DNA of 64,000 nucleotides. Origin: Bdellovibrio sp. GT3 (lineage in GTDB: Bacteria; Bdellovibrionota; Bdellovibrionia; Bdellovibrionales; Bdellovibrionaceae). The stretch lies in contig NZ_JBBNAD010000006.1 of assembly GCF_037996765.1 (NCBI RefSeq), positions 310,001-374,000 on the forward strand, read 5' to 3'. This document shows positions 1-64,000 of this stretch, in pieces (the first letter of the stretch is position 1; each line of letters begins with the position of its first letter). Below the pieces are notes generated by a model. That model was not told the DNA's origin and made no database searches. It worked only from the letters and a program-made list of their open reading frames with translations. A program made the position numbers and the translations under genes.

Positions 1-3000
1 CGCCGCGATATTAATAGAGCCCGCGGAAACTGTGTACCCGGAATTCAAGATGGAATTGCCACCCATCACAATAGTGCCAGATGAAGTTACATCAATATTC
101 CCGGTCACCAGCAAATGACCATTTTGATTTAGTTGCGAACCGGATCCCGAAACCGCCACCGTACCTGGATAGATATCTCCATTGATGGTCATTTTGCATC
201 CGTTATTGATAATAAGATTTCCGCCGTACATTCCGATTTCAGAACTGCTTACAGAAATCGCACCTGGAGTAACACACTCGATACCACCAGCACTGCCAGC
301 AAACAAAACCGTCCCTACAGTCGCAACTGGAGTTCCACCAGTTCCCGCTGAGGCCGTTGCAGTTCCAGTGTAGTTGTTGGTTGTATACTTGACGTAAATA
401 CGTCCGCCACCACCGCCACCGGCAAAACCTCCGCCACTGTTTGCACCGTTGGCGGTTAAACTTCCAGCACCGTTAATTGTGCCAACGATGAGCCACAGTG
501 ATCCACCTGCACCCGCCCCATCATTTGTCGTGGAGCCAGCAGAACCATTGGTTGAAATATTACCACTCACCTGCAACGTTCCACTCACGGTCATCTTAAG
601 AGCGCCACCGCCCCAGCCACCATATCCAGATAGATATCTTGCGCCACCAGATCCCATTTCAGATGGGTTCACTGCAGTGTCATAAGAAATACCATTTGAA
701 CCTGCGGCACGACCTCCGGTTCCCCCGTGACCACCACCGCCTTGAGAAACCGCGGCACTGGGCCCAAGACCATCGCGAAAACCCAGAGCATCCAATGATA
801 AAGTCGCACCACTGGAAATAGTGACATTGTTAAAACTGTATTCACCGGAATCCAATGTGGAAGAAACCGGAATAAACAAATCGTTGGTGCTGCCATTCAC
901 GACAAGAATAGTTCCCAGTCCGCCACCACTAAGAAATCCCGTACCACCAGCAGCACTCAAAGAACCTGAATATGTATTCGTTGAAGCATAATTCAAGTAA
1001 ACCCGGCCGCCACCACCGCCACCACCAGAGGTGGTACCGGCAGAATTGCCTCCGACTGCGGTGATCGTGCCTGCGCCAGAAAAACTTCCGGCAAACAAAG
1101 ATATACTTCCACCCGAACCACCGCCATCATTACCTGTCGTTCCGTTGGTGCCTTTGGCAGTAATCGTACCGTTAATTACGAAGGCGCCCGTGGATATCAC
1201 ACGAATCGCGCCGCCACCGGCACCTGCCGTGCTGCCAAGATAATTTCCTCCGCCGGATCCGACAGTGACAGGATCCACAGCACGACCATAAGTGGTACCT
1301 GCCGCAGTCAAATCACTGTTGCGACCTCCAAGACCACCATGCCCGGCACCTGATTTCGAAGCACTATAGCCAGGTCCATTATTGAAAGCATATCCTGCGC
1401 CATCGGCGATGAACTTACTGGTTGCATCCAAGGTTATGTTTGCAGCTGAAAGATTGTAGCCGGTATATAAAACAGTCTCTGTGGTGAAGTTCACAACACC
1501 ATAATTCGTGACATTCAAATCACCAGTGGCTGTGACATTGCCTTTTAAAATCAAAGTTGAAGGCACTGAAGAACTGACTCCGGTAACTGTCACATTAGCC
1601 GGACTGTAATTACCAGTGATGGTCAACGTACAACCGTTGGTGACAGAGACATCACCTGCAGGGGTTGGCATTTCACTGGCATCAATAGGAAGGCTGATCG
1701 CCGAGTTACAAGCCAATGCACCACTCGTACTGACAAACAATAAGGTTCCCAATTGTGCCGCTGGAGTACCCTGAGTACCCCCGTTGACTGTTGCAGATCC
1801 AGAGAAGCTGTTTGTGCCATACTTAATATAAATACGACCGCCACCGCCGCCGCCACCACTGCCATTCCCATTGCCGCCGTTTGCTGAAATAGTACCATTA
1901 CCAGCCAAGACGTTCGCAATGATCCAAAGACTGCCCCCGGAACCGCCACCATCACCCGAAGTCCAAGCAGCAAAACCATTCGAAGACAAAGTTCCGTTCA
2001 CGGTCAAGGTCCCAGTCAAAGTGAGCTTCAACGCTCCACCACCAAAGCCGCCCATTCCTGAAAAATAGGTAGCCCCTGCCGAGCCCAAGCTTACAGGATC
2101 CACCACAGTTCCGTAAATGTTACCGCCCGTCGCTCCCCCGCCTTTACCACCATAGCTTCCGCCGCCGGATCCTGATCCAGCACCTGATCCGCCAGTTTTA
2201 TTTCCCATTCCATCAAGCATTAAGCTTGCGCCCGAATTAATCGTGACATTATTAAAACTGTAGTCACCGGAAGTAAAAGCAGAGTTAGTCAGCACATAAA
2301 GATTGTTGGCTCCCGAATCGATTAGCACCGCAGAGCCCACACCACCATTGCGAGTCGAAGTTCCTCCAGCAACGTTCATGGTTCCAGAAAAAGTGCTCGA
2401 TGTGGAATAAGAGACACTGATACGTCCTCCGCCACCAGCTCCGGCACTGGGCGTGGTTCCACCCACTGCTGACAGTGCACCTGCTCCCGCCAACACAGAA
2501 GAACGCAAATAAATACTTCCACCCGAACCACCACCCGCGCCCGACATCCCGGTAGTGCCATTGGCCGAGACGTTCCCGTCGATTTGTAAAGTACCAGTGG
2601 CCGTCAAATTGACAGCACCACCACCAACACCAGCAATGTTACTGAAATAACTGCCACCACCTGATCCCAGGCTGACCGGAGCCAATACATCACCATAGGT
2701 GTTGGGTACAGCACCGGTGATTCGACCGCCAAATCCCCCATGCGTGCCACCATTCTGGCTGGCACCAACACCTGTTCCAGCATCCTGAGCGCTGCCCATG
2801 CCATTCACATTTAAGGTGACTCCGGATTGGATCGTAATATTGCGATAAGTAAAATTGGTTGCAGGAACACTGCAATTTGTAGGGAGGTAAAGATCGTTGT
2901 TAGTTGAATCAACAAGGAAAAATGAACCTGGCGTGCCTGCGGTTCCTGTACCAACAAGTGTTCCGCCAGCGGCACTATAGGTTCCTGTGAATGAATTCGC

Positions 3001-3400
3001 AGTCGCATAGGCGATATAGGCTCGGCCGCCACCACCGCCACCACTACCATTACCACCAGCAACACTGATTGAGCCTGCACCTGCCAATGTGCCGACGGTT
3101 GCATTGATGCTTCCGCCAGAGCCACCGCCTGCATTTGCCTGTCCGGCACTTCCAGTAGAAGACAACGACCCGCTGACGGTCAGTGTACCACTGACATTCA
3201 AGGTCATCGCACCTCCGCCGGTACCACCAATATTTGAGAAGTAGTTCATCGCTCCAGATCCTAAATCAACTGGATTTGTGGCACTGCCATATCCAGCTTT
3301 AGGAACATTCGCGGGAGTACCCCAACCACCATGTCCCCCATAAGTTCCACCGGAGTTACCGTAACCAGTTCCTGCTCCAGGGGCATACCCCGTTGCATTT
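1..3400 (-). repeat. Five tandem ~200-residue coding repeats with a second-order period
   Basis: The Arg codon of the GGGGGR motif recurs at about 3022, 2422, 1834, 1003 and 400, giving intervals of 600, 588, 831 and 603 bp. The longer interval holds an extra module with two cysteines (first Cys near 1708), and a matching module recurs 1434 bp later (first Cys near 274). There is therefore a basic unit of about 600 bp and a super-unit of about 1.43 kb. All intervals are multiples of three and the copies are diverged, so this is old protein-level duplication rather than recent DNA duplication. Confidence 0.8.
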
Positions 3401-3672
3401 GCATTCAAAGATCCTGTGATAGTGACCGTCGTTGCATTGATGGTGATCACGCCGGTATTACCACCGACAATACTGTCTGCGATCAGGGTGCCGGTCACAA
3501 CCAATGTATCAAAATTATATGTACCGGCCTGAAGTGTGACGTTCGCGCCAGAAGCTACTGTGACAATGCCAGAGTATGTGCCTGGTGATTTACTGATCGT
3601 GCCTGACCAGGTCTCATCTGCATTTGCAATTGCCGACGTAATTAGAATGATGGTTAACAGCAGTACCTTCAC
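1..3672 (-). CDS. Giant Gly-rich repeat surface protein (3' end beyond window)
   Basis: One reading frame stays open for 1224 codons from a GTG at 3672 to position 1, so the C-terminus lies outside the window. The start follows a GAGGGAG ribosome site by about 9 nt. Residues 1-18 form a signal peptide ending in Ala-Asn-Ala, so the product is exported. The rest is low-complexity Gly/Ser/Thr/Asn sequence built from about 200-residue units. Each unit has a GGHGG patch, short TGTLTVNG-like strands, a GGGSGGS patch and a GGGGGR-[IVA]-Y motif. This looks like a beta-solenoid or beta-helix surface or adhesin-like protein, but the fold is inferred and no catalytic motif is visible. In-frame upstream TTG (3678) and GTG (3690) codons are alternative starts with poorer spacing. 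Function unknown. Confidence 0.85.
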   Translation of the reverse strand, partial: MKVLLLTIILITSAIANADETWSGTISKSPGTYSGIVTVASGANVTLQAGTYNFDTLVVTGTLIADSIVGGNTGVITINATTVTITGSLNANATGYAPGAGTGYGNSGGTYGGHGGWGTPANVPKAGYGSATNPVDLGSGAMNYFSNIGGTGGGAMTLNVSGTLTVSGSLSSTGSAGQANAGGGSGGSINATVGTLAGAGSISVAGGNGSGGGGGGRAYIAYATANSFTGTYSAAGGTLVGTGTAGTPGSFFLVDSTNNDLYLPTNCSVPATNFTYRNITIQSGVTLNVNGMGSAQDAGTGVGASQNGGTHGGFGGRITGAVPNTYGDVLAPVSLGSGGGSYFSNIAGVGGGAVNLTATGTLQIDGNVSANGTTGMSGAGGGSGGSIYLRSSVLAGAGALSAVGGTTPSAGAGGGGRISVSYSTSSTFSGTMNVAGGTSTRNGGVGSAVLIDSGANNLYVLTNSAFTSGDYSFNNVTINSGASLMLDGMGNKTGGSGAGSGSGGGSYGGKGGGATGGNIYGTVVDPVSLGSAGATYFSGMGGFGGGALKLTLTGTLTVNGTLSSNGFAAWTSGDGGGSGGSLWIIANVLAGNGTISANGGNGNGSGGGGGGGRIYIKYGTNSFSGSATVNGGTQGTPAAQLGTLLFVSTSGALACNSAISLPIDASEMPTPAGDVSVTNGCTLTITGNYSPANVTVTGVSSSVPSTLILKGNVTATGDLNVTNYGVVNFTTETVLYTGYNLSAANITLDATSKFIADGAGYAFNNGPGYSASKSGAGHGGLGGRNSDLTAAGTTYGRAVDPVTVGSGGGNYLGSTAGAGGGAIRVISTGAFVINGTITAKGTNGTTGNDGGGSGGSISLFAGSFSGAGTITAVGGNSAGTTSGGGGGGGRVYLNYASTNTYSGSLSAAGGTGFLSGGGLGTILVVNGSTNDLFIPVSSTLDSGEYSFNNVTISSGATLSLDALGFRDGLGPSAAVSQGGGGHGGTGGRAAGSNGISYDTAVNPSEMGSGGARYLSGYGGWGGGALKMTVSGTLQVSGNISTNGSAGSTTNDGAGAGGSLWLIVGTINGAGSLTANGANSGGGFAGGGGGGRIYVKYTTNNYTGTATASAGTGGTPVATVGTVLFAGSAGGIECVTPGAISVSSSEIGMYGGNLIINNGCKMTINGDIYPGTVAVSGSGSQLNQNGHLLVTGNIDVTSSGTIVMGGNSILNSGYTVSAGSINIAA

Positions 3673-3694
3673 GTTCAAAAACTCCCTCACAGTT

Positions 3695-3722
3695 TTATCG
3701 GCGTTAAACAGCTGTTAAATTA
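3695..3722 (-). promoter_or_regulatory. Candidate FliA (sigma-28) type promoter
   Basis: On the minus strand GCCGATAA (3702-3695) matches the sigma-28 -10 consensus exactly. It lies about 22 nt before the GTG start of the giant repeat gene. The upstream -35 half is poor: a TAATTT-like stretch shares only the leading TAA. The same 8-mer also occurs inside genes in this window, so the match alone is weak evidence. Confidence 0.3.
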
Positions 3723-3777
3723 GCTAAATCAAGCGCTCCAAATTGAGCTTCCTGTTCACAATAGTAAACGTACGCCC

Positions 3778-3809
3778 ATAAACAAACACCCGCTACTTGG
3801 CGGGTGTTT
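3778..3809 (-). terminator. Rho-independent terminator after the amidohydrolase-like gene
   Basis: Perfect 10-bp arms (3784-3793 and 3800-3809) with a 6-nt loop, followed on the minus strand by a T-rich tail. It lies about 50 nt past the stop codon at 3863 and would end the minus-strand run that begins near 8667. Confidence 0.8.
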
Positions 3810-3862
3810 CATTGCTTCATTTTCAAATTTGTAATGGTAATTATATGATAAAAATCAGGAAC

Positions 3863-5407
3863 TTAGTGAACCAAACCACTGTCTTCGGGTGCTGATCCTG
3901 ATGCCATTTTTTCTGCAGCATTCTTCTTCAGCACTTCCAGCATTTCCTCCGAATAGAATTTCCCATCGCGAATGACGGCGTTAATCTTTTTCATATTTCC
4001 GACATCATCGGTAGGATCTGCATCCAGCAAAACCAGGTTTGCATTCTTGCCTACTTCCACAGTTCCCATCGTCGAACGTTTACCCAAAAACTCGGCACCG
4101 TTCAATGTGGTCATTTGCAAAACTTTTAGAGGAGAAACTCCGGCTTTTGCCAACTGTTCAAACTCTTCATGCAAAGACGCGCCTGGCACAACCCACACTC
4201 CGCCCAGGTCTGTCCCGGTCAGCATTTTCACACCCTGCTTATCAAACAGCTTTACCAACTTCATGTCCATTGCAGTCAACTGCCGCAAAGTTTCGCGTGC
4301 GACCGGTTTAACTGTTTTTGCAAACTTTGCGGAAACTTCAGTCCAAAAAGCACGTTGATCACGGGAAATGAACTTCAAATCAGCGTTGTTTGCGTACTGA
4401 GATTTATCGGCCAACATCATCGCCTGATTGCGCGCCAATGTCGGAACCTGCCAGGATTTTTGCAACACCAATGTTTCGGTCAATTTTTTACATTTGGATT
4501 CACTGTAAGTGTCAATGATGGTGCGAGTTTTCAAAAAGGCATTTTGATTCGCCATCAGGCGAACCAATAACGGATTTGCTTCTGCCAGTTTAATCGATTC
4601 TGTTGTGGCTGAGTTTTTAGTTTCACCAATTAAAGATTTACGAACGCTGTCCTCGTTGGTTGAGCAGCTGATCAGAATGGTATCCACCGGACCCAGGCTT
4701 TCCATGGAAAGCATGCCTTGCTTTGCGGCCTCTTCGGCATCAACGCCCACTGGAATATTTCCCGCGAAATAATCACCGACTTTTTTTGATTCTGTCAAAG
4801 CAGCAAAAAACACGGACGGAGCAACATCACCGACACTAACGAAATCAGCGCCCGCTTTACGGTCTCTTTCAACCAGTGCCACCGCTGCTTCTGCAGTTGG
4901 TGCGTTGGCTCGGTTCAACATCTCCCCTGCCAGCCCCAATAGCTCTGGTGAATCGTCAGGCATACGAAGCTTGTTTTCCTTGCGGTCCTTCAACTGCTCT
5001 TCAGTGCCGGACATTTGTCGATATCCAGTGATACCATATGCCAGCATCACCGCAGAAACTTCCTTGGCAAACGGGCGACCAAGAACATGGGCATGCATAT
5101 CAAGATATCCTGGAACAACGTACTTACCGGTCGCATCGATAACTCGCTTGCTACCCTGCTCACCCACCGCATCTGCTGGAATAATTTTTGAGATCTTTCC
5201 GCCATCAATCATCAAAGCCATATTGGCCTGAAGCTGACCATTCACGGTGTTAACGATAGTCACACCTTTAACAATGATGCTTTCCTGGATTTTTTTACCT
5301 GAGGAAGTTGAAGTGGATTGAGAAGCGGTTCCGCCTCCCGCACATCCGACAAGTGTCGCAGTCAAAACAGAGCCTAGTAGAATCGTTTTCGTCGTTTGTT
5401 TTTTCAT
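3863..5407 (-). CDS. Amidohydrolase-like lipoprotein, probably metal-site degenerate
   Basis: The 514-residue product begins with a lipoprotein signal peptide (lipobox LVGC, Cys22). That is why I start at the ATG at 5407 and not at an in-frame TTG at 5455 inside the upstream gene. The overall pattern is the imidazolonepropionase-like amidohydrolase TIM barrel: HAH at 105-107, a GTD motif with Asp400, then a LHEE helix and a C-terminal beta sandwich. However, the usual metal-bridging Lys and the two later His ligands appear replaced by Ser191 (GADFVSV), Asn217 (FAGNIP) and Ser237 (SMES). It may be a non-catalytic relative or use a different site. It lies 22 bp after the MarC-like gene and ends at a strong terminator. 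Confidence 0.8.
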   Translation of the reverse strand: MKKQTTKTILLGSVLTATLVGCAGGGTASQSTSTSSGKKIQESIIVKGVTIVNTVNGQLQANMALMIDGGKISKIIPADAVGEQGSKRVIDATGKYVVPGYLDMHAHVLGRPFAKEVSAVMLAYGITGYRQMSGTEEQLKDRKENKLRMPDDSPELLGLAGEMLNRANAPTAEAAVALVERDRKAGADFVSVGDVAPSVFFAALTESKKVGDYFAGNIPVGVDAEEAAKQGMLSMESLGPVDTILISCSTNEDSVRKSLIGETKNSATTESIKLAEANPLLVRLMANQNAFLKTRTIIDTYSESKCKKLTETLVLQKSWQVPTLARNQAMMLADKSQYANNADLKFISRDQRAFWTEVSAKFAKTVKPVARETLRQLTAMDMKLVKLFDKQGVKMLTGTDLGGVWVVPGASLHEEFEQLAKAGVSPLKVLQMTTLNGAEFLGKRSTMGTVEVGKNANLVLLDADPTDDVGNMKKINAVIRDGKFYSEEMLEVLKKNAAEKMASGSAPEDSGLVH

Positions 5408-5429
5408 AACAAAAACGATAGCTCTAAAA

Positions 5430-6116
5430 TCAGTGTTTGATAAGAATTTTTGCAACTCCTAAGACGCCATCCACCATAATTTGAATTCCCACGCAAAACG
5501 TCAAAAATCCACTTAGTTTATTAAATACCGACAGTGCCTGGGAGTTCAATTTATCAAGGATTGTTGGAGTCAGTGAGTAGCAAAGAAAGATAACCAGGGC
5601 CATTATCGCACAGGCCACCGACGTTGCCAGCAAATTGAACAGATAAATACCAGGATTGGAATGGTAACTGTTTGCACTCAGGGCCAACAAGACGGCGATA
5701 GTGCCGCCACCGGTCGTGGTCGGAAATGCCAATGGATAGAACAACATCGACTTAAGTGACTTCTCGCGGGATGAAACTTTTTGATCAACCACTTTTTCCT
5801 GATCTTCTGATGGATCAACGGCCGTCAAAATGGAAAAACCCATTCTGGCGATCAGGATTCCCCCGGCAATCTGCACGACGGGAATGGAAATTCCGAAAAT
5901 TTTAAAGAAAAAACCACCGACCATCGTCACGACCAGACAGATACTCAAGCAATAAAGAGCAATAGCTCCAGCCGCCTGAATTCTTTTTGCGTGTGTTTGT
6001 CCCTTCAAAAATGGTCCGACAATCAGCGCCGTACCGAACGGATTCACCGGCGGGAACAAAGAAACGAAGCAGACGAAAACGTAGTGATAAAATGAAGATA
6101 GCGAAATGGATTCCAT
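5430..6116 (-). CDS. MarC family integral membrane protein
   Basis: The 228-residue protein has about six hydrophobic membrane segments and the family signature of an N-terminal NPFGTALIVGPF-like stretch. A polar loop near residues 95-120 is rich in Lys, Asp and Ser. MarC-type (UPF0056) proteins sit in the inner membrane and their substrate is not established; the old link to multiple antibiotic resistance is not supported for the family in general. The ATG at 6116 is the only reasonable start. It lies 55 bp after the hybrid kinase and 22 bp before the amidohydrolase-like gene, all on the minus strand, so co-transcription is likely. Confidence 0.85.
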   Translation of the reverse strand: MESISLSSFYHYVFVCFVSLFPPVNPFGTALIVGPFLKGQTHAKRIQAAGAIALYCLSICLVVTMVGGFFFKIFGISIPVVQIAGGILIARMGFSILTAVDPSEDQEKVVDQKVSSREKSLKSMLFYPLAFPTTTGGGTIAVLLALSANSYHSNPGIYLFNLLATSVACAIMALVIFLCYSLTPTILDKLNSQALSVFNKLSGFLTFCVGIQIMVDGVLGVAKILIKH

Positions 6117-6171
6117 GAAGAAAAGCTACCCGAGATATACGCCTTAGGCAAGTTTATCACCGCCTTGGAAG

Positions 6172-8220
6172 TTAGTTTCCAACCATTGAAGAAGAGGGCC
6201 CCATTGGGGCAAGCTCCAGAATTTTTTCCTTTAACAACGGAAGATTCAACGGTTTGGGCATATGGGCCTGAAATCCCACTTCCATGGCTTTATCAACATC
6301 TTCCTTGGCCACATAAGCCGTCAAGGCTATGGCGCTGGTATTGGCACGCCCATGATGCTCTTCCCAGTCTCTGAGCTTCTTCATTAGCGAAAATCCATCC
6401 AAAACCGGCATCCCAATATCACAAATGATAACGTCGTACTGATCCTTCATAGCCAGCTCCAAACCTTGTCGTGGATCACTGGTCCCCTCAACCTCGGCCC
6501 CGGATTTTCGCAGCAAATGCTGCAACAAACTTAACGAATCCTCTGAGTCATCAATGGCCAACAAGTGCATGCCTTGTAAATTTCTATTAGAAACGGCCGC
6601 TGCCGGTTCCTCCTTCTTTTCAACCGGAGCGTCCTCGACGGCACGCAACTGTTGAATAGGCACGTGAATCGTGAACTTACTGCCTCTATTTTTACCGGCA
6701 CTTTGAACTTCCACAGTACCGCCGTGAAGTTCAACAATATGACGAACAATTCCCAGCCCCAGCCCTAGTCCCATGTGCTCCCGCGTGATGGCGGAATCCT
6801 CCTGCCAGAAGCGGTTGAAAACATCTTTTTGATTCTCCATACTGATGCCGACGCCATTGTCCTCGATGATGAATTCAAATTGATCACCCACTTTGTTGGC
6901 GGAAATTCTTACTGCCCCCCCGACATCCGTGAACTTGACTGCATTGGAAAGCAAATTCCAGACAACCTGTTGCATCCGATCCCGGTCTCCCCACATCCGT
7001 CCCAAATTTGGCGAAATATTCATTTCGAGCTTCAGTTTTTTTGCCGCGGTGGCAAGACTTAACGATTCCACACAGGACTCAATCATGTCATCCAAAGCAA
7101 AAAAACTTAGATCCAATTTCATTTTGCCGGTGATAATCCGGGACATATCCAGGATCTCCCCAATCAAACGCGTTTCGATTTTCAAATTGGCATCAATGAT
7201 CTGCAAGGCATTTTGATAATCTGGAGAATTGAAGTCAGATTCCTTCATAATCTCCATGTATCCAGTGATAATATTCAATGGAGTGCGTAGTTCATGAGAC
7301 AAAGTCGCCAGGAACTCATCCTTCTTCTGATGAGCCTGCTTCAGACTTTCAATTTTTTGCTGAACAGTTCTTTCCAAATAAGCGTGTGTCGCCACCGACG
7401 ATATGATATTAGCGATCGCCTTCATGAACTCGATTTCGTCATACTTGAAATTGCGATCACGATGATCATAGATCATCATGACAAGGGGTGGGACATCCAC
7501 ATCCTTGCTGACTATCACGATATTCACACCCGATTTCATCCCCGAGTTTCGCATTTGTTGCTTTTCAGCCCCCATCCCCAGGAACTCCAGATCGCCAAAC
7601 AAAAATGGTACACCATTGCGAACCCGCTCAGCGAGGGATTTGAAGGCGTTTTCCACCGGCTCCACAAATTGAACGAAATCCACAAGCAAAGCATTTAGTA
7701 ATATATCCCGACAGCGCAATTTCACTTTTTCCAGATTCACTTCATTAAGGGCGAATTGACTAAGCTCTGAGAGAAGGGCCGTCTGATGCAGTTGTTGTCT
7801 GATTTTAATTTCTGATTCTTTACTTTCAATAGACCGCAACAAGGTACGGGCCAGAACTTCCGGTGACAGCTGGGACTTATTCAAAAAGTCAGACGCCCCC
7901 TCCTGCACGGCCTTGATCGTACTTTCCCGGTCATCCAAGGTTGAAAGCACAATGATCGGTATATCACTGGCCACTTTACCAAGGCGAGGCAGAGTTTCAT
8001 CGGACGAACTGTCCAACAGGTGCAAATCCAAAAGAATGGCGCTGAACTTCTCTTCACTTAGGCGCTGAATGGCCTTTGCAAGAAATGCCTCCCGGGTCAC
8101 CGATATCTCGAAGGACTTTATATCACGCAAGTACCCACGAACAAGTTCCGCGTGTTCATCACTGCTTTCGATCAGTAGAATATTGATCTTTTTTAGTTCT
8201 GTTTCCACGGCTGATTCCAC
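6172..8220 (-). CDS. Hybrid sensor histidine kinase with receiver domains at both ends
   Basis: The 682-residue protein is soluble, with no membrane segment. Domain order: receiver (about 12-130, phospho-acceptor Asp65, Lys115), a GAF-like region (about 150-285), HisKA with His309 in SHELRTP, HATPase with N box (NLLSNAVKF, about 422-430), DNGVGIS and GLGLGLG motifs, then a second receiver (about 552-670, Asp601 in ICDIGMP). It probably integrates a phospho-signal at the first receiver with a GAF-sensed cue. It follows the single-domain response regulator by 21 bp in an apparent operon. The start is a GTG overlapping the AAGG site; a second GTG at 8208 has better spacing and could be the true start. 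Confidence 0.9.
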   Translation of the reverse strand: MESAVETELKKINILLIESSDEHAELVRGYLRDIKSFEISVTREAFLAKAIQRLSEEKFSAILLDLHLLDSSSDETLPRLGKVASDIPIIVLSTLDDRESTIKAVQEGASDFLNKSQLSPEVLARTLLRSIESKESEIKIRQQLHQTALLSELSQFALNEVNLEKVKLRCRDILLNALLVDFVQFVEPVENAFKSLAERVRNGVPFLFGDLEFLGMGAEKQQMRNSGMKSGVNIVIVSKDVDVPPLVMMIYDHRDRNFKYDEIEFMKAIANIISSVATHAYLERTVQQKIESLKQAHQKKDEFLATLSHELRTPLNIITGYMEIMKESDFNSPDYQNALQIIDANLKIETRLIGEILDMSRIITGKMKLDLSFFALDDMIESCVESLSLATAAKKLKLEMNISPNLGRMWGDRDRMQQVVWNLLSNAVKFTDVGGAVRISANKVGDQFEFIIEDNGVGISMENQKDVFNRFWQEDSAITREHMGLGLGLGIVRHIVELHGGTVEVQSAGKNRGSKFTIHVPIQQLRAVEDAPVEKKEEPAAAVSNRNLQGMHLLAIDDSEDSLSLLQHLLRKSGAEVEGTSDPRQGLELAMKDQYDVIICDIGMPVLDGFSLMKKLRDWEEHHGRANTSAIALTAYVAKEDVDKAMEVGFQAHMPKPLNLPLLKEKILELAPMGPSSSMVGN

Positions 8221-8241
8221 CTTTTTTGAAACTGACTGAAT

Positions 8242-8667
8242 CTACTGAAAATTCCTAATTTCGCGAGTGACCGGCTCCTCCATTTTTCGCCGCATGGTCT
8301 CTGCCATAATTAATTGTGACACACGTAAATGCAGAAGTTGCGCATCAAATGGCTTTTCAATTATTTCGACACTTCCCAGACGAGCCGCCTCGGTCTGAAG
8401 TTCCAGAGAGGGGTTGCCCGTTTGCACGATTGCGACTGTATTCACATTTTTTTGACGAGCATGTGCAACCAAAGCAATACCAAAGCCGCCTTCAATATTT
8501 TGATCTGTGACAATAACGTCAGGCTTAAGATCCGTCAGGATGACGACGGCCTTATCGAAGTTCGTTGTAAATTCAACGGTTTGAAAAAGATCTTTCAATG
8601 AATCGGCAATCATTTCTCCAAGGTCTTGATCATCCTCGACCACCAGAAGATTCATTTTCTGAAGCAT
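8242..8667 (-). CDS. Single-domain response regulator (CheY-like)
   Basis: The 141-residue product is a lone receiver domain. It has the acidic pair in VVEDDQD, a DVIVTDQN strand carrying the phospho-acceptor Asp, and a C-terminal Lys in IIEKPFDA. There is no DNA-binding output domain, so it probably relays phosphate to or from the downstream hybrid kinase or acts by protein contact. I choose the ATG at 8667, which has AAGGA about 8-9 nt upstream; ATGs at 8676 and 8655 are alternatives. The frame stays open upstream to 8928, but that part overlaps the divergent gene and is not needed by the domain. It is the first gene of the minus-strand run. Confidence 0.85.
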   Translation of the reverse strand: MLQKMNLLVVEDDQDLGEMIADSLKDLFQTVEFTTNFDKAVVILTDLKPDVIVTDQNIEGGFGIALVAHARQKNVNTVAIVQTGNPSLELQTEAARLGSVEIIEKPFDAQLLHLRVSQLIMAETMRRKMEEPVTREIRNFQ

Positions 8668-8737
8668 ATGTTGCATCCTTGTAGAGGTATACCAATAAGA
8701 CTGATCGTAAGACATAAACTTTGCAACCGGAGTACAA

Positions 8738-9472
8738 ATGGATTTTAACAAAATGTTATTTGCCGAGAAAAGTAAGTTGAATGAACATGTATTGATACAT
8801 TGGATCCGCTCTTCGAAAACACCCCTCTCTTTCGCACCAGCCATGAGTTTTTTCGTTCTCGGCTTCAAAGATTTACTTCTGAATTTGGAATATCCCCAGG
8901 CAACGACCACTCTCGAGAAAGCTGTCAATCATCACTGCAAAGAAGACCTCGAACACTGGCAACTTTTTTTGGATGATCTTGAAACTATGAACGTGGGGCA
9001 AAGCGCCTGGGGCACGAAGACCACCACGGCACTTCGCCAGATTTGGTCCAATGATAACTGGCGTGTTCGCCAGGCCACCTACAAAATGATGTCACTGACA
9101 TTTCAACAAAACAGTCCGGGAGTTCGTCTGCTGATGATTGAATGCCTGGAGCTGGCTTTTGCCGTGTTTATCGAAGCGGTCCGCGCCTCCGATTCACACT
9201 CACCTGAAGCATTAAAATATTTTGGGGATCACCATTTCTTTGAAGAAGCCAGTCACCAACAAGGAAGCTGGATTGACGAAACACATCAGCTGGATCTGAA
9301 CGAACTGCAACTGACAGATGAGGAATCAAAAATTGCAGCCATGATTCTTTTGGAAGTTTTTGAATGGTTCCACTTGATGTTCACTTCCTGGTACAAACAA
9401 CGGGCGATCTTTACATCCCCATCTCAGGTGCCTTTGAAAGAATTGGCTGAGTTGTCACCAAAGGCAATTTGA
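8738..9472 (+). CDS. Heme-oxygenase-like helical protein (putative diiron or TenA-like fold)
   Basis: The 244-residue soluble protein starts at an ATG 5 nt after GGAG. It is all-helical in character and carries acidic/His clusters spaced like those of heme-oxygenase-like enzymes: His65-His66, Glu69-Asp70, Glu72-His73 (EDLEH), Glu135/Glu138, and His165-His166, Glu169-Glu170, His173. The clusters are compatible with a di-metal or heme pocket, but I cannot assign a substrate. It is divergent from the response-regulator operon across about 70 bp and convergent with a 7-TM kinase. The flanking genes suggest a role in a sensed redox or ligand response (inference). It could also be a structural homologue without catalysis. 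Confidence 0.6.
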   Translation: MDFNKMLFAEKSKLNEHVLIHWIRSSKTPLSFAPAMSFFVLGFKDLLLNLEYPQATTTLEKAVNHHCKEDLEHWQLFLDDLETMNVGQSAWGTKTTTALRQIWSNDNWRVRQATYKMMSLTFQQNSPGVRLLMIECLELAFAVFIEAVRASDSHSPEALKYFGDHHFFEEASHQQGSWIDETHQLDLNELQLTDEESKIAAMILLEVFEWFHLMFTSWYKQRAIFTSPSQVPLKELAELSPKAI

Positions 9473-10820
9473 CCCGCATACACACCCCGACTTCACGTTC
9501 GAAGTCCGGGTCCTTGTATTGCGTTTTGAATTCTATCCGTCCGTGCATCATGTCCACGTAGGCTTTAACAAGGGGCAGACCAAAACCTGTCCCCTTTTCA
9601 TTATGAAGCCCCTTCCGCGTGGTCACCCCGGTGAATGAAAATAATTTGCCTGCTATATTTTCAGGAATGCCAATTCCAAAGTCGATCACATCAATATTCA
9701 GGAAGTGCGCATCCTCGGTCAGCCGAATTACAATTTCCTCCCCGCGCGGTGAAAACTTAATGGCATTACTGATCAGGTTTCCCATGACCTGGGCCTGCAG
9801 CAGCTGTGCATCGATCATGACGGCTGCGCCAAAATTCTTACGCCGATCAATAAATTGAACCGTCAGGTTCTGAGCATGCAGCTGTTCCGCGTAATAGGAA
9901 ACGGCCCCGTGGGCTGCCAAAAGAGGATCGGAAAATTCCATTTCGAGGTTTTTCTTGCCTGTGGATACGGCCTGCAGCTCCCGGACTTTTTCAATAGTGC
10001 TCATGATGTGATGCAAAGACCTGCGCAATCGATCCAAGGAAACTGTTTGAGCAACACGCTCCATTTTTGAAATGGACATCATGGCTGTGGTCACCGGCGT
10101 CGCCAGATCATGAATCAGAATGGACAGAAGAGCCTTGTTCCGATTATCCAGCGCCACCAGCTCCTTGGTCTGCTTGGTGACCTCATCCTGCAGTTTTCCA
10201 CTGTATTCGTGGGCCAATTGCCAAAGTAAAAAACTGGGGAAAAAGATGGAAAATGCAAAGGTCAGCAGGAATGCCATCGTATATCCAAAAACTGCACCTG
10301 CTTCACTATGGCGTAAAATCGGATAGTCCAGATAATGTATAGCTAACAGGAACAACAGCAGTGCGAGAACGCGAAACCCTTTGGTTTCATCGCGATGATT
10401 CTCGTGGCGGAATGAAACCCACGCGGCGGCAAGCAAGGGCAACGCAATGGCAATGGCGCTAAATATCGAGGCCATCTGATAAGAGGATGTCAGTCTTAAT
10501 ACACCCAAGCCCACGACTACCAACACTATGGGAAGTGCGTAAATCCATCTGCTTCGTTCCTCATTCTTCAGCAGTGCCAGGGTGATTTCATAGTAGACCC
10601 AGCTGGCCAGCACATAAAAGCTAAAGGCCAGCAGCATTTTATAATCGAACCCGACAAATTGGCTTTGCATGAAGAAATTGATCGCCGTTATAACCCAACT
10701 TAAGGTGATATAGCCGAAAATTCGATTCCCGTGAATATACCATAGAGCTGTTGACGTCAGGACGTTGACCAGCATCGTTCCCGAGAATACCAGAACTGTG
10801 ATGTACAGACTTTCGCTCAT
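9411..10820 (-). CDS. Membrane sensor histidine kinase, 7-TM input
   Basis: The 469-residue kinase has about seven hydrophobic segments in residues 8-200, then a dimerisation helix with the phospho-acceptor His237 (IHDLATP). The catalytic domain has an N box (NLISNAIKF), DFGIGIP and GTGFGLPLV. The membrane part shows no periplasmic PAS or Cache domain, so the signal is probably sensed within the bilayer. No response regulator lies directly next to it; the closest is the one at 8242. Its last ~20 codons overlap the 3' end of the heme-oxygenase-like gene by 62 bp on the opposite strand. No strong Shine-Dalgarno site precedes the ATG. Confidence 0.88.
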   Translation of the reverse strand: MSESLYITVLVFSGTMLVNVLTSTALWYIHGNRIFGYITLSWVITAINFFMQSQFVGFDYKMLLAFSFYVLASWVYYEITLALLKNEERSRWIYALPIVLVVVGLGVLRLTSSYQMASIFSAIAIALPLLAAAWVSFRHENHRDETKGFRVLALLLFLLAIHYLDYPILRHSEAGAVFGYTMAFLLTFAFSIFFPSFLLWQLAHEYSGKLQDEVTKQTKELVALDNRNKALLSILIHDLATPVTTAMMSISKMERVAQTVSLDRLRRSLHHIMSTIEKVRELQAVSTGKKNLEMEFSDPLLAAHGAVSYYAEQLHAQNLTVQFIDRRKNFGAAVMIDAQLLQAQVMGNLISNAIKFSPRGEEIVIRLTEDAHFLNIDVIDFGIGIPENIAGKLFSFTGVTTRKGLHNEKGTGFGLPLVKAYVDMMHGRIEFKTQYKDPDFEREVGVCMRVKLPLVTTQPILSKAPEMGM

Positions 10821-10884
10821 GAAACAAGTGTACGCTTCAGAACTATTGTCCCCAACAGAATTTAAGATTTAAAAACAAGACCTG

Positions 10885-11430
10885 TCAAAGACCATCCTGG
10901 GCAACCCCCGAACGAGAAACAGCTTTTAGTTGAGAAAGATTGCGAATCCAGACAACTTTGCTTTTGATATTCTCTCTGTTCAAAATCCGAATAAGCTCCG
11001 GGCGCATCAACCGATGAACGGTACCGATAGTTTGAAAAAGTTTTTTCGTCTGCGCCCAGGAGACTTCGCTGCAGCCTTCAGGAAGCTCGCGGCGGGGACT
11101 CCAAAGATTTTGTAACTGCCGCTTGCTGGCCCACCAATAATGCCGCCATAACGGCAAATCAATCATCACGATTCGATCCGCCAGCTGAAAGCGCTTTTCC
11201 AAAATATCCAAGGGACCATATCCGTCAATAATCCAGGAATTTTGATTCTGCACATCCGAAATGATGCTGATGGATTCCTTATGGGGCCTGATTTTCATAC
11301 CAGCAAGAAACTGAATGGAATCCACATGTGTCAAAGGAAGGTTGTGGATCTGCGCCAGACGTCGCGACAAGACCGTTTTTCCAGCTCCCGCATTTCCAAT
11401 CACAGCGATTCTTTTTGGCGTTTCTTTCAT
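10885..11430 (-). CDS. P-loop nucleotide kinase-like protein (FlaR / adenylate-kinase-like)
   Basis: The 181-residue protein opens with a Walker A loop, GNAGAGKT (about 12-19), followed by a TARGET-like LTHVDSIQ strand and an IIDGY motif typical of small nucleoside or shikimate-type kinases. Proteins of this kind are often annotated as DNA-topology modulation protein FlaR, but the true substrate is generally unknown. The C-terminal half has a Trp/Arg-rich lid-like region. It is a single gene, 64 bp upstream of the histidine kinase start, and could share its transcript. The ATG at 11430 has only a weak AAAGATC ribosome site. Confidence 0.7.
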   Translation of the reverse strand: MKETPKRIAVIGNAGAGKTVLSRRLAQIHNLPLTHVDSIQFLAGMKIRPHKESISIISDVQNQNSWIIDGYGPLDILEKRFQLADRIVMIDLPLWRHYWWASKRQLQNLWSPRRELPEGCSEVSWAQTKKLFQTIGTVHRLMRPELIRILNRENIKSKVVWIRNLSQLKAVSRSGVAQDGL

Positions 11431-11517
11431 ATTATGATCTTTAACAAAGACAACATCTCAAGGTCAACGTCAGACCTATTCCCTTTTATCCTTTAGGCTC
11501 TTTATTGGAGGTTTAGA

Positions 11518-11964
11518 ATGGAAAGAAAAGCTGAAGTTCTGTGGAGAGGTAATTTACAACAAGGTCAGGGCGAAGTCTCCACTGAAAGTGGGGCCTTAAA
11601 AAAGGTGCCTTATTCACTGATGCGTCGATTTGGCAATGAACCCGGAACCAATCCTGAGGAACTTATCGCCGCGGCTCACTCCTCATGTTTCGCAATGGCC
11701 CTTGCCGCCGCCTTAACTCAGCAGGGAATAACTCCGGAGTCACTGCAGGTGAATGCCGCCGTCAGCATAGAAAAAAATGGCAACGACTGGGTGATAACCC
11801 ACTCCAATTTGGTGTTAAGAGCCAAAATTCCCGGAATTGATCAAAACAGATTCAATTCAATCGCCGAAGAGGCCAAAAACAATTGTCCTGTTTCACGATT
11901 GCTCGATACAGAAATTTCTTTGGATGCCACTTTGGATGAGGGCGAGCTTCGCGCGCAGCACTGA
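11518..11964 (+). CDS. osmC: OsmC-family peroxiredoxin
   Basis: The 148-residue protein matches the OsmC subgroup in length and motif order: NPEELIAAAHSSCF with Cys57, and NNCPVSRLL with Cys123. These two cysteines are the redox pair that reduces organic hydroperoxides. It is expected to be a cytoplasmic homodimer. GGAGG lies about 8 nt before the ATG. Its TGA stop overlaps the ATG of the PPK2 gene by one base, so the two are likely translationally coupled. The symbol is given by family; a close OsmC paralogue remains possible. Confidence 0.88.
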   Translation: MERKAEVLWRGNLQQGQGEVSTESGALKKVPYSLMRRFGNEPGTNPEELIAAAHSSCFAMALAAALTQQGITPESLQVNAAVSIEKNGNDWVITHSNLVLRAKIPGIDQNRFNSIAEEAKNNCPVSRLLDTEISLDATLDEGELRAQH

Positions 11965-12779
11965 TGATCAAAGTTAAAGAGTTTACTCCGAAATCAAAAA
12001 GTCTGGCGAAGGTCGCGACCAATCCTGATACCAGAGGCAAGACCAAAAAGGCCTTGAAGTCGCATTTTGCAGAAGTCGCGGAGGATCTGGGGGATCTTCA
12101 GGAGCTTATCTTTGCAGAAAACAAACATAAAGTCCTGATCATTCTGCAGGGGCTCGATACGTCCGGCAAAGACGGTACGGTCGAGCACGTTTTCGCCGCT
12201 ATGAATCCCCAGGGACTTCGCGTCGTCTCCTTCAAAAGGCCCACGCCCAAAGAATTACGTCATGACTATCTTTGGCGTGTCCATGCCAACACCCCTATCA
12301 ATGGGGAGATCGTGATTTTCAATCGCAGTCACTACGAAGATGTGATCATGCCTTCAGTTCATAAAACTCTTCCTAAATCGCGGATTGAAAATCGAATCGA
12401 AGACATCAATGCTTTTGAAAAGATGCTTACCGATGAGGGCGTGACAATTTTGAAGTTCTTTTTGCATATCAGCCTTAAAGAACAGGCCGAGCGACTGCGC
12501 GCACGCATCGACAATCCGGACAAGCATTGGAAATTTGAATTAAGTGATCTGGCCGAGAGAAAACTCTGGCCAAAGTATCAAAAAGCCTACGGAGAGATTA
12601 TATACAAGACACACCACGAAGACCGACCCTGGTACATCATACCCGCCGACGACAAAGACGTACGCAATTTCGTGGTGTCATTTATTCTGGAACAACGTTT
12701 GAAAAAACTAAAACCGGTCTTGCCACGTTTTGACAAGGCCACGTTTGAAAAAATCAAAAAAGAGGTCGCCAAGCTCTAG
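11964..12779 (+). CDS. Polyphosphate kinase 2 family phosphotransferase
   Basis: The 271-residue protein is a PPK2-family enzyme that moves phosphate between polyphosphate and nucleotides. It shows the PPK2 Walker A (GLDTSGKDGT, about 54-63), a Walker B-like FNRSHYEDV, and a lid region with ERKLWPKYQ. The length fits a single-domain PPK2. Whether it uses AMP or ADP, or GDP, cannot be read from sequence alone. It starts by one-base overlap with the OsmC stop, and its end overlaps the convergent Rieske/FAD reductase by 4 bp. The pairing with OsmC suggests expression under oxidative or energy stress (inference). Confidence 0.88.
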   Translation: MIKVKEFTPKSKSLAKVATNPDTRGKTKKALKSHFAEVAEDLGDLQELIFAENKHKVLIILQGLDTSGKDGTVEHVFAAMNPQGLRVVSFKRPTPKELRHDYLWRVHANTPINGEIVIFNRSHYEDVIMPSVHKTLPKSRIENRIEDINAFEKMLTDEGVTILKFFLHISLKEQAERLRARIDNPDKHWKFELSDLAERKLWPKYQKAYGEIIYKTHHEDRPWYIIPADDKDVRNFVVSFILEQRLKKLKPVLPRFDKATFEKIKKEVAKL

Positions 12780-14380
12780 GGGCTCGGCTCGAAATAATTC
12801 GGTGACGGTGGTTGCGGTCGCTTGAACTGACGCTGGTATTCACGGAATATGTCTTCGGCTTTTTGGTAATCAATCCGCTGCAGCGCCTGCTCGACCTTAA
12901 GATTTTCAAGATCACGACCGACAGATAGAAACGCAGCAATTCGGTCATCTTCATAGTAGGCCACTGCAAAATCATCTTTGCCGGGATCACCCATCAGATC
13001 CATCCGGTCAAAACGATCGGAATAGCCTATATAACAAAGTATTTTATCAAACTGCTGAGTCCAGAAGAAGGGTACGTCCTGATATCTGGTTTTTGCCCCC
13101 AATATATTACAGGCAACAACCTGACCTTGGCGTTCAGCCACTTCCCAATGTTCAACACGGATCAATCTCTGACTTCGGGGATCCGGCCACCGCGCAATAT
13201 CACCAGCGGCAAAAATACCGGGAACACTTGTTTCCAGGTATTCATTCACCACCACACCGTGATCAATTTCGCAGCCCGCCTGCTTTGCCAATTCCACATT
13301 GGGTTGAATACCCGCTCCAACCACGACGAAATCACAGTCCACAGTCGTAAGGTCATCCAAAATAACCTTGTCATCCAGTATCTCTTTCACAGAATGCCCT
13401 AAATGAAAGTGAATCCCATGGGACTCATGCAAATGCTTGATATAGCTTCCCACATGAATTCCCAGCGTCTTAATCAAAGGCATTTCCTCGGGGGCGATCA
13501 CATGGACGACAATACCTCTTTGGTTTAAGGACGCCGCAACCTCCAGACCGATAAAGCCCGCTCCAACAACCGCCACAGTCTTAGCCGTTTCGCAGGCACT
13601 GATAATGGATCGGCAGTTCTTTAAGGTTCTTAGCATCAGAACTTTTTCGCGGTCGATGCCGGGGATCGGCGGTTTTACAGGTTCACCACCTGTTGCCAGC
13701 AGCAGTTTATCGTAAAACAATGTTCTGCCATCTGAAAGTTCCACTGACTTTCTGTCAGGTTCGATACGCTTGACGTCTGTTTTCAGACTGATCTGAATTT
13801 TATTCTTTTCAAAAAAAGACTCTTTCAGTATTGGCAACCATTCTTCTGGAGCCGCACCAGACAAGTAGTCCTTCGAAAGATTGGTTCGATCGTAAGGTGT
13901 CGAATCATCATGACTGATCATCTGAATGGTTCCGGCAAATCCCTGGCGTCGTAACATCGCCGCACAGGATGTTCCAGCAGCACCGCCGCCGACAATCACC
14001 ACATGCTGACTTTCAGTGCCACGCAAAACAGGTTGCGGAATTTTCTTTTTCCCACGGACGAAAATTTTCTCATCAACGACTTCGGTCATCCAACAGGCTA
14101 TCGGCGTCAAGGCCGGGGCTTTTTCTGCTTCGCCGGTTTTTACATTGAAAGTGGAATGGTGCCACGGACAATGAATATGATGTCCCACCAACAGCCCCTG
14201 ATTTAAAGGCGCGCCATAATGCGAGCAATTGGCACCCACCGCGTAGATTTCGCCCTCCACCTTGGCCAAAATAACCGCTCTGTCCCCCACATGCCCCAGC
14301 AGAGTTTCCCCTTCCTGAATCAGGTCGACCGAAACACCTTTGGAAAAATCAGGTCCGGTAAGTTCCGCACTTGTGCCCAT
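12776..14380 (-). CDS. Rieske/FAD-NAD(P) oxidoreductase (AIFM3-like ferredoxin reductase)
   Basis: The 534-residue protein joins an N-terminal Rieske [2Fe-2S] domain (Cys52, His54, Cys71, His74) to a pyridine-nucleotide disulfide-type reductase. The FAD-binding GGGAAGTSC motif follows at about 135-143, the NAD motif VVGAGFIGLEVA lies in the middle, and a GDIARW-like motif closes the FAD site. A C-terminal reductase domain occupies roughly the last 100 residues. It would pass electrons from NAD(P)H to an iron-sulfur acceptor; the partner is not apparent here. GGAGT lies 7 nt before the ATG. It ends convergently on PPK2. Confidence 0.9.
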   Translation of the reverse strand: MGTSAELTGPDFSKGVSVDLIQEGETLLGHVGDRAVILAKVEGEIYAVGANCSHYGAPLNQGLLVGHHIHCPWHHSTFNVKTGEAEKAPALTPIACWMTEVVDEKIFVRGKKKIPQPVLRGTESQHVVIVGGGAAGTSCAAMLRRQGFAGTIQMISHDDSTPYDRTNLSKDYLSGAAPEEWLPILKESFFEKNKIQISLKTDVKRIEPDRKSVELSDGRTLFYDKLLLATGGEPVKPPIPGIDREKVLMLRTLKNCRSIISACETAKTVAVVGAGFIGLEVAASLNQRGIVVHVIAPEEMPLIKTLGIHVGSYIKHLHESHGIHFHLGHSVKEILDDKVILDDLTTVDCDFVVVGAGIQPNVELAKQAGCEIDHGVVVNEYLETSVPGIFAAGDIARWPDPRSQRLIRVEHWEVAERQGQVVACNILGAKTRYQDVPFFWTQQFDKILCYIGYSDRFDRMDLMGDPGKDDFAVAYYEDDRIAAFLSVGRDLENLKVEQALQRIDYQKAEDIFREYQRQFKRPQPPSPNYFEPSP

Positions 14381-14580
14381 AGGGTGACTCCTTTTTCGTC
14401 AATTCACGGACATTTTAGTATTCTTGCGATAAGTACTTGAGTAAACCTTCACACAGTTGCGAAAAAGCACCATCAAGTCCTGTATCATTGTGAGATTCCA
14501 CCGGACTTGCGTCGGGAAGGCATAAACAATCGACTCGCATTTACCGAAAAAGAAATGATGATATTTCCCGGAGGCAGAAG

Positions 14581-15696
14581 TTGAAACAGTGGATGAAAAA
14601 GCTGGTTGATCAGTTGGACATGGACTGGGGATCCGCACCTCATAATAAAGAATCCAAAGGCAAAGACGGCCCGACACTTTCCGAAGATCGCGCCACTTTG
14701 TTGTTTATCTTGGATGTTCTTAATAAGAATCTGTTCGAGGTTCACAATCACTCTGTGCGCAAGGTGCGGGCAAAGCTTGATACCGTTGCCAAAGAACTTA
14801 TGACCATGGAAGGACAGGAACTGGAAGATGCGCTTTTCCGCTTCCGTCAGTTCTTCTCCAGCTACCGCATCGACGAAACGACCTATGTGCAAAACACATT
14901 CGATGACTTCAAACGCATCATCTGGGATTTTGCCGACAACCTGGGCGACGAAGTCGCGGCCGAAGCCACTTCTGAAGGTCAGGTTAATGCCAGCCTCGCT
15001 CAGCTCCGTGAAGCCGTGGAATCAAACTCCATTGAGGACCTGCGTGCGAAATCCCGGGAGTTCATTGATTTCTATTTGAAGCATCAGACAAGCAATAACG
15101 AACGACGTTCGAAAAGAATGGAATCGGTCAAGAAAAGCCTGTCGACAGTTAAGAAGCAACTTATGGAAGCCAATCGCACCATGCGTTCAGATCATTTGAC
15201 TGGCGCCCATAACCGCAAGAGCTTTGACGAGCAGGTTAAACGCTACATCCAGATCAATCAACTGGATCACGACCCGGTGACGATGCTCCTGTTTGATATC
15301 GACTTCTTTAAAAAGATCAATGATGCCTACGGGCATGATATTGGGGACTTCGTATTGCAGCAATGCGTGCGCCTGCTACAGGAAAGCTTCAGCCGCGAAG
15401 TCGACTTTGTTGCCCGTCTGGGTGGTGAAGAATTCGCCGTGATTCTGCCAGGCTGTGACACCCAGGCAGCTATTAAAATGGTGGATGAATGCATGGCCAA
15501 GATCCGCAAAGAGGTCTTTGTTCATGGCAACCTCGAGATTCGCTTTACAGTCAGTCTGGGCATCGCTCAGCTTGAAGCTGGAGAAACGCCAGACGGCTGG
15601 TATAAGCGCGTGGATGAGGCCCTTTACACTTCCAAGCAGACCGGTCGCAACAAACACACAGTTGCCAATCCTCCGGGAATCAAAAGAGTCGCTTAG
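14581..15696 (+). CDS. GGDEF diguanylate cyclase with inhibitory site
   Basis: The 371-residue soluble protein has an N-terminal helical region of about 190 residues with coiled-coil character and a C-terminal GGDEF domain. The active-site motif is GGEEF (281-285). An RxxD inhibitory site (Arg272-Asp275) sits exactly five residues before it, so it is probably an active cyclase with c-di-GMP product inhibition. The domain also has LTGAHNR and FDIDFFKKIND metal-site strands. c-di-GMP enzymes control motility and lifestyle switching in Bdellovibrio, but I cannot say which known Dgc this is. The start is TTG with GGAGG 6 nt upstream (14570-14574). Single gene. Confidence 0.9.
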   Translation: MKQWMKKLVDQLDMDWGSAPHNKESKGKDGPTLSEDRATLLFILDVLNKNLFEVHNHSVRKVRAKLDTVAKELMTMEGQELEDALFRFRQFFSSYRIDETTYVQNTFDDFKRIIWDFADNLGDEVAAEATSEGQVNASLAQLREAVESNSIEDLRAKSREFIDFYLKHQTSNNERRSKRMESVKKSLSTVKKQLMEANRTMRSDHLTGAHNRKSFDEQVKRYIQINQLDHDPVTMLLFDIDFFKKINDAYGHDIGDFVLQQCVRLLQESFSREVDFVARLGGEEFAVILPGCDTQAAIKMVDECMAKIRKEVFVHGNLEIRFTVSLGIAQLEAGETPDGWYKRVDEALYTSKQTGRNKHTVANPPGIKRVA

Positions 15697-15934
15697 GCGA
15701 CTCCCCCCAAAAAAACTACTGTTCCATCATAAGCAACTACAGCAGTCGAATAGGATGAACTTTTCGGCTGCTGTATAAAAGTTGATTATGTATGTCGCCT
15801 TTTAGACAGCTGAAGTGCGTTTTACGCTGTTTAAGGATTTATAAACACAAGTGACAAATCTCCGAATGAGACCCCATTAGATTTGCTTATAGCTGGCCCG
15901 CCCCGTGCAATACCCCTCAACAACGGGGGCGCAC

Positions 15935-16870
15935 ATGAGATCACTGAATCTAATACAAAAAACTTTCTTTGGTATTCTCTCTGCGACTCCGGTTTTTTGG
16001 CCGTCAATAGCACAACCACGCACCAACGAGCCTGACCGCGATATCGTCATCGCGATCATCGACACCGGCGTCGACATCAATCACCCTCTTATTAAAGACA
16101 ATCTTTGGTTGAACCCCAAAGAAAAAATAAATGGACAGGATAACGATGGCAATGGATATGCCGGGGATCTCCATGGATGGAATTTTGTTTCTGAAAACAG
16201 CGATCTATCGGACCAGCACGGTCACGGAACCCATATCGCCGGCATCATTCGCCAGCGCACACTTTCGAAGCGCGTGAAATTCATGGTTTTGAAATATTAT
16301 GATCCAGAACAATCAGGTCGGGTGAATTTGGTCAATACTGTTCGTGCAATACGGTATGCGATCAAAATGAAGGCCGACATTATAAACTATTCTGGCGGTG
16401 GCGACACACGCAGTGCTCTGGAAGAGCAGGCAATCCGTGAAGCTCAAGAGAAAGGAATTCTCTTTGTCGCTGCCGCCGGCAATGACGGTCGCAACACCGA
16501 TAAGATGGGTTACTATCCAGCGGGCTATAATCTTCGCAATATCATTTCAGTCGCGGCCCTGGATACGAATCGTCATCTCATTGACAGCAGTAACTACGGA
16601 TCTAAAAGTGTGGATATCGCGGCCCCGGGCAAGAACGTATACTCTTCCCTGCCCGGTGGCCAATTTGGTGTCATGACCGGCACTTCCCAGGCCACAGCCT
16701 GGGTCACGGGACTGGCAGCAGCCCTGATGTTGCAAAACCCCGAGCTGCGGGATCCTGAATTGATTAAACTGAAATTGGAAACCGAAGGCATCCGTGACCA
16801 GTCTCTGGTCGGAAAACTGAAATCCACTGTGCGTATTACCTCTTTACAGAACGATATCTCGAGCTTATAA
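15935..16870 (+). CDS. Secreted subtilisin-like serine protease (S8)
   Basis: The 311-residue product starts at an ATG at 15935, giving a plausible signal peptide that ends near Ala26-Gln27. The catalytic triad is complete: Asp43 (IIDTGVD), His97 (GHGTHIAG) and Ser251 (GTSQATA), with the oxyanion Asn183 (AAGNDG). Unusually, the mature enzyme appears to begin almost directly with the catalytic domain and there is no separate I9-type propeptide. It probably acts in the periplasm or outside the cell, where such enzymes could degrade prey protein (inference). An in-frame ATG at 15905 is upstream of the signal peptide and less likely. A methyltransferase gene follows after 7 bp. Confidence 0.9.
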   Translation: MRSLNLIQKTFFGILSATPVFWPSIAQPRTNEPDRDIVIAIIDTGVDINHPLIKDNLWLNPKEKINGQDNDGNGYAGDLHGWNFVSENSDLSDQHGHGTHIAGIIRQRTLSKRVKFMVLKYYDPEQSGRVNLVNTVRAIRYAIKMKADIINYSGGGDTRSALEEQAIREAQEKGILFVAAAGNDGRNTDKMGYYPAGYNLRNIISVAALDTNRHLIDSSNYGSKSVDIAAPGKNVYSSLPGGQFGVMTGTSQATAWVTGLAAALMLQNPELRDPELIKLKLETEGIRDQSLVGKLKSTVRITSLQNDISSL

Positions 16871-16877
16871 GAGGTTC

Positions 16878-17564
16878 TTGAGCGCAATTGAATTCAACCC
16901 CCACGGGCCCTTTCCACTGATTAGCGATGACGAGCACACATACCAAGAAGCTCAGGAACATTCCGTCGTCATTGACCAGTGGTTGGGTTTTAAAACTGCA
17001 GAAGTTGAACAAGAGCTGCTTAAATCTCAAAGTTATAACGTTCAAGCGGATGCAAACATTCCAGTGAATTTTTGGCGGGGATTACCAGTTCAGGCTTTGC
17101 AGACTCCTTACACAGAAATCCGACAAATATTGGAACTTTTGAAACCCGAGGACGGCCAACACATTGTGGATCTTGGATGTGGGTATGGTCGCATGGCGTT
17201 TGTGGTGGGCAAACATTATCCCGGCGTGAAATTCACCGGGTACGAACTGGTGGCCGAGCGCGTGAACGAAGGCAATCGAATCTTGAAAAATTTCGATTAC
17301 CCCCTCACCGCTATTAAGACTCAAGATCTAACAGCACCCCAGTTCGTGCCGGTTGAGGCCGATTACTATTTCATCTTTGATTTTGGCAGTGCACCTGCTG
17401 TCGATAAAACTTTAGAGGACTTGAAAAAGATTGCGAAAAACCGCAGCATCCAAGTGGTGGCCCGTGGACGTTATATCCGCCACCGCATTTTTCAATCCCA
17501 TCCTTGGCTTTCCGAAATAAACGAGCCTCAAGTCTTTGATCATTTCACCATCTTTAAGTCATAG
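16878..17564 (+). CDS. Class I SAM-dependent methyltransferase
   Basis: The 228-residue protein carries SAM-binding motif I (VDLGCGYGRMAF, about residues 95-106), a GYELV acidic-loop strand, and a DYYFIFDFG motif IV. The N-terminal ~80 residues are not typical of a named subfamily. The substrate is unknown. The likely start is TTG at 16878 behind AAGAGG with only 3 nt spacing, just 7 bp after the protease stop, so the two genes may be co-transcribed. Confidence 0.75.
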   Translation: MSAIEFNPHGPFPLISDDEHTYQEAQEHSVVIDQWLGFKTAEVEQELLKSQSYNVQADANIPVNFWRGLPVQALQTPYTEIRQILELLKPEDGQHIVDLGCGYGRMAFVVGKHYPGVKFTGYELVAERVNEGNRILKNFDYPLTAIKTQDLTAPQFVPVEADYYFIFDFGSAPAVDKTLEDLKKIAKNRSIQVVARGRYIRHRIFQSHPWLSEINEPQVFDHFTIFKS

Positions 17565-17631
17565 GGTTGCCTTCCGACACGCGACTAAGACTGGTCTTGT
17601 TCCTCTGAATTCCTGGGCAGAAAATAAACTC

Positions 17632-17955
17632 ATGGAAAATTTCAATCAAAGATCAGAAAACCTAAATCGCTGGTACGAAGAAAAGCTTCACCTTCACCGG
17701 GATCAAAGCGGTGGATTTATGGAAGAGCATTTCCAAGTGAATGAATATCTGCCCGAAACCACCATTTTCCGCATACAGAATCTCGCAACACTGGTCGGCT
17801 CCTTGGCCGAATCCGGCGTACGCATCTTAGATTTTGTTGATGAAAATGAGCGCGGAAAATTTGCGTGGATTTGTGATCCCGACGGCCACAAAATCGCCTT
17901 ATGGCAACCCTGGGATGAATCACAAAGTATTATCAATATTCCTGAGCCGGAATAA
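17632..17955 (+). CDS. Short VOC/glyoxalase-like protein, N-terminal strand missing
   Basis: From the ATG at 17632 the product is 107 residues. It aligns by eye with the later part of VOC proteins (NLNRWYEEKL; then GVRILDFVDENERGKFAW and DPDGHKIALWQP). The usual first strand, which carries a metal ligand, is absent, and the middle is shortened. The frame stays open upstream to 17536, but that extension overlaps the methyltransferase gene and does not restore the strand. It may be a degraded glyoxalase/bleomycin-resistance relative, or a half-module that needs a partner. The ribosome site is weak. Confidence 0.55.
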   Translation: MENFNQRSENLNRWYEEKLHLHRDQSGGFMEEHFQVNEYLPETTIFRIQNLATLVGSLAESGVRILDFVDENERGKFAWICDPDGHKIALWQPWDESQSIINIPEPE

Positions 17956-17957
17956 AA

Positions 17958-20900
17958 TCAAAGACCGGGAATTGTGCGCGCATAGGCCGAGCGTTCACCC
18001 GTGGCAAACAAACCGCCAGAGTCATCTCCCATGCATCTAAGCTCTCCCGAATCCATCATAATAAAACACATGGTGAGGCCACCGCCACCGCTCGATACCG
18101 ATTTCACTCCAGATGTTAAGACGGTGTAAGGAGCCGACCACAACACATTTCCGATGAGCCCGTTTCCAACCTCACCGCTGCTGTTCTGTCCCCAACACTT
18201 TAAGGCCCGATCGTCGCCAACAACAGCACAAAAGCTTCCCTGACCGATCGCAAGATCTTTCACATCAGACATAATCTTTTGTGGAAACGAAGTTGTCCCC
18301 CAGACGGAATAGGTTTTACCCCAACAGTACAAATCACTATTCTCTTTAATTGCACAACCGAGGGAACCCGCAGTACCCAGATTCCCAAAGATTTGTTTCA
18401 CATCAGTCAAAATCGGATCCAGTGGAATTGTCGACTGATTGGTCGTGTTACCGACCCCGAGCTCGCCATTGGTGTTTATTCCCCAGCAGCGAACTTCTCC
18501 GTCTGTATTCAGATAACAAATAGAATTATACATCATCGCGACGTCAGCGACCCCGGACGACAAAACTGTATTCGGTGTCATTTGATGTACTACAGTCCCA
18601 GGCTTTGTCTGCCCGGTCGAATTATCACCCCAACAAAGTAAAGCACCGCCAGTGGATATCGCACAGCCGCGATCATTGGCAACCCAAACTTTTTGAATGT
18701 CTTTATCGACGATAATCTTTGGAACGACAATATTCCCGGCGGTGGCACCGGCCCCTAAACTTCCCTTCGAACTGTGCTTACCCCAACAACGCAATTCTCC
18801 ATAAGAAGACACCGCACAGGTCGTGGAACTTGTGCTACTGTTCGCCGCCACTTGCGTGACGTTTCTTGAAAAAATCTGCGTCGGCACTTGGCGAGTGTTT
18901 GTTGTGCGATCGCCAATTTGACCATTCGCATTGGCACCCCAACAATCGAGCTCCCCTGACGTCATCACCACGCATTGATGCCCCCCTATGCCAATAGCCT
19001 TTACCCCAGATGCAATAACTGTCTGGGGAGTGAGCTTGTTCTTCGACGTTGTGCTCACCTGCCAGCAAACCACCGAACCAGTATCAGTCAAAACACAACG
19101 TGCCGCTGCTGACGATGCAGATGCAGCCAAAAATCTTACTGCTCCCGAGTCAACCACTTTGCTCGGTGTAGCCCCGGTCGCACCAGGAGTATCTCCCGTA
19201 TTCCCCCAACACCAAACGCTGCCGTCAGTCTCTTTGATTCCACAAATGGACGTAGCCGCCACCATGTAGTCGCGATAGGTCGCACTCATTTCAAGGGGAG
19301 TTGTGGACGAGGATGACGGGGAGCCCACGCCGTAAGTTAGCGACAGTCGGATATTAGTCCCCCAACAGAAATTCTTCACAGTTGCCGGGGAACCGGCCTC
19401 TGATTGCACACACATGTTTTCTCGACTGTAGCCAAGACTGATGGACTTCACATTTTCAACCTGAGCCGTTGCTGGTGGCGCGAAAAGATTGCCACCAGTA
19501 AAATTGTTGGCATCCAAATATCCCCAACAATATAGATCATTTTGAGCGGGAACACCGCCGTTACTTTTTAAAGCACACATCGTTAGTCCCGCAGCTGCTC
19601 TCACCGCCCACGCGTCCTCGACTCCACTCATGACCACAATAGGACTCGCAAAAGGCACGGTCTTTGTTGCCGCAGGAGCTGGATTCCCTAAAGCCTGATT
19701 ATCCGACCCCCAACATTTAAGATCCTTATTGGTCGCAATATAACAGAACATGTTAGTCCCCAAGACGGGTTTAACTGCTCCACTCGATACCAGCTTCTTA
19801 GGAGTCGTGGACATTCCACCGGTAAACGAAGGAATGACACCACCAGGATCCTTACCCCAGCACCACATTTCACCTAATGAATTCACAGCGCAGGTAGTTA
19901 AAGCTCCCACTGTATAACTTTGCACATCGGTCATAACAGGCGTCGCAGTAACCACGTCGGAAGGCACCGTCGTCCCATTCCCTAGGTAACCAAAATCGTT
20001 TTCCCCCAAACACTTCAATTCGCGGTTGGAATAAAGGGCACAGGCAAATAAAGAGCCCGACTGATAGTCTACCAAGGTCGGAGGCACAGAATCATCGTCG
20101 CGAATATTGATTTCTGTCATCGCCAGTACCCCACCGTTACCTAATGAATTTTTAGACAACACCAGGCGCAGACGTTTTTCTGGTTCGGGAATCGAGTCAT
20201 CCAAAATACGAACGGTGATATATTTAACCGTATCTCCAATTCCAAATTGAATATCCCTTGAGTCCAGCTCAAAGTCGCCGCTAGTCGCATCCCCCAAAGA
20301 GGTGATAGAAACTTTAAACGGAATCGGCGCTGCCATACTTAGCACCACCGGGATTTGAATGGATCCCACACTTTCAGAAACGACCTGAGTACTGGTAACA
20401 AAAGATGCGGTTAAGGGCGAGGTATAAGTTAGAACCTCTGTAGTATCTTCGCTCGGAAGAGCAATCACCGCCGCTTCATTGGCCGGATTCACAATGCTTC
20501 CGCCATTTAAACTAATACTTGCCGGCAGTTCGATACCGTTGGTGTCATTATCACCGATGATGACAACATACCGGAATAGCAATTCACGGTCAGAAATTTG
20601 TGAAATGAAATTGGCAATGCGCGTATTGCTGGCAATTTTAATCTCAATCCTCGGAGCACCCGTCACAGCCACCGGCTGATCGTATTTCACCACGACCTCA
20701 AGGGCATTTCCATCCAAATAGACATCTGTTTCCGGAGACTTCAACGACTTCACTTCCGGAGTTGTTTTGATCAACATCGGCGTCGTCCCCGCAAGTGAAG
20801 ACTGATCACCGGGATTTGGAAGTTTTAAAAACTCCGTTAATTCCTCGGGTGCAAATTCACTTGTACCTGCTGCCGGAACAATATCACCGCCATTAAGATC

Positions 20901-21290
20901 AATAGCTGACGAGTTCGTATAGTCCAATGTGGTTGCCGAATCACCAGCGACCACTGTGTATTCAAAGACCAGTTGATTTGTTCCTGAACCCGAAGCATAA
21001 GTCGCTTTTCTATTTACCGATCCTGTCGACAATTCCAATGTGGGGTTGCCCGTCACGACCATTGATTGATTGAATTCGACTGTGATTGGAATAATTTGAG
21101 CCGTCGTAAAGCGTGGTAAAGATAAATTTGAAACGGCTGAAATATTAGAAACATCCGCCGAGACTTTATTAATCTTCGGAGCGGACTTAGACGCGAATTC
21201 CACAGCGGTGCCGTGAATATCTAACGACAACGTACATCCGGTAAACAACCAGAGACAAATGACCGTGAATGTTAAAGAAACTTTACTCAT
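17958..21290 (-). CDS. Lipoprotein with Calx-beta domain and RCC1-like propeller repeats
   Basis: The 1110-residue protein starts at the ATG at 21290 (GGAGC 6 nt upstream) with a lipoprotein signal (LFTGC). Two bacterial Ig-like domains fill about residues 35-285, each with an LEL or IEIK strand and an LNGG motif. A Calx-beta domain follows (about 290-400). The rest contains about 14 repeats of an RCC1-like unit, each with an early Cys and a G-x-L-x-CWG-type motif. The repeats probably form one or two beta-propellers stabilised by disulfides. It is likely anchored in the outer membrane and surface exposed; the ligand is unknown. An in-frame start at 21314 would add eight residues and no function. 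Confidence 0.85.
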   Translation of the reverse strand: MSKVSLTFTVICLWLFTGCTLSLDIHGTAVEFASKSAPKINKVSADVSNISAVSNLSLPRFTTAQIIPITVEFNQSMVVTGNPTLELSTGSVNRKATYASGSGTNQLVFEYTVVAGDSATTLDYTNSSAIDLNGGDIVPAAGTSEFAPEELTEFLKLPNPGDQSSLAGTTPMLIKTTPEVKSLKSPETDVYLDGNALEVVVKYDQPVAVTGAPRIEIKIASNTRIANFISQISDRELLFRYVVIIGDNDTNGIELPASISLNGGSIVNPANEAAVIALPSEDTTEVLTYTSPLTASFVTSTQVVSESVGSIQIPVVLSMAAPIPFKVSITSLGDATSGDFELDSRDIQFGIGDTVKYITVRILDDSIPEPEKRLRLVLSKNSLGNGGVLAMTEINIRDDDSVPPTLVDYQSGSLFACALYSNRELKCLGENDFGYLGNGTTVPSDVVTATPVMTDVQSYTVGALTTCAVNSLGEMWCWGKDPGGVIPSFTGGMSTTPKKLVSSGAVKPVLGTNMFCYIATNKDLKCWGSDNQALGNPAPAATKTVPFASPIVVMSGVEDAWAVRAAAGLTMCALKSNGGVPAQNDLYCWGYLDANNFTGGNLFAPPATAQVENVKSISLGYSRENMCVQSEAGSPATVKNFCWGTNIRLSLTYGVGSPSSSSTTPLEMSATYRDYMVAATSICGIKETDGSVWCWGNTGDTPGATGATPSKVVDSGAVRFLAASASSAAARCVLTDTGSVVCWQVSTTSKNKLTPQTVIASGVKAIGIGGHQCVVMTSGELDCWGANANGQIGDRTTNTRQVPTQIFSRNVTQVAANSSTSSTTCAVSSYGELRCWGKHSSKGSLGAGATAGNIVVPKIIVDKDIQKVWVANDRGCAISTGGALLCWGDNSTGQTKPGTVVHQMTPNTVLSSGVADVAMMYNSICYLNTDGEVRCWGINTNGELGVGNTTNQSTIPLDPILTDVKQIFGNLGTAGSLGCAIKENSDLYCWGKTYSVWGTTSFPQKIMSDVKDLAIGQGSFCAVVGDDRALKCWGQNSSGEVGNGLIGNVLWSAPYTVLTSGVKSVSSGGGGLTMCFIMMDSGELRCMGDDSGGLFATGERSAYARTIPGL

Positions 21291-21543
21291 AAAACGCTCC
21301 AAGAACACTAACAACTATTTATCGGAAACACAGGAATATCACTTTAGGGAACTATTGCCTTTGGCCCAAATTGATACGGTAACGTGAGGTGAAACCCTAC
21401 TGCGGCAGTGATGACACTTTAAACATGCAGGTAAAAATTATCTTCACAAATGTGATTTAGCTCGTGGGAAACCGCTCACTTCGCCGTCAATTGGCCGCAA
21501 GTTTGCAAAAATACTGGGCGATATTAAATTCGAAGGATGAAAA

Positions 21544-22374
21544 ATGACATTTGTGATCCGCACTCTATTTTTAACTGCTGCCCTTCTTTGCTCGGTGTAT
21601 GTGACCGATGCCAAGGCTGACGTCAAAACACTGACCCACTTGCAAACTCCGGTCAAAGACCAGGAACGTCGCGATACATGTGCTTACTTTGCCGTTTCGG
21701 CTTTAGTGGAAAGTGCATTTAAAAAACTTACTGGTGAAGACTATGACATCTCTGAAGAATACGAAGTCTTTCGCCATAAAATCATCAATTCATGGCGCCC
21801 CGAGGTTGAATTCGGAAACACCTATGACATCTTGGCGAGTCTAAAAAGTGATATCTATCTTTTTGAGGAAGCCCAGCTTCCCTATCAAAAAGAAAGCCCT
21901 GACTTCACCAAACCACTTAGCGCGCAACAAATGTCATTTTATAACCTGAGCCAAAAAACAACGCCGCACGTGAGCTACAGAAGTTTGAATTTCAAACAAC
22001 TGTCACAAATGCACGTGATGCGCCCGTGGTCAGAACAAGTGATCAACGAACTAAAACAAGACCGCCCTGTAGTGGTGACGTTGAATGTGGCTATTCCCTT
22101 GATCAACGATCAAAAAGGTACGTTCACTATGAACCCAGAAGTTGCCGAGCAATGTGCCAGCGGTAAGATCTCTTGCGGAGGCCATGCGATCCTGTTGGTA
22201 GGTTATGATGACCAACGCCGTCTTTTTATGTTTAAAAACTCCTGGGGTCCTAAATGGGGCAACCAAGGATACGGTTACGTGACCTTTGACCATGTCGACA
22301 ACTACTCGGATCAACTGTTGACTGCGTATTTTGACAAGTTTACCTCTCCTTCCGTGAAACGAATGAATCCGTAA
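21544..22374 (+). CDS. Secreted papain-like cysteine peptidase (C1A)
   Basis: The 276-residue protein has a signal peptide ending near Ala25 and the C1 peptidase layout: oxyanion Gln40 (VKDQ), nucleophile Cys46 (RDTCAYFA), His214 (CGGHAILLVGYD) and Asn232 (KNSWG). An extra Cys pair (Cys204/Cys211) flanks the His motif. There is essentially no propeptide between signal and catalytic domain. It is expected to act in the periplasm or be secreted; a role in prey digestion is only inference. AAGGA lies 6 nt before the ATG. The next gene starts 24 bp downstream. Confidence 0.9.
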   Translation: MTFVIRTLFLTAALLCSVYVTDAKADVKTLTHLQTPVKDQERRDTCAYFAVSALVESAFKKLTGEDYDISEEYEVFRHKIINSWRPEVEFGNTYDILASLKSDIYLFEEAQLPYQKESPDFTKPLSAQQMSFYNLSQKTTPHVSYRSLNFKQLSQMHVMRPWSEQVINELKQDRPVVVTLNVAIPLINDQKGTFTMNPEVAEQCASGKISCGGHAILLVGYDDQRRLFMFKNSWGPKWGNQGYGYVTFDHVDNYSDQLLTAYFDKFTSPSVKRMNP

Positions 22375-22397
22375 TTCAAAATCAAGAGATGGAAATC

Positions 22398-23051
22398 ATG
22401 AATCAGCCACAGCCAGAATTTGACGAAAAAAAATGGTTCCATCTTTTTAAAAACAAGGCCCGAGTGCTGTACCCAAACTCGGACCCGGCCCATGATTTTC
22501 TGCATATTCAAAGAGTCGTCAATACCGCAAAATCTTTGTGTGAAACCGAACACGGCCAGTGGGAAGTCGTGATGCCTGCGGCGTTCTTTCATGACTTTAT
22601 TAACGTACCCAAGAACGATCCACGCAGGGCCTATGCCTCGGCTCTTTCTGCCGAAGCGACGCTTGAGTATCTGAAATCCATCGGCTATCCAGAACAGTAC
22701 TTCAACGACATTCGCCACGCGATCGAAGCCCACAGCTATAGCGCCAATATCAAACCCATAACTTTAGAAGCTAAAATCGTTCAAGATGCTGATCGCTTGG
22801 ATTCCTTGGGCGCCATCGGCATTGCGCGCTGCTTTGCCACAAGCTCGCAGATGAGCCGCCCTTTTTATTCTGAAGAAGACCCTTGGGCCGAGCAGCGCGA
22901 CCTGGACGACAAGAACTACGGCATCGACCATTTCTATCAAAAGCTTTTCAAACTGATTGACCACTTAAATACGGACACGGCAAAAAAAGAAGCCCAGCAC
23001 CGTGTGACATTTATCAAAGAGTATCTGGCCCAAATCAAACGGGAAATATGA
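22398..23051 (+). CDS. HD-domain phosphohydrolase
   Basis: The 217-residue protein shows the full HD metal-binding set: His32 in the AHDFLHIQRV segment, the His65-Asp66 pair (FFHDF), and a later ADRLDSLG with Asp. This matches the YedJ/PF01966 type that hydrolyses phosphate from nucleotides or similar compounds; the exact substrate is not evident. I start at the ATG at 22398, where AAGAG lies about 9 nt upstream. The preceding in-frame ATG at 22389 abuts that site. It may be co-transcribed with the cysteine peptidase and is convergent with the pseudouridine synthase. Confidence 0.85.
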   Translation: MNQPQPEFDEKKWFHLFKNKARVLYPNSDPAHDFLHIQRVVNTAKSLCETEHGQWEVVMPAAFFHDFINVPKNDPRRAYASALSAEATLEYLKSIGYPEQYFNDIRHAIEAHSYSANIKPITLEAKIVQDADRLDSLGAIGIARCFATSSQMSRPFYSEEDPWAEQRDLDDKNYGIDHFYQKLFKLIDHLNTDTAKKEAQHRVTFIKEYLAQIKREI

Positions 23052-23052
23052 T

Positions 23053-23736
23053 CTAGATTTCCTGAATCTGAACAATAGAAGGCAGTTGGAAATCAGCAGC
23101 ATTTGGAGCTTTAGAGAAATCAATTCTGTAGGCCCGAAGGGCAATCGAATCTTTACCCGTCCACGGCTGCTTGGAGCCGTACAATGCATCGCCCACAATC
23201 GGGAAACCGTGCCGACTTAAATCAAAACGCAGTTGATGCGATCGTCCCGTGACCGGCTGCAAATCCCATTGCAAATTTCCCTTGTCGTCGATCCCTAAAA
23301 ACTGAGCCAAGGTTAAAGAGTCTTTACCCTCAGGACTTTCAAAGGCCCGGCGTTTGCCACGCAGAATTCGGGACTTCCATTCAAACTTCTGCCCTTCACC
23401 GATCGCGAATTTTTCGCGGGAATTCTTAACGTTTGCTGGAATATGGGAAAAATCCTGAGTCGTTGTCAGTGCACGGTACGTCTTGCTGACGGTTTTATTT
23501 TCGAACCAGGCATTGGCTTTACGATGCGCCTCGGGATTTTTGGCGTACATAACCAAACCAGACACTTCAAAATCCAGGCGATGTACCGGATAAATCTGAA
23601 CACCCAGCTGTTTTTGAAGTGCGATCCCCAGACAATTGCGCTCGTCTTCGGCTCCCATGCGACTTGGCGTCGACAGCACTCCTGCTGGCTTATCGCAGAT
23701 CACAAAATGGGAGTTCTCGAAAACGATCTGAATCAT
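23053..23736 (-). CDS. RluA-family RNA pseudouridine synthase
   Basis: The 227-residue protein has the catalytic HRLD motif (about 52-55, Asp as nucleophile) and the PVTGRSHQLR substrate-binding motif. It lacks an S4 domain and is the short single-domain type. It converts uridine to pseudouridine in rRNA or tRNA; the target site cannot be told. Its ATG overlaps the stop of the RlmE gene by 4 bp (ATGA), so the two RNA-modification genes are translationally coupled. Confidence 0.9.
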   Translation of the reverse strand: MIQIVFENSHFVICDKPAGVLSTPSRMGAEDERNCLGIALQKQLGVQIYPVHRLDFEVSGLVMYAKNPEAHRKANAWFENKTVSKTYRALTTTQDFSHIPANVKNSREKFAIGEGQKFEWKSRILRGKRRAFESPEGKDSLTLAQFLGIDDKGNLQWDLQPVTGRSHQLRFDLSRHGFPIVGDALYGSKQPWTGKDSIALRAYRIDFSKAPNAADFQLPSIVQIQEI

Positions 23737-24326
23737 TTCTTATTAAGGCCGATCAAAAAGATCTCTTTGGAAATTTTGCGAGTCGAATCCGGCTTCATCA
23801 CTTCGCACTTGGCAAAGGACTTTTTAATTTCTTCACGAAGCTTGGCAAAGTCATCACTGTGAAACAGTTTGCAGACAAAGTGACCGTCTTTACGCAAAAA
23901 CTTACGAGCTACGTCCAAAGCAAGTTCGCACAGCTCCATGGAACGAGCTTGGTCCGTCATACGAATGCCCGTCGTTTTTGGAGCCATGTCTGACATCACG
24001 ATATCGAACGGAGGATGAAATCCATGATCTCTGAAAGTATCTTCCAAGTTCAAATCACGAAGATCAGCCTGAATGAAAACCGCGTTGGGCAACTTCACAG
24101 TGACCGGACTCAAATCCACACCCAACACACGGCCCTTGGCACCAACAACTTTAGATGCGTATTGAGACCATGAACCGGGAGAAGCCCCAAGATCCAAAAC
24201 TGTCTGACCGCTGCCTTTAAAGATTTTGTATTTCTTGTCGATTTCTTCAAGTTTGAAAACGGAGCGAGCCGCGAAGCCCTCTTCTTTTGCTTTTTTAAAG
24301 TATCTATCGCGCGGATTATAAGTCAT
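23733..24326 (-). CDS. rlmE: 23S rRNA 2'-O-ribose methyltransferase RlmE (FtsJ)
   Basis: The 197-residue protein matches RlmE/FtsJ in length and motifs. It has motif I LDLGASPGSWSQ, the catalytic Lys in SVFKLEE, Asp in MSDMAP, Lys in FVCKLFHSDD and Glu in SKEIFLIG. It would methylate the 2'-OH of U2552 (E. coli numbering) in the 50S A-loop. It is the first gene of a two-gene unit with the pseudouridine synthase. Orthology to RlmE rather than another RrmJ-like enzyme rests on length and motifs. Confidence 0.92.
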   Translation of the reverse strand: MTYNPRDRYFKKAKEEGFAARSVFKLEEIDKKYKIFKGSGQTVLDLGASPGSWSQYASKVVGAKGRVLGVDLSPVTVKLPNAVFIQADLRDLNLEDTFRDHGFHPPFDIVMSDMAPKTTGIRMTDQARSMELCELALDVARKFLRKDGHFVCKLFHSDDFAKLREEIKKSFAKCEVMKPDSTRKISKEIFLIGLNKK

Positions 24327-24430
24327 ATCGTAGGGTTATGTCCGCTTCAGGTTGCAAAGTCCATTATTAAATTTCACATTCCCTTTTCACGAAGAATGCT
24401 TTAAAAAAGATACATTCCAGGAGGCCTTAA

Positions 24431-24640
24431 TTGAATCTGATCATCGCCATGAGCATTTTCTTCGTTATCATCACCATGATCTTTGTAGCGATCGCAGTGT
24501 TTTTGCCGGAATGGATGGGAATTACCGGGAAAAAAGCCAAAAAAATTATCGAGGAACAGCAGTCGACCATTCCTGAGGAGACTTCAACTTCCGACAAAGT
24601 CCCTCAGACAAATAAAAATAACGAACAGAATAAACCTTAG
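24431..24640 (+). CDS. Small single-pass membrane protein
   Basis: The 69-residue product begins at TTG 24431, with a perfect AGGAGG (24419-24424) 6 nt upstream. Residues 3-25 form one hydrophobic helix. The remainder is a polar Lys/Glu/Asn/Gln/Thr-rich tail, presumably cytoplasmic. No family is recognised. It overlaps the end of the convergent MFS gene by 4 bp. The strong ribosome site and clean TM-plus-tail architecture are the reasons to call it real. Confidence 0.7.
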   Translation: MNLIIAMSIFFVIITMIFVAIAVFLPEWMGITGKKAKKIIEEQQSTIPEETSTSDKVPQTNKNNEQNKP

Positions 24641-25896
24641 TGTTGGTTTTCCGGCTCTTTAACCATAGCCAGAAGACCACCGCCCACGACAAATAACACC
24701 AATAAACCAATCATCCCCAGACGTGAGTTACCGGTGATCGTGACCGTGAAGGCGACGATAAGCGGCCCCAAAATCGAAGCAAATCGTCCCACTAGGTTGA
24801 ACAAGCCAAAGTACTCGCCACTTTGATGTTTGGGCGCCATTTTACCAAACATGGAGCGGCTGAGCGATTGAACTCCCCCCTGCACCATTCCTATGATCAC
24901 TGCCAAAAGATAGAAGTGCCATGCCTGACTCATCCACATCGCCGCCACAACCGTGATTCCATAAACGACAATGCAGCATAAAATGGGCGCCTTGGTGCCG
25001 AAGCGTTTGGTCACCGTTCCAAAGAAATAAGCACAAGGAAAACCGATAAACTGCGTGATCAGCAAAGCCGCAATTAAATCCTTAGAGCCGAGCCCGATGG
25101 ACATTCCATAATCCACGGCCATGGTCATCACAGTGTATACACCATCGATATACAACCAGTAGGCCATCATGAATATAAGCAGATTGCGTTCCTTGAACAT
25201 CAGCACTTTAAACGTCGCCTGGAGCTTCACGATACTGCGATTGGTGAGCTTCCAAATATTTTCACTTGAAATTTCAACCGACGGTTCTGGGACATTGCGA
25301 GCCAGTGGCATCGAGAATACAAACCACCAAACAGCCACCGTCATAAAGGAGATCTGCACTGCCTGAGTGCCATCCTTCAGACCAAACCAGTGTGGATTCA
25401 AATGCATCAACACATTGACAAGAAAAAGAACACCGCCGCCCAAGTAGCCCAGTGAGTACCCCAGTGAAGAGACAAAATCCATCTCCTTGGGTTCCGCCAC
25501 ATAGGGAAGCAGGGATTCATAAAACACACAACTTGCGTTGAACGCCATCATGGCAATGCCATATGCCAAAATAGCACTCCACCAATCCCCGGCAGGAATG
25601 AAAGTCATCCAGCCACAGGCTACAACCCCGATCATCATAAATGCCAGACAGAATAATTTTTTGAAACCTTTAAGATCTGAAATCACGCCCAGCGTGGGAC
25701 TGAGCATGGCGATCACCAGACTGGAAATGGAAATGGCCGTCCCCAAACGTGCTGTGGTCACGGTCGGATCAACACCCTGACTCCAGTACATTTTAAAGAA
25801 AACAGGAAAAAATCCCGCCATGACTGTGGTGGAGTAAGTGCTGTTCGCCCAATCGTAAAGAGCCCAACTAAATATCTTTTTTTTACGGTTATCCAT
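24637..25896 (-). CDS. MFS transporter, UMF1/Atg22-like
   Basis: The 419-residue protein has about 12 membrane segments and the UMF1/Atg22 signature WALYDWANS near the N-terminus, with a GVISDLKG loop between early helices as in the major facilitator superfamily. Fungal Atg22 exports amino acids from the vacuole; the bacterial substrate is unknown. I use the ATG at 25896. An in-frame TTG at 25902 is also possible, and neither has a good Shine-Dalgarno site. Confidence 0.85.
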   Translation of the reverse strand: MDNRKKKIFSWALYDWANSTYSTTVMAGFFPVFFKMYWSQGVDPTVTTARLGTAISISSLVIAMLSPTLGVISDLKGFKKLFCLAFMMIGVVACGWMTFIPAGDWWSAILAYGIAMMAFNASCVFYESLLPYVAEPKEMDFVSSLGYSLGYLGGGVLFLVNVLMHLNPHWFGLKDGTQAVQISFMTVAVWWFVFSMPLARNVPEPSVEISSENIWKLTNRSIVKLQATFKVLMFKERNLLIFMMAYWLYIDGVYTVMTMAVDYGMSIGLGSKDLIAALLITQFIGFPCAYFFGTVTKRFGTKAPILCCIVVYGITVVAAMWMSQAWHFYLLAVIIGMVQGGVQSLSRSMFGKMAPKHQSGEYFGLFNLVGRFASILGPLIVAFTVTITGNSRLGMIGLLVLFVVGGGLLAMVKEPENQH

Positions 25897-25945
25897 GATC
25901 AAAGCAGATCATAGTTTCTGACTGAAAGGGAGCCCACATCGTGTC

Positions 25946-25974
25946 AAAAAAAACGCTGGCTTCGCAGCCAGCGT
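25946..25974 (-). terminator. Rho-independent terminator after the small 2-TM gene
   Basis: Perfect 8-bp arms (25953-25960 and 25967-25974) with a 6-nt loop, followed on the minus strand by eight T residues (25953-25946). It ends the gene at 25985-26212 and insulates it from the MFS transporter. Confidence 0.9.
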
Positions 25975-25984
25975 CCATTTCTGA

Positions 25985-26212
25985 TTACTTTTTGATTTCC
26001 TCTGCCACTTCATTGGGTCGGCCCAAATCATTGTAGAGGTTTACAGCCCCTATGGCCGTCAGTGTAACGCCGATGACCACATACATTACCACTGCTTTCC
26101 GATTTTGATTGAATACATAACTAAATACGCCCGCGATCACTATTAGTGGTCCCATAACGACCATGGACGAAACAATCTGACGGAGTGCAAACACTCCCAA
26201 CTCAGAATTCAT
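25985..26212 (-). CDS. Small two-TM membrane protein
   Basis: The 75-residue protein has two hydrophobic helices (about 13-34 and 40-60) separated by a short basic loop, with a polar C-terminus ending in EEIKK. No family is recognised. The ATG at 26212 follows a GGGGG-rich stretch with 2-3 nt spacing. A GCCGATAA 8-mer lies about 62 nt upstream (26281-26274, minus strand) and could be a sigma-28-type -10, but its -35 partner is poor. It is monocistronic, with its own terminator. Confidence 0.7.
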   Translation of the reverse strand: MNSELGVFALRQIVSSMVVMGPLIVIAGVFSYVFNQNRKAVVMYVVIGVTLTAIGAVNLYNDLGRPNEVAEEIKK

Positions 26213-26328
26213 AACCCCCGCCTACGTTCAAGTTTGGTTACTCTTTCCTACAATCTTCTATTTTCCGTATAACTTATCGGCAGGACTTAAGTTGGCTAAA
26301 GCAAATAAATTTCAAAGTTAGGTCGCAT

Positions 26329-27129
26329 TTACGACTCAAAAACGGAAAGAACCGTGGACGGTTTTGATACAACCGTCAGATGATTTAAACCCGCCGCTAA
26401 AAGCAGAGGATGGGCCAGGCCTTCAAAGATCTCCATGTGCCGCGGCCCCAAGACCACTTCGTCACGGTCGCCCGTAATAAGAGATAAGGGGGTGTTTCCT
26501 ACGTGCAGTCCAAGAAGTAAATCTTCGGGAACCACCGCTGCACGAATGAACTCCGCACTGTAGTGAGTTTTCTCTTCCCCTGTTTTAAAGGCCTCGGGGT
26601 AATTGACTGAAAAACCGTCTCGATTCTGGTCAAAGATAATCCAACCGCCAAGGTCCTCTGTCAGAGCGTGAAACGATTCCGGCAAATAGGGAGCAATCGC
26701 CACGAATCTTTGAAACTGCCGGCCAACATCACTGACTGCAATTCGCAGAGCAAATCCACCACCCAGCGAATGCCCGGCAAGAGTCATGTTTTTAACCGAA
26801 AACTTCATGCGAAGGTGAATGATCAACTCTTCAAGATCGATTTCAAGTTGATTGGGAGCGATATTATCAGAGGCTGAAAGACTGGCACCATGACAGCGAA
26901 AATCCGGAGTGATCACCTGAGCAAAACCCGCCTGAGAAATGGCGCTGGCCAACGAGCACATATAGCGGCTGTCCCCACCAATTCCGTGATACAAAATCAC
27001 CAGATTTTCAGAACGAGCTGGGTAAAAGCGATAGGACAAAAGATCCTTTTGACGAGTGCGAAACACTTCCTGTGGAGCCAAGCGGTCCACAGGAATTTTG
27101 AAATCGCGCAGGTCAAAAGCGAGCTTCAT
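26329..27129 (-). CDS. Alpha/beta hydrolase
   Basis: The 266-residue soluble protein has an oxyanion LYHGIGG motif, the nucleophile elbow GHSLGG (Ser121), Asp in TGDRDEVV and His in GLNHLTVV. The family covers esterases, lipases and acyl hydrolases, and the substrate cannot be assigned. Its ATG overlaps the stop of the upstream ABC-F gene by one base (TAATG), so it is probably translated from the same message. Confidence 0.88.
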   Translation of the reverse strand: MKLAFDLRDFKIPVDRLAPQEVFRTRQKDLLSYRFYPARSENLVILYHGIGGDSRYMCSLASAISQAGFAQVITPDFRCHGASLSASDNIAPNQLEIDLEELIIHLRMKFSVKNMTLAGHSLGGGFALRIAVSDVGRQFQRFVAIAPYLPESFHALTEDLGGWIIFDQNRDGFSVNYPEAFKTGEEKTHYSAEFIRAAVVPEDLLLGLHVGNTPLSLITGDRDEVVLGPRHMEIFEGLAHPLLLAAGLNHLTVVSKPSTVLSVFES

Positions 27130-28760
27130 TAGCGAGCACCCGCTTCCTGTTTCTTTTTATGAATATAGTAGTCGTAGTCACCCTCGTAGATACGAAGTTG
27201 ATTTTTATCCACCTCGAACACACGGGTTGTGACTTCACGCAAGAAGTGACGGTCATGCGATACGATCATCACGGTTCCTGGGAAGTTCTTAATAGCTTCA
27301 AGTAAAATCTCACGAGACACGATATCCAAGTGATTCGTCGGCTCATCCAGGATCAGCAAGTTCACCGGTTGCGCCAGGATCGTTGCCAATACCACGCGAG
27401 ATTTCTCGCCCCCGGAAAGGATCGAGATTTTCTTTTCAGCTTCCTCGCCAGAAAATTTAAAGGCACCCAATAAAGAGCGCACAGTGCCCATCCCGGCGTT
27501 CGGCATGCGCGAGTGAACCTCGTCCACAATCGTCGCCTTCGGATCCAGAACATCCAAAGAGTTCTGAGAGAAGTAACCCAGGTTGATGGAAGCACCCAAG
27601 GCACAAGTGCCTGCTGTAGGGTCTGCTTCACCTGCGATAATTTTTAGAAGCGTGGATTTACCCGCACCGTTCACGCCGACAACCGCAATACGGTCCATGC
27701 GTTTAACCAGGGCATTGGCACCGGAGAACACGTTTTTCTCTTTGCCATCATCGCGCTTCCAGATCTTGGAAAGACCTTCAAACTTAACAACCTCATCCCC
27801 ACCACGTGGAGGTGTCGGCCATACGAATTTGATTTCGTTTTCTTCAACTGGAACTTCGATACGATCAATTTTTTCAAGTTTCTTAACACGAGACTGAACT
27901 TGCGCCGCATGGGAAGCACGTGCTGCAAATCTGGCAATAAACTCTTCCTCTTTCGCCAGCATATCTTCCTGACGTTTTGCTGCCGCGATCAATTGCTCCA
28001 TACGGATGTCGCGCTCTTTTTCGTAGAAGTCGTAGTTACCACCGTAAACAGTGATGGTCTTGTTCGCGATTTCAACGATTTTAGATACGATGCGGTTCAT
28101 GAAGTCACGATCATGCGACGTCATCAAAACAGCACCCTTGAAGTTTACCAACCACTCTTCAAGCCAGATGATGGATTCAACGTCCAAGTGATTCGTCGGC
28201 TCGTCCATCAGCAGGACTTGCGGGTTCATCACCAGAATTTTCGCCAAAGCGATACGCATTTTCCAACCACCAGAGAAACTCTCTGTCGGACGGTGATAGT
28301 CATCAGGACCGATACCAAGACCTGTCAGGATTTCAGCTGCGCGGGACTCAAGGTCGTAGCCGCCAAGGCGCTCAAACTCACCTTGCATCTCCCCGTACAC
28401 TTCCAGGATTTTCATCATCTCATCCGGATCCAAATCCGGATCAGAAAGCTTGGCTTCGTATTCCTGCATCTTCACTTGCATGTTGCCGATGTTGCCGATC
28501 GCGGATTTAACTTCCTCAATCGCAGAACGCCCGCGCATGTCTTCGATATTTTGCGAGAAGTAACCGATCACAGTTCTATCGGATTTGGAAACCGTTCCGT
28601 CGTAACCTTCCTCTCCCGTGATGATACGGAAGATTGTGGTTTTACCTGTACCATTCAAACCGACCAGACCGATTTTCTCGCCGTCGTTGATTTGGAAGTT
28701 ACCGTTACGATAGAGAACTTTGTTCCCCTGCTGCTTTGTGATGTTTGATAAGTGAATCAT
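27129..28760 (-). CDS. ABC-F family ATPase (ribosome-associated)
   Basis: The 543-residue protein has two ABC domains in one chain and no membrane segments. The first Walker A (GLNGTGKT) is at about 34-41 and the second (GVNGAGKST) near residue 360. Each half has an SGG(E/W)K signature and a DEPTNHLD Walker B. A charged linker joins the halves, as in ABC-F proteins that act on the ribosomal E site. Which of the Uup, YheS or YbiT groups it belongs to is not clear. I start at the ATG at 28760, where the ABC homology begins and AAAGGG precedes it; an upstream frame to 28799 adds unsupported residues. Confidence 0.9.
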   Translation of the reverse strand: MIHLSNITKQQGNKVLYRNGNFQINDGEKIGLVGLNGTGKTTIFRIITGEEGYDGTVSKSDRTVIGYFSQNIEDMRGRSAIEEVKSAIGNIGNMQVKMQEYEAKLSDPDLDPDEMMKILEVYGEMQGEFERLGGYDLESRAAEILTGLGIGPDDYHRPTESFSGGWKMRIALAKILVMNPQVLLMDEPTNHLDVESIIWLEEWLVNFKGAVLMTSHDRDFMNRIVSKIVEIANKTITVYGGNYDFYEKERDIRMEQLIAAAKRQEDMLAKEEEFIARFAARASHAAQVQSRVKKLEKIDRIEVPVEENEIKFVWPTPPRGGDEVVKFEGLSKIWKRDDGKEKNVFSGANALVKRMDRIAVVGVNGAGKSTLLKIIAGEADPTAGTCALGASINLGYFSQNSLDVLDPKATIVDEVHSRMPNAGMGTVRSLLGAFKFSGEEAEKKISILSGGEKSRVVLATILAQPVNLLILDEPTNHLDIVSREILLEAIKNFPGTVMIVSHDRHFLREVTTRVFEVDKNQLRIYEGDYDYYIHKKKQEAGAR

Positions 28761-29210
28761 GGTCCCTTTTATAGCTCGAATTTCATCGAGATGCGCCAAA
28801 ATTTTTAATTATTTACATCCAGGAACTCGAGGCCCCTGTTTGCCAGGATTTTAGGCAACTTAAAAAGTATAACTGACTTTCCCTTAAGGTGCCCGAGTTC
28901 TGATGACCGATACCACCGGAAGGTCAAGCTAGGTGCTGGTCTTAAGCTGGAGTGCCAGATTGGAATCAGGTATCGCGAGGTGGACTTATTTACTCGCACT
29001 CCCCGAGAAGCTCTATAACGGTCGCGAGCTGTGTAAGTGTCTGAAATACTCTCAGTTTCTGCAAATAGTTCATTATTATTGCAATTAGGGAATATATACT
29101 GAGCTTTTAAGCTTGAGTTCGTGTATCTTCCGGCCTTCTTAGAGCATATACCAATACCCCAAAAAGTTTTGGCCCTTTGGTTAAGTGCTCCTCTAACTGA
29201 AAGGCTCCCT
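28761..29210 (+). promoter_or_regulatory. 450-bp gene-free region, probable structured leader of the DEAD-box gene
   Basis: No convincing gene lies between the divergent ABC-F and helicase starts. The plus strand has several nested inverted repeats: GAACTCG (28823-28829) with CGAGTTC (28894-28900), enclosing a TTGCC/GGCAA stem, then GACC/GGTC and AGCTC/GAGCT stems near 28910-29030. A TATACT box (about 29093-29098) could be the -10 of a proximal promoter. The region could be a long 5' leader, as is common for RNA-helicase and cold-response genes, or it could contain a small RNA. I do not recognise any known RNA family. Confidence 0.4.
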
Positions 29211-31115
29211 GTGACTCCTCCTTTAACTACTGTCGATACATTTGAAAGCTTTGGTCTTAGCGCTCCGTTGATGGATGCGATGAAAGACATGGGCTTCTCA
29301 ACTCCGACGCCCATTCAAAAACAAGCTATTCCTTTGCTATTAGGCGGAGCGAACGATTTCATCGGTCTCGCTTCTACAGGAACTGGTAAAACCGCTGCAT
29401 TCGGTATCCCTCTTATCGAAAATCTGGATGCAACAATCAAAGACACTCAAGCTTTGGTTCTTTCCCCAACTCGTGAGTTGGCATTGCAAGTGGCAGAGCA
29501 ATTGGCTTTGCTAGGTAAGAAAAAAGGCATCCGCGTAGTAACAATCTACGGTGGTGCTTCTTACCGCACACAACTTGATGGCATCAAACGTGGCGCCCAC
29601 ATCGTGGTAGCGACTCCGGGCCGTTTGGTTGATTTCCTTGAACAAAAAATGATCAAGCTTTCCAAAGTTCAAACAGTGATCCTGGACGAAGCAGACGAAA
29701 TGCTTTCCATGGGTTTCAAAGACGCTTTGGATTTCATTCTTTCTGCCACACATCCAGACGACGCCGCTTCTAACGAGCGCGCAGCTTGCAGAACTTGGTT
29801 GTTCTCTGCGACAATGTCGACTGAAGTTCGTCGCATCACTGAAAAGTACCTGGAAAATCCAGAAACAGTAGCTGTGAACAAAGTTGGCTCCACTGCTGAA
29901 ACTATCGAGCAAGTTTACTACACAGTTAAAAACATGCACAAAACAGAAGTTGTTTCTCGCTTGTTGCAAACGTTGCCAGAGTTCTACGGTATCATCTTCT
30001 GCCAAACTAAAATGGAAGTTGCTGATCTTTCTGACACTTTGTCTCAACGCGGTTTCGCAACAGACTCTTTGCACGGTGATAAATCCCAGCAAGAGCGTGA
30101 AGCGACTTTGAGAAAATTCAAATCCAAGCAAGTTAAAGTTATCGTAGCGACTGACGTTGCGGCTCGTGGTTTGGACATCAAAGACCTTACACACGTTGTG
30201 AACTACAACTTGCCTTGGGATGCTGAGTCCTATGTTCACCGTATCGGTCGTACTGGCCGTAACGGTCAAAAAGGAACAGCGATCACTTTGGTGAACTCTG
30301 ACCAATTGACTCTTCTACGCCGTGTGATGAACACGACAAAAGCGACTTTCACTAAAGGTGTTGTACCTTCTGCTGACGAAGTGGCTGGCCTTAAAATCAA
30401 GAACGTATTGGATAAAGTCGGCGCAATGAAAGAGGAAGACGCTTCCCTTCAATTGGCTGCTGATTTGATCCAGGACTTGACTCAGGCTGATGACATCAAC
30501 TTCAAAGATCTTTCCAAAGAAGACTTACTAGCACGCTTTATCGTGGCGTACTTCCCTGACGTATTCGTTAAAAAAGACCTGATTTTGGATTATATGGGCG
30601 ATCGTATCCCTCGCGAATTGTTGCCTCGTGATCCTAACGACAACCGCTTCACACGCAGCCGTGATGGTGGCGGCCGTGATGACCGTCCTCGTACAGGTGG
30701 CGGCTTCCGTGGTAACCGTGGTGGTTTCCGTGGCAACCGTCGTGAAGATGGTGACCGTCCAAGATTCAGCGACCGTTCTTACCAAAACGACGCTCCAAGT
30801 GAAGGTGCTGGCGCACGTCGCAGCTTCCGTGGCGCTGATCGTGATGGCGGTCGTGATGAGAATCGTGGCAACCGTGACAGCCGTCCAGCACGTGAAGGTG
30901 GCGCTAGCGCTTCTTTCCGTGGTGACCGTGACAATGGTGGCGGTTCTTTCCGCAGCCGTGATAACGGTGGTGGCGAGCGTCCAGCGCGCCGTCCATCTTT
31001 CAACAGCGACACTGACGAGAGCCGTGGCAATCGTTCAGAGCGCAACGATCACCCAGGGATCAAAAGAACCCGCCCAAGCAGCGGTGCTTCTGCTTCCCGT
31101 CGTTTCCGTGATTAA
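29211..31115 (+). CDS. DEAD-box RNA helicase with RGG-rich tail
   Basis: The 634-residue protein has a Q motif (TPTPIQKQA), Walker A STGTGKT, PTRELALQ, DEADEM, SATMS and the HRIGRTGR motif VI. After the helicase core (about residues 10-370) and a middle helical part there is a tail of about 150 residues dense in Arg-Gly-Gly, Asp and Ser, suited to RNA binding. This fits the CsdA/RhlE class used in ribosome assembly and cold adaptation. Codon use is strikingly uniform and T-ending, unlike its neighbours, which suggests high expression. The start is GTG 29211, with GAAAGG 6 nt upstream; the open frame before it (to 29121) is not needed. Confidence 0.9.
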   Translation: MTPPLTTVDTFESFGLSAPLMDAMKDMGFSTPTPIQKQAIPLLLGGANDFIGLASTGTGKTAAFGIPLIENLDATIKDTQALVLSPTRELALQVAEQLALLGKKKGIRVVTIYGGASYRTQLDGIKRGAHIVVATPGRLVDFLEQKMIKLSKVQTVILDEADEMLSMGFKDALDFILSATHPDDAASNERAACRTWLFSATMSTEVRRITEKYLENPETVAVNKVGSTAETIEQVYYTVKNMHKTEVVSRLLQTLPEFYGIIFCQTKMEVADLSDTLSQRGFATDSLHGDKSQQEREATLRKFKSKQVKVIVATDVAARGLDIKDLTHVVNYNLPWDAESYVHRIGRTGRNGQKGTAITLVNSDQLTLLRRVMNTTKATFTKGVVPSADEVAGLKIKNVLDKVGAMKEEDASLQLAADLIQDLTQADDINFKDLSKEDLLARFIVAYFPDVFVKKDLILDYMGDRIPRELLPRDPNDNRFTRSRDGGGRDDRPRTGGGFRGNRGGFRGNRREDGDRPRFSDRSYQNDAPSEGAGARRSFRGADRDGGRDENRGNRDSRPAREGGASASFRGDRDNGGGSFRSRDNGGGERPARRPSFNSDTDESRGNRSERNDHPGIKRTRPSSGASASRRFRD

Positions 31116-31160
31116 TTAGTATTTAAAGTCTCTATAAAGTCTCTATGTGGGCGACTTCAA

Positions 31161-31192
31161 GGGTCGGTGAAAATTCACCGGCCCTTTTTTTT
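31161..31192 (+). terminator. Rho-independent terminator after the DEAD-box helicase
   Basis: An 11-bp stem with one G-T pair (arms 31161-31171 and 31174-31184) and a tight loop, followed by eight T residues. It lies about 45 nt after the stop codon. Confidence 0.88.
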
Positions 31193-31313
31193 GGTCCTGC
31201 CGGAAACGGTAACGCAAAGTTCGTCGGTGTCTCAGATTTAGACACCCCAAACCGGCCTCAAAACGAAATCGTGAGGTCTTGAGGTGGCACCTTATCTGCA
31301 ATTGCTAGGACCC

Positions 31314-32102
31314 ATGACAAAGCTAAACAAGAAAACACTCATTTTAGCCGGCCTTATAATCTGTAACTTTTCAGCTGCTATGGCATCTGTATCATCGTTC
31401 AAAAACACGACGATCAGTGACGAAGCCTATGAAATGGAATCAGAAAATCTTTCGGAGCAGGATGCAGCTGCCATTGACGTCTCCCGATCCCTAAAAAAGA
31501 TCGGCGCCGATAAGGTTTGCTCCTCCCTGGTTGTCGACAAGGAACAGGAAGGCCGATACTACAAGGCCGTCGAAAAAGCTTTTGGCAAATACCAATTTCC
31601 ACTTCTTTTGGAAGGGACTCGGGATTTAAAGGCCGCTTGCCCTAAATACCCGACTCTTTCGCAAAAAGAGAAAGAGGAAGTCTGGACTGTTATTATGGGC
31701 GCCACTTCGTTTTATGAAAGCTCCTGCCGCCTTTTGGGTGCTCGCCAAGGTGGGCCTAATGGACAGCTGGGTGGACCTTTTCAGCTTCACGTTGGCAAGG
31801 AAAGAAACTACGGAAAGCTTTGCCGCAATGGAGATGCATTAACCAAAGACGAAAACCGTTTTATCCCATGTGTACTATCCATGCTTGAAGGATATTTTGG
31901 AAAACAGCAGAAAAAGGGACAAGAAATCAAACTCTTCCCTCCTCGCCAGGCCAGCGCAACATACTGGGAGGTTTTGCAGTCGAATGCGGCTAAACATCAT
32001 CGCGTGACGGTCACTGACGCTCAAGGCGGCAAAAAAGTGGTTCGCGGTAACGGCTCTGACTTCGTAAAAATGGCGATCAAGGACTACAAGTACTGCCACT
32101 AA
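31314..32102 (+). CDS. Secreted lysozyme/transglycosylase-like protein
   Basis: The 262-residue product begins at the ATG at 31314 (AGGA 4 nt upstream) with a signal peptide ending near Ala24. A segment near residues 135-165 (ATSFYESSCR, then GGPFQLH) resembles the catalytic Glu and the GLMQL-type region of soluble lytic transglycosylases. Several Cys residues could form disulfides. It may cleave peptidoglycan, but the similarity is limited to that core and family membership is tentative. An in-frame GTG at 31284 is upstream of the signal peptide. A terminator follows directly. Confidence 0.6.
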   Translation: MTKLNKKTLILAGLIICNFSAAMASVSSFKNTTISDEAYEMESENLSEQDAAAIDVSRSLKKIGADKVCSSLVVDKEQEGRYYKAVEKAFGKYQFPLLLEGTRDLKAACPKYPTLSQKEKEEVWTVIMGATSFYESSCRLLGARQGGPNGQLGGPFQLHVGKERNYGKLCRNGDALTKDENRFIPCVLSMLEGYFGKQQKKGQEIKLFPPRQASATYWEVLQSNAAKHHRVTVTDAQGGKKVVRGNGSDFVKMAIKDYKYCH

Positions 32103-32116
32103 CAAGAATTTTTAAT

Positions 32117-32150
32117 AAAAAAAGGCTGTCATTAAGACAGCCTTTTTTTT
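32117..32150. terminator. Bidirectional terminator
   Basis: Arms 32123-32130 and 32136-32143 (8 bp, loop of 5), with seven A residues on one side and eight T residues on the other, so it can work for both converging genes. The stop codon of the STAS gene overlaps its right flank. Confidence 0.9.
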
Positions 32151-32517
32151 ATGCCGCACGCGGAAAAGACAAGAGTGCGGCCTTCAGATCATCCGCCACT
32201 TCCAACCCCCGCACAATTCCCATTCTCAACAGCTTTTCACGTAGCGGACTCTTCATTGAGCAAAGCCTCAAGTCCGCCGGTTTTGCGCGAATGTCCCTTT
32301 GCAATTGGGCAAAACTTGCTAAGGCCTCCGTCGAAATTCGGTCAATGTTTTGAAAATAGAACACGACCTGGCGCACTTCCTCTTTGGAAAGAATTTCCTG
32401 ACGACAGGCTTCCAGTGCTGGCACCACCCCGGGAGTCATTTCCTCTCCGGTAAAGGACACCACGAGCATCCTGTTCTTATGACTTATACTGTAATTAAAC
32501 GACTTCTGATCTTCCAA
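32149..32517 (-). CDS. STAS-domain protein (anti-anti-sigma-like)
   Basis: The 122-residue protein fits one STAS domain. A VVFYFQNIDRIS strand-loop is followed by TEALASFAQLQR where anti-anti-sigma factors carry the phosphorylated Ser; a Ser-Thr pair is present in ISTEA. It may bind a switch kinase or regulate a partner, but no kinase gene is adjacent. The start is TTG at 32517, with GAGGAG about 7 nt upstream, which is a strong site. Confidence 0.75.
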   Translation of the reverse strand: MEDQKSFNYSISHKNRMLVVSFTGEEMTPGVVPALEACRQEILSKEEVRQVVFYFQNIDRISTEALASFAQLQRDIRAKPADLRLCSMKSPLREKLLRMGIVRGLEVADDLKAALLSFPRAA

Positions 32518-32682
32518 CGTACTGCTCCTCGAAATCGGTTAGGTTTATTTTGTTTTGTACCCTCAGTTTAGCAGCTCAAAAACGGTTGAAAAGAATTCCC
32601 CTCACCCGATCTCAAAGCCACACGAAAAAGTGAATTGTTTTACGATGTTTAGGAGAGTTTAGTTCTTATTTTCAGAGATAAT

Positions 32683-32711
32683 TTGACTTCTAGTTAGGTA
32701 CCAAATAATTT
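32683..32711 (+). promoter_or_regulatory. Candidate sigma-70 type promoter for the TolC-like gene
   Basis: TTGACT (32683-32688), a 17-nt spacer and TAATTT (32706-32711), about 24 nt before the ATG at 32735. The -35 matches at 5 of 6 positions and the -10 is moderate. The 217-bp gap around it shows no gene. Confidence 0.5.
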
Positions 32712-32734
32712 TTGAGCCCTCTAAGGGGACTCAG

Positions 32735-34105
32735 ATGAATCATTCCAAAATGAGAAATTTGGCAGCTATCGTAATCGCGACGGTTATCACCGCAACTTCT
32801 TACGCGGCGAAACCATCGCAACCAACTTCTATCACCATCAACCCACGCACTTTGAAAACACGTTTGCTTGAAAACAACGTGGATCTTGCAGTGCAAATGA
32901 ACAATGTCTTCAAAGCAAAAGACTCTGTGGATCGCGCCCGCCGCAATCTGCTTCCGGGTATCAACCTGGGCGCAGCCATTGACAGCAGTGCGAGCTTTTC
33001 ACTGGCTTCAGTAACTATGCTTTTGCCATTCCTGCTTCCAAGCAAATGGCTGGATCTGCGCGAAAGCCAGCATGTTCTGAATGCACAGGGTGAGTCTTAC
33101 TACATCTCCCAATTGAATACTTATTCCTCCGCTTACTCTTTGTATTCAACGATCCAGGGTGACATTGAACTTCGTTCGATTCTTCAGTTCCAATACGAGA
33201 ACTACAAAAAGATCGAAGACATGATCCAAATGGCTGTGGATGCCGGCATGAGAGAAAAATCTGAACTTTTGCAAGTTCAGGCGCAAACTCAAATGTCCAA
33301 AATCCAAGTATCACAAATGGACGTTTTGATCCTTCAGGAAAAAGCGGCGATCCGCGAAATGCTGGCTTTGCCACTTTCCACGGATATCAAAATTGAATCT
33401 TTCCACATCGGCTCCTCCTCTGCTGAAAAAGAACCTTTGCAAAAAACTGTGGACCTGTCCTTGTCCCGCTCACCGGAACTTCGTCAGCTTTCCTCTATGC
33501 TAAAAGCAACTGAAGCCGGCAAATGGAGTGCCTTCTGGTCGTTCCTGACGGGCGCAACTTACGGCGCATCCCGCGGCCCTACGGGTGCTTTTGCGGATGC
33601 TGAAGGCAGTGGTTCTGCAACTTTCAATTTCGGTAACTTCCTGATCCTAAAAATCGGTAACCGCGAATTGGATGCAATCCGTCTGCAAAAGAAACAGATC
33701 GACTTTGACCAGGCTAAAATGGTTGAGACGACTGTGGGTTCATTGCGTGAAAGCCAAATGCAATTGTCGTTGGCAAGACAGGCTGAAGAAAACCTGGAAG
33801 CTTTGTACGATGCGGAACTTCAAAAATTCCAAATGGGCGCGACAGATTTGTTGCACGTTTTAAGTGCAGGGAACAACCTGACTGCTGCTTATACGAATCG
33901 TGTAAAAGCTCAGACAAACCTGGACACATTGCGCGTCGGCTTGCACCGCATGATGATTACCGACCACTTCGGCTTGATCCAAAAGTGCCAAATCTATAAA
34001 AAAGGCACTGGCGGTCTTACAGGTAAATTGGGACGCATTTTCAATCCTAAAAAGGACAGCATGTCCTTGGACCAAGCTTGTGGTCCGCAAGTCAGCGAAA
34101 ATTAG
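32735..34105 (+). CDS. TolC-family outer membrane efflux protein
   Basis: The 456-residue protein has a signal peptide ending near Ala24 and the long helical hairpin pattern of TolC-type outer membrane channels: two similar halves with SELLQVQAQ and GATDLLHVLSAGNNL heptad segments. The C-terminal part carries extra Lys/Gly-rich sequence. It would form a trimeric channel partnered by a periplasmic adaptor, but no adaptor or pump gene is next to it. AAGGGGA precedes the ATG. A hairpin lies between its stop and the next gene. Confidence 0.8.
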   Translation: MNHSKMRNLAAIVIATVITATSYAAKPSQPTSITINPRTLKTRLLENNVDLAVQMNNVFKAKDSVDRARRNLLPGINLGAAIDSSASFSLASVTMLLPFLLPSKWLDLRESQHVLNAQGESYYISQLNTYSSAYSLYSTIQGDIELRSILQFQYENYKKIEDMIQMAVDAGMREKSELLQVQAQTQMSKIQVSQMDVLILQEKAAIREMLALPLSTDIKIESFHIGSSSAEKEPLQKTVDLSLSRSPELRQLSSMLKATEAGKWSAFWSFLTGATYGASRGPTGAFADAEGSGSATFNFGNFLILKIGNRELDAIRLQKKQIDFDQAKMVETTVGSLRESQMQLSLARQAEENLEALYDAELQKFQMGATDLLHVLSAGNNLTAAYTNRVKAQTNLDTLRVGLHRMMITDHFGLIQKCQIYKKGTGGLTGKLGRIFNPKKDSMSLDQACGPQVSEN

Positions 34106-34113
34106 TAGCTAGT

Positions 34114-34140
34114 TCGGAGATCTTAGCATAGGATCTCCGA
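34114..34140 (+). promoter_or_regulatory. Inverted repeat abutting the asparaginase-like start
   Basis: Perfect 9-bp arms (34114-34122 and 34132-34140) with a 9-nt loop end 5 nt before the ATG at 34146. There is no T tract, so it is a poor intrinsic terminator. The only GGA near the start lies at the base of the 3' arm, so the structure could limit ribosome access. Confidence 0.4.
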
Positions 34141-34145
34141 CATAT

Positions 34146-34664
34146 ATGGGAACTCCAGTACAAGACGTTGTAATTATCACGACCGGTGGCACGATTGAGA
34201 AAACCTATAATGAGTTCGATGGCTCATTAGAGAATCGTGGCACCAGCATCAAGAACCGCATTCTTTCCAAATTGCGTTTACCCTATACAAATATTTCGGT
34301 TTACCCTTTGCTTAGCAAAGACTCATTGTACATGAACGACGAAGACCGCTCTTTGATCTGCGCGACCGTTAAGGACCAGATGCAACGGGGCTGCCCGATT
34401 GTCGTTCTTCATGGAACCGATACCATGCATATTTCCGCAGAATACTGTTTCAAGGAAATTGGAAATCCCAATGTACCCGTGGTCTTCACCGGCGCGATGA
34501 TCCCCATGGGCTTTGATGACAGCGATGCCACTCAGAACGTCACAGAGGCCATGTTGGCTGCCAAACTTTTGAAACCGGGATTCTATATCGCCTTCCACAA
34601 TCAGATTTTTACTGTTCCAAATGTTCGCAAGAATCGCGAAAAAGGCACCTTCGAACAGACTTAA
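34146..34664 (+). CDS. One-domain asparaginase-like protein
   Basis: The 172-residue protein has the N-terminal asparaginase motifs: TGGTIEKT near the start (nucleophile Thr) and HGTDTM around residue 90 (Thr-Asp pair). It ends where the C-terminal domain of full-length (about 330 residues) asparaginases would begin. Such short asparaginase-domain proteins exist in many bacteria, and their activity is not settled. No good Shine-Dalgarno site precedes the ATG, and a hairpin sits just upstream. Confidence 0.8.
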   Translation: MGTPVQDVVIITTGGTIEKTYNEFDGSLENRGTSIKNRILSKLRLPYTNISVYPLLSKDSLYMNDEDRSLICATVKDQMQRGCPIVVLHGTDTMHISAEYCFKEIGNPNVPVVFTGAMIPMGFDDSDATQNVTEAMLAAKLLKPGFYIAFHNQIFTVPNVRKNREKGTFEQT

Positions 34665-34742
34665 AGTTCGTGTAAGTTACCACAGGACCACCTCAAATCC
34701 AGCCCTATCCCGTACCATCCTACTATAAACATGGAGGGGATC

Positions 34743-36839
34743 ATGGGGCTAAAAAGTAAGTTGGCCGTTTGCTTTATTCTTCTATGCGGTGTTGTTACAA
34801 ATGCCGCAAAAGATACCAAAACCGACACAGCAGCAGCAGCTCCGAGCCGTAATTGGCCCATAGAAGTTTCCCTGGATTCAAAACAAAAAGTAACTTTGTT
34901 TCAGCCACAGGTTGAAGGCATTGATAACAATCTCATCACCGCCCGCACGGCTTTCAAAATTCAAAAGGGCGGTAAGGATTCTTATGGCTCCTTTTTGATG
35001 AAGGCAGACAGTCTGATCGACAAAGATCAATCCACCGTGACCTTAAGAACCATTAAGGTCGCTGATATGCAGCTTCCCGGAGATTCATCCCAACGTCAGG
35101 AACTGACCCGAGAATTTGAGAAGGCACTAAATAAAAAAGAACACGTCCTGCCATATCGCAATGTTGTTGCAAGCCTCGAACTGTCATCCGTGGATAAAAA
35201 ACGCAAATCCCCGCAACTAAAAAACGATCCTCCACAAATTATTTTTGCGACATCCCCTAGTCTGTTGATCATGATCTCTGGAAAACCCGTTATGGGACCT
35301 TCTGGTAAGTACAAAACACCGGAACGCGTTGTTAACACCAGCGCCTTGATCGTCGCAGATGGAGATAAAAACTTTTACCTGTGGGCTTTAAACAAATGGT
35401 TCTCGGCCCCTTCTGCGACCGGACCCTTTGCACCTGCCAAGTCTGCACCGACTTCGAAAATTACGATGGTCAAAGACGAGCTGGTAAAAAGTAAAACTGT
35501 CGACCCCTTGGAAGGACGTACGACCCAGGGTAACTCCATCTATCCTCCCGGCGTAACTCCAAAAATATTTATTGCCACTCAACCCACAGAACTTTTGCAA
35601 AGCGAAGGGGATCCTAAATTTGCGGCAGTTGAAAAAACCGGTTTGCTCTATATGTCCAACTCACCGAACTCAATCTTTCTGGAAACTTCATCACAGATTT
35701 ACTTTTCTTTGATTTCCGGTCGCTGGTTCAACTCGAAATCCCTGCAAGGACCTTGGAAGTATGTGCCTGGCGACAGTTTACCCAAAGACTTCGCAAAAAT
35801 TCCAACGAATAGCCCCGTGGCAGAGGTCTTGGTCTCGGTACCAGGCACTCCTCAGGCTAAAGAATCACTAATTACCAGCAGTATTCCGCAAACTGCGCAA
35901 GTGGCACGCTCGTTAAAACCAAAGGAACTTAAATGTGATGGTGCGGTAAAGTGGCAAAAGATTTCATCAAGCTCCCTTCAATATGCAGAAAATTGCAACA
36001 CACCTTTGATCATGGTGAATCCACAGCTCTACTACATTGTTCAAGACGGTGTTTGGTTTAATGCTTCCAAAGAGTCCGGTCCTTGGGAGGTTTCCATTGC
36101 GGTGCCTGATCAGATTTATCAAATCCCCACCTCCTCTCCGCTTTACTATGTGACGTATGTGAAGATCTACAGCACCAGTGCTGACTACGTAGTTGTGGGT
36201 TTCACGCCAGGATATCATGGCACCTTTGTATCTGCTGACGGGACCGTCGTGTATGGCACCGGCTATTCCTATGCACCTTATACAACAGCAACCGCATGGT
36301 ACCCGCCACCAGAAACCTACGGCTTTGGTGTCGGCTATGGCTATGGGTACGATACCGGATTTTTCATGGGATTCTCGATGGGTGCGGTCATGTATCCCTG
36401 GGGTTGGGGATCCTGCTGCTGGGGCGGAACCTATGTGAATATCGACGTCACCAACATCTACCATAATTGGGGCAAAACTTCCGTCATTACCGGTTCCGGT
36501 GGTCACGGAATGATAACTCACACAATTGGAGACACAAAGTTAGCACGTGGAATTGGTAGCGACAATCTTTACGCAAGTCACGATGGCGGAGTTTATCGTC
36601 GCAATGGCAAAGGAGATTGGTCACAATACGAAGGACCCAACACCTGGTCCCCCGTTCAAAAACCCGATAACATCCAAAACCTGGAGCGCAATCATGACGC
36701 TCGCACATCCCGTCCAGATACACCCCAAGTCAATCACAGCGCCGGTCCCCGCTCCCCGGCTTCCAGTACGAACCTCCGCGGCGGAATGCATGCCGGTGGA
36801 GGTGGCTTTCGCGGTGGTGGCGGTGGATTCAGACGTTAA
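34743..36839 (+). CDS. Secreted protein with GPW repeats and Gly-rich tail
   Basis: The 698-residue product starts at the ATG at 34743 with GGAGGGG just upstream; an ATG at 34731 sits before that site. A signal peptide ends near Ala21. The body has at least three copies of a W-[FY]-x5-8-GP-[WF] motif (WFSAPSATGPF, WFNSKSLQGPW, WFNASKESGPW), separated by about 110 residues. A Tyr/Gly/Trp-rich hydrophobic region follows near residues 505-580, then a low-complexity His/Asn/Pro segment and a GGGGFRGGGGGFRR end. No enzyme motif is visible. A carbohydrate-binding or surface role is possible but unproven. Two small barrel genes follow. Confidence 0.75.
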   Translation: MGLKSKLAVCFILLCGVVTNAAKDTKTDTAAAAPSRNWPIEVSLDSKQKVTLFQPQVEGIDNNLITARTAFKIQKGGKDSYGSFLMKADSLIDKDQSTVTLRTIKVADMQLPGDSSQRQELTREFEKALNKKEHVLPYRNVVASLELSSVDKKRKSPQLKNDPPQIIFATSPSLLIMISGKPVMGPSGKYKTPERVVNTSALIVADGDKNFYLWALNKWFSAPSATGPFAPAKSAPTSKITMVKDELVKSKTVDPLEGRTTQGNSIYPPGVTPKIFIATQPTELLQSEGDPKFAAVEKTGLLYMSNSPNSIFLETSSQIYFSLISGRWFNSKSLQGPWKYVPGDSLPKDFAKIPTNSPVAEVLVSVPGTPQAKESLITSSIPQTAQVARSLKPKELKCDGAVKWQKISSSSLQYAENCNTPLIMVNPQLYYIVQDGVWFNASKESGPWEVSIAVPDQIYQIPTSSPLYYVTYVKIYSTSADYVVVGFTPGYHGTFVSADGTVVYGTGYSYAPYTTATAWYPPPETYGFGVGYGYGYDTGFFMGFSMGAVMYPWGWGSCCWGGTYVNIDVTNIYHNWGKTSVITGSGGHGMITHTIGDTKLARGIGSDNLYASHDGGVYRRNGKGDWSQYEGPNTWSPVQKPDNIQNLERNHDARTSRPDTPQVNHSAGPRSPASSTNLRGGMHAGGGGFRGGGGGFRR

Positions 36840-36864
36840 TTTCAAAACCAAAAAGGAGATATGA

Positions 36865-37428
36865 ATGAAAAAATACTTTATGGCACTTTTCGCAATGTTA
36901 CTTTTCCACTCACAGGCTCAGGCCGCTTTGGATTACGGTTTGGAGTTGGGCGTCCGCCAGCAAAATGGTGACGCTTACGGGCCTGTCTCTACTGAATCCC
37001 GCACGGGATTTCAAGGCGGGGCCTTTGTTCATCTGCCTTTGGAAGGCAATGTGGCGCATTTTAGAACTGGCCTGCTGTACACACAACGTCCCCTACAAAC
37101 CAGAAGTGACTCAACAGGAACCGAGATCGATTGGAACTTGGATTACCTGGACATTCCGATCGCGGTCCTTTTCAAACCCCATGAAAAATTCGGTGTCTAT
37201 TTTGGCTTTATCGCCTCTATCAATATCTCAAGTTCATGCTCTGGCAGCCCGGACTGCCGAGTGGATAGCATCGATACACCGGCCTTCCCGATGGTTTTCG
37301 GCGCCACCTTCAAATTCAACCCGACGTTTGGACTTCACTTCTATCTTGATGCCAACAACTCCAATGTCGCCCGTGGATTGGCGGACTACAAGTCCGTTGG
37401 CTTAAATGCGATGATCTCATTGGATTGA
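36865..37428 (+). CDS. Outer-membrane beta-barrel protein (small, OmpX-like)
   Basis: The 187-residue protein has a signal peptide ending at Ala-Gln-Ala and alternating hydrophobic strands typical of an eight-stranded barrel (family PF13568-like). Two Cys (CSGSPDC) lie in one extracellular loop. It ends in an aromatic-poor NAMISLD strand. AAGGAGA lies about 7 nt before the ATG. It is 25 bp after the GPW-repeat gene and 12 bp before the FadL-like gene, so the three probably form one unit. Function unknown. Confidence 0.75.
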   Translation: MKKYFMALFAMLLFHSQAQAALDYGLELGVRQQNGDAYGPVSTESRTGFQGGAFVHLPLEGNVAHFRTGLLYTQRPLQTRSDSTGTEIDWNLDYLDIPIAVLFKPHEKFGVYFGFIASINISSSCSGSPDCRVDSIDTPAFPMVFGATFKFNPTFGLHFYLDANNSNVARGLADYKSVGLNAMISLD

Positions 37429-37440
37429 TTTCAAAGAACC

Positions 37441-38535
37441 GTGCTGAACATCGCCGTCCTGCTTATTACGATGATACTACCGGCACTGTCCCAAGGCTCA
37501 TTGTTAATGACTCCCGTGGGCAGTGCCGAAGCTTTTCTTGGAAACGCAGGAACCGCACTTGCCTGTTCAGCAGGAAGCACCGTCTACAATCCTGCGGGAA
37601 TTGGATTTTGCCAAGGCAAGGTCAACGTCTCGGTCTCTGGTTCCTCAATTGCCTACCAGGATTTGGATAGCGCCGCTTTTCAACGGGAAACCGGTACTCT
37701 GAAATCCGGCACACTTTTAGCTTCGGCCATTCTTCCCTATAATGAAAACATTCACACAGGACTCTTTTACATCTATCCCACCAACACCGACAACTACATC
37801 CGCATCAGCAACAACGACGGATCAACACTGACCGGAGAACTTGAAAGACAGATGGCCATGGGTGGTCTGGCCTTTGGCGGACTCGTGAATTCAAAATGGG
37901 CCTGGGGTATCAGTGTCGCCATGAGCTGGAGCGAGTTCGCCAAAGACATTGTCACCAATACAGAATCCGCTGGAAATTGGACAGCACTCACCGAAAAAAC
38001 AGTTGAAACTGAAAACTACATCCTGCTGAAACCCGGAATCCTGTGGCAAGCCACTGACGGCTACAATATTGGCGCCACTCTTCAATGGCGCGGTGTCAGC
38101 ATTTGGGCCGAAGGTGAAATGTACCAGAATCAAATGTCTACCGGGCAAAACACCAAGAATGAAACTTTCCGTCGCTATACGCCTCACACCGACAGCATTT
38201 TTGGATTCACGCTGGGTCAGGCCTTGCAGTTTAAAAATCAGGAAATTTTATTGGATCTTAGTTATGCGTCCGAGTACGTCGCTAGCAGCGAACTGTTCAA
38301 TGCATCGGTGGGATGGAAAGCCCCTTTTGTCCAGGACACGAATTGGCTCTGTGGAGCGAGCTTTACCAATACCACTGACCAGGAAAACATTTTGCTGAGT
38401 GCGGGAATTCAAATTCAACGGCGAACTTACGAGGGAAATATTGGTCTATTTTACCAGTACCTGAAAAATAAAGATGTCGGAGCTGTTAACTCCGACACGT
38501 TGGGATTTCTTTATTCCTCAGCGATTAACTACTGA
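37441..38535 (+). CDS. FadL/TodX-like outer membrane transport protein
   Basis: The 364-residue protein starts at GTG 37441 and has a signal peptide of about 20 residues. The N-terminal SAEAFLGNAGTA and YNPAGIGF segments match the hatch region and NPA motif of FadL-type channels, which pass long-chain fatty acids or other hydrophobic molecules. The C-terminal half alternates as a barrel and ends in Ala-Ile-Asn-Tyr. It lies 12 bp after the small barrel gene and overlaps the convergent CvfB gene by 7 bp. Confidence 0.8.
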   Translation: MLNIAVLLITMILPALSQGSLLMTPVGSAEAFLGNAGTALACSAGSTVYNPAGIGFCQGKVNVSVSGSSIAYQDLDSAAFQRETGTLKSGTLLASAILPYNENIHTGLFYIYPTNTDNYIRISNNDGSTLTGELERQMAMGGLAFGGLVNSKWAWGISVAMSWSEFAKDIVTNTESAGNWTALTEKTVETENYILLKPGILWQATDGYNIGATLQWRGVSIWAEGEMYQNQMSTGQNTKNETFRRYTPHTDSIFGFTLGQALQFKNQEILLDLSYASEYVASSELFNASVGWKAPFVQDTNWLCGASFTNTTDQENILLSAGIQIQRRTYEGNIGLFYQYLKNKDVGAVNSDTLGFLYSSAINY

Positions 38536-39368
38536 GAAGATTTATTAAGGTAGATCCCGTCATCCTTCACGGTGATGATGCGCTTTTTATACAGATCACC
38601 CAAAGCCATTTTGTACTTTTTCTTACTGACGCCGAACATGTCATAGATAAGATCGGCGGAGGTTTTATCATTGATAGCCAGATATCCGCCTTCTTCACGC
38701 AGACGCGCCAGAATCATTGGACCGATATCTTCAGAGCTTTGGTGCCCCAGTTTTTGAAGAGCCAAATCAATTTTCCCGTCTTCACGAACTTTTTTGATAT
38801 AGCCTTTCAATTTTTGACCATGCACCAAACGATCAAATATCTCGTTCGTGTAGATCATACCCCAATGTTTGCCATTGATGATGGCCTTAAAACCCAAGTC
38901 TGTCTGTGCTGCCACGAACAGGTCCACTTGCTGACCTTCCTTGTAGTCTCCAGCTTCCTTGGAAATATAGCGATCCAATCGCATTGAGGAAGAAATGCGA
39001 TCTGTTTTATCCAGATAAAGATAAACGACAACAGCCTGACCTACGCGCAGATCGCGGGTTTGTTCAGAGTACGGAAGGAACAAGTCCTTGCCCAAACCCC
39101 AATCCAAAAATGCACCCACATTTTCAACGGATTTAACCATCAGATGAGCAAACTCACCCACCATGGCTTTAGGTGTTTCAGTCGTTGCCACCAAACGGTC
39201 CTCGGAGTCAAAGTGCACAAACACTTCAACTTCATCGCCCACTTGCCATTCGTCTTTTACATAACGGCGAGGCAACAGGATTTCACCATCATCGCCGCCA
39301 TCCAGAAACATTCCGAATTCGGCTTTTTTTACAGTTTTTAATTTATTCAATCGGCCAATATCAACCAT
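38529..39368 (-). CDS. cvfB: CvfB-like S1-domain RNA-binding protein
   Basis: The 279-residue protein has the CvfB/YitL pattern: three S1-like beta-barrel domains (about 1-65, 66-140 and 145-210), each with a KVREDGKIDL-type or GLGKDLFLP-type strand pair, then a C-terminal winged helix (about 220-275). CvfB binds RNA and affects virulence-factor expression in staphylococci; the role in this organism is unknown. AGGAAAG precedes the ATG by about 5 nt. It lies 9 bp after the lipoate ligase gene and is probably co-transcribed with it. Confidence 0.85.
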   Translation of the reverse strand: MVDIGRLNKLKTVKKAEFGMFLDGGDDGEILLPRRYVKDEWQVGDEVEVFVHFDSEDRLVATTETPKAMVGEFAHLMVKSVENVGAFLDWGLGKDLFLPYSEQTRDLRVGQAVVVYLYLDKTDRISSSMRLDRYISKEAGDYKEGQQVDLFVAAQTDLGFKAIINGKHWGMIYTNEIFDRLVHGQKLKGYIKKVREDGKIDLALQKLGHQSSEDIGPMILARLREEGGYLAINDKTSADLIYDMFGVSKKKYKMALGDLYKKRIITVKDDGIYLNKSSQ

Positions 39369-39377
39369 GGCACTTTC

Positions 39378-40400
39378 CTATACTTCAATATTTTTAATCA
39401 ACCACGACTCAAGTTCATTGAGCTGAGGCTCCAGGTCCGGGAATTTCTTTACTAAAACCGCAAATACGGTTTTCACACTGTCCCCGTTATAGTGTTTGCC
39501 TGTCAGTTCCTGCTGCATGCTTTCAATCAACGCCGGATACAGGCAATCCGTGTAAATCTTTAGTTCCTTGATCTCGGCGTCGTTAACGACAAAATGAAAA
39601 TCAAAGAATCCCAGGCTCAGGTATTCATCCATCTTGTGAGTGAATTCCAATGTCGAACCATACAGCCAGTCCCAGGAAGAAAGTCTGTTATATTGCTCCT
39701 TCAATTCCGGAATTTCAGGCAAAGACTCCATAGTGAGCATGATGATTTCAGCTTTGGCATTATAGAACTTCTCAAAGGATCGGATCATCGCTTCAGAGAC
39801 ATTGTCGTGGTTAATGTCCTTGGCAATTTCATTCAAATTGGTCACTCGCGCCCGAACAGATTCCTTACCCTTGGACTGCAACTTCTTTGGATTCGGCGTC
39901 AGGTAATTTCCCAATCGGGTCAGATCAGCACGCAACAACAAAGTCCCATGATGGAAAGCACGGTCCTTTTTTTCACGGTAAGCACTGCCGCTAAATTTAC
40001 GTGGACCATCGTGGAACGGCACCATTAAATCGTTTCTACCGGAAGCTTCGCCCGTGATTCCAAACTCCTTCAGGGCATCAAAAATGATCTGCACATTGTT
40101 TTCGCGGCGATAGCCCTCTTTGGGCGACAGGAACGTGAAGTTGGTATTGCCCAGGTCATGGAATACAGCCCCCCCTCCCGTCGTTCGACGAGCCAAATGC
40201 ACATTATCATTCTTCATCTGCGCCAGATTGCATTCTGACCACGGATTTTGGTTGCGACCTATTACGACGGTCTCTTCGTTTCTCCACAAAAACAGAATCT
40301 GACTGGATGGATCCAAGTTATGGAAAATCCATTCTTCGGTCGCCAGATTCAAATGCGGGTGAAAGCTGTCAGAAAGAAATACCTTCAAGGTCGTCGTCAT
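39378..40400 (-). CDS. lplA: Lipoate-protein ligase A
   Basis: The 340-residue protein is a complete LplA. The large domain has RRTTGGGAVFHD (lipoate/ATP site) and KFSGSAYR, with a small C-terminal domain of about 90 residues that ends in SWLIKN. It attaches free lipoate to E2 and H proteins in the cytoplasm, allowing lipoate to be scavenged, for example from prey (inference). The CvfB gene follows after 9 bp. The ATG at 40400 has a weak GGGC site. Confidence 0.92.
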   Translation of the reverse strand: MTTTLKVFLSDSFHPHLNLATEEWIFHNLDPSSQILFLWRNEETVVIGRNQNPWSECNLAQMKNDNVHLARRTTGGGAVFHDLGNTNFTFLSPKEGYRRENNVQIIFDALKEFGITGEASGRNDLMVPFHDGPRKFSGSAYREKKDRAFHHGTLLLRADLTRLGNYLTPNPKKLQSKGKESVRARVTNLNEIAKDINHDNVSEAMIRSFEKFYNAKAEIIMLTMESLPEIPELKEQYNRLSSWDWLYGSTLEFTHKMDEYLSLGFFDFHFVVNDAEIKELKIYTDCLYPALIESMQQELTGKHYNGDSVKTVFAVLVKKFPDLEPQLNELESWLIKNIEV

Positions 40401-40578
40401 AGTGCCCGCAATCTAGCAGAAATCTAAAAAATTTACCAGACTATCGAACACCTGCAGTGAACAGGAGGGATTACGAAAAAATCGTTAACAAAGGCACTAG
40501 GATAAACATTCAAATACGAGACTTTTTTACGCATATCGGCTATAAGGTTCCGAACGCAAAAAACTTCGCGGAGAACAC

Positions 40579-41796
40579 GTGAAAACTGTCTTGATGACTC
40601 TGATAGCCAGCAGTTTCATTTTTAGCGCCACTAACGCTTGGGCCCTGCTATCCACGGAAACTCTGCCTGCGGGAATCAGCAGCCCCTCGTTCCGTTATGG
40701 GAATCTGGATGGCATCAGTGAAAGATATACAGAGGACGGCACCCTGGTCAAATTGGGGGACTATAAATCCGTTAACTTCGACGCTCAGACCCTTCAAAAA
40801 TTCAACGCCGACGCCCAAAAACTGATTAATGCCTTAAATAAATTTGGTGGCGCCAAGCTCGGTGACAAACTGAATCTGGGAGTTCTGCGTGTTGAAACCA
40901 CGCCCCATGTGAACTATTTCTCTCCCGTCTTTGCCCATGGCTTGACCGAAAAGTGGACTCTCGGCATGGGGGTCCCCTTTGTCACCTACACCAACAAGCT
41001 ATCCCTGTCCCAGCAGTTTTCGAACATTGATTACTACCGCCAACAATTTTCCGGAATCAATGCCGAGCTGGATCAAGCCCTGGCAACGGACCTAGGTAAA
41101 GCCACCAATGAAACGCTGGCAAAAAAAGGCTATAAAAAGCTGGCGGATCAAAATGATTCCTTCGTTGGCGACGTGCAATTGGTCAGCGTCTTCAAGTTTT
41201 TTGATAATAAAAAAACAGCCTTAATCTATCAGGCGCAGATCAATTTACCCACGGGTCCCGCCTATGATTGTGACAATCTGGCAGCACTGAATAATTTCGG
41301 CCGCACGAATGTAAACAGCACTGTTGCTTATTCCTACAAGTTCTCAAAATTCACTGCAGTCCCATTTTTAAGCTATATCCTGAACGTTCCCGATCAAATC
41401 ACGGAGCGCGTTCCCTCAAATCCCGATGACACCCTGCCAGATGCGGCTAACAAGGAAACCATTTCCCGTCAAATCGGGAACTCGCAAATTGCCGGCGGCA
41501 ATTTGTTCTATGATATGAATGACCGCTTTAGCTTTGGAACGGGCTATGAATATGCAAACAAGGAAGCGGACTCCTTTCAAGGCACCCGCGGATTGCGCTA
41601 TGATCTGCTTTCGAAAAATACTCAGTCCAACTATCACAAAGTAAAAGCGCAGATTATTTACTCTACTGTTTCATCGTACTTTAAGAAACAATCTTTACTT
41701 CCAATGATTGCATCGTTGGAAATTTCTGACTACGCTAACGGTGTCAACGTTGAACGTCAACTGGCTCAGGAATTCAACCTGATGCTTTTCTTTTAA
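40579..41796 (+). CDS. Putative outer-membrane beta-barrel protein
   Basis: The 405-residue protein has a signal peptide ending near Ala22 and many amphipathic strands, ending in FNLMLFF, as is common for outer-membrane barrels. It resembles the transporter/MetA-pathway type of outer-membrane proteins only in general form. The start is GTG 40579, with GGAG 5 nt upstream. It is 9 bp upstream of a large lipoprotein gene, suggesting a paired surface function. Substrate unknown. Confidence 0.7.
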   Translation: MKTVLMTLIASSFIFSATNAWALLSTETLPAGISSPSFRYGNLDGISERYTEDGTLVKLGDYKSVNFDAQTLQKFNADAQKLINALNKFGGAKLGDKLNLGVLRVETTPHVNYFSPVFAHGLTEKWTLGMGVPFVTYTNKLSLSQQFSNIDYYRQQFSGINAELDQALATDLGKATNETLAKKGYKKLADQNDSFVGDVQLVSVFKFFDNKKTALIYQAQINLPTGPAYDCDNLAALNNFGRTNVNSTVAYSYKFSKFTAVPFLSYILNVPDQITERVPSNPDDTLPDAANKETISRQIGNSQIAGGNLFYDMNDRFSFGTGYEYANKEADSFQGTRGLRYDLLSKNTQSNYHKVKAQIIYSTVSSYFKKQSLLPMIASLEISDYANGVNVERQLAQEFNLMLFF

Positions 41797-41805
41797 GGGG
41801 GTCGC

Positions 41806-44370
41806 ATGAAAAAAACGCTGCGTATTTTTTTGTCGACGACTCTCCTGCTCGCGGGCTGCGCCCCTAAAGTACAAACTCCCAATTTAGGCGGTGGTGTCCA
41901 GACATTTGGACCGCGCTATACTGACGTCAATTTGCGTGAACGCCTGCGTGAATCCGATATTTCAAAACTGGATGTCAGTTGGACCGGAGAGGTTTCGACT
42001 TCGAATTTCTTCCGTCAGGCTCAGAATATTCACAATCTGGGCGTACTGACACAGAACTCGAAACTTCGCGACAAGGGCATTTCCTTGATCAAAAAGTTCT
42101 ATGCTCAACCTAAAACAGCATCGTATCAGGCTTTGGCATTGGCGCCCTATGCGACCTTGGCAACGGCGCAAACCAGAGCGGAAGTGACTGAAACCCTGGA
42201 CGAGGTCCTGGTGGATCTGGTCAAAGCCAAATCTGTTCTTCGCACCCATCTTTTGAAAATGGGTCAGGAGTATGGCTGGGCCACGCGCCCCGTTCGCGTC
42301 GATGTCCTGATCAAGCAAGTTGAATACTTCACTGAACACTTCCTGGGGCAACTGCACCTTTTGGGACTGACTCCCCCGGTTGAGGATGGTCTGCGCACTG
42401 AAATCACTTTGCAGACCAAGCCCTATTTCGCGAAAATGTCTGAATTCACACAGAAGTTCTACGGCTCTAAAAACTTCTTTTTCAATCTAAAGCTGATTCA
42501 GCAATTGACCGTGGATTTTGAAGTGACCTTGGAGCCCGAGACAAGCCGCCAACTGGATCAGGGTTTGCTGGTGGGCCGCGGAGTGGAACAAATCCGTGAC
42601 TCCCAAGGTGCACTGACGGTCTTGATTGATGTTTGGAAAATGCTGACGCCTGATGAGCGCAAGGAGTACTTTGCTCCGGCGAACGAGGATCTTTACAGCT
42701 TCTTACGCAAACAGGACGACAAGGAATTGAAGTGCCTGCGCACCCCAGGGTGCAGTGGTGGAATTATTGATGGTATTGCCAAAAAGGTCTTCATCCTGCC
42801 AAAGATTGAAAAGTTTGGCGTTCTGAAAATCCGCAATTTGCTGAACGATGCCGCTCGTGACTATCTGATCACGTTTGTTGAACAATTCGCTTTGACGTTC
42901 ATTCGCGACATTCCCGCAGTCTTTGCTGACAATATCGATACAGGCATCGATAAAAAATCCGTGCAGCTGCAGGACGTGCAAAACAACTATGAACCTTATG
43001 TTCGTAAAATCCTGAATCAATGGTCCGCGAAAAAATTGGCCAAATCAAATGGCATGGTTGCCGGCTTTGAAACCCCGACGGTGCAACTGAACCTGACAAA
43101 GTCATCTCCGCTGACCATTGCGAGTCTTGGCACTCCAGCAATCTTACAGGCCAATACAGCGGGCTCCTCGATCATGGCACGTTCGTTATTGATGGAGAAT
43201 GCCGGCGATGCGGATATTGGCTTACAGACCGCTCTTTCACAGATCAACAAGCTGATCACTATCGGCGGATACCGCGACATCAATGATCGCCTGGTTCCGG
43301 CGTTGCTTTCCCCTGTTGAAAAAACAAAACAGCCTTTGGATTTGATGAGATTGTCTGAAACGACTTTCTCATATCGTATTCCAGACAAAGTGACCTTGCA
43401 GGATCCGTTTCATGTGAATCCTGGAATGGATTATGCCAAGGACTTCTCGGCGGCTTATTTTGCCGAACAGATTGAAGGCCTTAGTCACATGCTTAAAATC
43501 ACTGCCGACTGGAAAACCAGCAGCTTTGATAAATACCTCACACCGATCACTGCCAACGAACTTGTGCCGCACTTGAACTCTCCGGAGCTGAAGCGCACTT
43601 TGTTCCCGAAGGATATGTTCTTTGCCCTGAACGTGGGTGACATCGCAGTGCTCTTAAAAGACATCACTAAAAAAGCCACTCCGGTTTTCCTGGTGACCTT
43701 GGATAATAATATCATTTGGGCAGATCAATATGCGACCAGCAGTGAAACGGCCATCATGGGTGGTATCGTTGACATGAAGGACGGTGTGAAATCAAACATC
43801 GTGCGCTCCGTGGACGTTTCAAAATTCCTTTTGGCTTTGGCTGAATTCCTAAAAGCCACAGAAGGCGTTGAAAAAACCAAATCCACAATCCTGACTGACA
43901 AGGACGCTTCGGGCAGATCCAGCCTGGATGAACTTATTGAGGGGCGCAAGGATATCAGGCTTTTGATTCTGTCCTTGGCAAACTTCATTTCCAACCAATT
44001 GGTGAATCAGGATTCGTTGGTTCAATCCCAATATATCCTGAAAGAGTTTAAGCGCTCGAATGTGGTGCCTTACCGCGCCTATGAACAGGCCTACGCCATT
44101 CGTGCCCTGCTGGCAGCCTGGAAGTTGACGAAGATTGATGCCTACCTTTGGAGTGCCCAGGAAATTTACTTTGCGATGAATAAACAACTTTTCAGCACCG
44201 AAGAGCAGTTTTACGTCAATGGCGACGGCAGCAAACTTGATTTCCCTCAAAAAGTGGCGACCCTGGTTGCATTGACCGAGCTGGCTCCGCACCTGCCCAA
44301 TGAAAGTGTCGTGCAATTGTCAAAGATTACGAGCCCTTGGCTTCAAGCCTTAGGGAACCTTCAAAACTAG
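41806..44370 (+). CDS. Large lipoprotein of unknown function
   Basis: The 854-residue product has a clear lipoprotein signal peptide (LLAGC, Cys18). The rest is mostly helical with no repeat and no motif that I recognise. It is far larger than typical lipoproteins. AAGGGGGT precedes the ATG, and it is 9 bp after the barrel gene, so the two are probably made together and could form an outer-membrane complex. Its last codons are followed by a hairpin region that overlaps the DbpA ribosome site. Confidence 0.75.
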   Translation: MKKTLRIFLSTTLLLAGCAPKVQTPNLGGGVQTFGPRYTDVNLRERLRESDISKLDVSWTGEVSTSNFFRQAQNIHNLGVLTQNSKLRDKGISLIKKFYAQPKTASYQALALAPYATLATAQTRAEVTETLDEVLVDLVKAKSVLRTHLLKMGQEYGWATRPVRVDVLIKQVEYFTEHFLGQLHLLGLTPPVEDGLRTEITLQTKPYFAKMSEFTQKFYGSKNFFFNLKLIQQLTVDFEVTLEPETSRQLDQGLLVGRGVEQIRDSQGALTVLIDVWKMLTPDERKEYFAPANEDLYSFLRKQDDKELKCLRTPGCSGGIIDGIAKKVFILPKIEKFGVLKIRNLLNDAARDYLITFVEQFALTFIRDIPAVFADNIDTGIDKKSVQLQDVQNNYEPYVRKILNQWSAKKLAKSNGMVAGFETPTVQLNLTKSSPLTIASLGTPAILQANTAGSSIMARSLLMENAGDADIGLQTALSQINKLITIGGYRDINDRLVPALLSPVEKTKQPLDLMRLSETTFSYRIPDKVTLQDPFHVNPGMDYAKDFSAAYFAEQIEGLSHMLKITADWKTSSFDKYLTPITANELVPHLNSPELKRTLFPKDMFFALNVGDIAVLLKDITKKATPVFLVTLDNNIIWADQYATSSETAIMGGIVDMKDGVKSNIVRSVDVSKFLLALAEFLKATEGVEKTKSTILTDKDASGRSSLDELIEGRKDIRLLILSLANFISNQLVNQDSLVQSQYILKEFKRSNVVPYRAYEQAYAIRALLAAWKLTKIDAYLWSAQEIYFAMNKQLFSTEEQFYVNGDGSKLDFPQKVATLVALTELAPHLPNESVVQLSKITSPWLQALGNLQN

Positions 44371-44419
44371 AATTTCCCGGACTGTTCTGCTATATTGAGG
44401 ACCTTCCGGGAGTCTTAAA

Positions 44420-45817
44420 TTGGATACTAAAGCTACATTTTCAGCCTTGAACCTAAAACCAGAGCTATTGGCAGTTGTCCAGGAACTTGGGTTTTCCTCC
44501 ATGACTCCCATCCAGGAACAAAGTATTCCCGTCCTTTTGAGCGGCAAGGATTTGATTGGTCAGTCAAAAACAGGAAGTGGCAAAACGGCTGCTTTTATTT
44601 TGCCGATTTTAAATCAGCTGGAGCTTCAGCAAAAAACCGTGCAAGCAGTGATCATCTGTCCCACCCGTGAACTTGCGACGCAAGTTTTGACGGAAGTGCG
44701 CAGACTGGGCAGAAAACTTGAGGGTCTGCAAACCATGTCCCTGACCGGTGGCGCGCAGACAGGCCGCGAACAGCAGCAGGAACTTGAAAAAGGTGTGCAG
44801 ATCGTGGTCGGCACCCCAGGACGTATTCTGGATCTGGCTGGCAAGGGTCGTCTGTTTCTGGATGATGTGCGAACTGTGGTTTTGGATGAAGCTGATAAAA
44901 TGTTTGATATGGGCTTCATCGTCGAAATCAAAAATCTGATGCAGGAACTTCCCGCACAAAGACAAACGGTTCTGTTTTCCGCAACTTTTTCCGAAGCCGT
45001 TCTGGATCTAAGCCGCCGCTATCAAAAAAATCCGGCCCGAGTCACAATTCAGGAAGCTCCCGAGTCTTTGCTGATTGAAGAAGTCACCTACGAGTCTGAA
45101 GAGGCTAATAAAGCTGATAATTTGATGCGCGTTCTGCAACAGCATCAGGCCGAATCCTGTATCGTATTCTGCAACACCAAAAACTCCGTGAACGATCTGA
45201 TGAATCGCCTTGCTGATTTAAAAGCCAGCGCCACCTGTCTGCATGGGGACCTGGAACAACGCGATCGTGAACGTGTGATGGCGATGTTTAAAAATGGCAG
45301 TTACAAAATCATGGTGGCCACCGATGTGGCCGCCCGCGGACTTGATATCGAAAATCTGGAACTGGTGATCAATTACGACTTCCCTCTGCAACCGGAAACC
45401 TACGTTCACCGCATCGGTCGTACGGGTCGCGCGGGAAAATCCGGCGTCGCGGTGACTTTGATTTCAGCCCGCGACACTTTGAAGTTGATTGAAATTGAGC
45501 AAATCACAGGACGAAAATTCCAAAAGCCCACGCTGGGATTTAAAAATCAGTTTGGCCTGAATTGGGAATGGAAGCAGTCCCCTATGCAAACCGTGATGAT
45601 CTCCGGCGGTCGCAAAAACAAGATTCGCCCTGGAGACATTCTGGGTGCACTGACAGGTGCTGCCGGCGGCTTGAAAGCCACGGATATCGGAAAGATTGAA
45701 ATGCATGATACGTATTCGTATGTCGCAATCAGGTCCGATAGTGTGAATCACGCCCTGAACAGCCTGCGCAATGGTAAAATCAAAGCGCAAAAGTTCCAGG
45801 TCAAAATCCTGAAATAA
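44420..45817 (+). CDS. dbpA: ATP-dependent RNA helicase DbpA
   Basis: The 465-residue protein is a DEAD-box helicase: Q motif, TGSGKT, PTRELA, DEADKM, SATF and HRIGRTGR. The C-terminal 75 residues match the DbpA RNA-binding domain (KIRPGDILGALTGAAGG near the start of that domain), which docks on 23S rRNA helix 92 during 50S maturation. The start is TTG 44420 with GGGAG 7 nt upstream. That site lies in the 3' arm of an inverted repeat (TCCCGGA at 44375-44381, TCCGGGA at 44405-44411). It ends 4 bp from the convergent SNF2 gene. Confidence 0.9.
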   Translation: MDTKATFSALNLKPELLAVVQELGFSSMTPIQEQSIPVLLSGKDLIGQSKTGSGKTAAFILPILNQLELQQKTVQAVIICPTRELATQVLTEVRRLGRKLEGLQTMSLTGGAQTGREQQQELEKGVQIVVGTPGRILDLAGKGRLFLDDVRTVVLDEADKMFDMGFIVEIKNLMQELPAQRQTVLFSATFSEAVLDLSRRYQKNPARVTIQEAPESLLIEEVTYESEEANKADNLMRVLQQHQAESCIVFCNTKNSVNDLMNRLADLKASATCLHGDLEQRDRERVMAMFKNGSYKIMVATDVAARGLDIENLELVINYDFPLQPETYVHRIGRTGRAGKSGVAVTLISARDTLKLIEIEQITGRKFQKPTLGFKNQFGLNWEWKQSPMQTVMISGGRKNKIRPGDILGALTGAAGGLKATDIGKIEMHDTYSYVAIRSDSVNHALNSLRNGKIKAQKFQVKILK

Positions 45818-45821
45818 AAGA

Positions 45822-48800
45822 TTATTTAAGTCCCAACAGGATATCGAAGTCCTCTTTGGAAAGCGCTCCGCTGGCATTGCCACCCAGGTCTGCTGCTGAT
45901 TCTGCATTTCCAAACAGGTTTTGAAACTTCACGCCCTTGCGGTTTTTCAGAACCTCGATTTTTTCCTCTAACGATTCATGCATGATATAGCGGAACACCT
46001 GAACCGCTTTACTTTGCCCCAAACGGTGCGCACGATCCGTCGCCTGATTTTCCACGGATGGATTCCACCAAGGCTCCAGATGGAAGACATAGCTGGCTTT
46101 GGTCAAATTCAAACCCACACCACCTGTTTTCAAAGTCATAACCAGGACGGCTCCGCCTGGAGTGGCATTGAACTCGGCCAAAATCTTTTGTCTTTGGGCT
46201 GTGGGAATTCCCCCATGTAATACAAAAACCGGGATCCCCGCTTTATCCAGCAACTTGGCAGTATGCTCCAATGTTTGCAGGAATTGCGTGAATACCAGGG
46301 CACTTTCACCGGATTCAACGATCTCGCTAACGGATTCAAGCAATGTTTCAAGTTTTGGCGGAACCTTATCATAGCGAACATTTGGCAAACCGGCAGGATC
46401 AGAACAAGCCTGACGAAGACGCAGAAGTGCCGTCAACATTTGCAGCTGCACACTGGCTTCCCCGTTGGTGGTCATCGCTTCCTGCACCTTTTGGTTGTAG
46501 GACAAAGCAATATCCCGATAGATTTCCATCTGCTTGTCTTCAAATGCGATACTCATCTTGGTTTCCTGTTTTTCAGGAAGCTGATCCAGAATTTCTTTTT
46601 TGGTTCGGCGCAAAAGCAACGGTTTGATCTTCAGTTTCAGATCATCCATCTCCTCGCGAGTCACCATTTCCGTATTCACAAACTGACGACGGAAATCCTC
46701 GATCTTGCCCAGACTGCCCGGAACCAGAATATCCACCAGAGAGTAAAACTCACCATAGTGGTTTTCCATTGGCGTACCCGTCAAACAAACCTTGAACTGG
46801 GCATTCAAAGAACGCGCGGCACTGGTTCTTTTGGTCGTGATGTTCTTAAGATTCTGAGCTTCATCGAAAATCAAAGTTCGCCACTTCACCTGGGCCAGGA
46901 AGTCCTCGTGCTCCATCAAAAGGCCATAGGTCGTGATCAGGACACACTCTTCACCTGTGAATAATTTTTTACCCAAGCGATCACGGTCCTTATTGGAGAA
47001 TACTTCCAAAGGCAGTTCTGGCGTGAACTTTTGCACTTCACTTTGCCAGTTGAAAATCAAACTTGACGGAACCACGATCAAAACCTGTCCCAGCTCCCCT
47101 TGGACCCTTAAGTCCTCAAGGAACGTCAACGTCTGCAGGGTTTTACCCAGACCCATATCGTCCGCCAGCAAAGCACCCAATCGCAGATTATAAAGATCCT
47201 GCAACCACTGAACGCCGTATTCCTGATAAGGTTTAAGCTCTGCATTCATGGATTTAGGTAAAACGAACTTACGCGGCTCCTTGCCAAGCCCGTCATAGAA
47301 ATCGCAGATCTTTTTCCATTCATGGTCACCACGAATGCCGACACCCGAAGAGCGCAAAGCCAGCAACTCCAGGATCTGATGGCGAGGTAGTTTGTAAACA
47401 CGCTCCCCGATTCCACCTTTGGTTTTGCTGTCGGACTTGCCACCTTGAAGCTTCTTCCAGAAGTTCTCCAAACGGCGCAGACTTGGCATTTGTTTTTTCG
47501 GAACCAGATACAACTTGCCATCGTACTCAATCACACCACCGCCACCAAAGCCGGACATGGCCTGAGCGTCAATCTCCTGACCCTTTAAGAAGAATTTTGG
47601 ATTCAGTTCAAACCAATTGAAATACTTTTCAGAAGCATCACTGGTCAGCAGGAAATCAACCTGGAAGTCGTCCTCTGAAAGCTCCTGAAGCATTTGGCCT
47701 TTGTAGTAGATTTTAAAACCGAAAGGCAACAATGCCTGCAAAGACTCAATCGTGTCATGAGTGTGGGAGGACTCTTTGCGCACATTCGGAAACTGGAACA
47801 AACCTGTTCTGAGGGTGGGATCCTTTGCCGGATCGCCATTCCAGATTTTGGAAAGAAACGATGTGCGGGCCTTTTTAAAGGCATCCCCACTGGTCGTCGC
47901 GACCAGGCGTTTTAACATCTCGTAGATTAAACGGAATTCGCGTTCGACCGCTCCTTCCAGAATAACCTCGCCGGATTCAGAATAAAAAGACTCTTTGGCT
48001 CTTAAAGCCTGCAAGGTCTTGGTCACGTAGTCGTCAAAGTAAACCAGCACATTACGGGAACACAGTTCGTTCAGGGACATCTCACGCGCCAGCACAACGC
48101 CTGTGCCGCTTACCAAAAGCGCCTGGACATTTTCCTGCACCATTTTGAAGATTTCATCTTCCTCAACGATACGACCATCGGTCAACTCGCCCGCAAAATG
48201 CCAGTTCAATGTCTCAAGGGTCAGGTACTGCAAAACACCCAAGTGGCGCAGTAGCTTCAAATCCCAGTCTCGCTTCCCGCGGGAACGAGTGGCAATATCC
48301 TTGGCATCCGCTCCTAAAAAGTAGGGCAAACCTTCGGAGAGGACATGCAAATACAACGAAGCACGGGCTGTCCAGCCCGAACGCGCCAGATCTTTTTGCC
48401 CCATGACCCGGGCTTCATGTTGTATATGAAAGGCACCGGTTTCTGTCAGATAAATACCCATTACACTTTGAGATGAGGACAATTCTTTAACTTCGCCCGT
48501 TATGTGCACAGGAATTCCGCGCGAGCGCAGATGCTTGACCATGCGTTTGGCTTCAAGCTCCCCTTCAATCTCCACCCGTGGGTATTCAGTGGAGGTCAGT
48601 GAGAATGCCAGAGCATCCTCGTTCACATCCGTCAGCACACGAACGAACTCACTCCACTCCCGATACCACGGATGAATGGCTACCACGCCCTCTTCCGCCT
48701 CAAAGGCGAACGATTCAAAAAATGCAAACGGCTTTTTCCGGTTGGGGCTGATCAAAGTGAATTCAGAAATCAGCTGATCTTTTTCAGTAAAGTCCACGCG

Positions 48801-49814
48801 CCATTCAAATTCGCGAGTCATGTCAAAATCGATAAAGCGAACTGGCAGTGATTTTTGCGAGTTTTTACCCTGGATATAGACTTCCAACTGACCTTGATTA
48901 AGTTTGGTCGCGACGTTAGCCAGAACCACCTGCATGATCTCTTCGACTTCACGCAAAGCCTGACTGATAAACAAATTATCCCGCTGCAGAGTCAAAGGCC
49001 ACTTATCAAATACTGAATCCGGCTTGCGCGGTTGTGGCAGCAGATCTTTTGGCACATTTTTATACAATGGATGGCGTAGGATATCCCGGCCTGAAATCTG
49101 CACACCATTGCTGAAGTTATAACGAATCATGCCGGCAATACGATTTTGTTCGTTCACTTCGTTAAAAAAGTTCTCTGAATACGCTGTCAGCTTGCGACGA
49201 AAAACATCCGGCAGATTCCACAGAGTCGGTGCCAGGCTTTCCTGTTCTTTGCTGACATCAAGAAGTCGATGAGGTTCAGAAACTTCATTCAACAGTGATG
49301 TCAAAGTTTCGCCACGCAATACCGGTGCTTCTTCGACGTATAAAGTGATAGATTGCAAAAAACCAGTGGTCTCTGCCTGACCTGACAACCCCTGCTGCCT
49401 GTGTTGACGTGGACCACGCAATTCTTCAGAAAGCTTTTCAATGCGTGGATCTGCAGGCACACCCTCTTCCAGAGTTAACGCCTGCCACAAAACAACGTAT
49501 GAAGCCCATTGATGCGAACACGTGATCTTGGTATCACCGCGTGTTCCGCAATTATCGCAACGAAAATCCAAAACGCCGGAGGTTTCATCCTGAAGGACTT
49601 TGACTGAACACTTCACGTCCTCTTTGCGGTCATCAATGAAAACTTTCAACTGCATGGTGCCGGAGGCATTGGATTGCATCTCATAGCCATCAAAACCACC
49701 GTCCGCGACCAGCTCCAGTCCTTCTGCAAATTCACGCTGCTCCCCCAGCGGCACACGCTCGCTAGGATGACGTAACTGAGAGACATTTTGAAGGCTCATG
49801 GGAGCTAGAAACAC
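45822..49814 (-). CDS. SWIM zinc-finger and SNF2 family helicase
   Basis: The 1330-residue protein starts at GTG 49814, with AAAGGA 6 nt upstream; an ATG at 49799 has no such site. Near the N-terminus a SWIM-like zinc motif is visible (CDNCGTRG and TCSH, about residues 83-96). The C-terminal ~450 residues are an SNF2/Rad54-type motor: Walker A DDMGLGKT, DEAQ, TGTPMEN, and a helicase C domain ending in ATDRAHRLGQ. The long middle region is typical of bacterial SNF2 proteins and unassigned. It probably remodels DNA- or RNA-protein complexes. It is divergent from the alkylsulfatase gene. Confidence 0.88.
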   Translation of the reverse strand: MFLAPMSLQNVSQLRHPSERVPLGEQREFAEGLELVADGGFDGYEMQSNASGTMQLKVFIDDRKEDVKCSVKVLQDETSGVLDFRCDNCGTRGDTKITCSHQWASYVVLWQALTLEEGVPADPRIEKLSEELRGPRQHRQQGLSGQAETTGFLQSITLYVEEAPVLRGETLTSLLNEVSEPHRLLDVSKEQESLAPTLWNLPDVFRRKLTAYSENFFNEVNEQNRIAGMIRYNFSNGVQISGRDILRHPLYKNVPKDLLPQPRKPDSVFDKWPLTLQRDNLFISQALREVEEIMQVVLANVATKLNQGQLEVYIQGKNSQKSLPVRFIDFDMTREFEWRVDFTEKDQLISEFTLISPNRKKPFAFFESFAFEAEEGVVAIHPWYREWSEFVRVLTDVNEDALAFSLTSTEYPRVEIEGELEAKRMVKHLRSRGIPVHITGEVKELSSSQSVMGIYLTETGAFHIQHEARVMGQKDLARSGWTARASLYLHVLSEGLPYFLGADAKDIATRSRGKRDWDLKLLRHLGVLQYLTLETLNWHFAGELTDGRIVEEDEIFKMVQENVQALLVSGTGVVLAREMSLNELCSRNVLVYFDDYVTKTLQALRAKESFYSESGEVILEGAVEREFRLIYEMLKRLVATTSGDAFKKARTSFLSKIWNGDPAKDPTLRTGLFQFPNVRKESSHTHDTIESLQALLPFGFKIYYKGQMLQELSEDDFQVDFLLTSDASEKYFNWFELNPKFFLKGQEIDAQAMSGFGGGGVIEYDGKLYLVPKKQMPSLRRLENFWKKLQGGKSDSKTKGGIGERVYKLPRHQILELLALRSSGVGIRGDHEWKKICDFYDGLGKEPRKFVLPKSMNAELKPYQEYGVQWLQDLYNLRLGALLADDMGLGKTLQTLTFLEDLRVQGELGQVLIVVPSSLIFNWQSEVQKFTPELPLEVFSNKDRDRLGKKLFTGEECVLITTYGLLMEHEDFLAQVKWRTLIFDEAQNLKNITTKRTSAARSLNAQFKVCLTGTPMENHYGEFYSLVDILVPGSLGKIEDFRRQFVNTEMVTREEMDDLKLKIKPLLLRRTKKEILDQLPEKQETKMSIAFEDKQMEIYRDIALSYNQKVQEAMTTNGEASVQLQMLTALLRLRQACSDPAGLPNVRYDKVPPKLETLLESVSEIVESGESALVFTQFLQTLEHTAKLLDKAGIPVFVLHGGIPTAQRQKILAEFNATPGGAVLVMTLKTGGVGLNLTKASYVFHLEPWWNPSVENQATDRAHRLGQSKAVQVFRYIMHESLEEKIEVLKNRKGVKFQNLFGNAESAADLGGNASGALSKEDFDILLGLK

Positions 49815-49944
49815 GCTTTGTCCTTTGTCAATGACACCACATTGTGGGCATCGAACATTATGGGTGATTTTTCACACATTGTCCACCCTTCATTTCCACA
49901 TCTTTTCACTCTCAGAAACAATAAAACACTCAGGAGGAAAGAAA

Positions 49945-51951
49945 ATGCACAAACGTTTGTTGCGAGGGTCTCTCGCTGTCTTATTTGCGACTTCAGTCAG
50001 CCACGGAGCTGAACTTCCGGATGGCAAAGCCACAGAGCATACCAAGCGGGAAAATCAAAAGTACCTGAAGATGCTGGATTTCAATGACAAGGAAGAATTC
50101 GAGCTTGCTCAGAAGGGATTTATAGCAACTTTGGATAATCCTTTGATCAAAGGTAAGGACGGCAAAACTGTCTTTAGCCTTGCCGCGTTTGACTTTGTCA
50201 AAGGGGATGCCGCGCCCGACACAACCAATCCAAGTCTATGGCGTCAATCTCAGCTGACTCGCATTCATGGCTTATTTAAAGTAACTGACAAAATTTATCA
50301 GATTCGTGGATTTGACCTGTCGAATATGACCTTGATCGAGGGGAAAACCGGATGGATTTTGATCGATCCTCTGCTATCCGCTGAAACTGCGGCGGCCGGC
50401 TTGAAGCTGGCAAATGATAAATTGGGACAGCGCCCGGTCAAGGCCGTCATCTACACCCATAGCCACGTGGACCATTTCGCGGGCGCTGGCGGTGTAATCA
50501 CTGAAGCTGATGCGAAATCGAAAAAGGTTCAAGTCATTGCACCAGAAGGATTCATGGAAGAGGCCGTCAGTGAAAACCTCTATGCCGGAAATGCCATGGG
50601 ACGCAGAGCTGACTACATGTACGGTCGAACTTTGCAAAACTCTCCGATTGGAAACTTGGGAACAGGATTGGGGCCTGGCACTGCCATCGGATCAACAACA
50701 TTGATTCCACCAAACAAAACGATCACGAAAACCGGCGAGAAATTGACGGTCGACGGCGTGGAAATTGTTTTCCAGATGGCACCAGGAACTGAAGCGCCTT
50801 CAGAAATGCTCTTCTACTTCCCGCAGATGAAAGCACTTTGCCTCTCCGAGGATGCAACTTCCACCATGCATAATCTGTATACTCTGCGTGGCGCGAAAGT
50901 ACGCAGCCCCGCGGTCTGGACAAACGCACTTTCTGAAACTCTGAGCATGTTTGGATCTAAAGCTGACGTCAGCTTTGCTTCCCATCACTGGCCACGCTGG
51001 GGTAACGCTAAAGTCGTGGAGCATATCTCAAAACAAAGAGACATGTACAAGTTCATCAACGATCAGACCTTGCGGCTGGCGAATCAAGGTTATGACGCCG
51101 AGGAAATTGCGGAGAAAATCAAACTTCCGGATACATTGGCAAAAGAATTTTACAATCGCGGATACTATGGCTCATTAAGCCACAACGTCAAAGCGACTTT
51201 CCAATTGTACTTGGGTTTTTACAACGGAAATCCGGCCACTCTTCACAAACATCCGCGCACGGAAGCAGCCAAGCGTTACGTAGCTGCGATAGGTGGCGCT
51301 TCGAAAGTTATGAAGGTCGGTCGTGAGGCGTTCGACAAGGGTGACTACCGCTGGACTGCTGAACTCGTGAATCATCTGGTTTATGCAGAGCCTAACAACA
51401 AAGAGGCGCGCCAACTTCAGGCGGCGGCTCTTGAGCAATTGGGCTTCCAGGCAGAGAGCGGTCCATGGAGAGACGTTTACCTTTCAGGAGCTGCTGAGCT
51501 GCGTGGACGGGTCCCTGGGGAAGCAACACCTTTCGTGGACACCCGCACTCTTCCATTGGCAATGCTGATCGACTATACAGGCATGCGTCTGAATCCTGAA
51601 AAGACAGCTGGCAAATCCATGAAAATTGGACTGGCACTTAACAATTCCAAGGAAAAACAAACGTTGGAACTAAACAACTCCGTCCTTCACGTAAGAAAAG
51701 CGATCCCGAACGAAAAACTGGATGCCACATACACCATGTCTTCCAGTGACTTTGGAGCTGTGCTTGGCGGAATGGAGTCATCGGCCGATTTACAAAAAAG
51801 CGGCAAGCTCAAATCCACTGGCAAAACCGGAGCACTTAACGAGCTCGTATCTATGCTGGACACATTTGATCACTCCTTCAATCTGATTGCTCCGGTGGTT
51901 GAAAAAACCGGCAAGAGCGATCACATGGCAAGTGCAGAAGCTTCGAACTAA
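49945..51951 (+). CDS. Secreted alkylsulfatase (SdsA/BDS1-like metallo-beta-lactamase)
   Basis: The 668-residue protein starts at the ATG at 49945 behind a perfect AGGAGG (7 nt). A signal peptide ends near Ala22. The metallo-beta-lactamase core has THSHVDHFAG (His172, His174, Asp176, His177). A dimerisation domain and a C-terminal SCP2-like domain follow, as in SdsA1. This family cleaves primary alkyl sulfates such as SDS to alcohol and sulfate. It would act in the periplasm or outside the cell. The open frame from 49798 is upstream of the signal peptide and overlaps the divergent gene. A bidirectional terminator follows. Confidence 0.9.
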   Translation: MHKRLLRGSLAVLFATSVSHGAELPDGKATEHTKRENQKYLKMLDFNDKEEFELAQKGFIATLDNPLIKGKDGKTVFSLAAFDFVKGDAAPDTTNPSLWRQSQLTRIHGLFKVTDKIYQIRGFDLSNMTLIEGKTGWILIDPLLSAETAAAGLKLANDKLGQRPVKAVIYTHSHVDHFAGAGGVITEADAKSKKVQVIAPEGFMEEAVSENLYAGNAMGRRADYMYGRTLQNSPIGNLGTGLGPGTAIGSTTLIPPNKTITKTGEKLTVDGVEIVFQMAPGTEAPSEMLFYFPQMKALCLSEDATSTMHNLYTLRGAKVRSPAVWTNALSETLSMFGSKADVSFASHHWPRWGNAKVVEHISKQRDMYKFINDQTLRLANQGYDAEEIAEKIKLPDTLAKEFYNRGYYGSLSHNVKATFQLYLGFYNGNPATLHKHPRTEAAKRYVAAIGGASKVMKVGREAFDKGDYRWTAELVNHLVYAEPNNKEARQLQAAALEQLGFQAESGPWRDVYLSGAAELRGRVPGEATPFVDTRTLPLAMLIDYTGMRLNPEKTAGKSMKIGLALNNSKEKQTLELNNSVLHVRKAIPNEKLDATYTMSSSDFGAVLGGMESSADLQKSGKLKSTGKTGALNELVSMLDTFDHSFNLIAPVVEKTGKSDHMASAEASN

Positions 51952-51965
51952 CAGGATCTGAAATA

Positions 51966-52001
51966 CAAAAAAAAAGGACGGGCACCTACCCGTCCTTTTT
52001 T
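51966..52001. terminator. Bidirectional terminator
   Basis: Arms 51975-51982 and 51989-51996 with a 6-nt loop, flanked by A-rich and T-rich runs. It serves both the alkylsulfatase gene and the convergent TonB-receptor gene. Confidence 0.9.
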
Positions 52002-52004
52002 AAT

Positions 52005-54089
52005 TCACAAAAACAACTGCACGTTCAAAGAGAACAGACGATCCCCGCCTGGATACAAATAAACATGTCCGTACTGAGTTGGGGCCTCCCGCCAGTATTT
52101 ATTGTTCATCAGATTCTCCACCAGCAATTCTGACTGTAGCTGCACTCCATCCAATTTTAATTTGTAGCCAACACCTGCATCCCAGCGAATCCACCCCGGA
52201 ATCAAAACAGAATTATCCGCAGTGACCGAACGCTCCCCTTCAAAGACTCCACGCCCCTTCAGCGACCACATGGAATTCAAGTGGTATTCGACACCAGAGC
52301 GCACAGTCTGCTTGGGCACGTTCACCGGAATTTTACTATTCAGATTTGCGGCAAGCACGCTGTCTTCGCGACGGGCCTCAAGCACCATGGCAGCCACATA
52401 CCATTCACAACTCACGCACTTGCCCTGCAATTCAACTTCCACTCCCGAATGGCGATCGACACCATCAACCTGATAAAGTGGCGCCTGATCTGTCACCAAT
52501 GGACGATGGATATCGAAGACTGCCACACTCCACTGAATCGTTTGGCCGCCACGCACACCGATCTCGTACTGACGGGAGCGCACATCCGGCAGATACTCGC
52601 CAGGATTGGCGTAAGTACTGCGATTCGGCACAACGTACGCTTCCATTCCTTCGGCATAGCTCGCGTATAGCAGTAGATCCTGCGACCACTGATAGGAAAG
52701 TGCCGCCCAGGGCAAAAGAAACGACTGATAATAATCCGTGCGACGACTGCCGTCCGTTCGCACGGAGCTTCGGTTCACCCCATTCCAACTGCCACCCAAC
52801 CAGGCTGTCCATCTTCCAAGCTCCATCGCATCTGATGCCAGAAATTGCAGATTGGCAGAATCCCGATTGGTACTCTCATCATTCAAGGTCGGATTAGCTG
52901 GAACCTTTGCCGTTCCGTCGACATGCCCCTCCCCCACATAGTTATAAGCCTGACGTTGATAGCGTTCGCGGGTTTTCCAACCCAAAATCGCCGCATTCCA
53001 CTTGTGTTTTATATTCTCGAACTGCACTTGCCCGGCAAATCCAGTGCGCACGGATTCGGTATCGCGAACTTCATTTTCGCTGCGATAGTCATAAAAATCA
53101 AAAGTCCCATCAGAACAATAACGGTCAAAGTTTCCGTCTTTGGTGCAACCATAGGGATACGCCAGGTAGTCATCATTTTTAAGAGCTTGCATTCCCGCGG
53201 ATAAATTCCATTGCAGGTTTTCATGCACGGCCATGGAATACTGCACACTTCCAGTTAAAGCCCCAAACACCACGGGCTCACTCCAGGATTGGTTATTAAG
53301 ATTGATGTTAGGATTCTGAACCTCGGGCAAAGCATCCCCCAGAAGACTCATGCCGGGTTGACTGGGTTGCGACCGCCTTGACCACTCAAGCTCCGCATCC
53401 AGCAAACCGTATTCACCAATTCGCACACTGATCGCGCCGGCCACTAAAGATCGACTGCCTTTTGCATGTTTTAAGTGTGGCGAGATATTTTCCTGAGCGA
53501 GATTAATCCGATAATCCGCGCGTGCGCCGGCGGCACCGCCAACATCAGCGGCCAGCAAAAGATTCCCCGAATCCGACAGATCAACAGAAACGTCTTTGAT
53601 CTTTTTACCGGACTTCTTAACTTCGTAGTCGATAAATCCCCCTGGACTGCTGACACCGGATTGAACACCCGACAGGCCTTTAAGAATCAGGATGCCCGAC
53701 TTGTTTTCCAAGGGAATGGAGGTCTCGGCACTGATGGGCAAACCGTTACGCCGAAAGTTACTGCGATTATCCAAGGTGTATCCGCGAATGGAGACCATGT
53801 CCCAGTAGCCCGTGGCATTGTAGCTGTCACTGAGAGAAGCTTCCAGTGTCGTCAGGTCCGCCAGACGAAGTACGCGGTTCTGCTTTAATTCCTGTTCGGA
53901 ATAGTTCTGGGAACTGACCGGCACCTTTTGTAAATCCTCTGCAGGAAATCCCAAAAGCGAGGCATTGGCCTTAAAGGTATCGTCAATGACAACTGCTTCC
54001 AAAGTCGTTTGCGCCATGGCGGAATTGGCCAGCAGCATGAAGACGATCGCACTGATTAAATGTTTTGATTTTCCGAAGTGTTTTTTCAT
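52005..54089 (-). CDS. TonB-dependent outer membrane receptor under TPP riboswitch control
   Basis: The 694-residue protein has a signal peptide ending near Ala26, a plug domain (SIRGYTLD, RRNGLPIS and GLSGVQSGVSSPGG motifs) and a 22-strand-type barrel ending in Leu-Asn-Val-Gln-Leu-Phe-Leu. By sequence it resembles siderophore receptors of the FhuA/FpvA type. However, its leader carries a full thiamin-pyrophosphate riboswitch, so it probably imports thiamin, a phosphate ester or a precursor. No N-terminal secretin/STN signalling domain is present. The ATG at 54089 lies directly after a hairpin that covers its ribosome site. It ends at a bidirectional terminator. Confidence 0.88.
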   Translation of the reverse strand: MKKHFGKSKHLISAIVFMLLANSAMAQTTLEAVVIDDTFKANASLLGFPAEDLQKVPVSSQNYSEQELKQNRVLRLADLTTLEASLSDSYNATGYWDMVSIRGYTLDNRSNFRRNGLPISAETSIPLENKSGILILKGLSGVQSGVSSPGGFIDYEVKKSGKKIKDVSVDLSDSGNLLLAADVGGAAGARADYRINLAQENISPHLKHAKGSRSLVAGAISVRIGEYGLLDAELEWSRRSQPSQPGMSLLGDALPEVQNPNINLNNQSWSEPVVFGALTGSVQYSMAVHENLQWNLSAGMQALKNDDYLAYPYGCTKDGNFDRYCSDGTFDFYDYRSENEVRDTESVRTGFAGQVQFENIKHKWNAAILGWKTRERYQRQAYNYVGEGHVDGTAKVPANPTLNDESTNRDSANLQFLASDAMELGRWTAWLGGSWNGVNRSSVRTDGSRRTDYYQSFLLPWAALSYQWSQDLLLYASYAEGMEAYVVPNRSTYANPGEYLPDVRSRQYEIGVRGGQTIQWSVAVFDIHRPLVTDQAPLYQVDGVDRHSGVEVELQGKCVSCEWYVAAMVLEARREDSVLAANLNSKIPVNVPKQTVRSGVEYHLNSMWSLKGRGVFEGERSVTADNSVLIPGWIRWDAGVGYKLKLDGVQLQSELLVENLMNNKYWREAPTQYGHVYLYPGGDRLFSLNVQLFL

Positions 54090-54116
54090 CGCATTTCCTT
54101 TGCTCAGGGAAATGCG
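54090..54116 (-). promoter_or_regulatory. Shine-Dalgarno-sequestering hairpin of the TonB receptor gene
   Basis: Perfect 9-bp arms (54090-54098 and 54108-54116) with a 9-nt loop end directly at the ATG. The ribosome site AAAGGAAA (minus strand, 54101-54094) lies partly in the loop and partly in the 3' arm. The 5' arm and loop contain TTCCCTG (54111-54105), which is complementary to CAGGGAA at the 3' end of the TPP aptamer (54155-54149). Confidence 0.75.
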
Positions 54117-54142
54117 CTAACTGTGAATAGATTCAGTTAATT

Positions 54143-54232
54143 AACGACTTCCCTGCGCGAGCATTATCTCTGTCAGGTTCAAAGGGTATTTCTCAGCCTT
54201 CTGCACTACGCAGAAAGCACCCCTAGCTTGTG
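54143..54232 (-). promoter_or_regulatory. TPP (thiamin pyrophosphate) riboswitch, THI element
   Basis: Reading the minus strand, all conserved elements appear in order: CTAGGGGTGC (54227-54218), a P3 stem, GGCTGAGA (54198-54191), ATACCC (54189-54184), AACCTGA (54179-54173), GATAATGC (54168-54161) and GCGCAGGGAAGT (54158-54147). This closely matches the thiM/thiC aptamer. It lies about 58 nt before the start codon of the TonB receptor and should lower expression when TPP is plentiful. Confidence 0.95.
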
Positions 54233-54238
54233 GTGAGC

Positions 54239-54267
54239 TTTATGTCGGAAACACAAAGCCCCGTCAA
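54239..54267 (-). promoter_or_regulatory. Promoter of the TPP riboswitch transcript
   Basis: On the minus strand, TTGACG (54267-54262), a 17-nt spacer and CATAAA (54244-54239). The predicted start of transcription is near 54232, exactly at the 5' end of the aptamer. Confidence 0.65.
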
Positions 54268-54277
54268 TTGTTATGTA

Positions 54278-55555
54278 TTAAATTCTTTTTAGTGCGTCTT
54301 CGATATCGGAAATGATGTCTTTGGCATTCTCAAGACCAATACTTAAGCGAATCGCGCGTGGATCAATTTTACTCTCGCCACGTTTATCTTCAGGAATCGC
54401 TGAGTGAGTCATAAAACCCGGAACTTCGATCAGCGTCTTGGTCAGCCCCAAAGAAACCGCCAAAGTGATCGAATATGAATTTTGTGCGATATCATCGACA
54501 AACTTCTGACAGCGCTTCATATTCCCCTTAACGTTAAAGGAAATCATCGTGCCCGGGCAGAATTTGTTTTCCGGAGAAATCAAATATTTGCGTGCCAATT
54601 TATACTGCGGATGAGACTTCAAACCCGGATAGGTGACAGACTCCACCTTTGGATGTTTTTCCAGGAATTGCGCAACCTTCATTGCCGTCGCCTGCTGTTG
54701 CTCAAAACGAATCGCCTGGGTTGAGATACCATAAACCATAATGTGCCATGCAGAATAAGGATGAATGATCGCACCAAAATCCTTACGTGCAACACGCAAC
54801 ATGCCTTCAAAAGATTTTGGAGCAATCACGGCTCCACCCATTTCCGTACCAAAGCCAGAAATATTTTTGGTCAAACTTTGGATCACGAAATCCACTCCCC
54901 ACTCGATAGGGCGCAGGGACCAAGGGGTTGCGAACGTGTTGTCCACCACCGTATAGATACGGTCATCCACTTTGCGTTTTTTATTTGCCGCTTTTACCAG
55001 AGCTGTGATTTTTGCCAGATCAGCGATTTCCAAAATCGGATTCGATACCGATTCAAAATAAATCACGCGTGTTTGCGGATTGCTAAGTTCCTTTTCAAGG
55101 ACTTTCAAATTATTGACGTCAATCAAGGAGTGTTCGATCCCCAATCGCGGCAACCAGTTTGTGATCAGACTGTAAGTGCAACCATAAAGAGTTTTATGAG
55201 CCACCACACGCTGGCCACTTTTCATAAGAGTCATAAATGTCGAAGAAATGGCACCCATGCCGCTTCCGAACGTGACTGCACTTTCGCCTTTTTCCAAAAC
55301 CGCCAATTGATCTTCCAGCATTTTGGTCGTTGGTTCCTCAAGACGATCATAGATCCAGATTGGCTTATCCTTGGTGTCACCCGCAAAGCTGCTAAAACCC
55401 TCTGCTCCACGAGTCAGTGAACCCAAGCGGAACGTCGTCGATGCCGTCATTGGTGGAATCAAATGGTGAGAAAACTCCCATGACTTGGAAAGGGCTTCTC
55501 CGTGAATGGCTTGTGTTCTTGGTGACAAATGTTTGCGCGCTGACTTTTTGGTCAT
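54278..55555 (-). CDS. Cys/Met metabolism PLP-dependent enzyme
   Basis: The 425-residue protein belongs to the cystathionine gamma-synthase / methionine gamma-lyase fold. It has a YDRLEEPTTKMLE motif, FGSGMGAIS (cofactor phosphate), VVDNTFATP, and the PLP lysine in QSLTKNISG (about Lys230). It could make or break cystathionine or O-acylhomoserine products; the reaction cannot be told apart from sequence. I start at the ATG at 55555 (GGGGG 4 nt upstream); a GTG at 55588 adds 11 unsupported residues. No terminator is seen between it and the riboswitch promoter. Confidence 0.88.
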   Translation of the reverse strand: MTKKSARKHLSPRTQAIHGEALSKSWEFSHHLIPPMTASTTFRLGSLTRGAEGFSSFAGDTKDKPIWIYDRLEEPTTKMLEDQLAVLEKGESAVTFGSGMGAISSTFMTLMKSGQRVVAHKTLYGCTYSLITNWLPRLGIEHSLIDVNNLKVLEKELSNPQTRVIYFESVSNPILEIADLAKITALVKAANKKRKVDDRIYTVVDNTFATPWSLRPIEWGVDFVIQSLTKNISGFGTEMGGAVIAPKSFEGMLRVARKDFGAIIHPYSAWHIMVYGISTQAIRFEQQQATAMKVAQFLEKHPKVESVTYPGLKSHPQYKLARKYLISPENKFCPGTMISFNVKGNMKRCQKFVDDIAQNSYSITLAVSLGLTKTLIEVPGFMTHSAIPEDKRGESKIDPRAIRLSIGLENAKDIISDIEDALKRI

Positions 55556-55658
55556 GATTCCCCCGAGAGAATTCAAATAGAAATTCACTCGAAACTAGAG
55601 CACAGGTTCTAGGCTTGGGGTATATATGACTTCAAGCGGTAACGCCTCTGGCCAAGAT

Positions 55659-56516
55659 TTAGCTCGCTTTGTCGGCAAGCAGACGCTGACAGCGATCCAG
55701 GATTGTGGCTCGTATGCGCTCACGGTGTTGAACGAATTCGGGCAACTTCGTGTTTTGCACGATCTTAAAGAGCTGCACCACCCGCAACAATTCAATTAGA
55801 CGCGGTTTTTGCGGTCCCCGCGAAAGAGGATACTTCGGCATTTCCAGGTTTTCCTCCGCCGCTTCCATCACCGCCATTGTCCAGTCGATTTCAGTCTGCG
55901 TAAGATAAATCCCAGGGATCAACAACGGGCGTTCGCGATGCTCGGACTCTTCCTGTATCAGCTGCGCGCTCAACATACGCAGTTCACCCACGATGCGTGT
56001 CATTTCCGCGTCGTGATTTCTGCCATAAAGTTTAAAGACCGTCTTTTTCCAGGCCTCACAAAAATCATCGAAATCAATATTGGATGACTTTTCAAACAGC
56101 GGAGGGTGCGTGATGTAGTTGAGTGTTTTGGTAATGACATCCTCGGCAATAACCAGGCTCGTGTACTTGCCCCCTACGCGCAGCAAATGATGAGTCCAAC
56201 TTGCCAGTGACGTCAAAGAGCGATTGTCAACCAGGCCATTTCTGAAGTTTAAGTGGAACTCCTCAAAAGTCACAGACGACATCGGAGCATCCAGCACCTT
56301 ATCCATGGCGCTTTTTTTGCGGTCGTGCTTTGGCAGCTGATAAAACAAATTCAGTTTCTTCTGAAATTTCTCAAAGGTATCACTCCACAGATTTTCACTC
56401 TGACAGGATTTATAAAGTTGAAAAGCCTTTGCAGGACTGGGCTCGGCCTCATCCAGCAAGGAATTAATTCTTTCAACCAAAGTGCGTGGAAACGTGTGCC
56501 AAAGATCCTGAATCAT
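55659..56516 (-). CDS. Hypothetical cytoplasmic protein
   Basis: From the ATG at 56516 the product is 285 residues, rich in helices, with no signal peptide, membrane segment or motif that I know. The frame stays open upstream to 56756, but that part lies in the malic enzyme coding region on the same strand and has a non-protein-like composition. It lies 82 bp after the malic enzyme stop and could be co-transcribed. Function unknown. Confidence 0.65.
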   Translation of the reverse strand: MIQDLWHTFPRTLVERINSLLDEAEPSPAKAFQLYKSCQSENLWSDTFEKFQKKLNLFYQLPKHDRKKSAMDKVLDAPMSSVTFEEFHLNFRNGLVDNRSLTSLASWTHHLLRVGGKYTSLVIAEDVITKTLNYITHPPLFEKSSNIDFDDFCEAWKKTVFKLYGRNHDAEMTRIVGELRMLSAQLIQEESEHRERPLLIPGIYLTQTEIDWTMAVMEAAEENLEMPKYPLSRGPQKPRLIELLRVVQLFKIVQNTKLPEFVQHRERIRATILDRCQRLLADKAS

Positions 56517-56598
56517 AGATCTCAGTCTAATGGCAATGAAAGGGAATTTCTGAAATTTATATTTCGTCGAACTTTTTGACGGCCTGACTGCGACTCGC

Positions 56599-58299
56599 TT
56601 AAGTCGCAGCTCTGTGGCGGTAATCGCGGTACTCGGGCTTCCAGAAGTTTTTTTCAATGGAGGCCAGCAATTCCTCGTCAGTGGTAGTGATCGCCACTCC
56701 GTCGGATTGCGCGGCCTTCCCCACTTCGAATGCAATCTTGCGGGAAACTTCGGCAATATCCTTCAGCTCCGGCAACAAGGCCCCATTTCCATCGGTCGCC
56801 ATCGGCGAACAACTCGCCAATGCTTCACTTGCTGCCATCAACATCAGGTCTGTCACACGACGGGCCCCTGAGGCAATAACACCCAAACCCACACCTGGGA
56901 AAATATAAGAGTTGTTACATTGAGCGATCGGAAAAATCCTGTCTCCGAAAGACACCGGAGCAAACGGACTTCCAGTTGCAACCAAAGCCGCCCCATCCGT
57001 CCAGCGAATAATATCCTCTGGCAGTGCTTCCACGCGGGAAGTTGGATTAGAAAGCGGCATCACGATCGGACGGGCACAGTTGGAGTGCATCAAACGAATG
57101 ATCTCTTCTGTGAACAGTCCCGGTTGGGCGGAGGCACCGATCAAAACCGTCGGTTTTGCCAGACGAACCGTTTCTAAAAGTGAAATCTCACCTTCCCCTA
57201 TGTTCCAACTTTGCAAACTTTCCGAGGACTGAACCAACGGAGCTTGGAAATCCAAAAGATTTGGCATTTTGTCAGTCAAAAGACCAAAACGATCCACCAT
57301 GAAAACCCGGGCACGAGCATCGACCTCACTCAAACCTTCAAGCTTCATTCGGGCAATAATTTGCTCCGCGATTCCACATCCTGCAGACCCGGCGCCCAAA
57401 AAGACCACTCTTTGATCGCGAAGGTGTCCACCGGCTGCGTGACTTGCAGCGACCAGACTGCCGACCACAACTGCGGCCGTTCCCTGAATATCATCATTAA
57501 AGCAGCACAGCTCATCGCGATATCGCTTCAATAAAGGGGAGGCATTCTTCTGAGCGAAGTCTTCAAATTGCAAAAGAATATCGGGCCAGCGACGTTTTAC
57601 CGCCTCAATAAAAGCATCCACAAAGGCATAGTACTCTTCACCCGAGATGCGCGGATGTTTCCAACCCATGTACAGTGGGTCATTGATCAGCTGTTGATTG
57701 TTTGTTCCGACATCAAGAACCACCGGCAGAGTGTAAGCCGGACTGACTCCACCGCAAGCGGTGTACAAGGAAAGCTTTCCAATAGGAATTCCCATGCCGC
57801 CAATGCCCTGATCACCCAAACCCAAAATTCTTTCCCCGTCTGTGACAACAATGACTTTTACTTTCTGTTTGGTGACGTTACGAAGCATTTCGTCAATTCG
57901 ATCGCGATGGGAATAAGAAATAAACAAGCCCCGATGAGCACGGTAGATCTCGGAAAAATGCTCGCAGGCTTCACCGACAACCGGTGTGTAAATAACCGGC
58001 AGCATTTCAGTGATATGGTTTACGACCAGATGATAGAACAATGTTTCATTGGTATCTTGCAGATTGCGCAGAAACACATGGCGATCCAGGCTGTTTTTAA
58101 TAACTTTAAACTGACTGTAGGCTCTGGCCGCCTGCTCACTGATTGTTTCAATCTGCTCTGGCAGCAGGCCGTGAAGATTCAGGTTGGATCGCTCTTCTTC
58201 GGAAAAGGCACTCCCCTTGTTTAGTAACGAAATATCCAAAAGGAAGGTTCCTGAATAGGGAATGTAAACCGGGCGATTATGTGAATTTTCTGAATCCAT
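56599..58299 (-). CDS. maeA: NAD-dependent malic enzyme
   Basis: The 566-residue protein matches the MaeA/SfcA type in length and start ([10 protein letters not shown] near residue 12, [13 protein letters not shown]). It has the malate-binding [14 protein letters not shown] region and a [13 protein letters not shown] nucleotide-binding loop. It oxidatively decarboxylates malate to pyruvate with NAD. I use the ATG at 58299, with AGGA 8 nt upstream; ATG 58308 and the frame to 58380 are less likely. The symbol rests on the long SfcA-like form rather than the short MaeB form. Confidence 0.92.
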
Positions 58300-58387
58300 G
58301 CGATGCATCCTAGTACGAACAGGTCCAGTTGTACATCTGTTATAAAGCTGATGATAACTCGTATAAGTCCGAGTAAGCAAATAGTTG

Positions 58388-58393
58388 TATAAT
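58388..58393 (+). promoter_or_regulatory. Candidate -10 box of the solute-binding protein gene
   Basis: A perfect TATAAT (58388-58393) lies about 30 nt before the ATG at 58423. No good -35 is visible at the usual distance. Confidence 0.35.
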
Positions 58394-58422
58394 TACGACA
58401 GTTCTTATTGTAGCTTGAAGTG

Positions 58423-59169
58423 ATGGTGCTGATACATTTGATTTTTGCCGCTTTGATGTTTACATCCGTTTCCGCTGCCTCCGCCGAGACCATTCACTTG
58501 AACGGCGAAGATGACTGGGCCCCCTATTCCTCAGCCACCAAAGACTACAAAGACCTGCAAGGACTTGCCCCTGATATTATTCGTGCGGCTTTTAAGTCAC
58601 AGGGAATTACCGTCATATTCCGCCCGATGCCATTTACCCGCTGCATGAAGGAAGTCGACTTGGGACGATCCTTGGGCTGCTTTGACACTCTGATCAATGC
58701 CGACACCCAGGACCGATACCTGTTTCACCCGACACCACTTTTCAAGGCTGAGATGTATATCTATGGCAAGATCAACAGCAAGCCGGTCACGCTAATCGAT
58801 CTTGAAGGAAAAAAAGTGGGCGTAACCATGGGTTACACCTACCCGACTACTTTTATTGAAAATAAGAAGATCCTGCGCGAAGTGGGGCCTACTGAAAAAT
58901 CCCAGATGCAAAAACTGGCGTCCGGAAGAATTGACTATGCCATTCTGTGGGGACTCACTGGAGAAAAAATTCTTAAGGACAACCCGCATCTCCTGTCGAA
59001 AGTGAAGGCCGTTGGCAAGGTTTCCCGCGATTCACTTTATATCAACTTCTCTAAAAAACACAAAGATGGCGCCAAGTATGCCGCCATCTTTGAAAAGGGA
59101 CTTAAAACTATTATCGAAAACGGCACTTACAAAAAAATTGAAGCCGATTTCCAAAAAAGCCTGAATTAG
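58423..59169 (+). CDS. Periplasmic amino-acid-type solute-binding protein (SBP family 3)
   Basis: The 248-residue protein has a signal peptide ending near Ala20 and the bilobed family-3 pattern: a WAPYSS strand, the GLAPDIIRAAF helix, LEGKKVGVTMGYTYP in the second lobe and a C-terminal LKTIIENGTYKKIEADF helix. It has no lipobox. No ABC permease or ATPase gene is adjacent, so it could be an orphan binding protein or a signalling input. It is divergent from malic enzyme. GTG 58420 and ATG 58423 are both possible starts; neither has a strong ribosome site. Its end overlaps the next gene by 4 bp. Confidence 0.8.
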   Translation: MVLIHLIFAALMFTSVSAASAETIHLNGEDDWAPYSSATKDYKDLQGLAPDIIRAAFKSQGITVIFRPMPFTRCMKEVDLGRSLGCFDTLINADTQDRYLFHPTPLFKAEMYIYGKINSKPVTLIDLEGKKVGVTMGYTYPTTFIENKKILREVGPTEKSQMQKLASGRIDYAILWGLTGEKILKDNPHLLSKVKAVGKVSRDSLYINFSKKHKDGAKYAAIFEKGLKTIIENGTYKKIEADFQKSLN

Positions 59170-59972
59170 TTCAGGTTACCCAAACGAGCCAAAGCTTTTT
59201 GTTGTTTTGCTTTGGCTTCGCTCAGTTTTTGGCGTTTTTGTGCCAGCTTTTCCTGAAGATCTTTTTTCTTGTCGATATTCAACTGAGCTTTTCTGTTATG
59301 CTTTTCAGCCTGAGCCAATGCATTTCTTGTCTGCATCTCAAGGTTTCTTGATTCACGCTCGTAGTTTGCACGGGCTTTTACAAACTGTGCATCAGTTTGT
59401 TTTAGCAAAGCTGCCGCCTGGCGCTCTTCATTTTTAGCGCGAGCCAACTTCGCCTGCTCTGTTTTCAAAGCTGCATTAGTGCGGGCCATTTCACCTTTGG
59501 TGGAATTAATAGCCGCCGCCAATTGCAACTTTCTGTCCTGAGATTGATCACGGTCAGAACGGGCTTTGTTCAATTTATCAGTGGCACGAGCCAGTTTGTT
59601 CTGAGCTGCTGATTCCTCGGACTCCATTTTACCAATGGCTTTACGAAGAGTGATCGTCTCGCCAATCAAACGTGTTGTTTGTTTGGAGTTTTTAGTGGCA
59701 TCGGCCTGCAAACGTTTGATTTCACGGCGTGTGCGCGAAGATGTCTCTTTATGTTCAGCAGTGCGGGATTTAAAATCTGACTTTGCACTTTCCAGTTCCG
59801 CAACGGACTCATCGAAACCACCTTGAGCTTCATCCAGATTTGCAAATGCGCTTTCAACTTCAGATTGAGCATCCACTGCGTTGTCTTTTGCCATGGAGGC
59901 GTAACCCTGAGAAGCACCGAAAATCATCATCAATGCCGAAGCTGCCAAAACTTTTGTATAATTCTTTGTCAT
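59166..59972 (-). CDS. Secreted coiled-coil protein
   Basis: The 268-residue protein has a signal peptide ending near Ala25. Almost all of the rest (about 30-262) is a Lys/Glu/Ala/Gln-rich heptad pattern, predicted to form a long coiled coil. There are no Cys residues and no enzyme motif. AAGGA lies 7 nt before the ATG. It might be a periplasmic spacer or an envelope-linking protein, but this is only inference from its shape. The name should stay generic. Confidence 0.75.
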   Translation of the reverse strand: MTKNYTKVLAASALMMIFGASQGYASMAKDNAVDAQSEVESAFANLDEAQGGFDESVAELESAKSDFKSRTAEHKETSSRTRREIKRLQADATKNSKQTTRLIGETITLRKAIGKMESEESAAQNKLARATDKLNKARSDRDQSQDRKLQLAAAINSTKGEMARTNAALKTEQAKLARAKNEERQAAALLKQTDAQFVKARANYERESRNLEMQTRNALAQAEKHNRKAQLNIDKKKDLQEKLAQKRQKLSEAKAKQQKALARLGNLN

Positions 59973-60136
59973 AAATGGTTCCTTATAAAGGTTGATAGCC
60001 CTCTCTATCCATTTTCTGTGCCGACAGGCCTTCCCCCGCTCATTTGCAGAAGAGCTATAATCACCACCCCTAACCGGGAAATACTTTCCAAAACAAACGA
60101 CAAAATAGGCACCCCTCGGCCCCGGCCCCTCCCAAA

Positions 60137-60169
60137 ATCAAAGTGTCAAAAATTGTGACACACTTTGAT
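60137..60169. repeat. Interrupted inverted repeat
   Basis: ATCAAAGTGTCA faces TGACACACTTTGAT across a 7-nt spacer; the right arm has two extra bases. A CTTTTT run follows on the plus strand. It may be an operator, or a weak terminator reading either way in this 275-bp gap between the coiled-coil gene and the next gene. Confidence 0.5.
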
Positions 60170-60202
60170 CTTTTTCAATAAGTCCACTTGGAGTCCTTCA
60201 TC

Positions 60203-60228
60203 GCACCCAATCCGCAGTATAAGGGTGC
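60203..60228 (+). promoter_or_regulatory. Leader hairpin of the small secreted protein gene
   Basis: GCACCC (60203-60208) pairs with GGGTGC (60223-60228) around a 14-nt loop, 19 nt before the ATG at 60248. It could shape translation of the gene. No known RNA element is recognised. Confidence 0.35.
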
Positions 60229-60247
60229 ATCTTTTATTGAGGTGTTT

Positions 60248-60640
60248 ATGAAAATCAGTTCTCTATTAATTGCGGCCACACTAATTTCCTCCACGGCGGC
60301 CCACGCCAAAACAATTTCCTGCAGTGGTATCGACAAAAATGGCAGCACAGTCAGTCTTCAGGTTTCGTTGAATGACGGGATCTCTTTTGACTACAAAACC
60401 AAAAAAACAAAAGCTAAAAACTCAGAAGACTATTCTGATGTTTGGACCGCAGACTCTGGTTCCTACCAATTGGCTGAAGCTTCCAATCAATCCGTCGTGG
60501 GCTCCTTGGGATCACGTGGAGAAAAATGGGCGAAGCTGACATTGGGTGACCTGGGCAAAGCCAACTCCACTTTTGAATACGATGAAAATGACTCGGGCTT
60601 TGAGTACAGCAACCACGTTTCCAAAATGATTTGCCGCTAA
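60248..60640 (+). CDS. Small secreted protein of unknown function
   Basis: The 130-residue product starts at the ATG at 60248 (GAGG about 6 nt upstream) with a signal peptide ending at Ala-His-Ala. The mature protein of about 110 residues is Ser/Lys/Asp-rich and has one Cys near each end (SCSG and MICR), which could form a disulfide. No family is recognised. The upstream in-frame ATG at 60188 lies before the signal peptide. A strong terminator follows. Confidence 0.7.
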   Translation: MKISSLLIAATLISSTAAHAKTISCSGIDKNGSTVSLQVSLNDGISFDYKTKKTKAKNSEDYSDVWTADSGSYQLAEASNQSVVGSLGSRGEKWAKLTLGDLGKANSTFEYDENDSGFEYSNHVSKMICR

Positions 60641-60666
60641 TACTGTTCCAGCAATATACCTATTTG

Positions 60667-60696
60667 AAACCGGACGATGCCCTCGTCCGGTTTTTT
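60667..60696 (+). terminator. Rho-independent terminator
   Basis: An 11-bp stem (60667-60677 and 60683-60693), 5-nt loop and six T residues. It lies 27 nt after the stop codon of the small secreted protein gene. Confidence 0.9.
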
Positions 60697-60989
60697 ATTT
60701 TCATTTGCAGATTGTAAAAAAGTTGATCAGTTTTCCAAACATTCACTGGACCAAATTCTGGAATAATCCCTCTAGTATTCTCAACACGATTCGCGATTGA
60801 TAAAATTTCGTGACGCGAACTCTTTACCTAAGTCAGCGAAATTGCACGATTCAATTCAGAGAAGAAATCGCTTTCAAAAAAAGTGCGCTTTAATTCGAGA
60901 TCAAGGAGCAGTTTTTCTCCTTTAACCATCGAGAAAATTCGGATTTCGTACGAAAATATGAATGGGACGGCCGCACGGAGGACTCAGGA
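60697..60989. other. Gene-free stretch before the 47-residue gene
   Basis: About 290 bp without a convincing gene. An open frame that begins at 60883 overlaps the small gene in another frame and looks random. I see no clear promoter; the stretch is AT-rich with scattered TTTC/GAAA half-sites. Confidence 0.5.
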
Positions 60990-61133
60990 ATGGCTAAAAT
61001 TAGAGTTAAAGGTTTTCTTACTCTCTCGGGACTATACCTGTTTGTCTGTCTGTTTTATTCGAACTGCACCATGCGTGAAGAATCTCATGCTCCAACTCAT
61101 ACACCAAGTCAGCTTGGCAGTATGAATCACTAA
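60990..61133 (+). CDS. 47-residue small secreted or lipoprotein-like peptide
   Basis: ATG 60990 follows GGAGG (60977-60981), with 8 nt between, and the frame closes at TAA 61131-61133. The peptide has a basic N-terminus (AKIRVKG), a hydrophobic core (about 9-23) and a Cys at 26 (YSNC), then a polar His/Ser/Pro tail. This looks like a small lipoprotein with an atypical lipobox, or an exported peptide. The strong ribosome site and signal-like shape support it despite its size. No family is known. Confidence 0.6.
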   Translation: MAKIRVKGFLTLSGLYLFVCLFYSNCTMREESHAPTHTPSQLGSMNH

Positions 61134-61168
61134 CCACAGCTGACCTGGTTTTTTAAAGCACTCCTAAA

Positions 61169-61552
61169 TCACATTGTATAGAAGAACTCTTCCTTCACAA
61201 TTTTTCCGTCTTTCACCGTATAGATACCAACTTCCTCCATGGCCCAACGTTTGTTGGTTTCCTTATCAGTGGCATCATAATTAAAGTGAACGGCAAAACG
61301 ATCTCCGGAAGGAAATGGTCCATCAATTTGTGATGAATGGACTTCCATTTTCTTTTCCCATTCCAGATTTTTCTTCAAGGCGTTTTGTTTGCCGTGGGAC
61401 TCCGCAGGCATGCCGGGTGTTTCCATGGCCTCACGACTTTCAATATCGTCAGCGTAAAGAGTTTCTATGGCTTCTACGACTTGATTGGATTTACAAAAAT
61501 TAACGAGCTTTTGACCAACCTCAAGAGTGTCTTTTTGAGTTTGTGCATTCAT
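61169..61552 (-). CDS. SnoaL/NTF2-like protein
   Basis: The 127-residue protein fits a cone-shaped SnoaL-like fold: an N-terminal helix pair, a LYADDIESREAM segment, and C-terminal strands RFAVHFNYD and EEVGIYTVKDGKIVKEEFF. Catalytic identity is unknown; the family covers isomerases, hydrolases and binding proteins. I start at the ATG at 61552, with GGGAGG 4 nt upstream; the frame continues to 61615 without support. It lies 59 bp after the MsrA gene on the same strand. Confidence 0.75.
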   Translation of the reverse strand: MNAQTQKDTLEVGQKLVNFCKSNQVVEAIETLYADDIESREAMETPGMPAESHGKQNALKKNLEWEKKMEVHSSQIDGPFPSGDRFAVHFNYDATDKETNKRWAMEEVGIYTVKDGKIVKEEFFYTM

Positions 61553-61611
61553 AAGACCTCCCTTCATATTCGGCCTTATGATACCACAATGAGCTGCGAG
61601 TGTACTCCGAT

Positions 61612-62190
61612 TCAAAACTCCACTTTTCTGACGAAGTGACAGGTATAGCCGGCGGGGTTCTTCTTCAGATAGTCCTGATGATAATCCTCAGCTTTCCAGA
61701 AGTCTCCAGCGGCACCGACCACTGTCGATACGTCCTTACCCCATGCTTTGGACTTATTGACCCGGGCTATGACTTTGTATGCAGTATTTTTCTGCTCTTC
61801 GCTTGTATAAAATATTTCGCTGCGATACTGGGTGCCAATATCATTCCCCTGACGATTCAGAGTCGTGGGATCATGAATTTTAAAAAAATAGAGCAGCAGA
61901 TTTTCATAGCTGAGTTGTTTTGGGTTGTATTCCACCTTCACAGTTTCAGCGTGATTGGTGGCCCCCGTTTTCACAATTTCATAGGTCGCATTGGGAAGCT
62001 TCCCACCCATATACCCGACCTCGGTGCTCTGCACTCCAGGGTGCTTCCTTAAGAGATCTTCCATTCCCCAAAAGCAACCACCGGCCAGATAGGCTGTCTC
62101 GGTATTTGCCGCCTGAACTGTCACTCCAAAGAACAACGAGAATATGGTCCAGATTGAGATAAAACTGATTCGTGATTTCATATCAGTCAT
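61612..62190 (-). CDS. msrA: Exported peptide methionine sulfoxide reductase MsrA
   Basis: The 192-residue protein has an N-terminal signal (about residues 5-27, hydrophobic with a Val-Gln-Ala end) and then the MsrA domain. That domain shows GGCFWG (catalytic Cys39), GYMGG and a YHQDYL motif near the end. It reduces the S-form of methionine sulfoxide. Export is inferred from the signal and implies repair in the periplasm, but no MsrB or electron-donating partner is adjacent. ATG 62190 and ATG 62181 are both possible starts, and neither has a clear ribosome site. Confidence 0.88.
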   Translation of the reverse strand: MTDMKSRISFISIWTIFSLFFGVTVQAANTETAYLAGGCFWGMEDLLRKHPGVQSTEVGYMGGKLPNATYEIVKTGATNHAETVKVEYNPKQLSYENLLLYFFKIHDPTTLNRQGNDIGTQYRSEIFYTSEEQKNTAYKVIARVNKSKAWGKDVSTVVGAAGDFWKAEDYHQDYLKKNPAGYTCHFVRKVEF

Positions 62191-62253
62191 CTTACCACTT
62201 TCCCGGCAATCTGATCTTGTGTAAACTGACATACATACGCATGGAGGCAACTC

Positions 62254-62826
62254 ATGAAGCTAAAGACAGCTAAGTGGTTCTTATTGCTTGCAGGATTCGC
62301 AGGCACCAACGCAGCAAGTGCTGCATCATTCACTCTGGCTAAAGGTACTGGTTATCGCATAGAGCCTCTTTACGGGATTGAAACCGTTTGGCGCGACTAC
62401 CCCACACCCCACCTGCAAACTCGCTCCATGTACGGCTTAAGACTGAGCCTGGGGGTCGATCTATTGTCACTTGAAACAGAGTACTCCAAAGCCTCTGACA
62501 CAGAGGACTTCTCCACGGCGCCCGAGAAAGTGAAAACAGATGATGAGCGTCTTAAAGTGGGCTTAAGCTCCACCTACCGCACTCAGTATTTTCATTTGGG
62601 TGGACGAGCAGGTGCACAAGCAACAAAGTCCGTGCGTGAAACCACATCTGGTGGCGTTACAGTGAAAGACGAACGCCCAATCGCCTACAACCCTTATGCG
62701 GGTGCTTCAATTGGTTTGAATTTTGGACCGGTCAATATCAGTTTAAGTTCGACCGTCGTCTTTCGCGACAATGATTGGGAAAAGAGTGATTTCCAAAATA
62801 CGATCTCAGCCGGTATCGGTTACTGA
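62254..62826 (+). CDS. Small outer-membrane beta-barrel protein
   Basis: The 190-residue product has a signal peptide ending at Ala-Ser-Ala, then alternating strands consistent with an eight-stranded barrel ending in SAGIGY, with a C-terminal aromatic. No family is recognised. GGAGG lies 7 nt before the ATG. It is divergent from MsrA and ends at a bidirectional terminator. Confidence 0.7.
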   Translation: MKLKTAKWFLLLAGFAGTNAASAASFTLAKGTGYRIEPLYGIETVWRDYPTPHLQTRSMYGLRLSLGVDLLSLETEYSKASDTEDFSTAPEKVKTDDERLKVGLSSTYRTQYFHLGGRAGAQATKSVRETTSGGVTVKDERPIAYNPYAGASIGLNFGPVNISLSSTVVFRDNDWEKSDFQNTISAGIGY

Positions 62827-62830
62827 GAAT

Positions 62831-62861
62831 AAAAAAATGCCAGCTTTACGCTGGCATTTTT
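62831..62861. terminator. Bidirectional terminator
   Basis: A 12-bp stem (62833-62844 and 62850-62861) with a 5-nt loop, including A-rich and T-rich flanks. It separates the small barrel gene from the convergent gene that runs off the right edge. Confidence 0.92.
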
Positions 62862-62880
62862 CATTTAATCCACAGGTCCT

Positions 62881-64000
62881 CTATCTTACCGCATGAAATT
62901 TCAAGAAGTTGCTATGCTCTGACAAAATAGTCAGATACTTCGCCATTGTTTCTTGCGGGAAGTTTGCCGGATCGTTGTACTTCGTTTGATACTCAACGAT
63001 CAGCTGGTAAGTTTGTTCGTTATTCAACGATTTCACTTCCACCATCAACTGTTGTTCAGCGATCGAGTACGCATTCGCTGCCATTTCCTGATATACGTTT
63101 TTCATCAGGCTTTCAGGCTTGCTAGTCACAAAAAGTTTATAATTGCGGTAGCCTTCAGTGTCAGCCTGGCGGAAATTCAGATTCTTAGCCGCGATCTCCT
63201 TACGATAATGACCTGGAATCAACTTACCGATTTTACCGATGGCCACATCATAAAGTTTTCTGGCACGGCTGTCTGGCTTGTTGGCGTCCTGACGTTTTTG
63301 GAAATCAAGGGAGATTTTAATCAAAGAATCACTGGTCACAGGACGGCATGCCTGGTCACTTTGAATCGCAGTCAGGAATGTATCAAATGTTTCCACTGCC
63401 ATTGTTTTGTAACCCACATCCGCTGCACTTTCCGGACGACTTGCATTGTGACGATCCACGAAGAAGTTTACCAGGGTCAACATATAGTCCGGAGACGCAA
63501 ATTGATTTTTGTCTGCCTTCAAAGTTGCCACGAACTCAGCAACATATTTGTTGAATTCCTTCGTCGCATATTTTTCCTGCCATGAACCTTGTGTACTGCT
63601 CTCTGCACGGCCTGCCCAAATTTGAACTGTATCCAGTTTTTCCTTCAGGACAGCATCAAACTTTTTATTGCATGAATTTTCCTGTTCACGAGAGCCAAAC
63701 TTTGGAGCTTCCTGACCGGAAACCGCTGTAATGTCCAGGTTTGCATTCCCACCCATTGCTTCTGCCTGGATTTCGATGGAAGAAATATTCTCGTTCAGAC
63801 TTAGGATTTCAGATGCCAAAACTGAATCAGAATCCGCGATTGTCACGTTATTAAACGCTTTCACAATTACGCGCTCACCTTTATCTGTCACCAGGTTGAC
63901 TCCGATAACTTTAACTTTGCCGGCCTTAGGCTTCGCTTTAATCTGAGTCAATGGAATTGGTTTAACCAAATCCAGGCGATACAGTTGTCCGCCATTTTTG
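62881..64000 (-). CDS. Hypothetical protein, 5' end beyond window
   Basis: The frame is open from 64000 to a stop at 62881, giving at least 373 residues without a start inside the window. A TTG at 63969 is in frame, but coding sequence continues before it, so the real start lies outside. The N-terminal visible part (about 10-100) looks like beta-sandwich repeats (KVKVIGVNLV, SSIEIQAEAMGG). The rest is helical, with two well-spaced Cys. I recognise no family. Confidence 0.75.
   Translation of the reverse strand, partial: KNGGQLYRLDLVKPIPLTQIKAKPKAGKVKVIGVNLVTDKGERVIVKAFNNVTIADSDSVLASEILSLNENISSIEIQAEAMGGNANLDITAVSGQEAPKFGSREQENSCNKKFDAVLKEKLDTVQIWAGRAESSTQGSWQEKYATKEFNKYVAEFVATLKADKNQFASPDYMLTLVNFFVDRHNASRPESAADVGYKTMAVETFDTFLTAIQSDQACRPVTSDSLIKISLDFQKRQDANKPDSRARKLYDVAIGKIGKLIPGHYRKEIAAKNLNFRQADTEGYRNYKLFVTSKPESLMKNVYQEMAANAYSIAEQQLMVEVKSLNNEQTYQLIVEYQTKYNDPANFPQETMAKYLTILSEHSNFLKFHAVR

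Follow-up and report, generated by a model that had tools for sequence, protein, structure and literature searches.

OMthi (BT2390) of Bacteroides thetaiotaomicron is a TonB-dependent thiamin transporter linked to a TPP riboswitch, a function with genetic support (PMC5613172), and thiamin TonB-dependent receptors have been predicted in several receptor clusters, some of them near hydroxamate-siderophore receptors (PMC2771747). TPP riboswitches are treated in a review as strand-exchange switches (PMC10907184). For Bdellovibrio, a transcriptome paper on strain HD100 reported a c-di-GMP riboswitch and did not mention a TPP riboswitch (PMC3627812), and the thiamin pathway is incomplete in a metabolic model of B. 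bacteriovorus (PMC7529429). Our literature search, outside which most subscription journals lay, found no paper describing a TPP switch in this genus. Here we analyze a 64-kb stretch of the Bdellovibrio sp. GT3 genome (the window) in which a TPP aptamer precedes a TonB-dependent receptor gene. We consider it likely, with a probability of about 0.78, that a translational-OFF TPP switch controls a receptor through which a predator without recognisable thiamin synthesis imports thiamin and/or its phosphates.

A TPP aptamer linked to a TonB-dependent receptor

A cmscan search of the whole window returned the TPP riboswitch (RF00059) as the sole match above the gathering score, at 54234-54133 (minus strand; 62.7 bits, cut-off 54.3, E 6.3e-10) and over the full length of the model (positions 1-105). 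The aptamer was placed at 54144..54234 (-), with the Rfam match extending to 54133. The initial annotation had called a TPP riboswitch at 54143-54232, which corresponds to the aptamer core, from conserved THI-box elements in order on the minus strand before the receptor, and had proposed a run of the Rfam TPP model as a check; the strong match bears out this call. The conserved elements CTAGGGGTGC, GGCTGAGA, ACCCTTTGAACCTGA, GAGATAATGCTC and GCGCAGGGAAG follow in the expected order, and the optional P3a is not present in this aptamer. No second TPP riboswitch was found in the genome (3.58 Mb, 99.97% complete). In an alignment of 21 related aptamers, 96.9% of the cells pair, and double-sided changes were counted in 41 cells, compared with 12.2 after shuffling and 4-15 with partners slid by 1-3 columns, revealing the compensatory change across homologues expected of a TPP riboswitch. 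Nearly all of these changes fall in P3, where five pairs covary, while P2, P4 and P5 are nearly invariant; the aptamer core is invariant across the receptor family.

The gene behind the aptamer (52005..54089, minus strand) encodes a protein of 694 aa with an apparent signal peptide, identified as a TonB-dependent receptor by matches to the plug (PF07715, 37.9 bits) and barrel (PF00593, 112 bits) domains, both over cut-off. Its start codon, at 54089, lies about 55 bases past the aptamer core. The receptor gene converges with an alkyl-sulfatase-type metallo-hydrolase gene at 49798-51951 (+). The upstream gene ends at 54278, followed by a promoter-like TTGACG-17-CATAAA at 54267-54239, with the -35 element TTGACG at 54262..54267 (-) and the -10 element CATAAA at 54239..54244 (-), so that transcription would begin near the aptamer's 5' end. 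Most of the 19 relatives compared have the pattern TTGAC-N16-18-nATAAn 9-14 nt ahead of the aptamer core; its best scores were 9-10 of 12, as against 6.9 in shuffled sequences. A strict promoter scan did not list TTGACG/CATAAA, because the second hexamer ends in A. Since this putative promoter falls after the upstream gene and ahead of the aptamer, the receptor gene's own transcript probably has the aptamer at its 5' end.

Orthologues of the receptor were found in 20 of the 24 genomes of the genus Bdellovibrio, giving a family of 20 members, of which 19 have a TPP site at the receptor gene. The exception, in G022 (L058:5641-7722, +), is the only family member found without the aptamer, and no TPP site was found in any of the four Bdellovibrio genomes without the receptor. 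When 369 genomes of the phylum were searched with a profile, orthologues outside Bdellovibrio came up in only one other genus, in four genomes, all with a TPP aptamer directly upstream (three above the gathering score, one at 49.1 bits). Overall, the OMthi-like arrangement, with a TPP aptamer in the receptor leader, is kept in 23 of 24 receptor-bearing genomes from two genera. The closest named relative, a Bdellovibrio sp. MAG with 54% receptor identity, shows the same arrangement. In another genome (G226), the strand opposite the TPP aptamer has a match to the cobalamin riboswitch about 300 bases away (L129:3521-3586, -; 35.6 bits, cut-off 31.5).

Cargo of the receptor and thiamin genes of the genome

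As the initial annotation had anticipated, the protein sequence alone points to a siderophore receptor. By profile the receptor resembles the iron-siderophore receptors FemA, FhuA and FoxA, the first two being the nearest solved structures, and relatives in a plasmid collection, 27-30% identical to the receptor, are annotated as siderophore receptors; the seven loci of the nearest of these, from Acinetobacter, Pseudomonas and Burkholderia, gave no TPP switch. The score with the TonB-dependent siderophore receptor model TIGR01783 is substantial at 189.3 bits but falls below the cut-off of 223.5, leaving the protein outside that subfamily. An AlphaFold model built from 20 sequences had a mean pLDDT of 57, too poor for a fold search. 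These matches would suit a receptor that imports an iron siderophore, with TPP regulating iron uptake indirectly, for example through cofactor balance. We regard this as improbable, since the receptors form a clade with 100/100 support apart from the Acinetobacter, Pseudomonas and Burkholderia relatives, with the TPP aptamer in 23 of 24, and since TPP riboswitches elsewhere in the order precede thiM-, thiB-, thiC- or YkoE-type genes. The siderophore label of the receptor is, in our judgement, probably wrong. One of the relatives, 28% identical, lies on an Acinetobacter lwoffii plasmid (L098:1201-5225) between genes of a phosphotransferase and a PnuC-family protein, and no TPP switch accompanies it; this cluster, labelled as a siderophore receptor, may serve the uptake of a vitamin.

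The TPP sites of other genera in the order are followed by thiM-type operons, ABC transporters, a YkoE-type transporter, a sodium symporter and thiC. Some of these gene names were assigned by eye from sequence and gene order; ThiC, the symporter family, the YkoE-type permease family, a TPK-like neighbour and the binding protein family were confirmed with Pfam. The gene of a divergent TPK-like protein (L065:4646-5266, +; L074:6126-6728, +) points away from a neighbouring YkoE-type transporter operon under TPP control, and the L074 copy of the protein scores 22.7 bits with PF04263, below the cut-off.

The initial annotation had suggested looking for further thiamin genes, and both ThiL and a thiamin-type ABC transporter came to light. 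Six-frame family searches, run partly on draft genomes, recognised neither ThiC nor ThiE in the window's genome and neither TPK (Pfam family search) nor PnuC/PnuT in any genome of the genus. A single PF02581 match (28.3 bits) was rejected as ThiE, the ORF being nitronate-monooxygenase-like by eye. The divergent relative from L074, used as a query in a search that had no positive control, likewise gave no TPK, and ThiK gave weak partial matches only, under 32 bits against a cut-off of 299. ThiL was over its cut-off in 20 of the 24 genomes, including the window's, and the remaining four carry a weaker ThiL-like match, at 100 bits in G008 and 106-116 bits in the other three; the best match of the divergent G008 protein is to ThiL families.

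The ABC transporter is encoded elsewhere in the genome by a ThiB-ThiP-ThiQ-like operon (L080:2705-5887), the binding protein of which scores 192.9 bits with TIGR01254 (cut-off 93.4). Proteins from ten Bdellovibrio copies of this operon (L080-L089) are about 30-55% identical to those of orthologous, TPP-switched operons from three further genera of this order (L063, L066 and L068), and the upstream genes are similar by eye. Eight Bdellovibrio copies were examined and gave no TPP site, even at a lax threshold. With a switch at the receptor and none found at the ABC operon, it is, as read from these loci, the outer-membrane step that carries the TPP switch in Bdellovibrio, the inner-membrane step being without one.

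Because a TPP switch is kept at the receptor, ThiC, ThiE and TPK are not recognised, and a ThiBPQ-type transporter is present, we infer that the receptor probably takes up thiamin compounds, that is, thiamin or its phosphates. The 23/24 linkage, the RF00059 match and the presence of ThiL point the same way, lending support by inference to the thiamin-type uptake that the initial annotation had read from the riboswitch. In the proposed pathway, the receptor would supply the periplasmic ABC transporter with thiamin compounds, and imported thiamin phosphate would enter the TPP pool directly or through ThiL. Since ThiL alone was recognised, the imported compound could plausibly be TMP or TPP instead of thiamin, an argument that an unrecognised thiamin kinase would remove.

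TPP switches in other bacteria also control precursor transporters, and the receptor could in principle import HMP or a thiazole instead of thiamin. This is very unlikely here, given that no ThiE was found, the sole weak candidate being the nitronate-monooxygenase-like ORF, so that precursors would not be joinable by the known route, and given that the ABC transporter belongs to the ThiB type.

Two leader layouts and a candidate expression platform

In 9 of 19 Bdellovibrio leaders, and in the named MAG, the AUG directly follows the aptamer, and the Shine-Dalgarno sequence (SD) is the aptamer's own AGGGAAG, spanning the 3' strand of P4, the junction and P1 (AAGGAAA in G014). This embedded layout, in which bound TPP would occlude the SD directly, is common among the other TPP-controlled genes of the order. 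It also occurs before a second TonB-dependent receptor behind a TPP aptamer (L070:3587-5623, -, in G072), which has no significant similarity to the window's receptor by BLASTP and, on this comparison, is a separate recruitment to a TPP switch.

In the window's leader, the start is shifted 58 nt downstream and the SD is AAAGGAAA. The SD-like CAGGGAAG (54148..54155, -), comprising the 3' strand of P4, the junction and the start of P1, is the SD in embedded-start relatives and a candidate antisequester arm here. It is complementary, through 7 Watson-Crick pairs and one wobble, to the anti-SD strand UUUCCCUG (54105..54112, -), which is also partly complementary to the distal SD. The CAGGGAAG/UUUCCCUG duplex has a computed energy of -15.5 kcal/mol, equalled by 0.7% of shuffles. 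Immediately before the AUG, an SD-sequestering hairpin of 9 pairs, CGCAUUUCC/GGAAAUGCG (54090..54116, -), reaches -13.0 kcal/mol, equalled by 1.3%, and the two structures were jointly matched by 0 of 1000 shuffles. These computed folds are mutually exclusive, as in a translational OFF platform. No terminator-like site was found in 53950-54450, and no T run follows the SD hairpin, inconsistent with a platform that terminates transcription.

Ensembles forced into the two states gave -51.5 kcal/mol for ON and -52.3 kcal/mol for OFF, a gap of under 1 kcal/mol. In modelled growing transcripts, the ON (antisequester) pairing had a probability of 0.94-0.998 at all but the longest length, where the OFF fold was favoured without ligand. 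In the model, the balance between ON and OFF suits a switch tipped by its ligand but depends on where the transcript is cut. In the proposed mechanism, at low TPP the strand UUUCCCUG would pair with the aptamer arm CAGGGAAG, leaving the ribosome-binding site free so that the receptor is made; with TPP bound, P4 and P1 would lock CAGGGAAG, UUUCCCUG would close on the SD, and translation would stop. That the aptamer is real but no longer regulatory, with constitutive expression of the receptor, is highly unlikely: the B. thetaiotaomicron OMthi transcript barely changed with thiamin, an effect on translation not being excluded there (PMC5613172), but in the present family the core is invariant, P3 has compensatory changes, and in either layout the position of the SD or the start is coupled to the aptamer.

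The window and G011 show clear antisequester pairing, which is weak in other distal-SD relatives. The receptor tree places the window's gene among embedded-SD relatives, and its well-supported branches require the layout to have changed at least four times, so the distal layout in the window is probably derived. The leader in G224 (approximately L130:3694-3720) has an aptamer-embedded SD before an open frame of 8 codons (ATGAAGACCCGTAAACCCACCTCGTAG), with the receptor start at 3772 and an SD of its own, and is a possible intermediate between the two layouts. As a tentative broader proposal, which we would rate at somewhat below even odds, the TPP switch of this one receptor family has passed repeatedly between direct occlusion and strand exchange, the old aptamer SD becoming the antisequester, and the receptor imports prey-derived TPP or TMP and not free thiamin, because neither TPK nor ThiK was recognised.

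Comparison with known systems

The locus would correct a likely siderophore-receptor misannotation for the whole Bdellovibrio receptor family and offers a testable entry route for vitamin B1 into a predator with an incomplete published thiamin pathway (PMC7529429). Its closely related leaders allow two riboswitch working principles to be compared on the same gene. Its points of interest are a vitamin-scavenging predator and the turnover of an expression platform.

About half of the window's relatives, with the SD inside the aptamer and the AUG just after, resemble the direct-occlusion riboswitches such as SAM-II and preQ1, which use a different aptamer from TPP (PMC10907184). The window's own switch looks like strand exchange, as described for TPP riboswitches in the same review (PMC10907184). 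The TPP riboswitch of E. coli tbpA (thiBPQ) turns translation off and has an anti-P1 alternative fold (PMC11487190), as in the mechanism proposed for the window. It controls an inner-membrane ABC transporter (PMC11487190), whereas the Bdellovibrio switch is at an outer-membrane receptor and none was found at the ABC operon.

The predicted thiamin TonB-dependent receptors were, like the window's, assigned by regulation or gene context (PMC2771747); the named ones adjoin PnuT genes (PMC2771747), whereas our search across the phylum found the window's family in two genera only. OMthi occurs with PnuT, tnr3 and a full thiamin pathway (PMC5613172), in contrast to the window's genome, in which no PnuT, TPK, ThiC or ThiE was found and a ThiBPQ-type transporter and ThiL are present. 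OMthi and the window's receptor are alike in being TonB-dependent receptors behind a TPP riboswitch, a likeness of arrangement. TPP-controlled thiamin receptors are already known in other bacteria, and the Bdellovibrio receptor would add to them.
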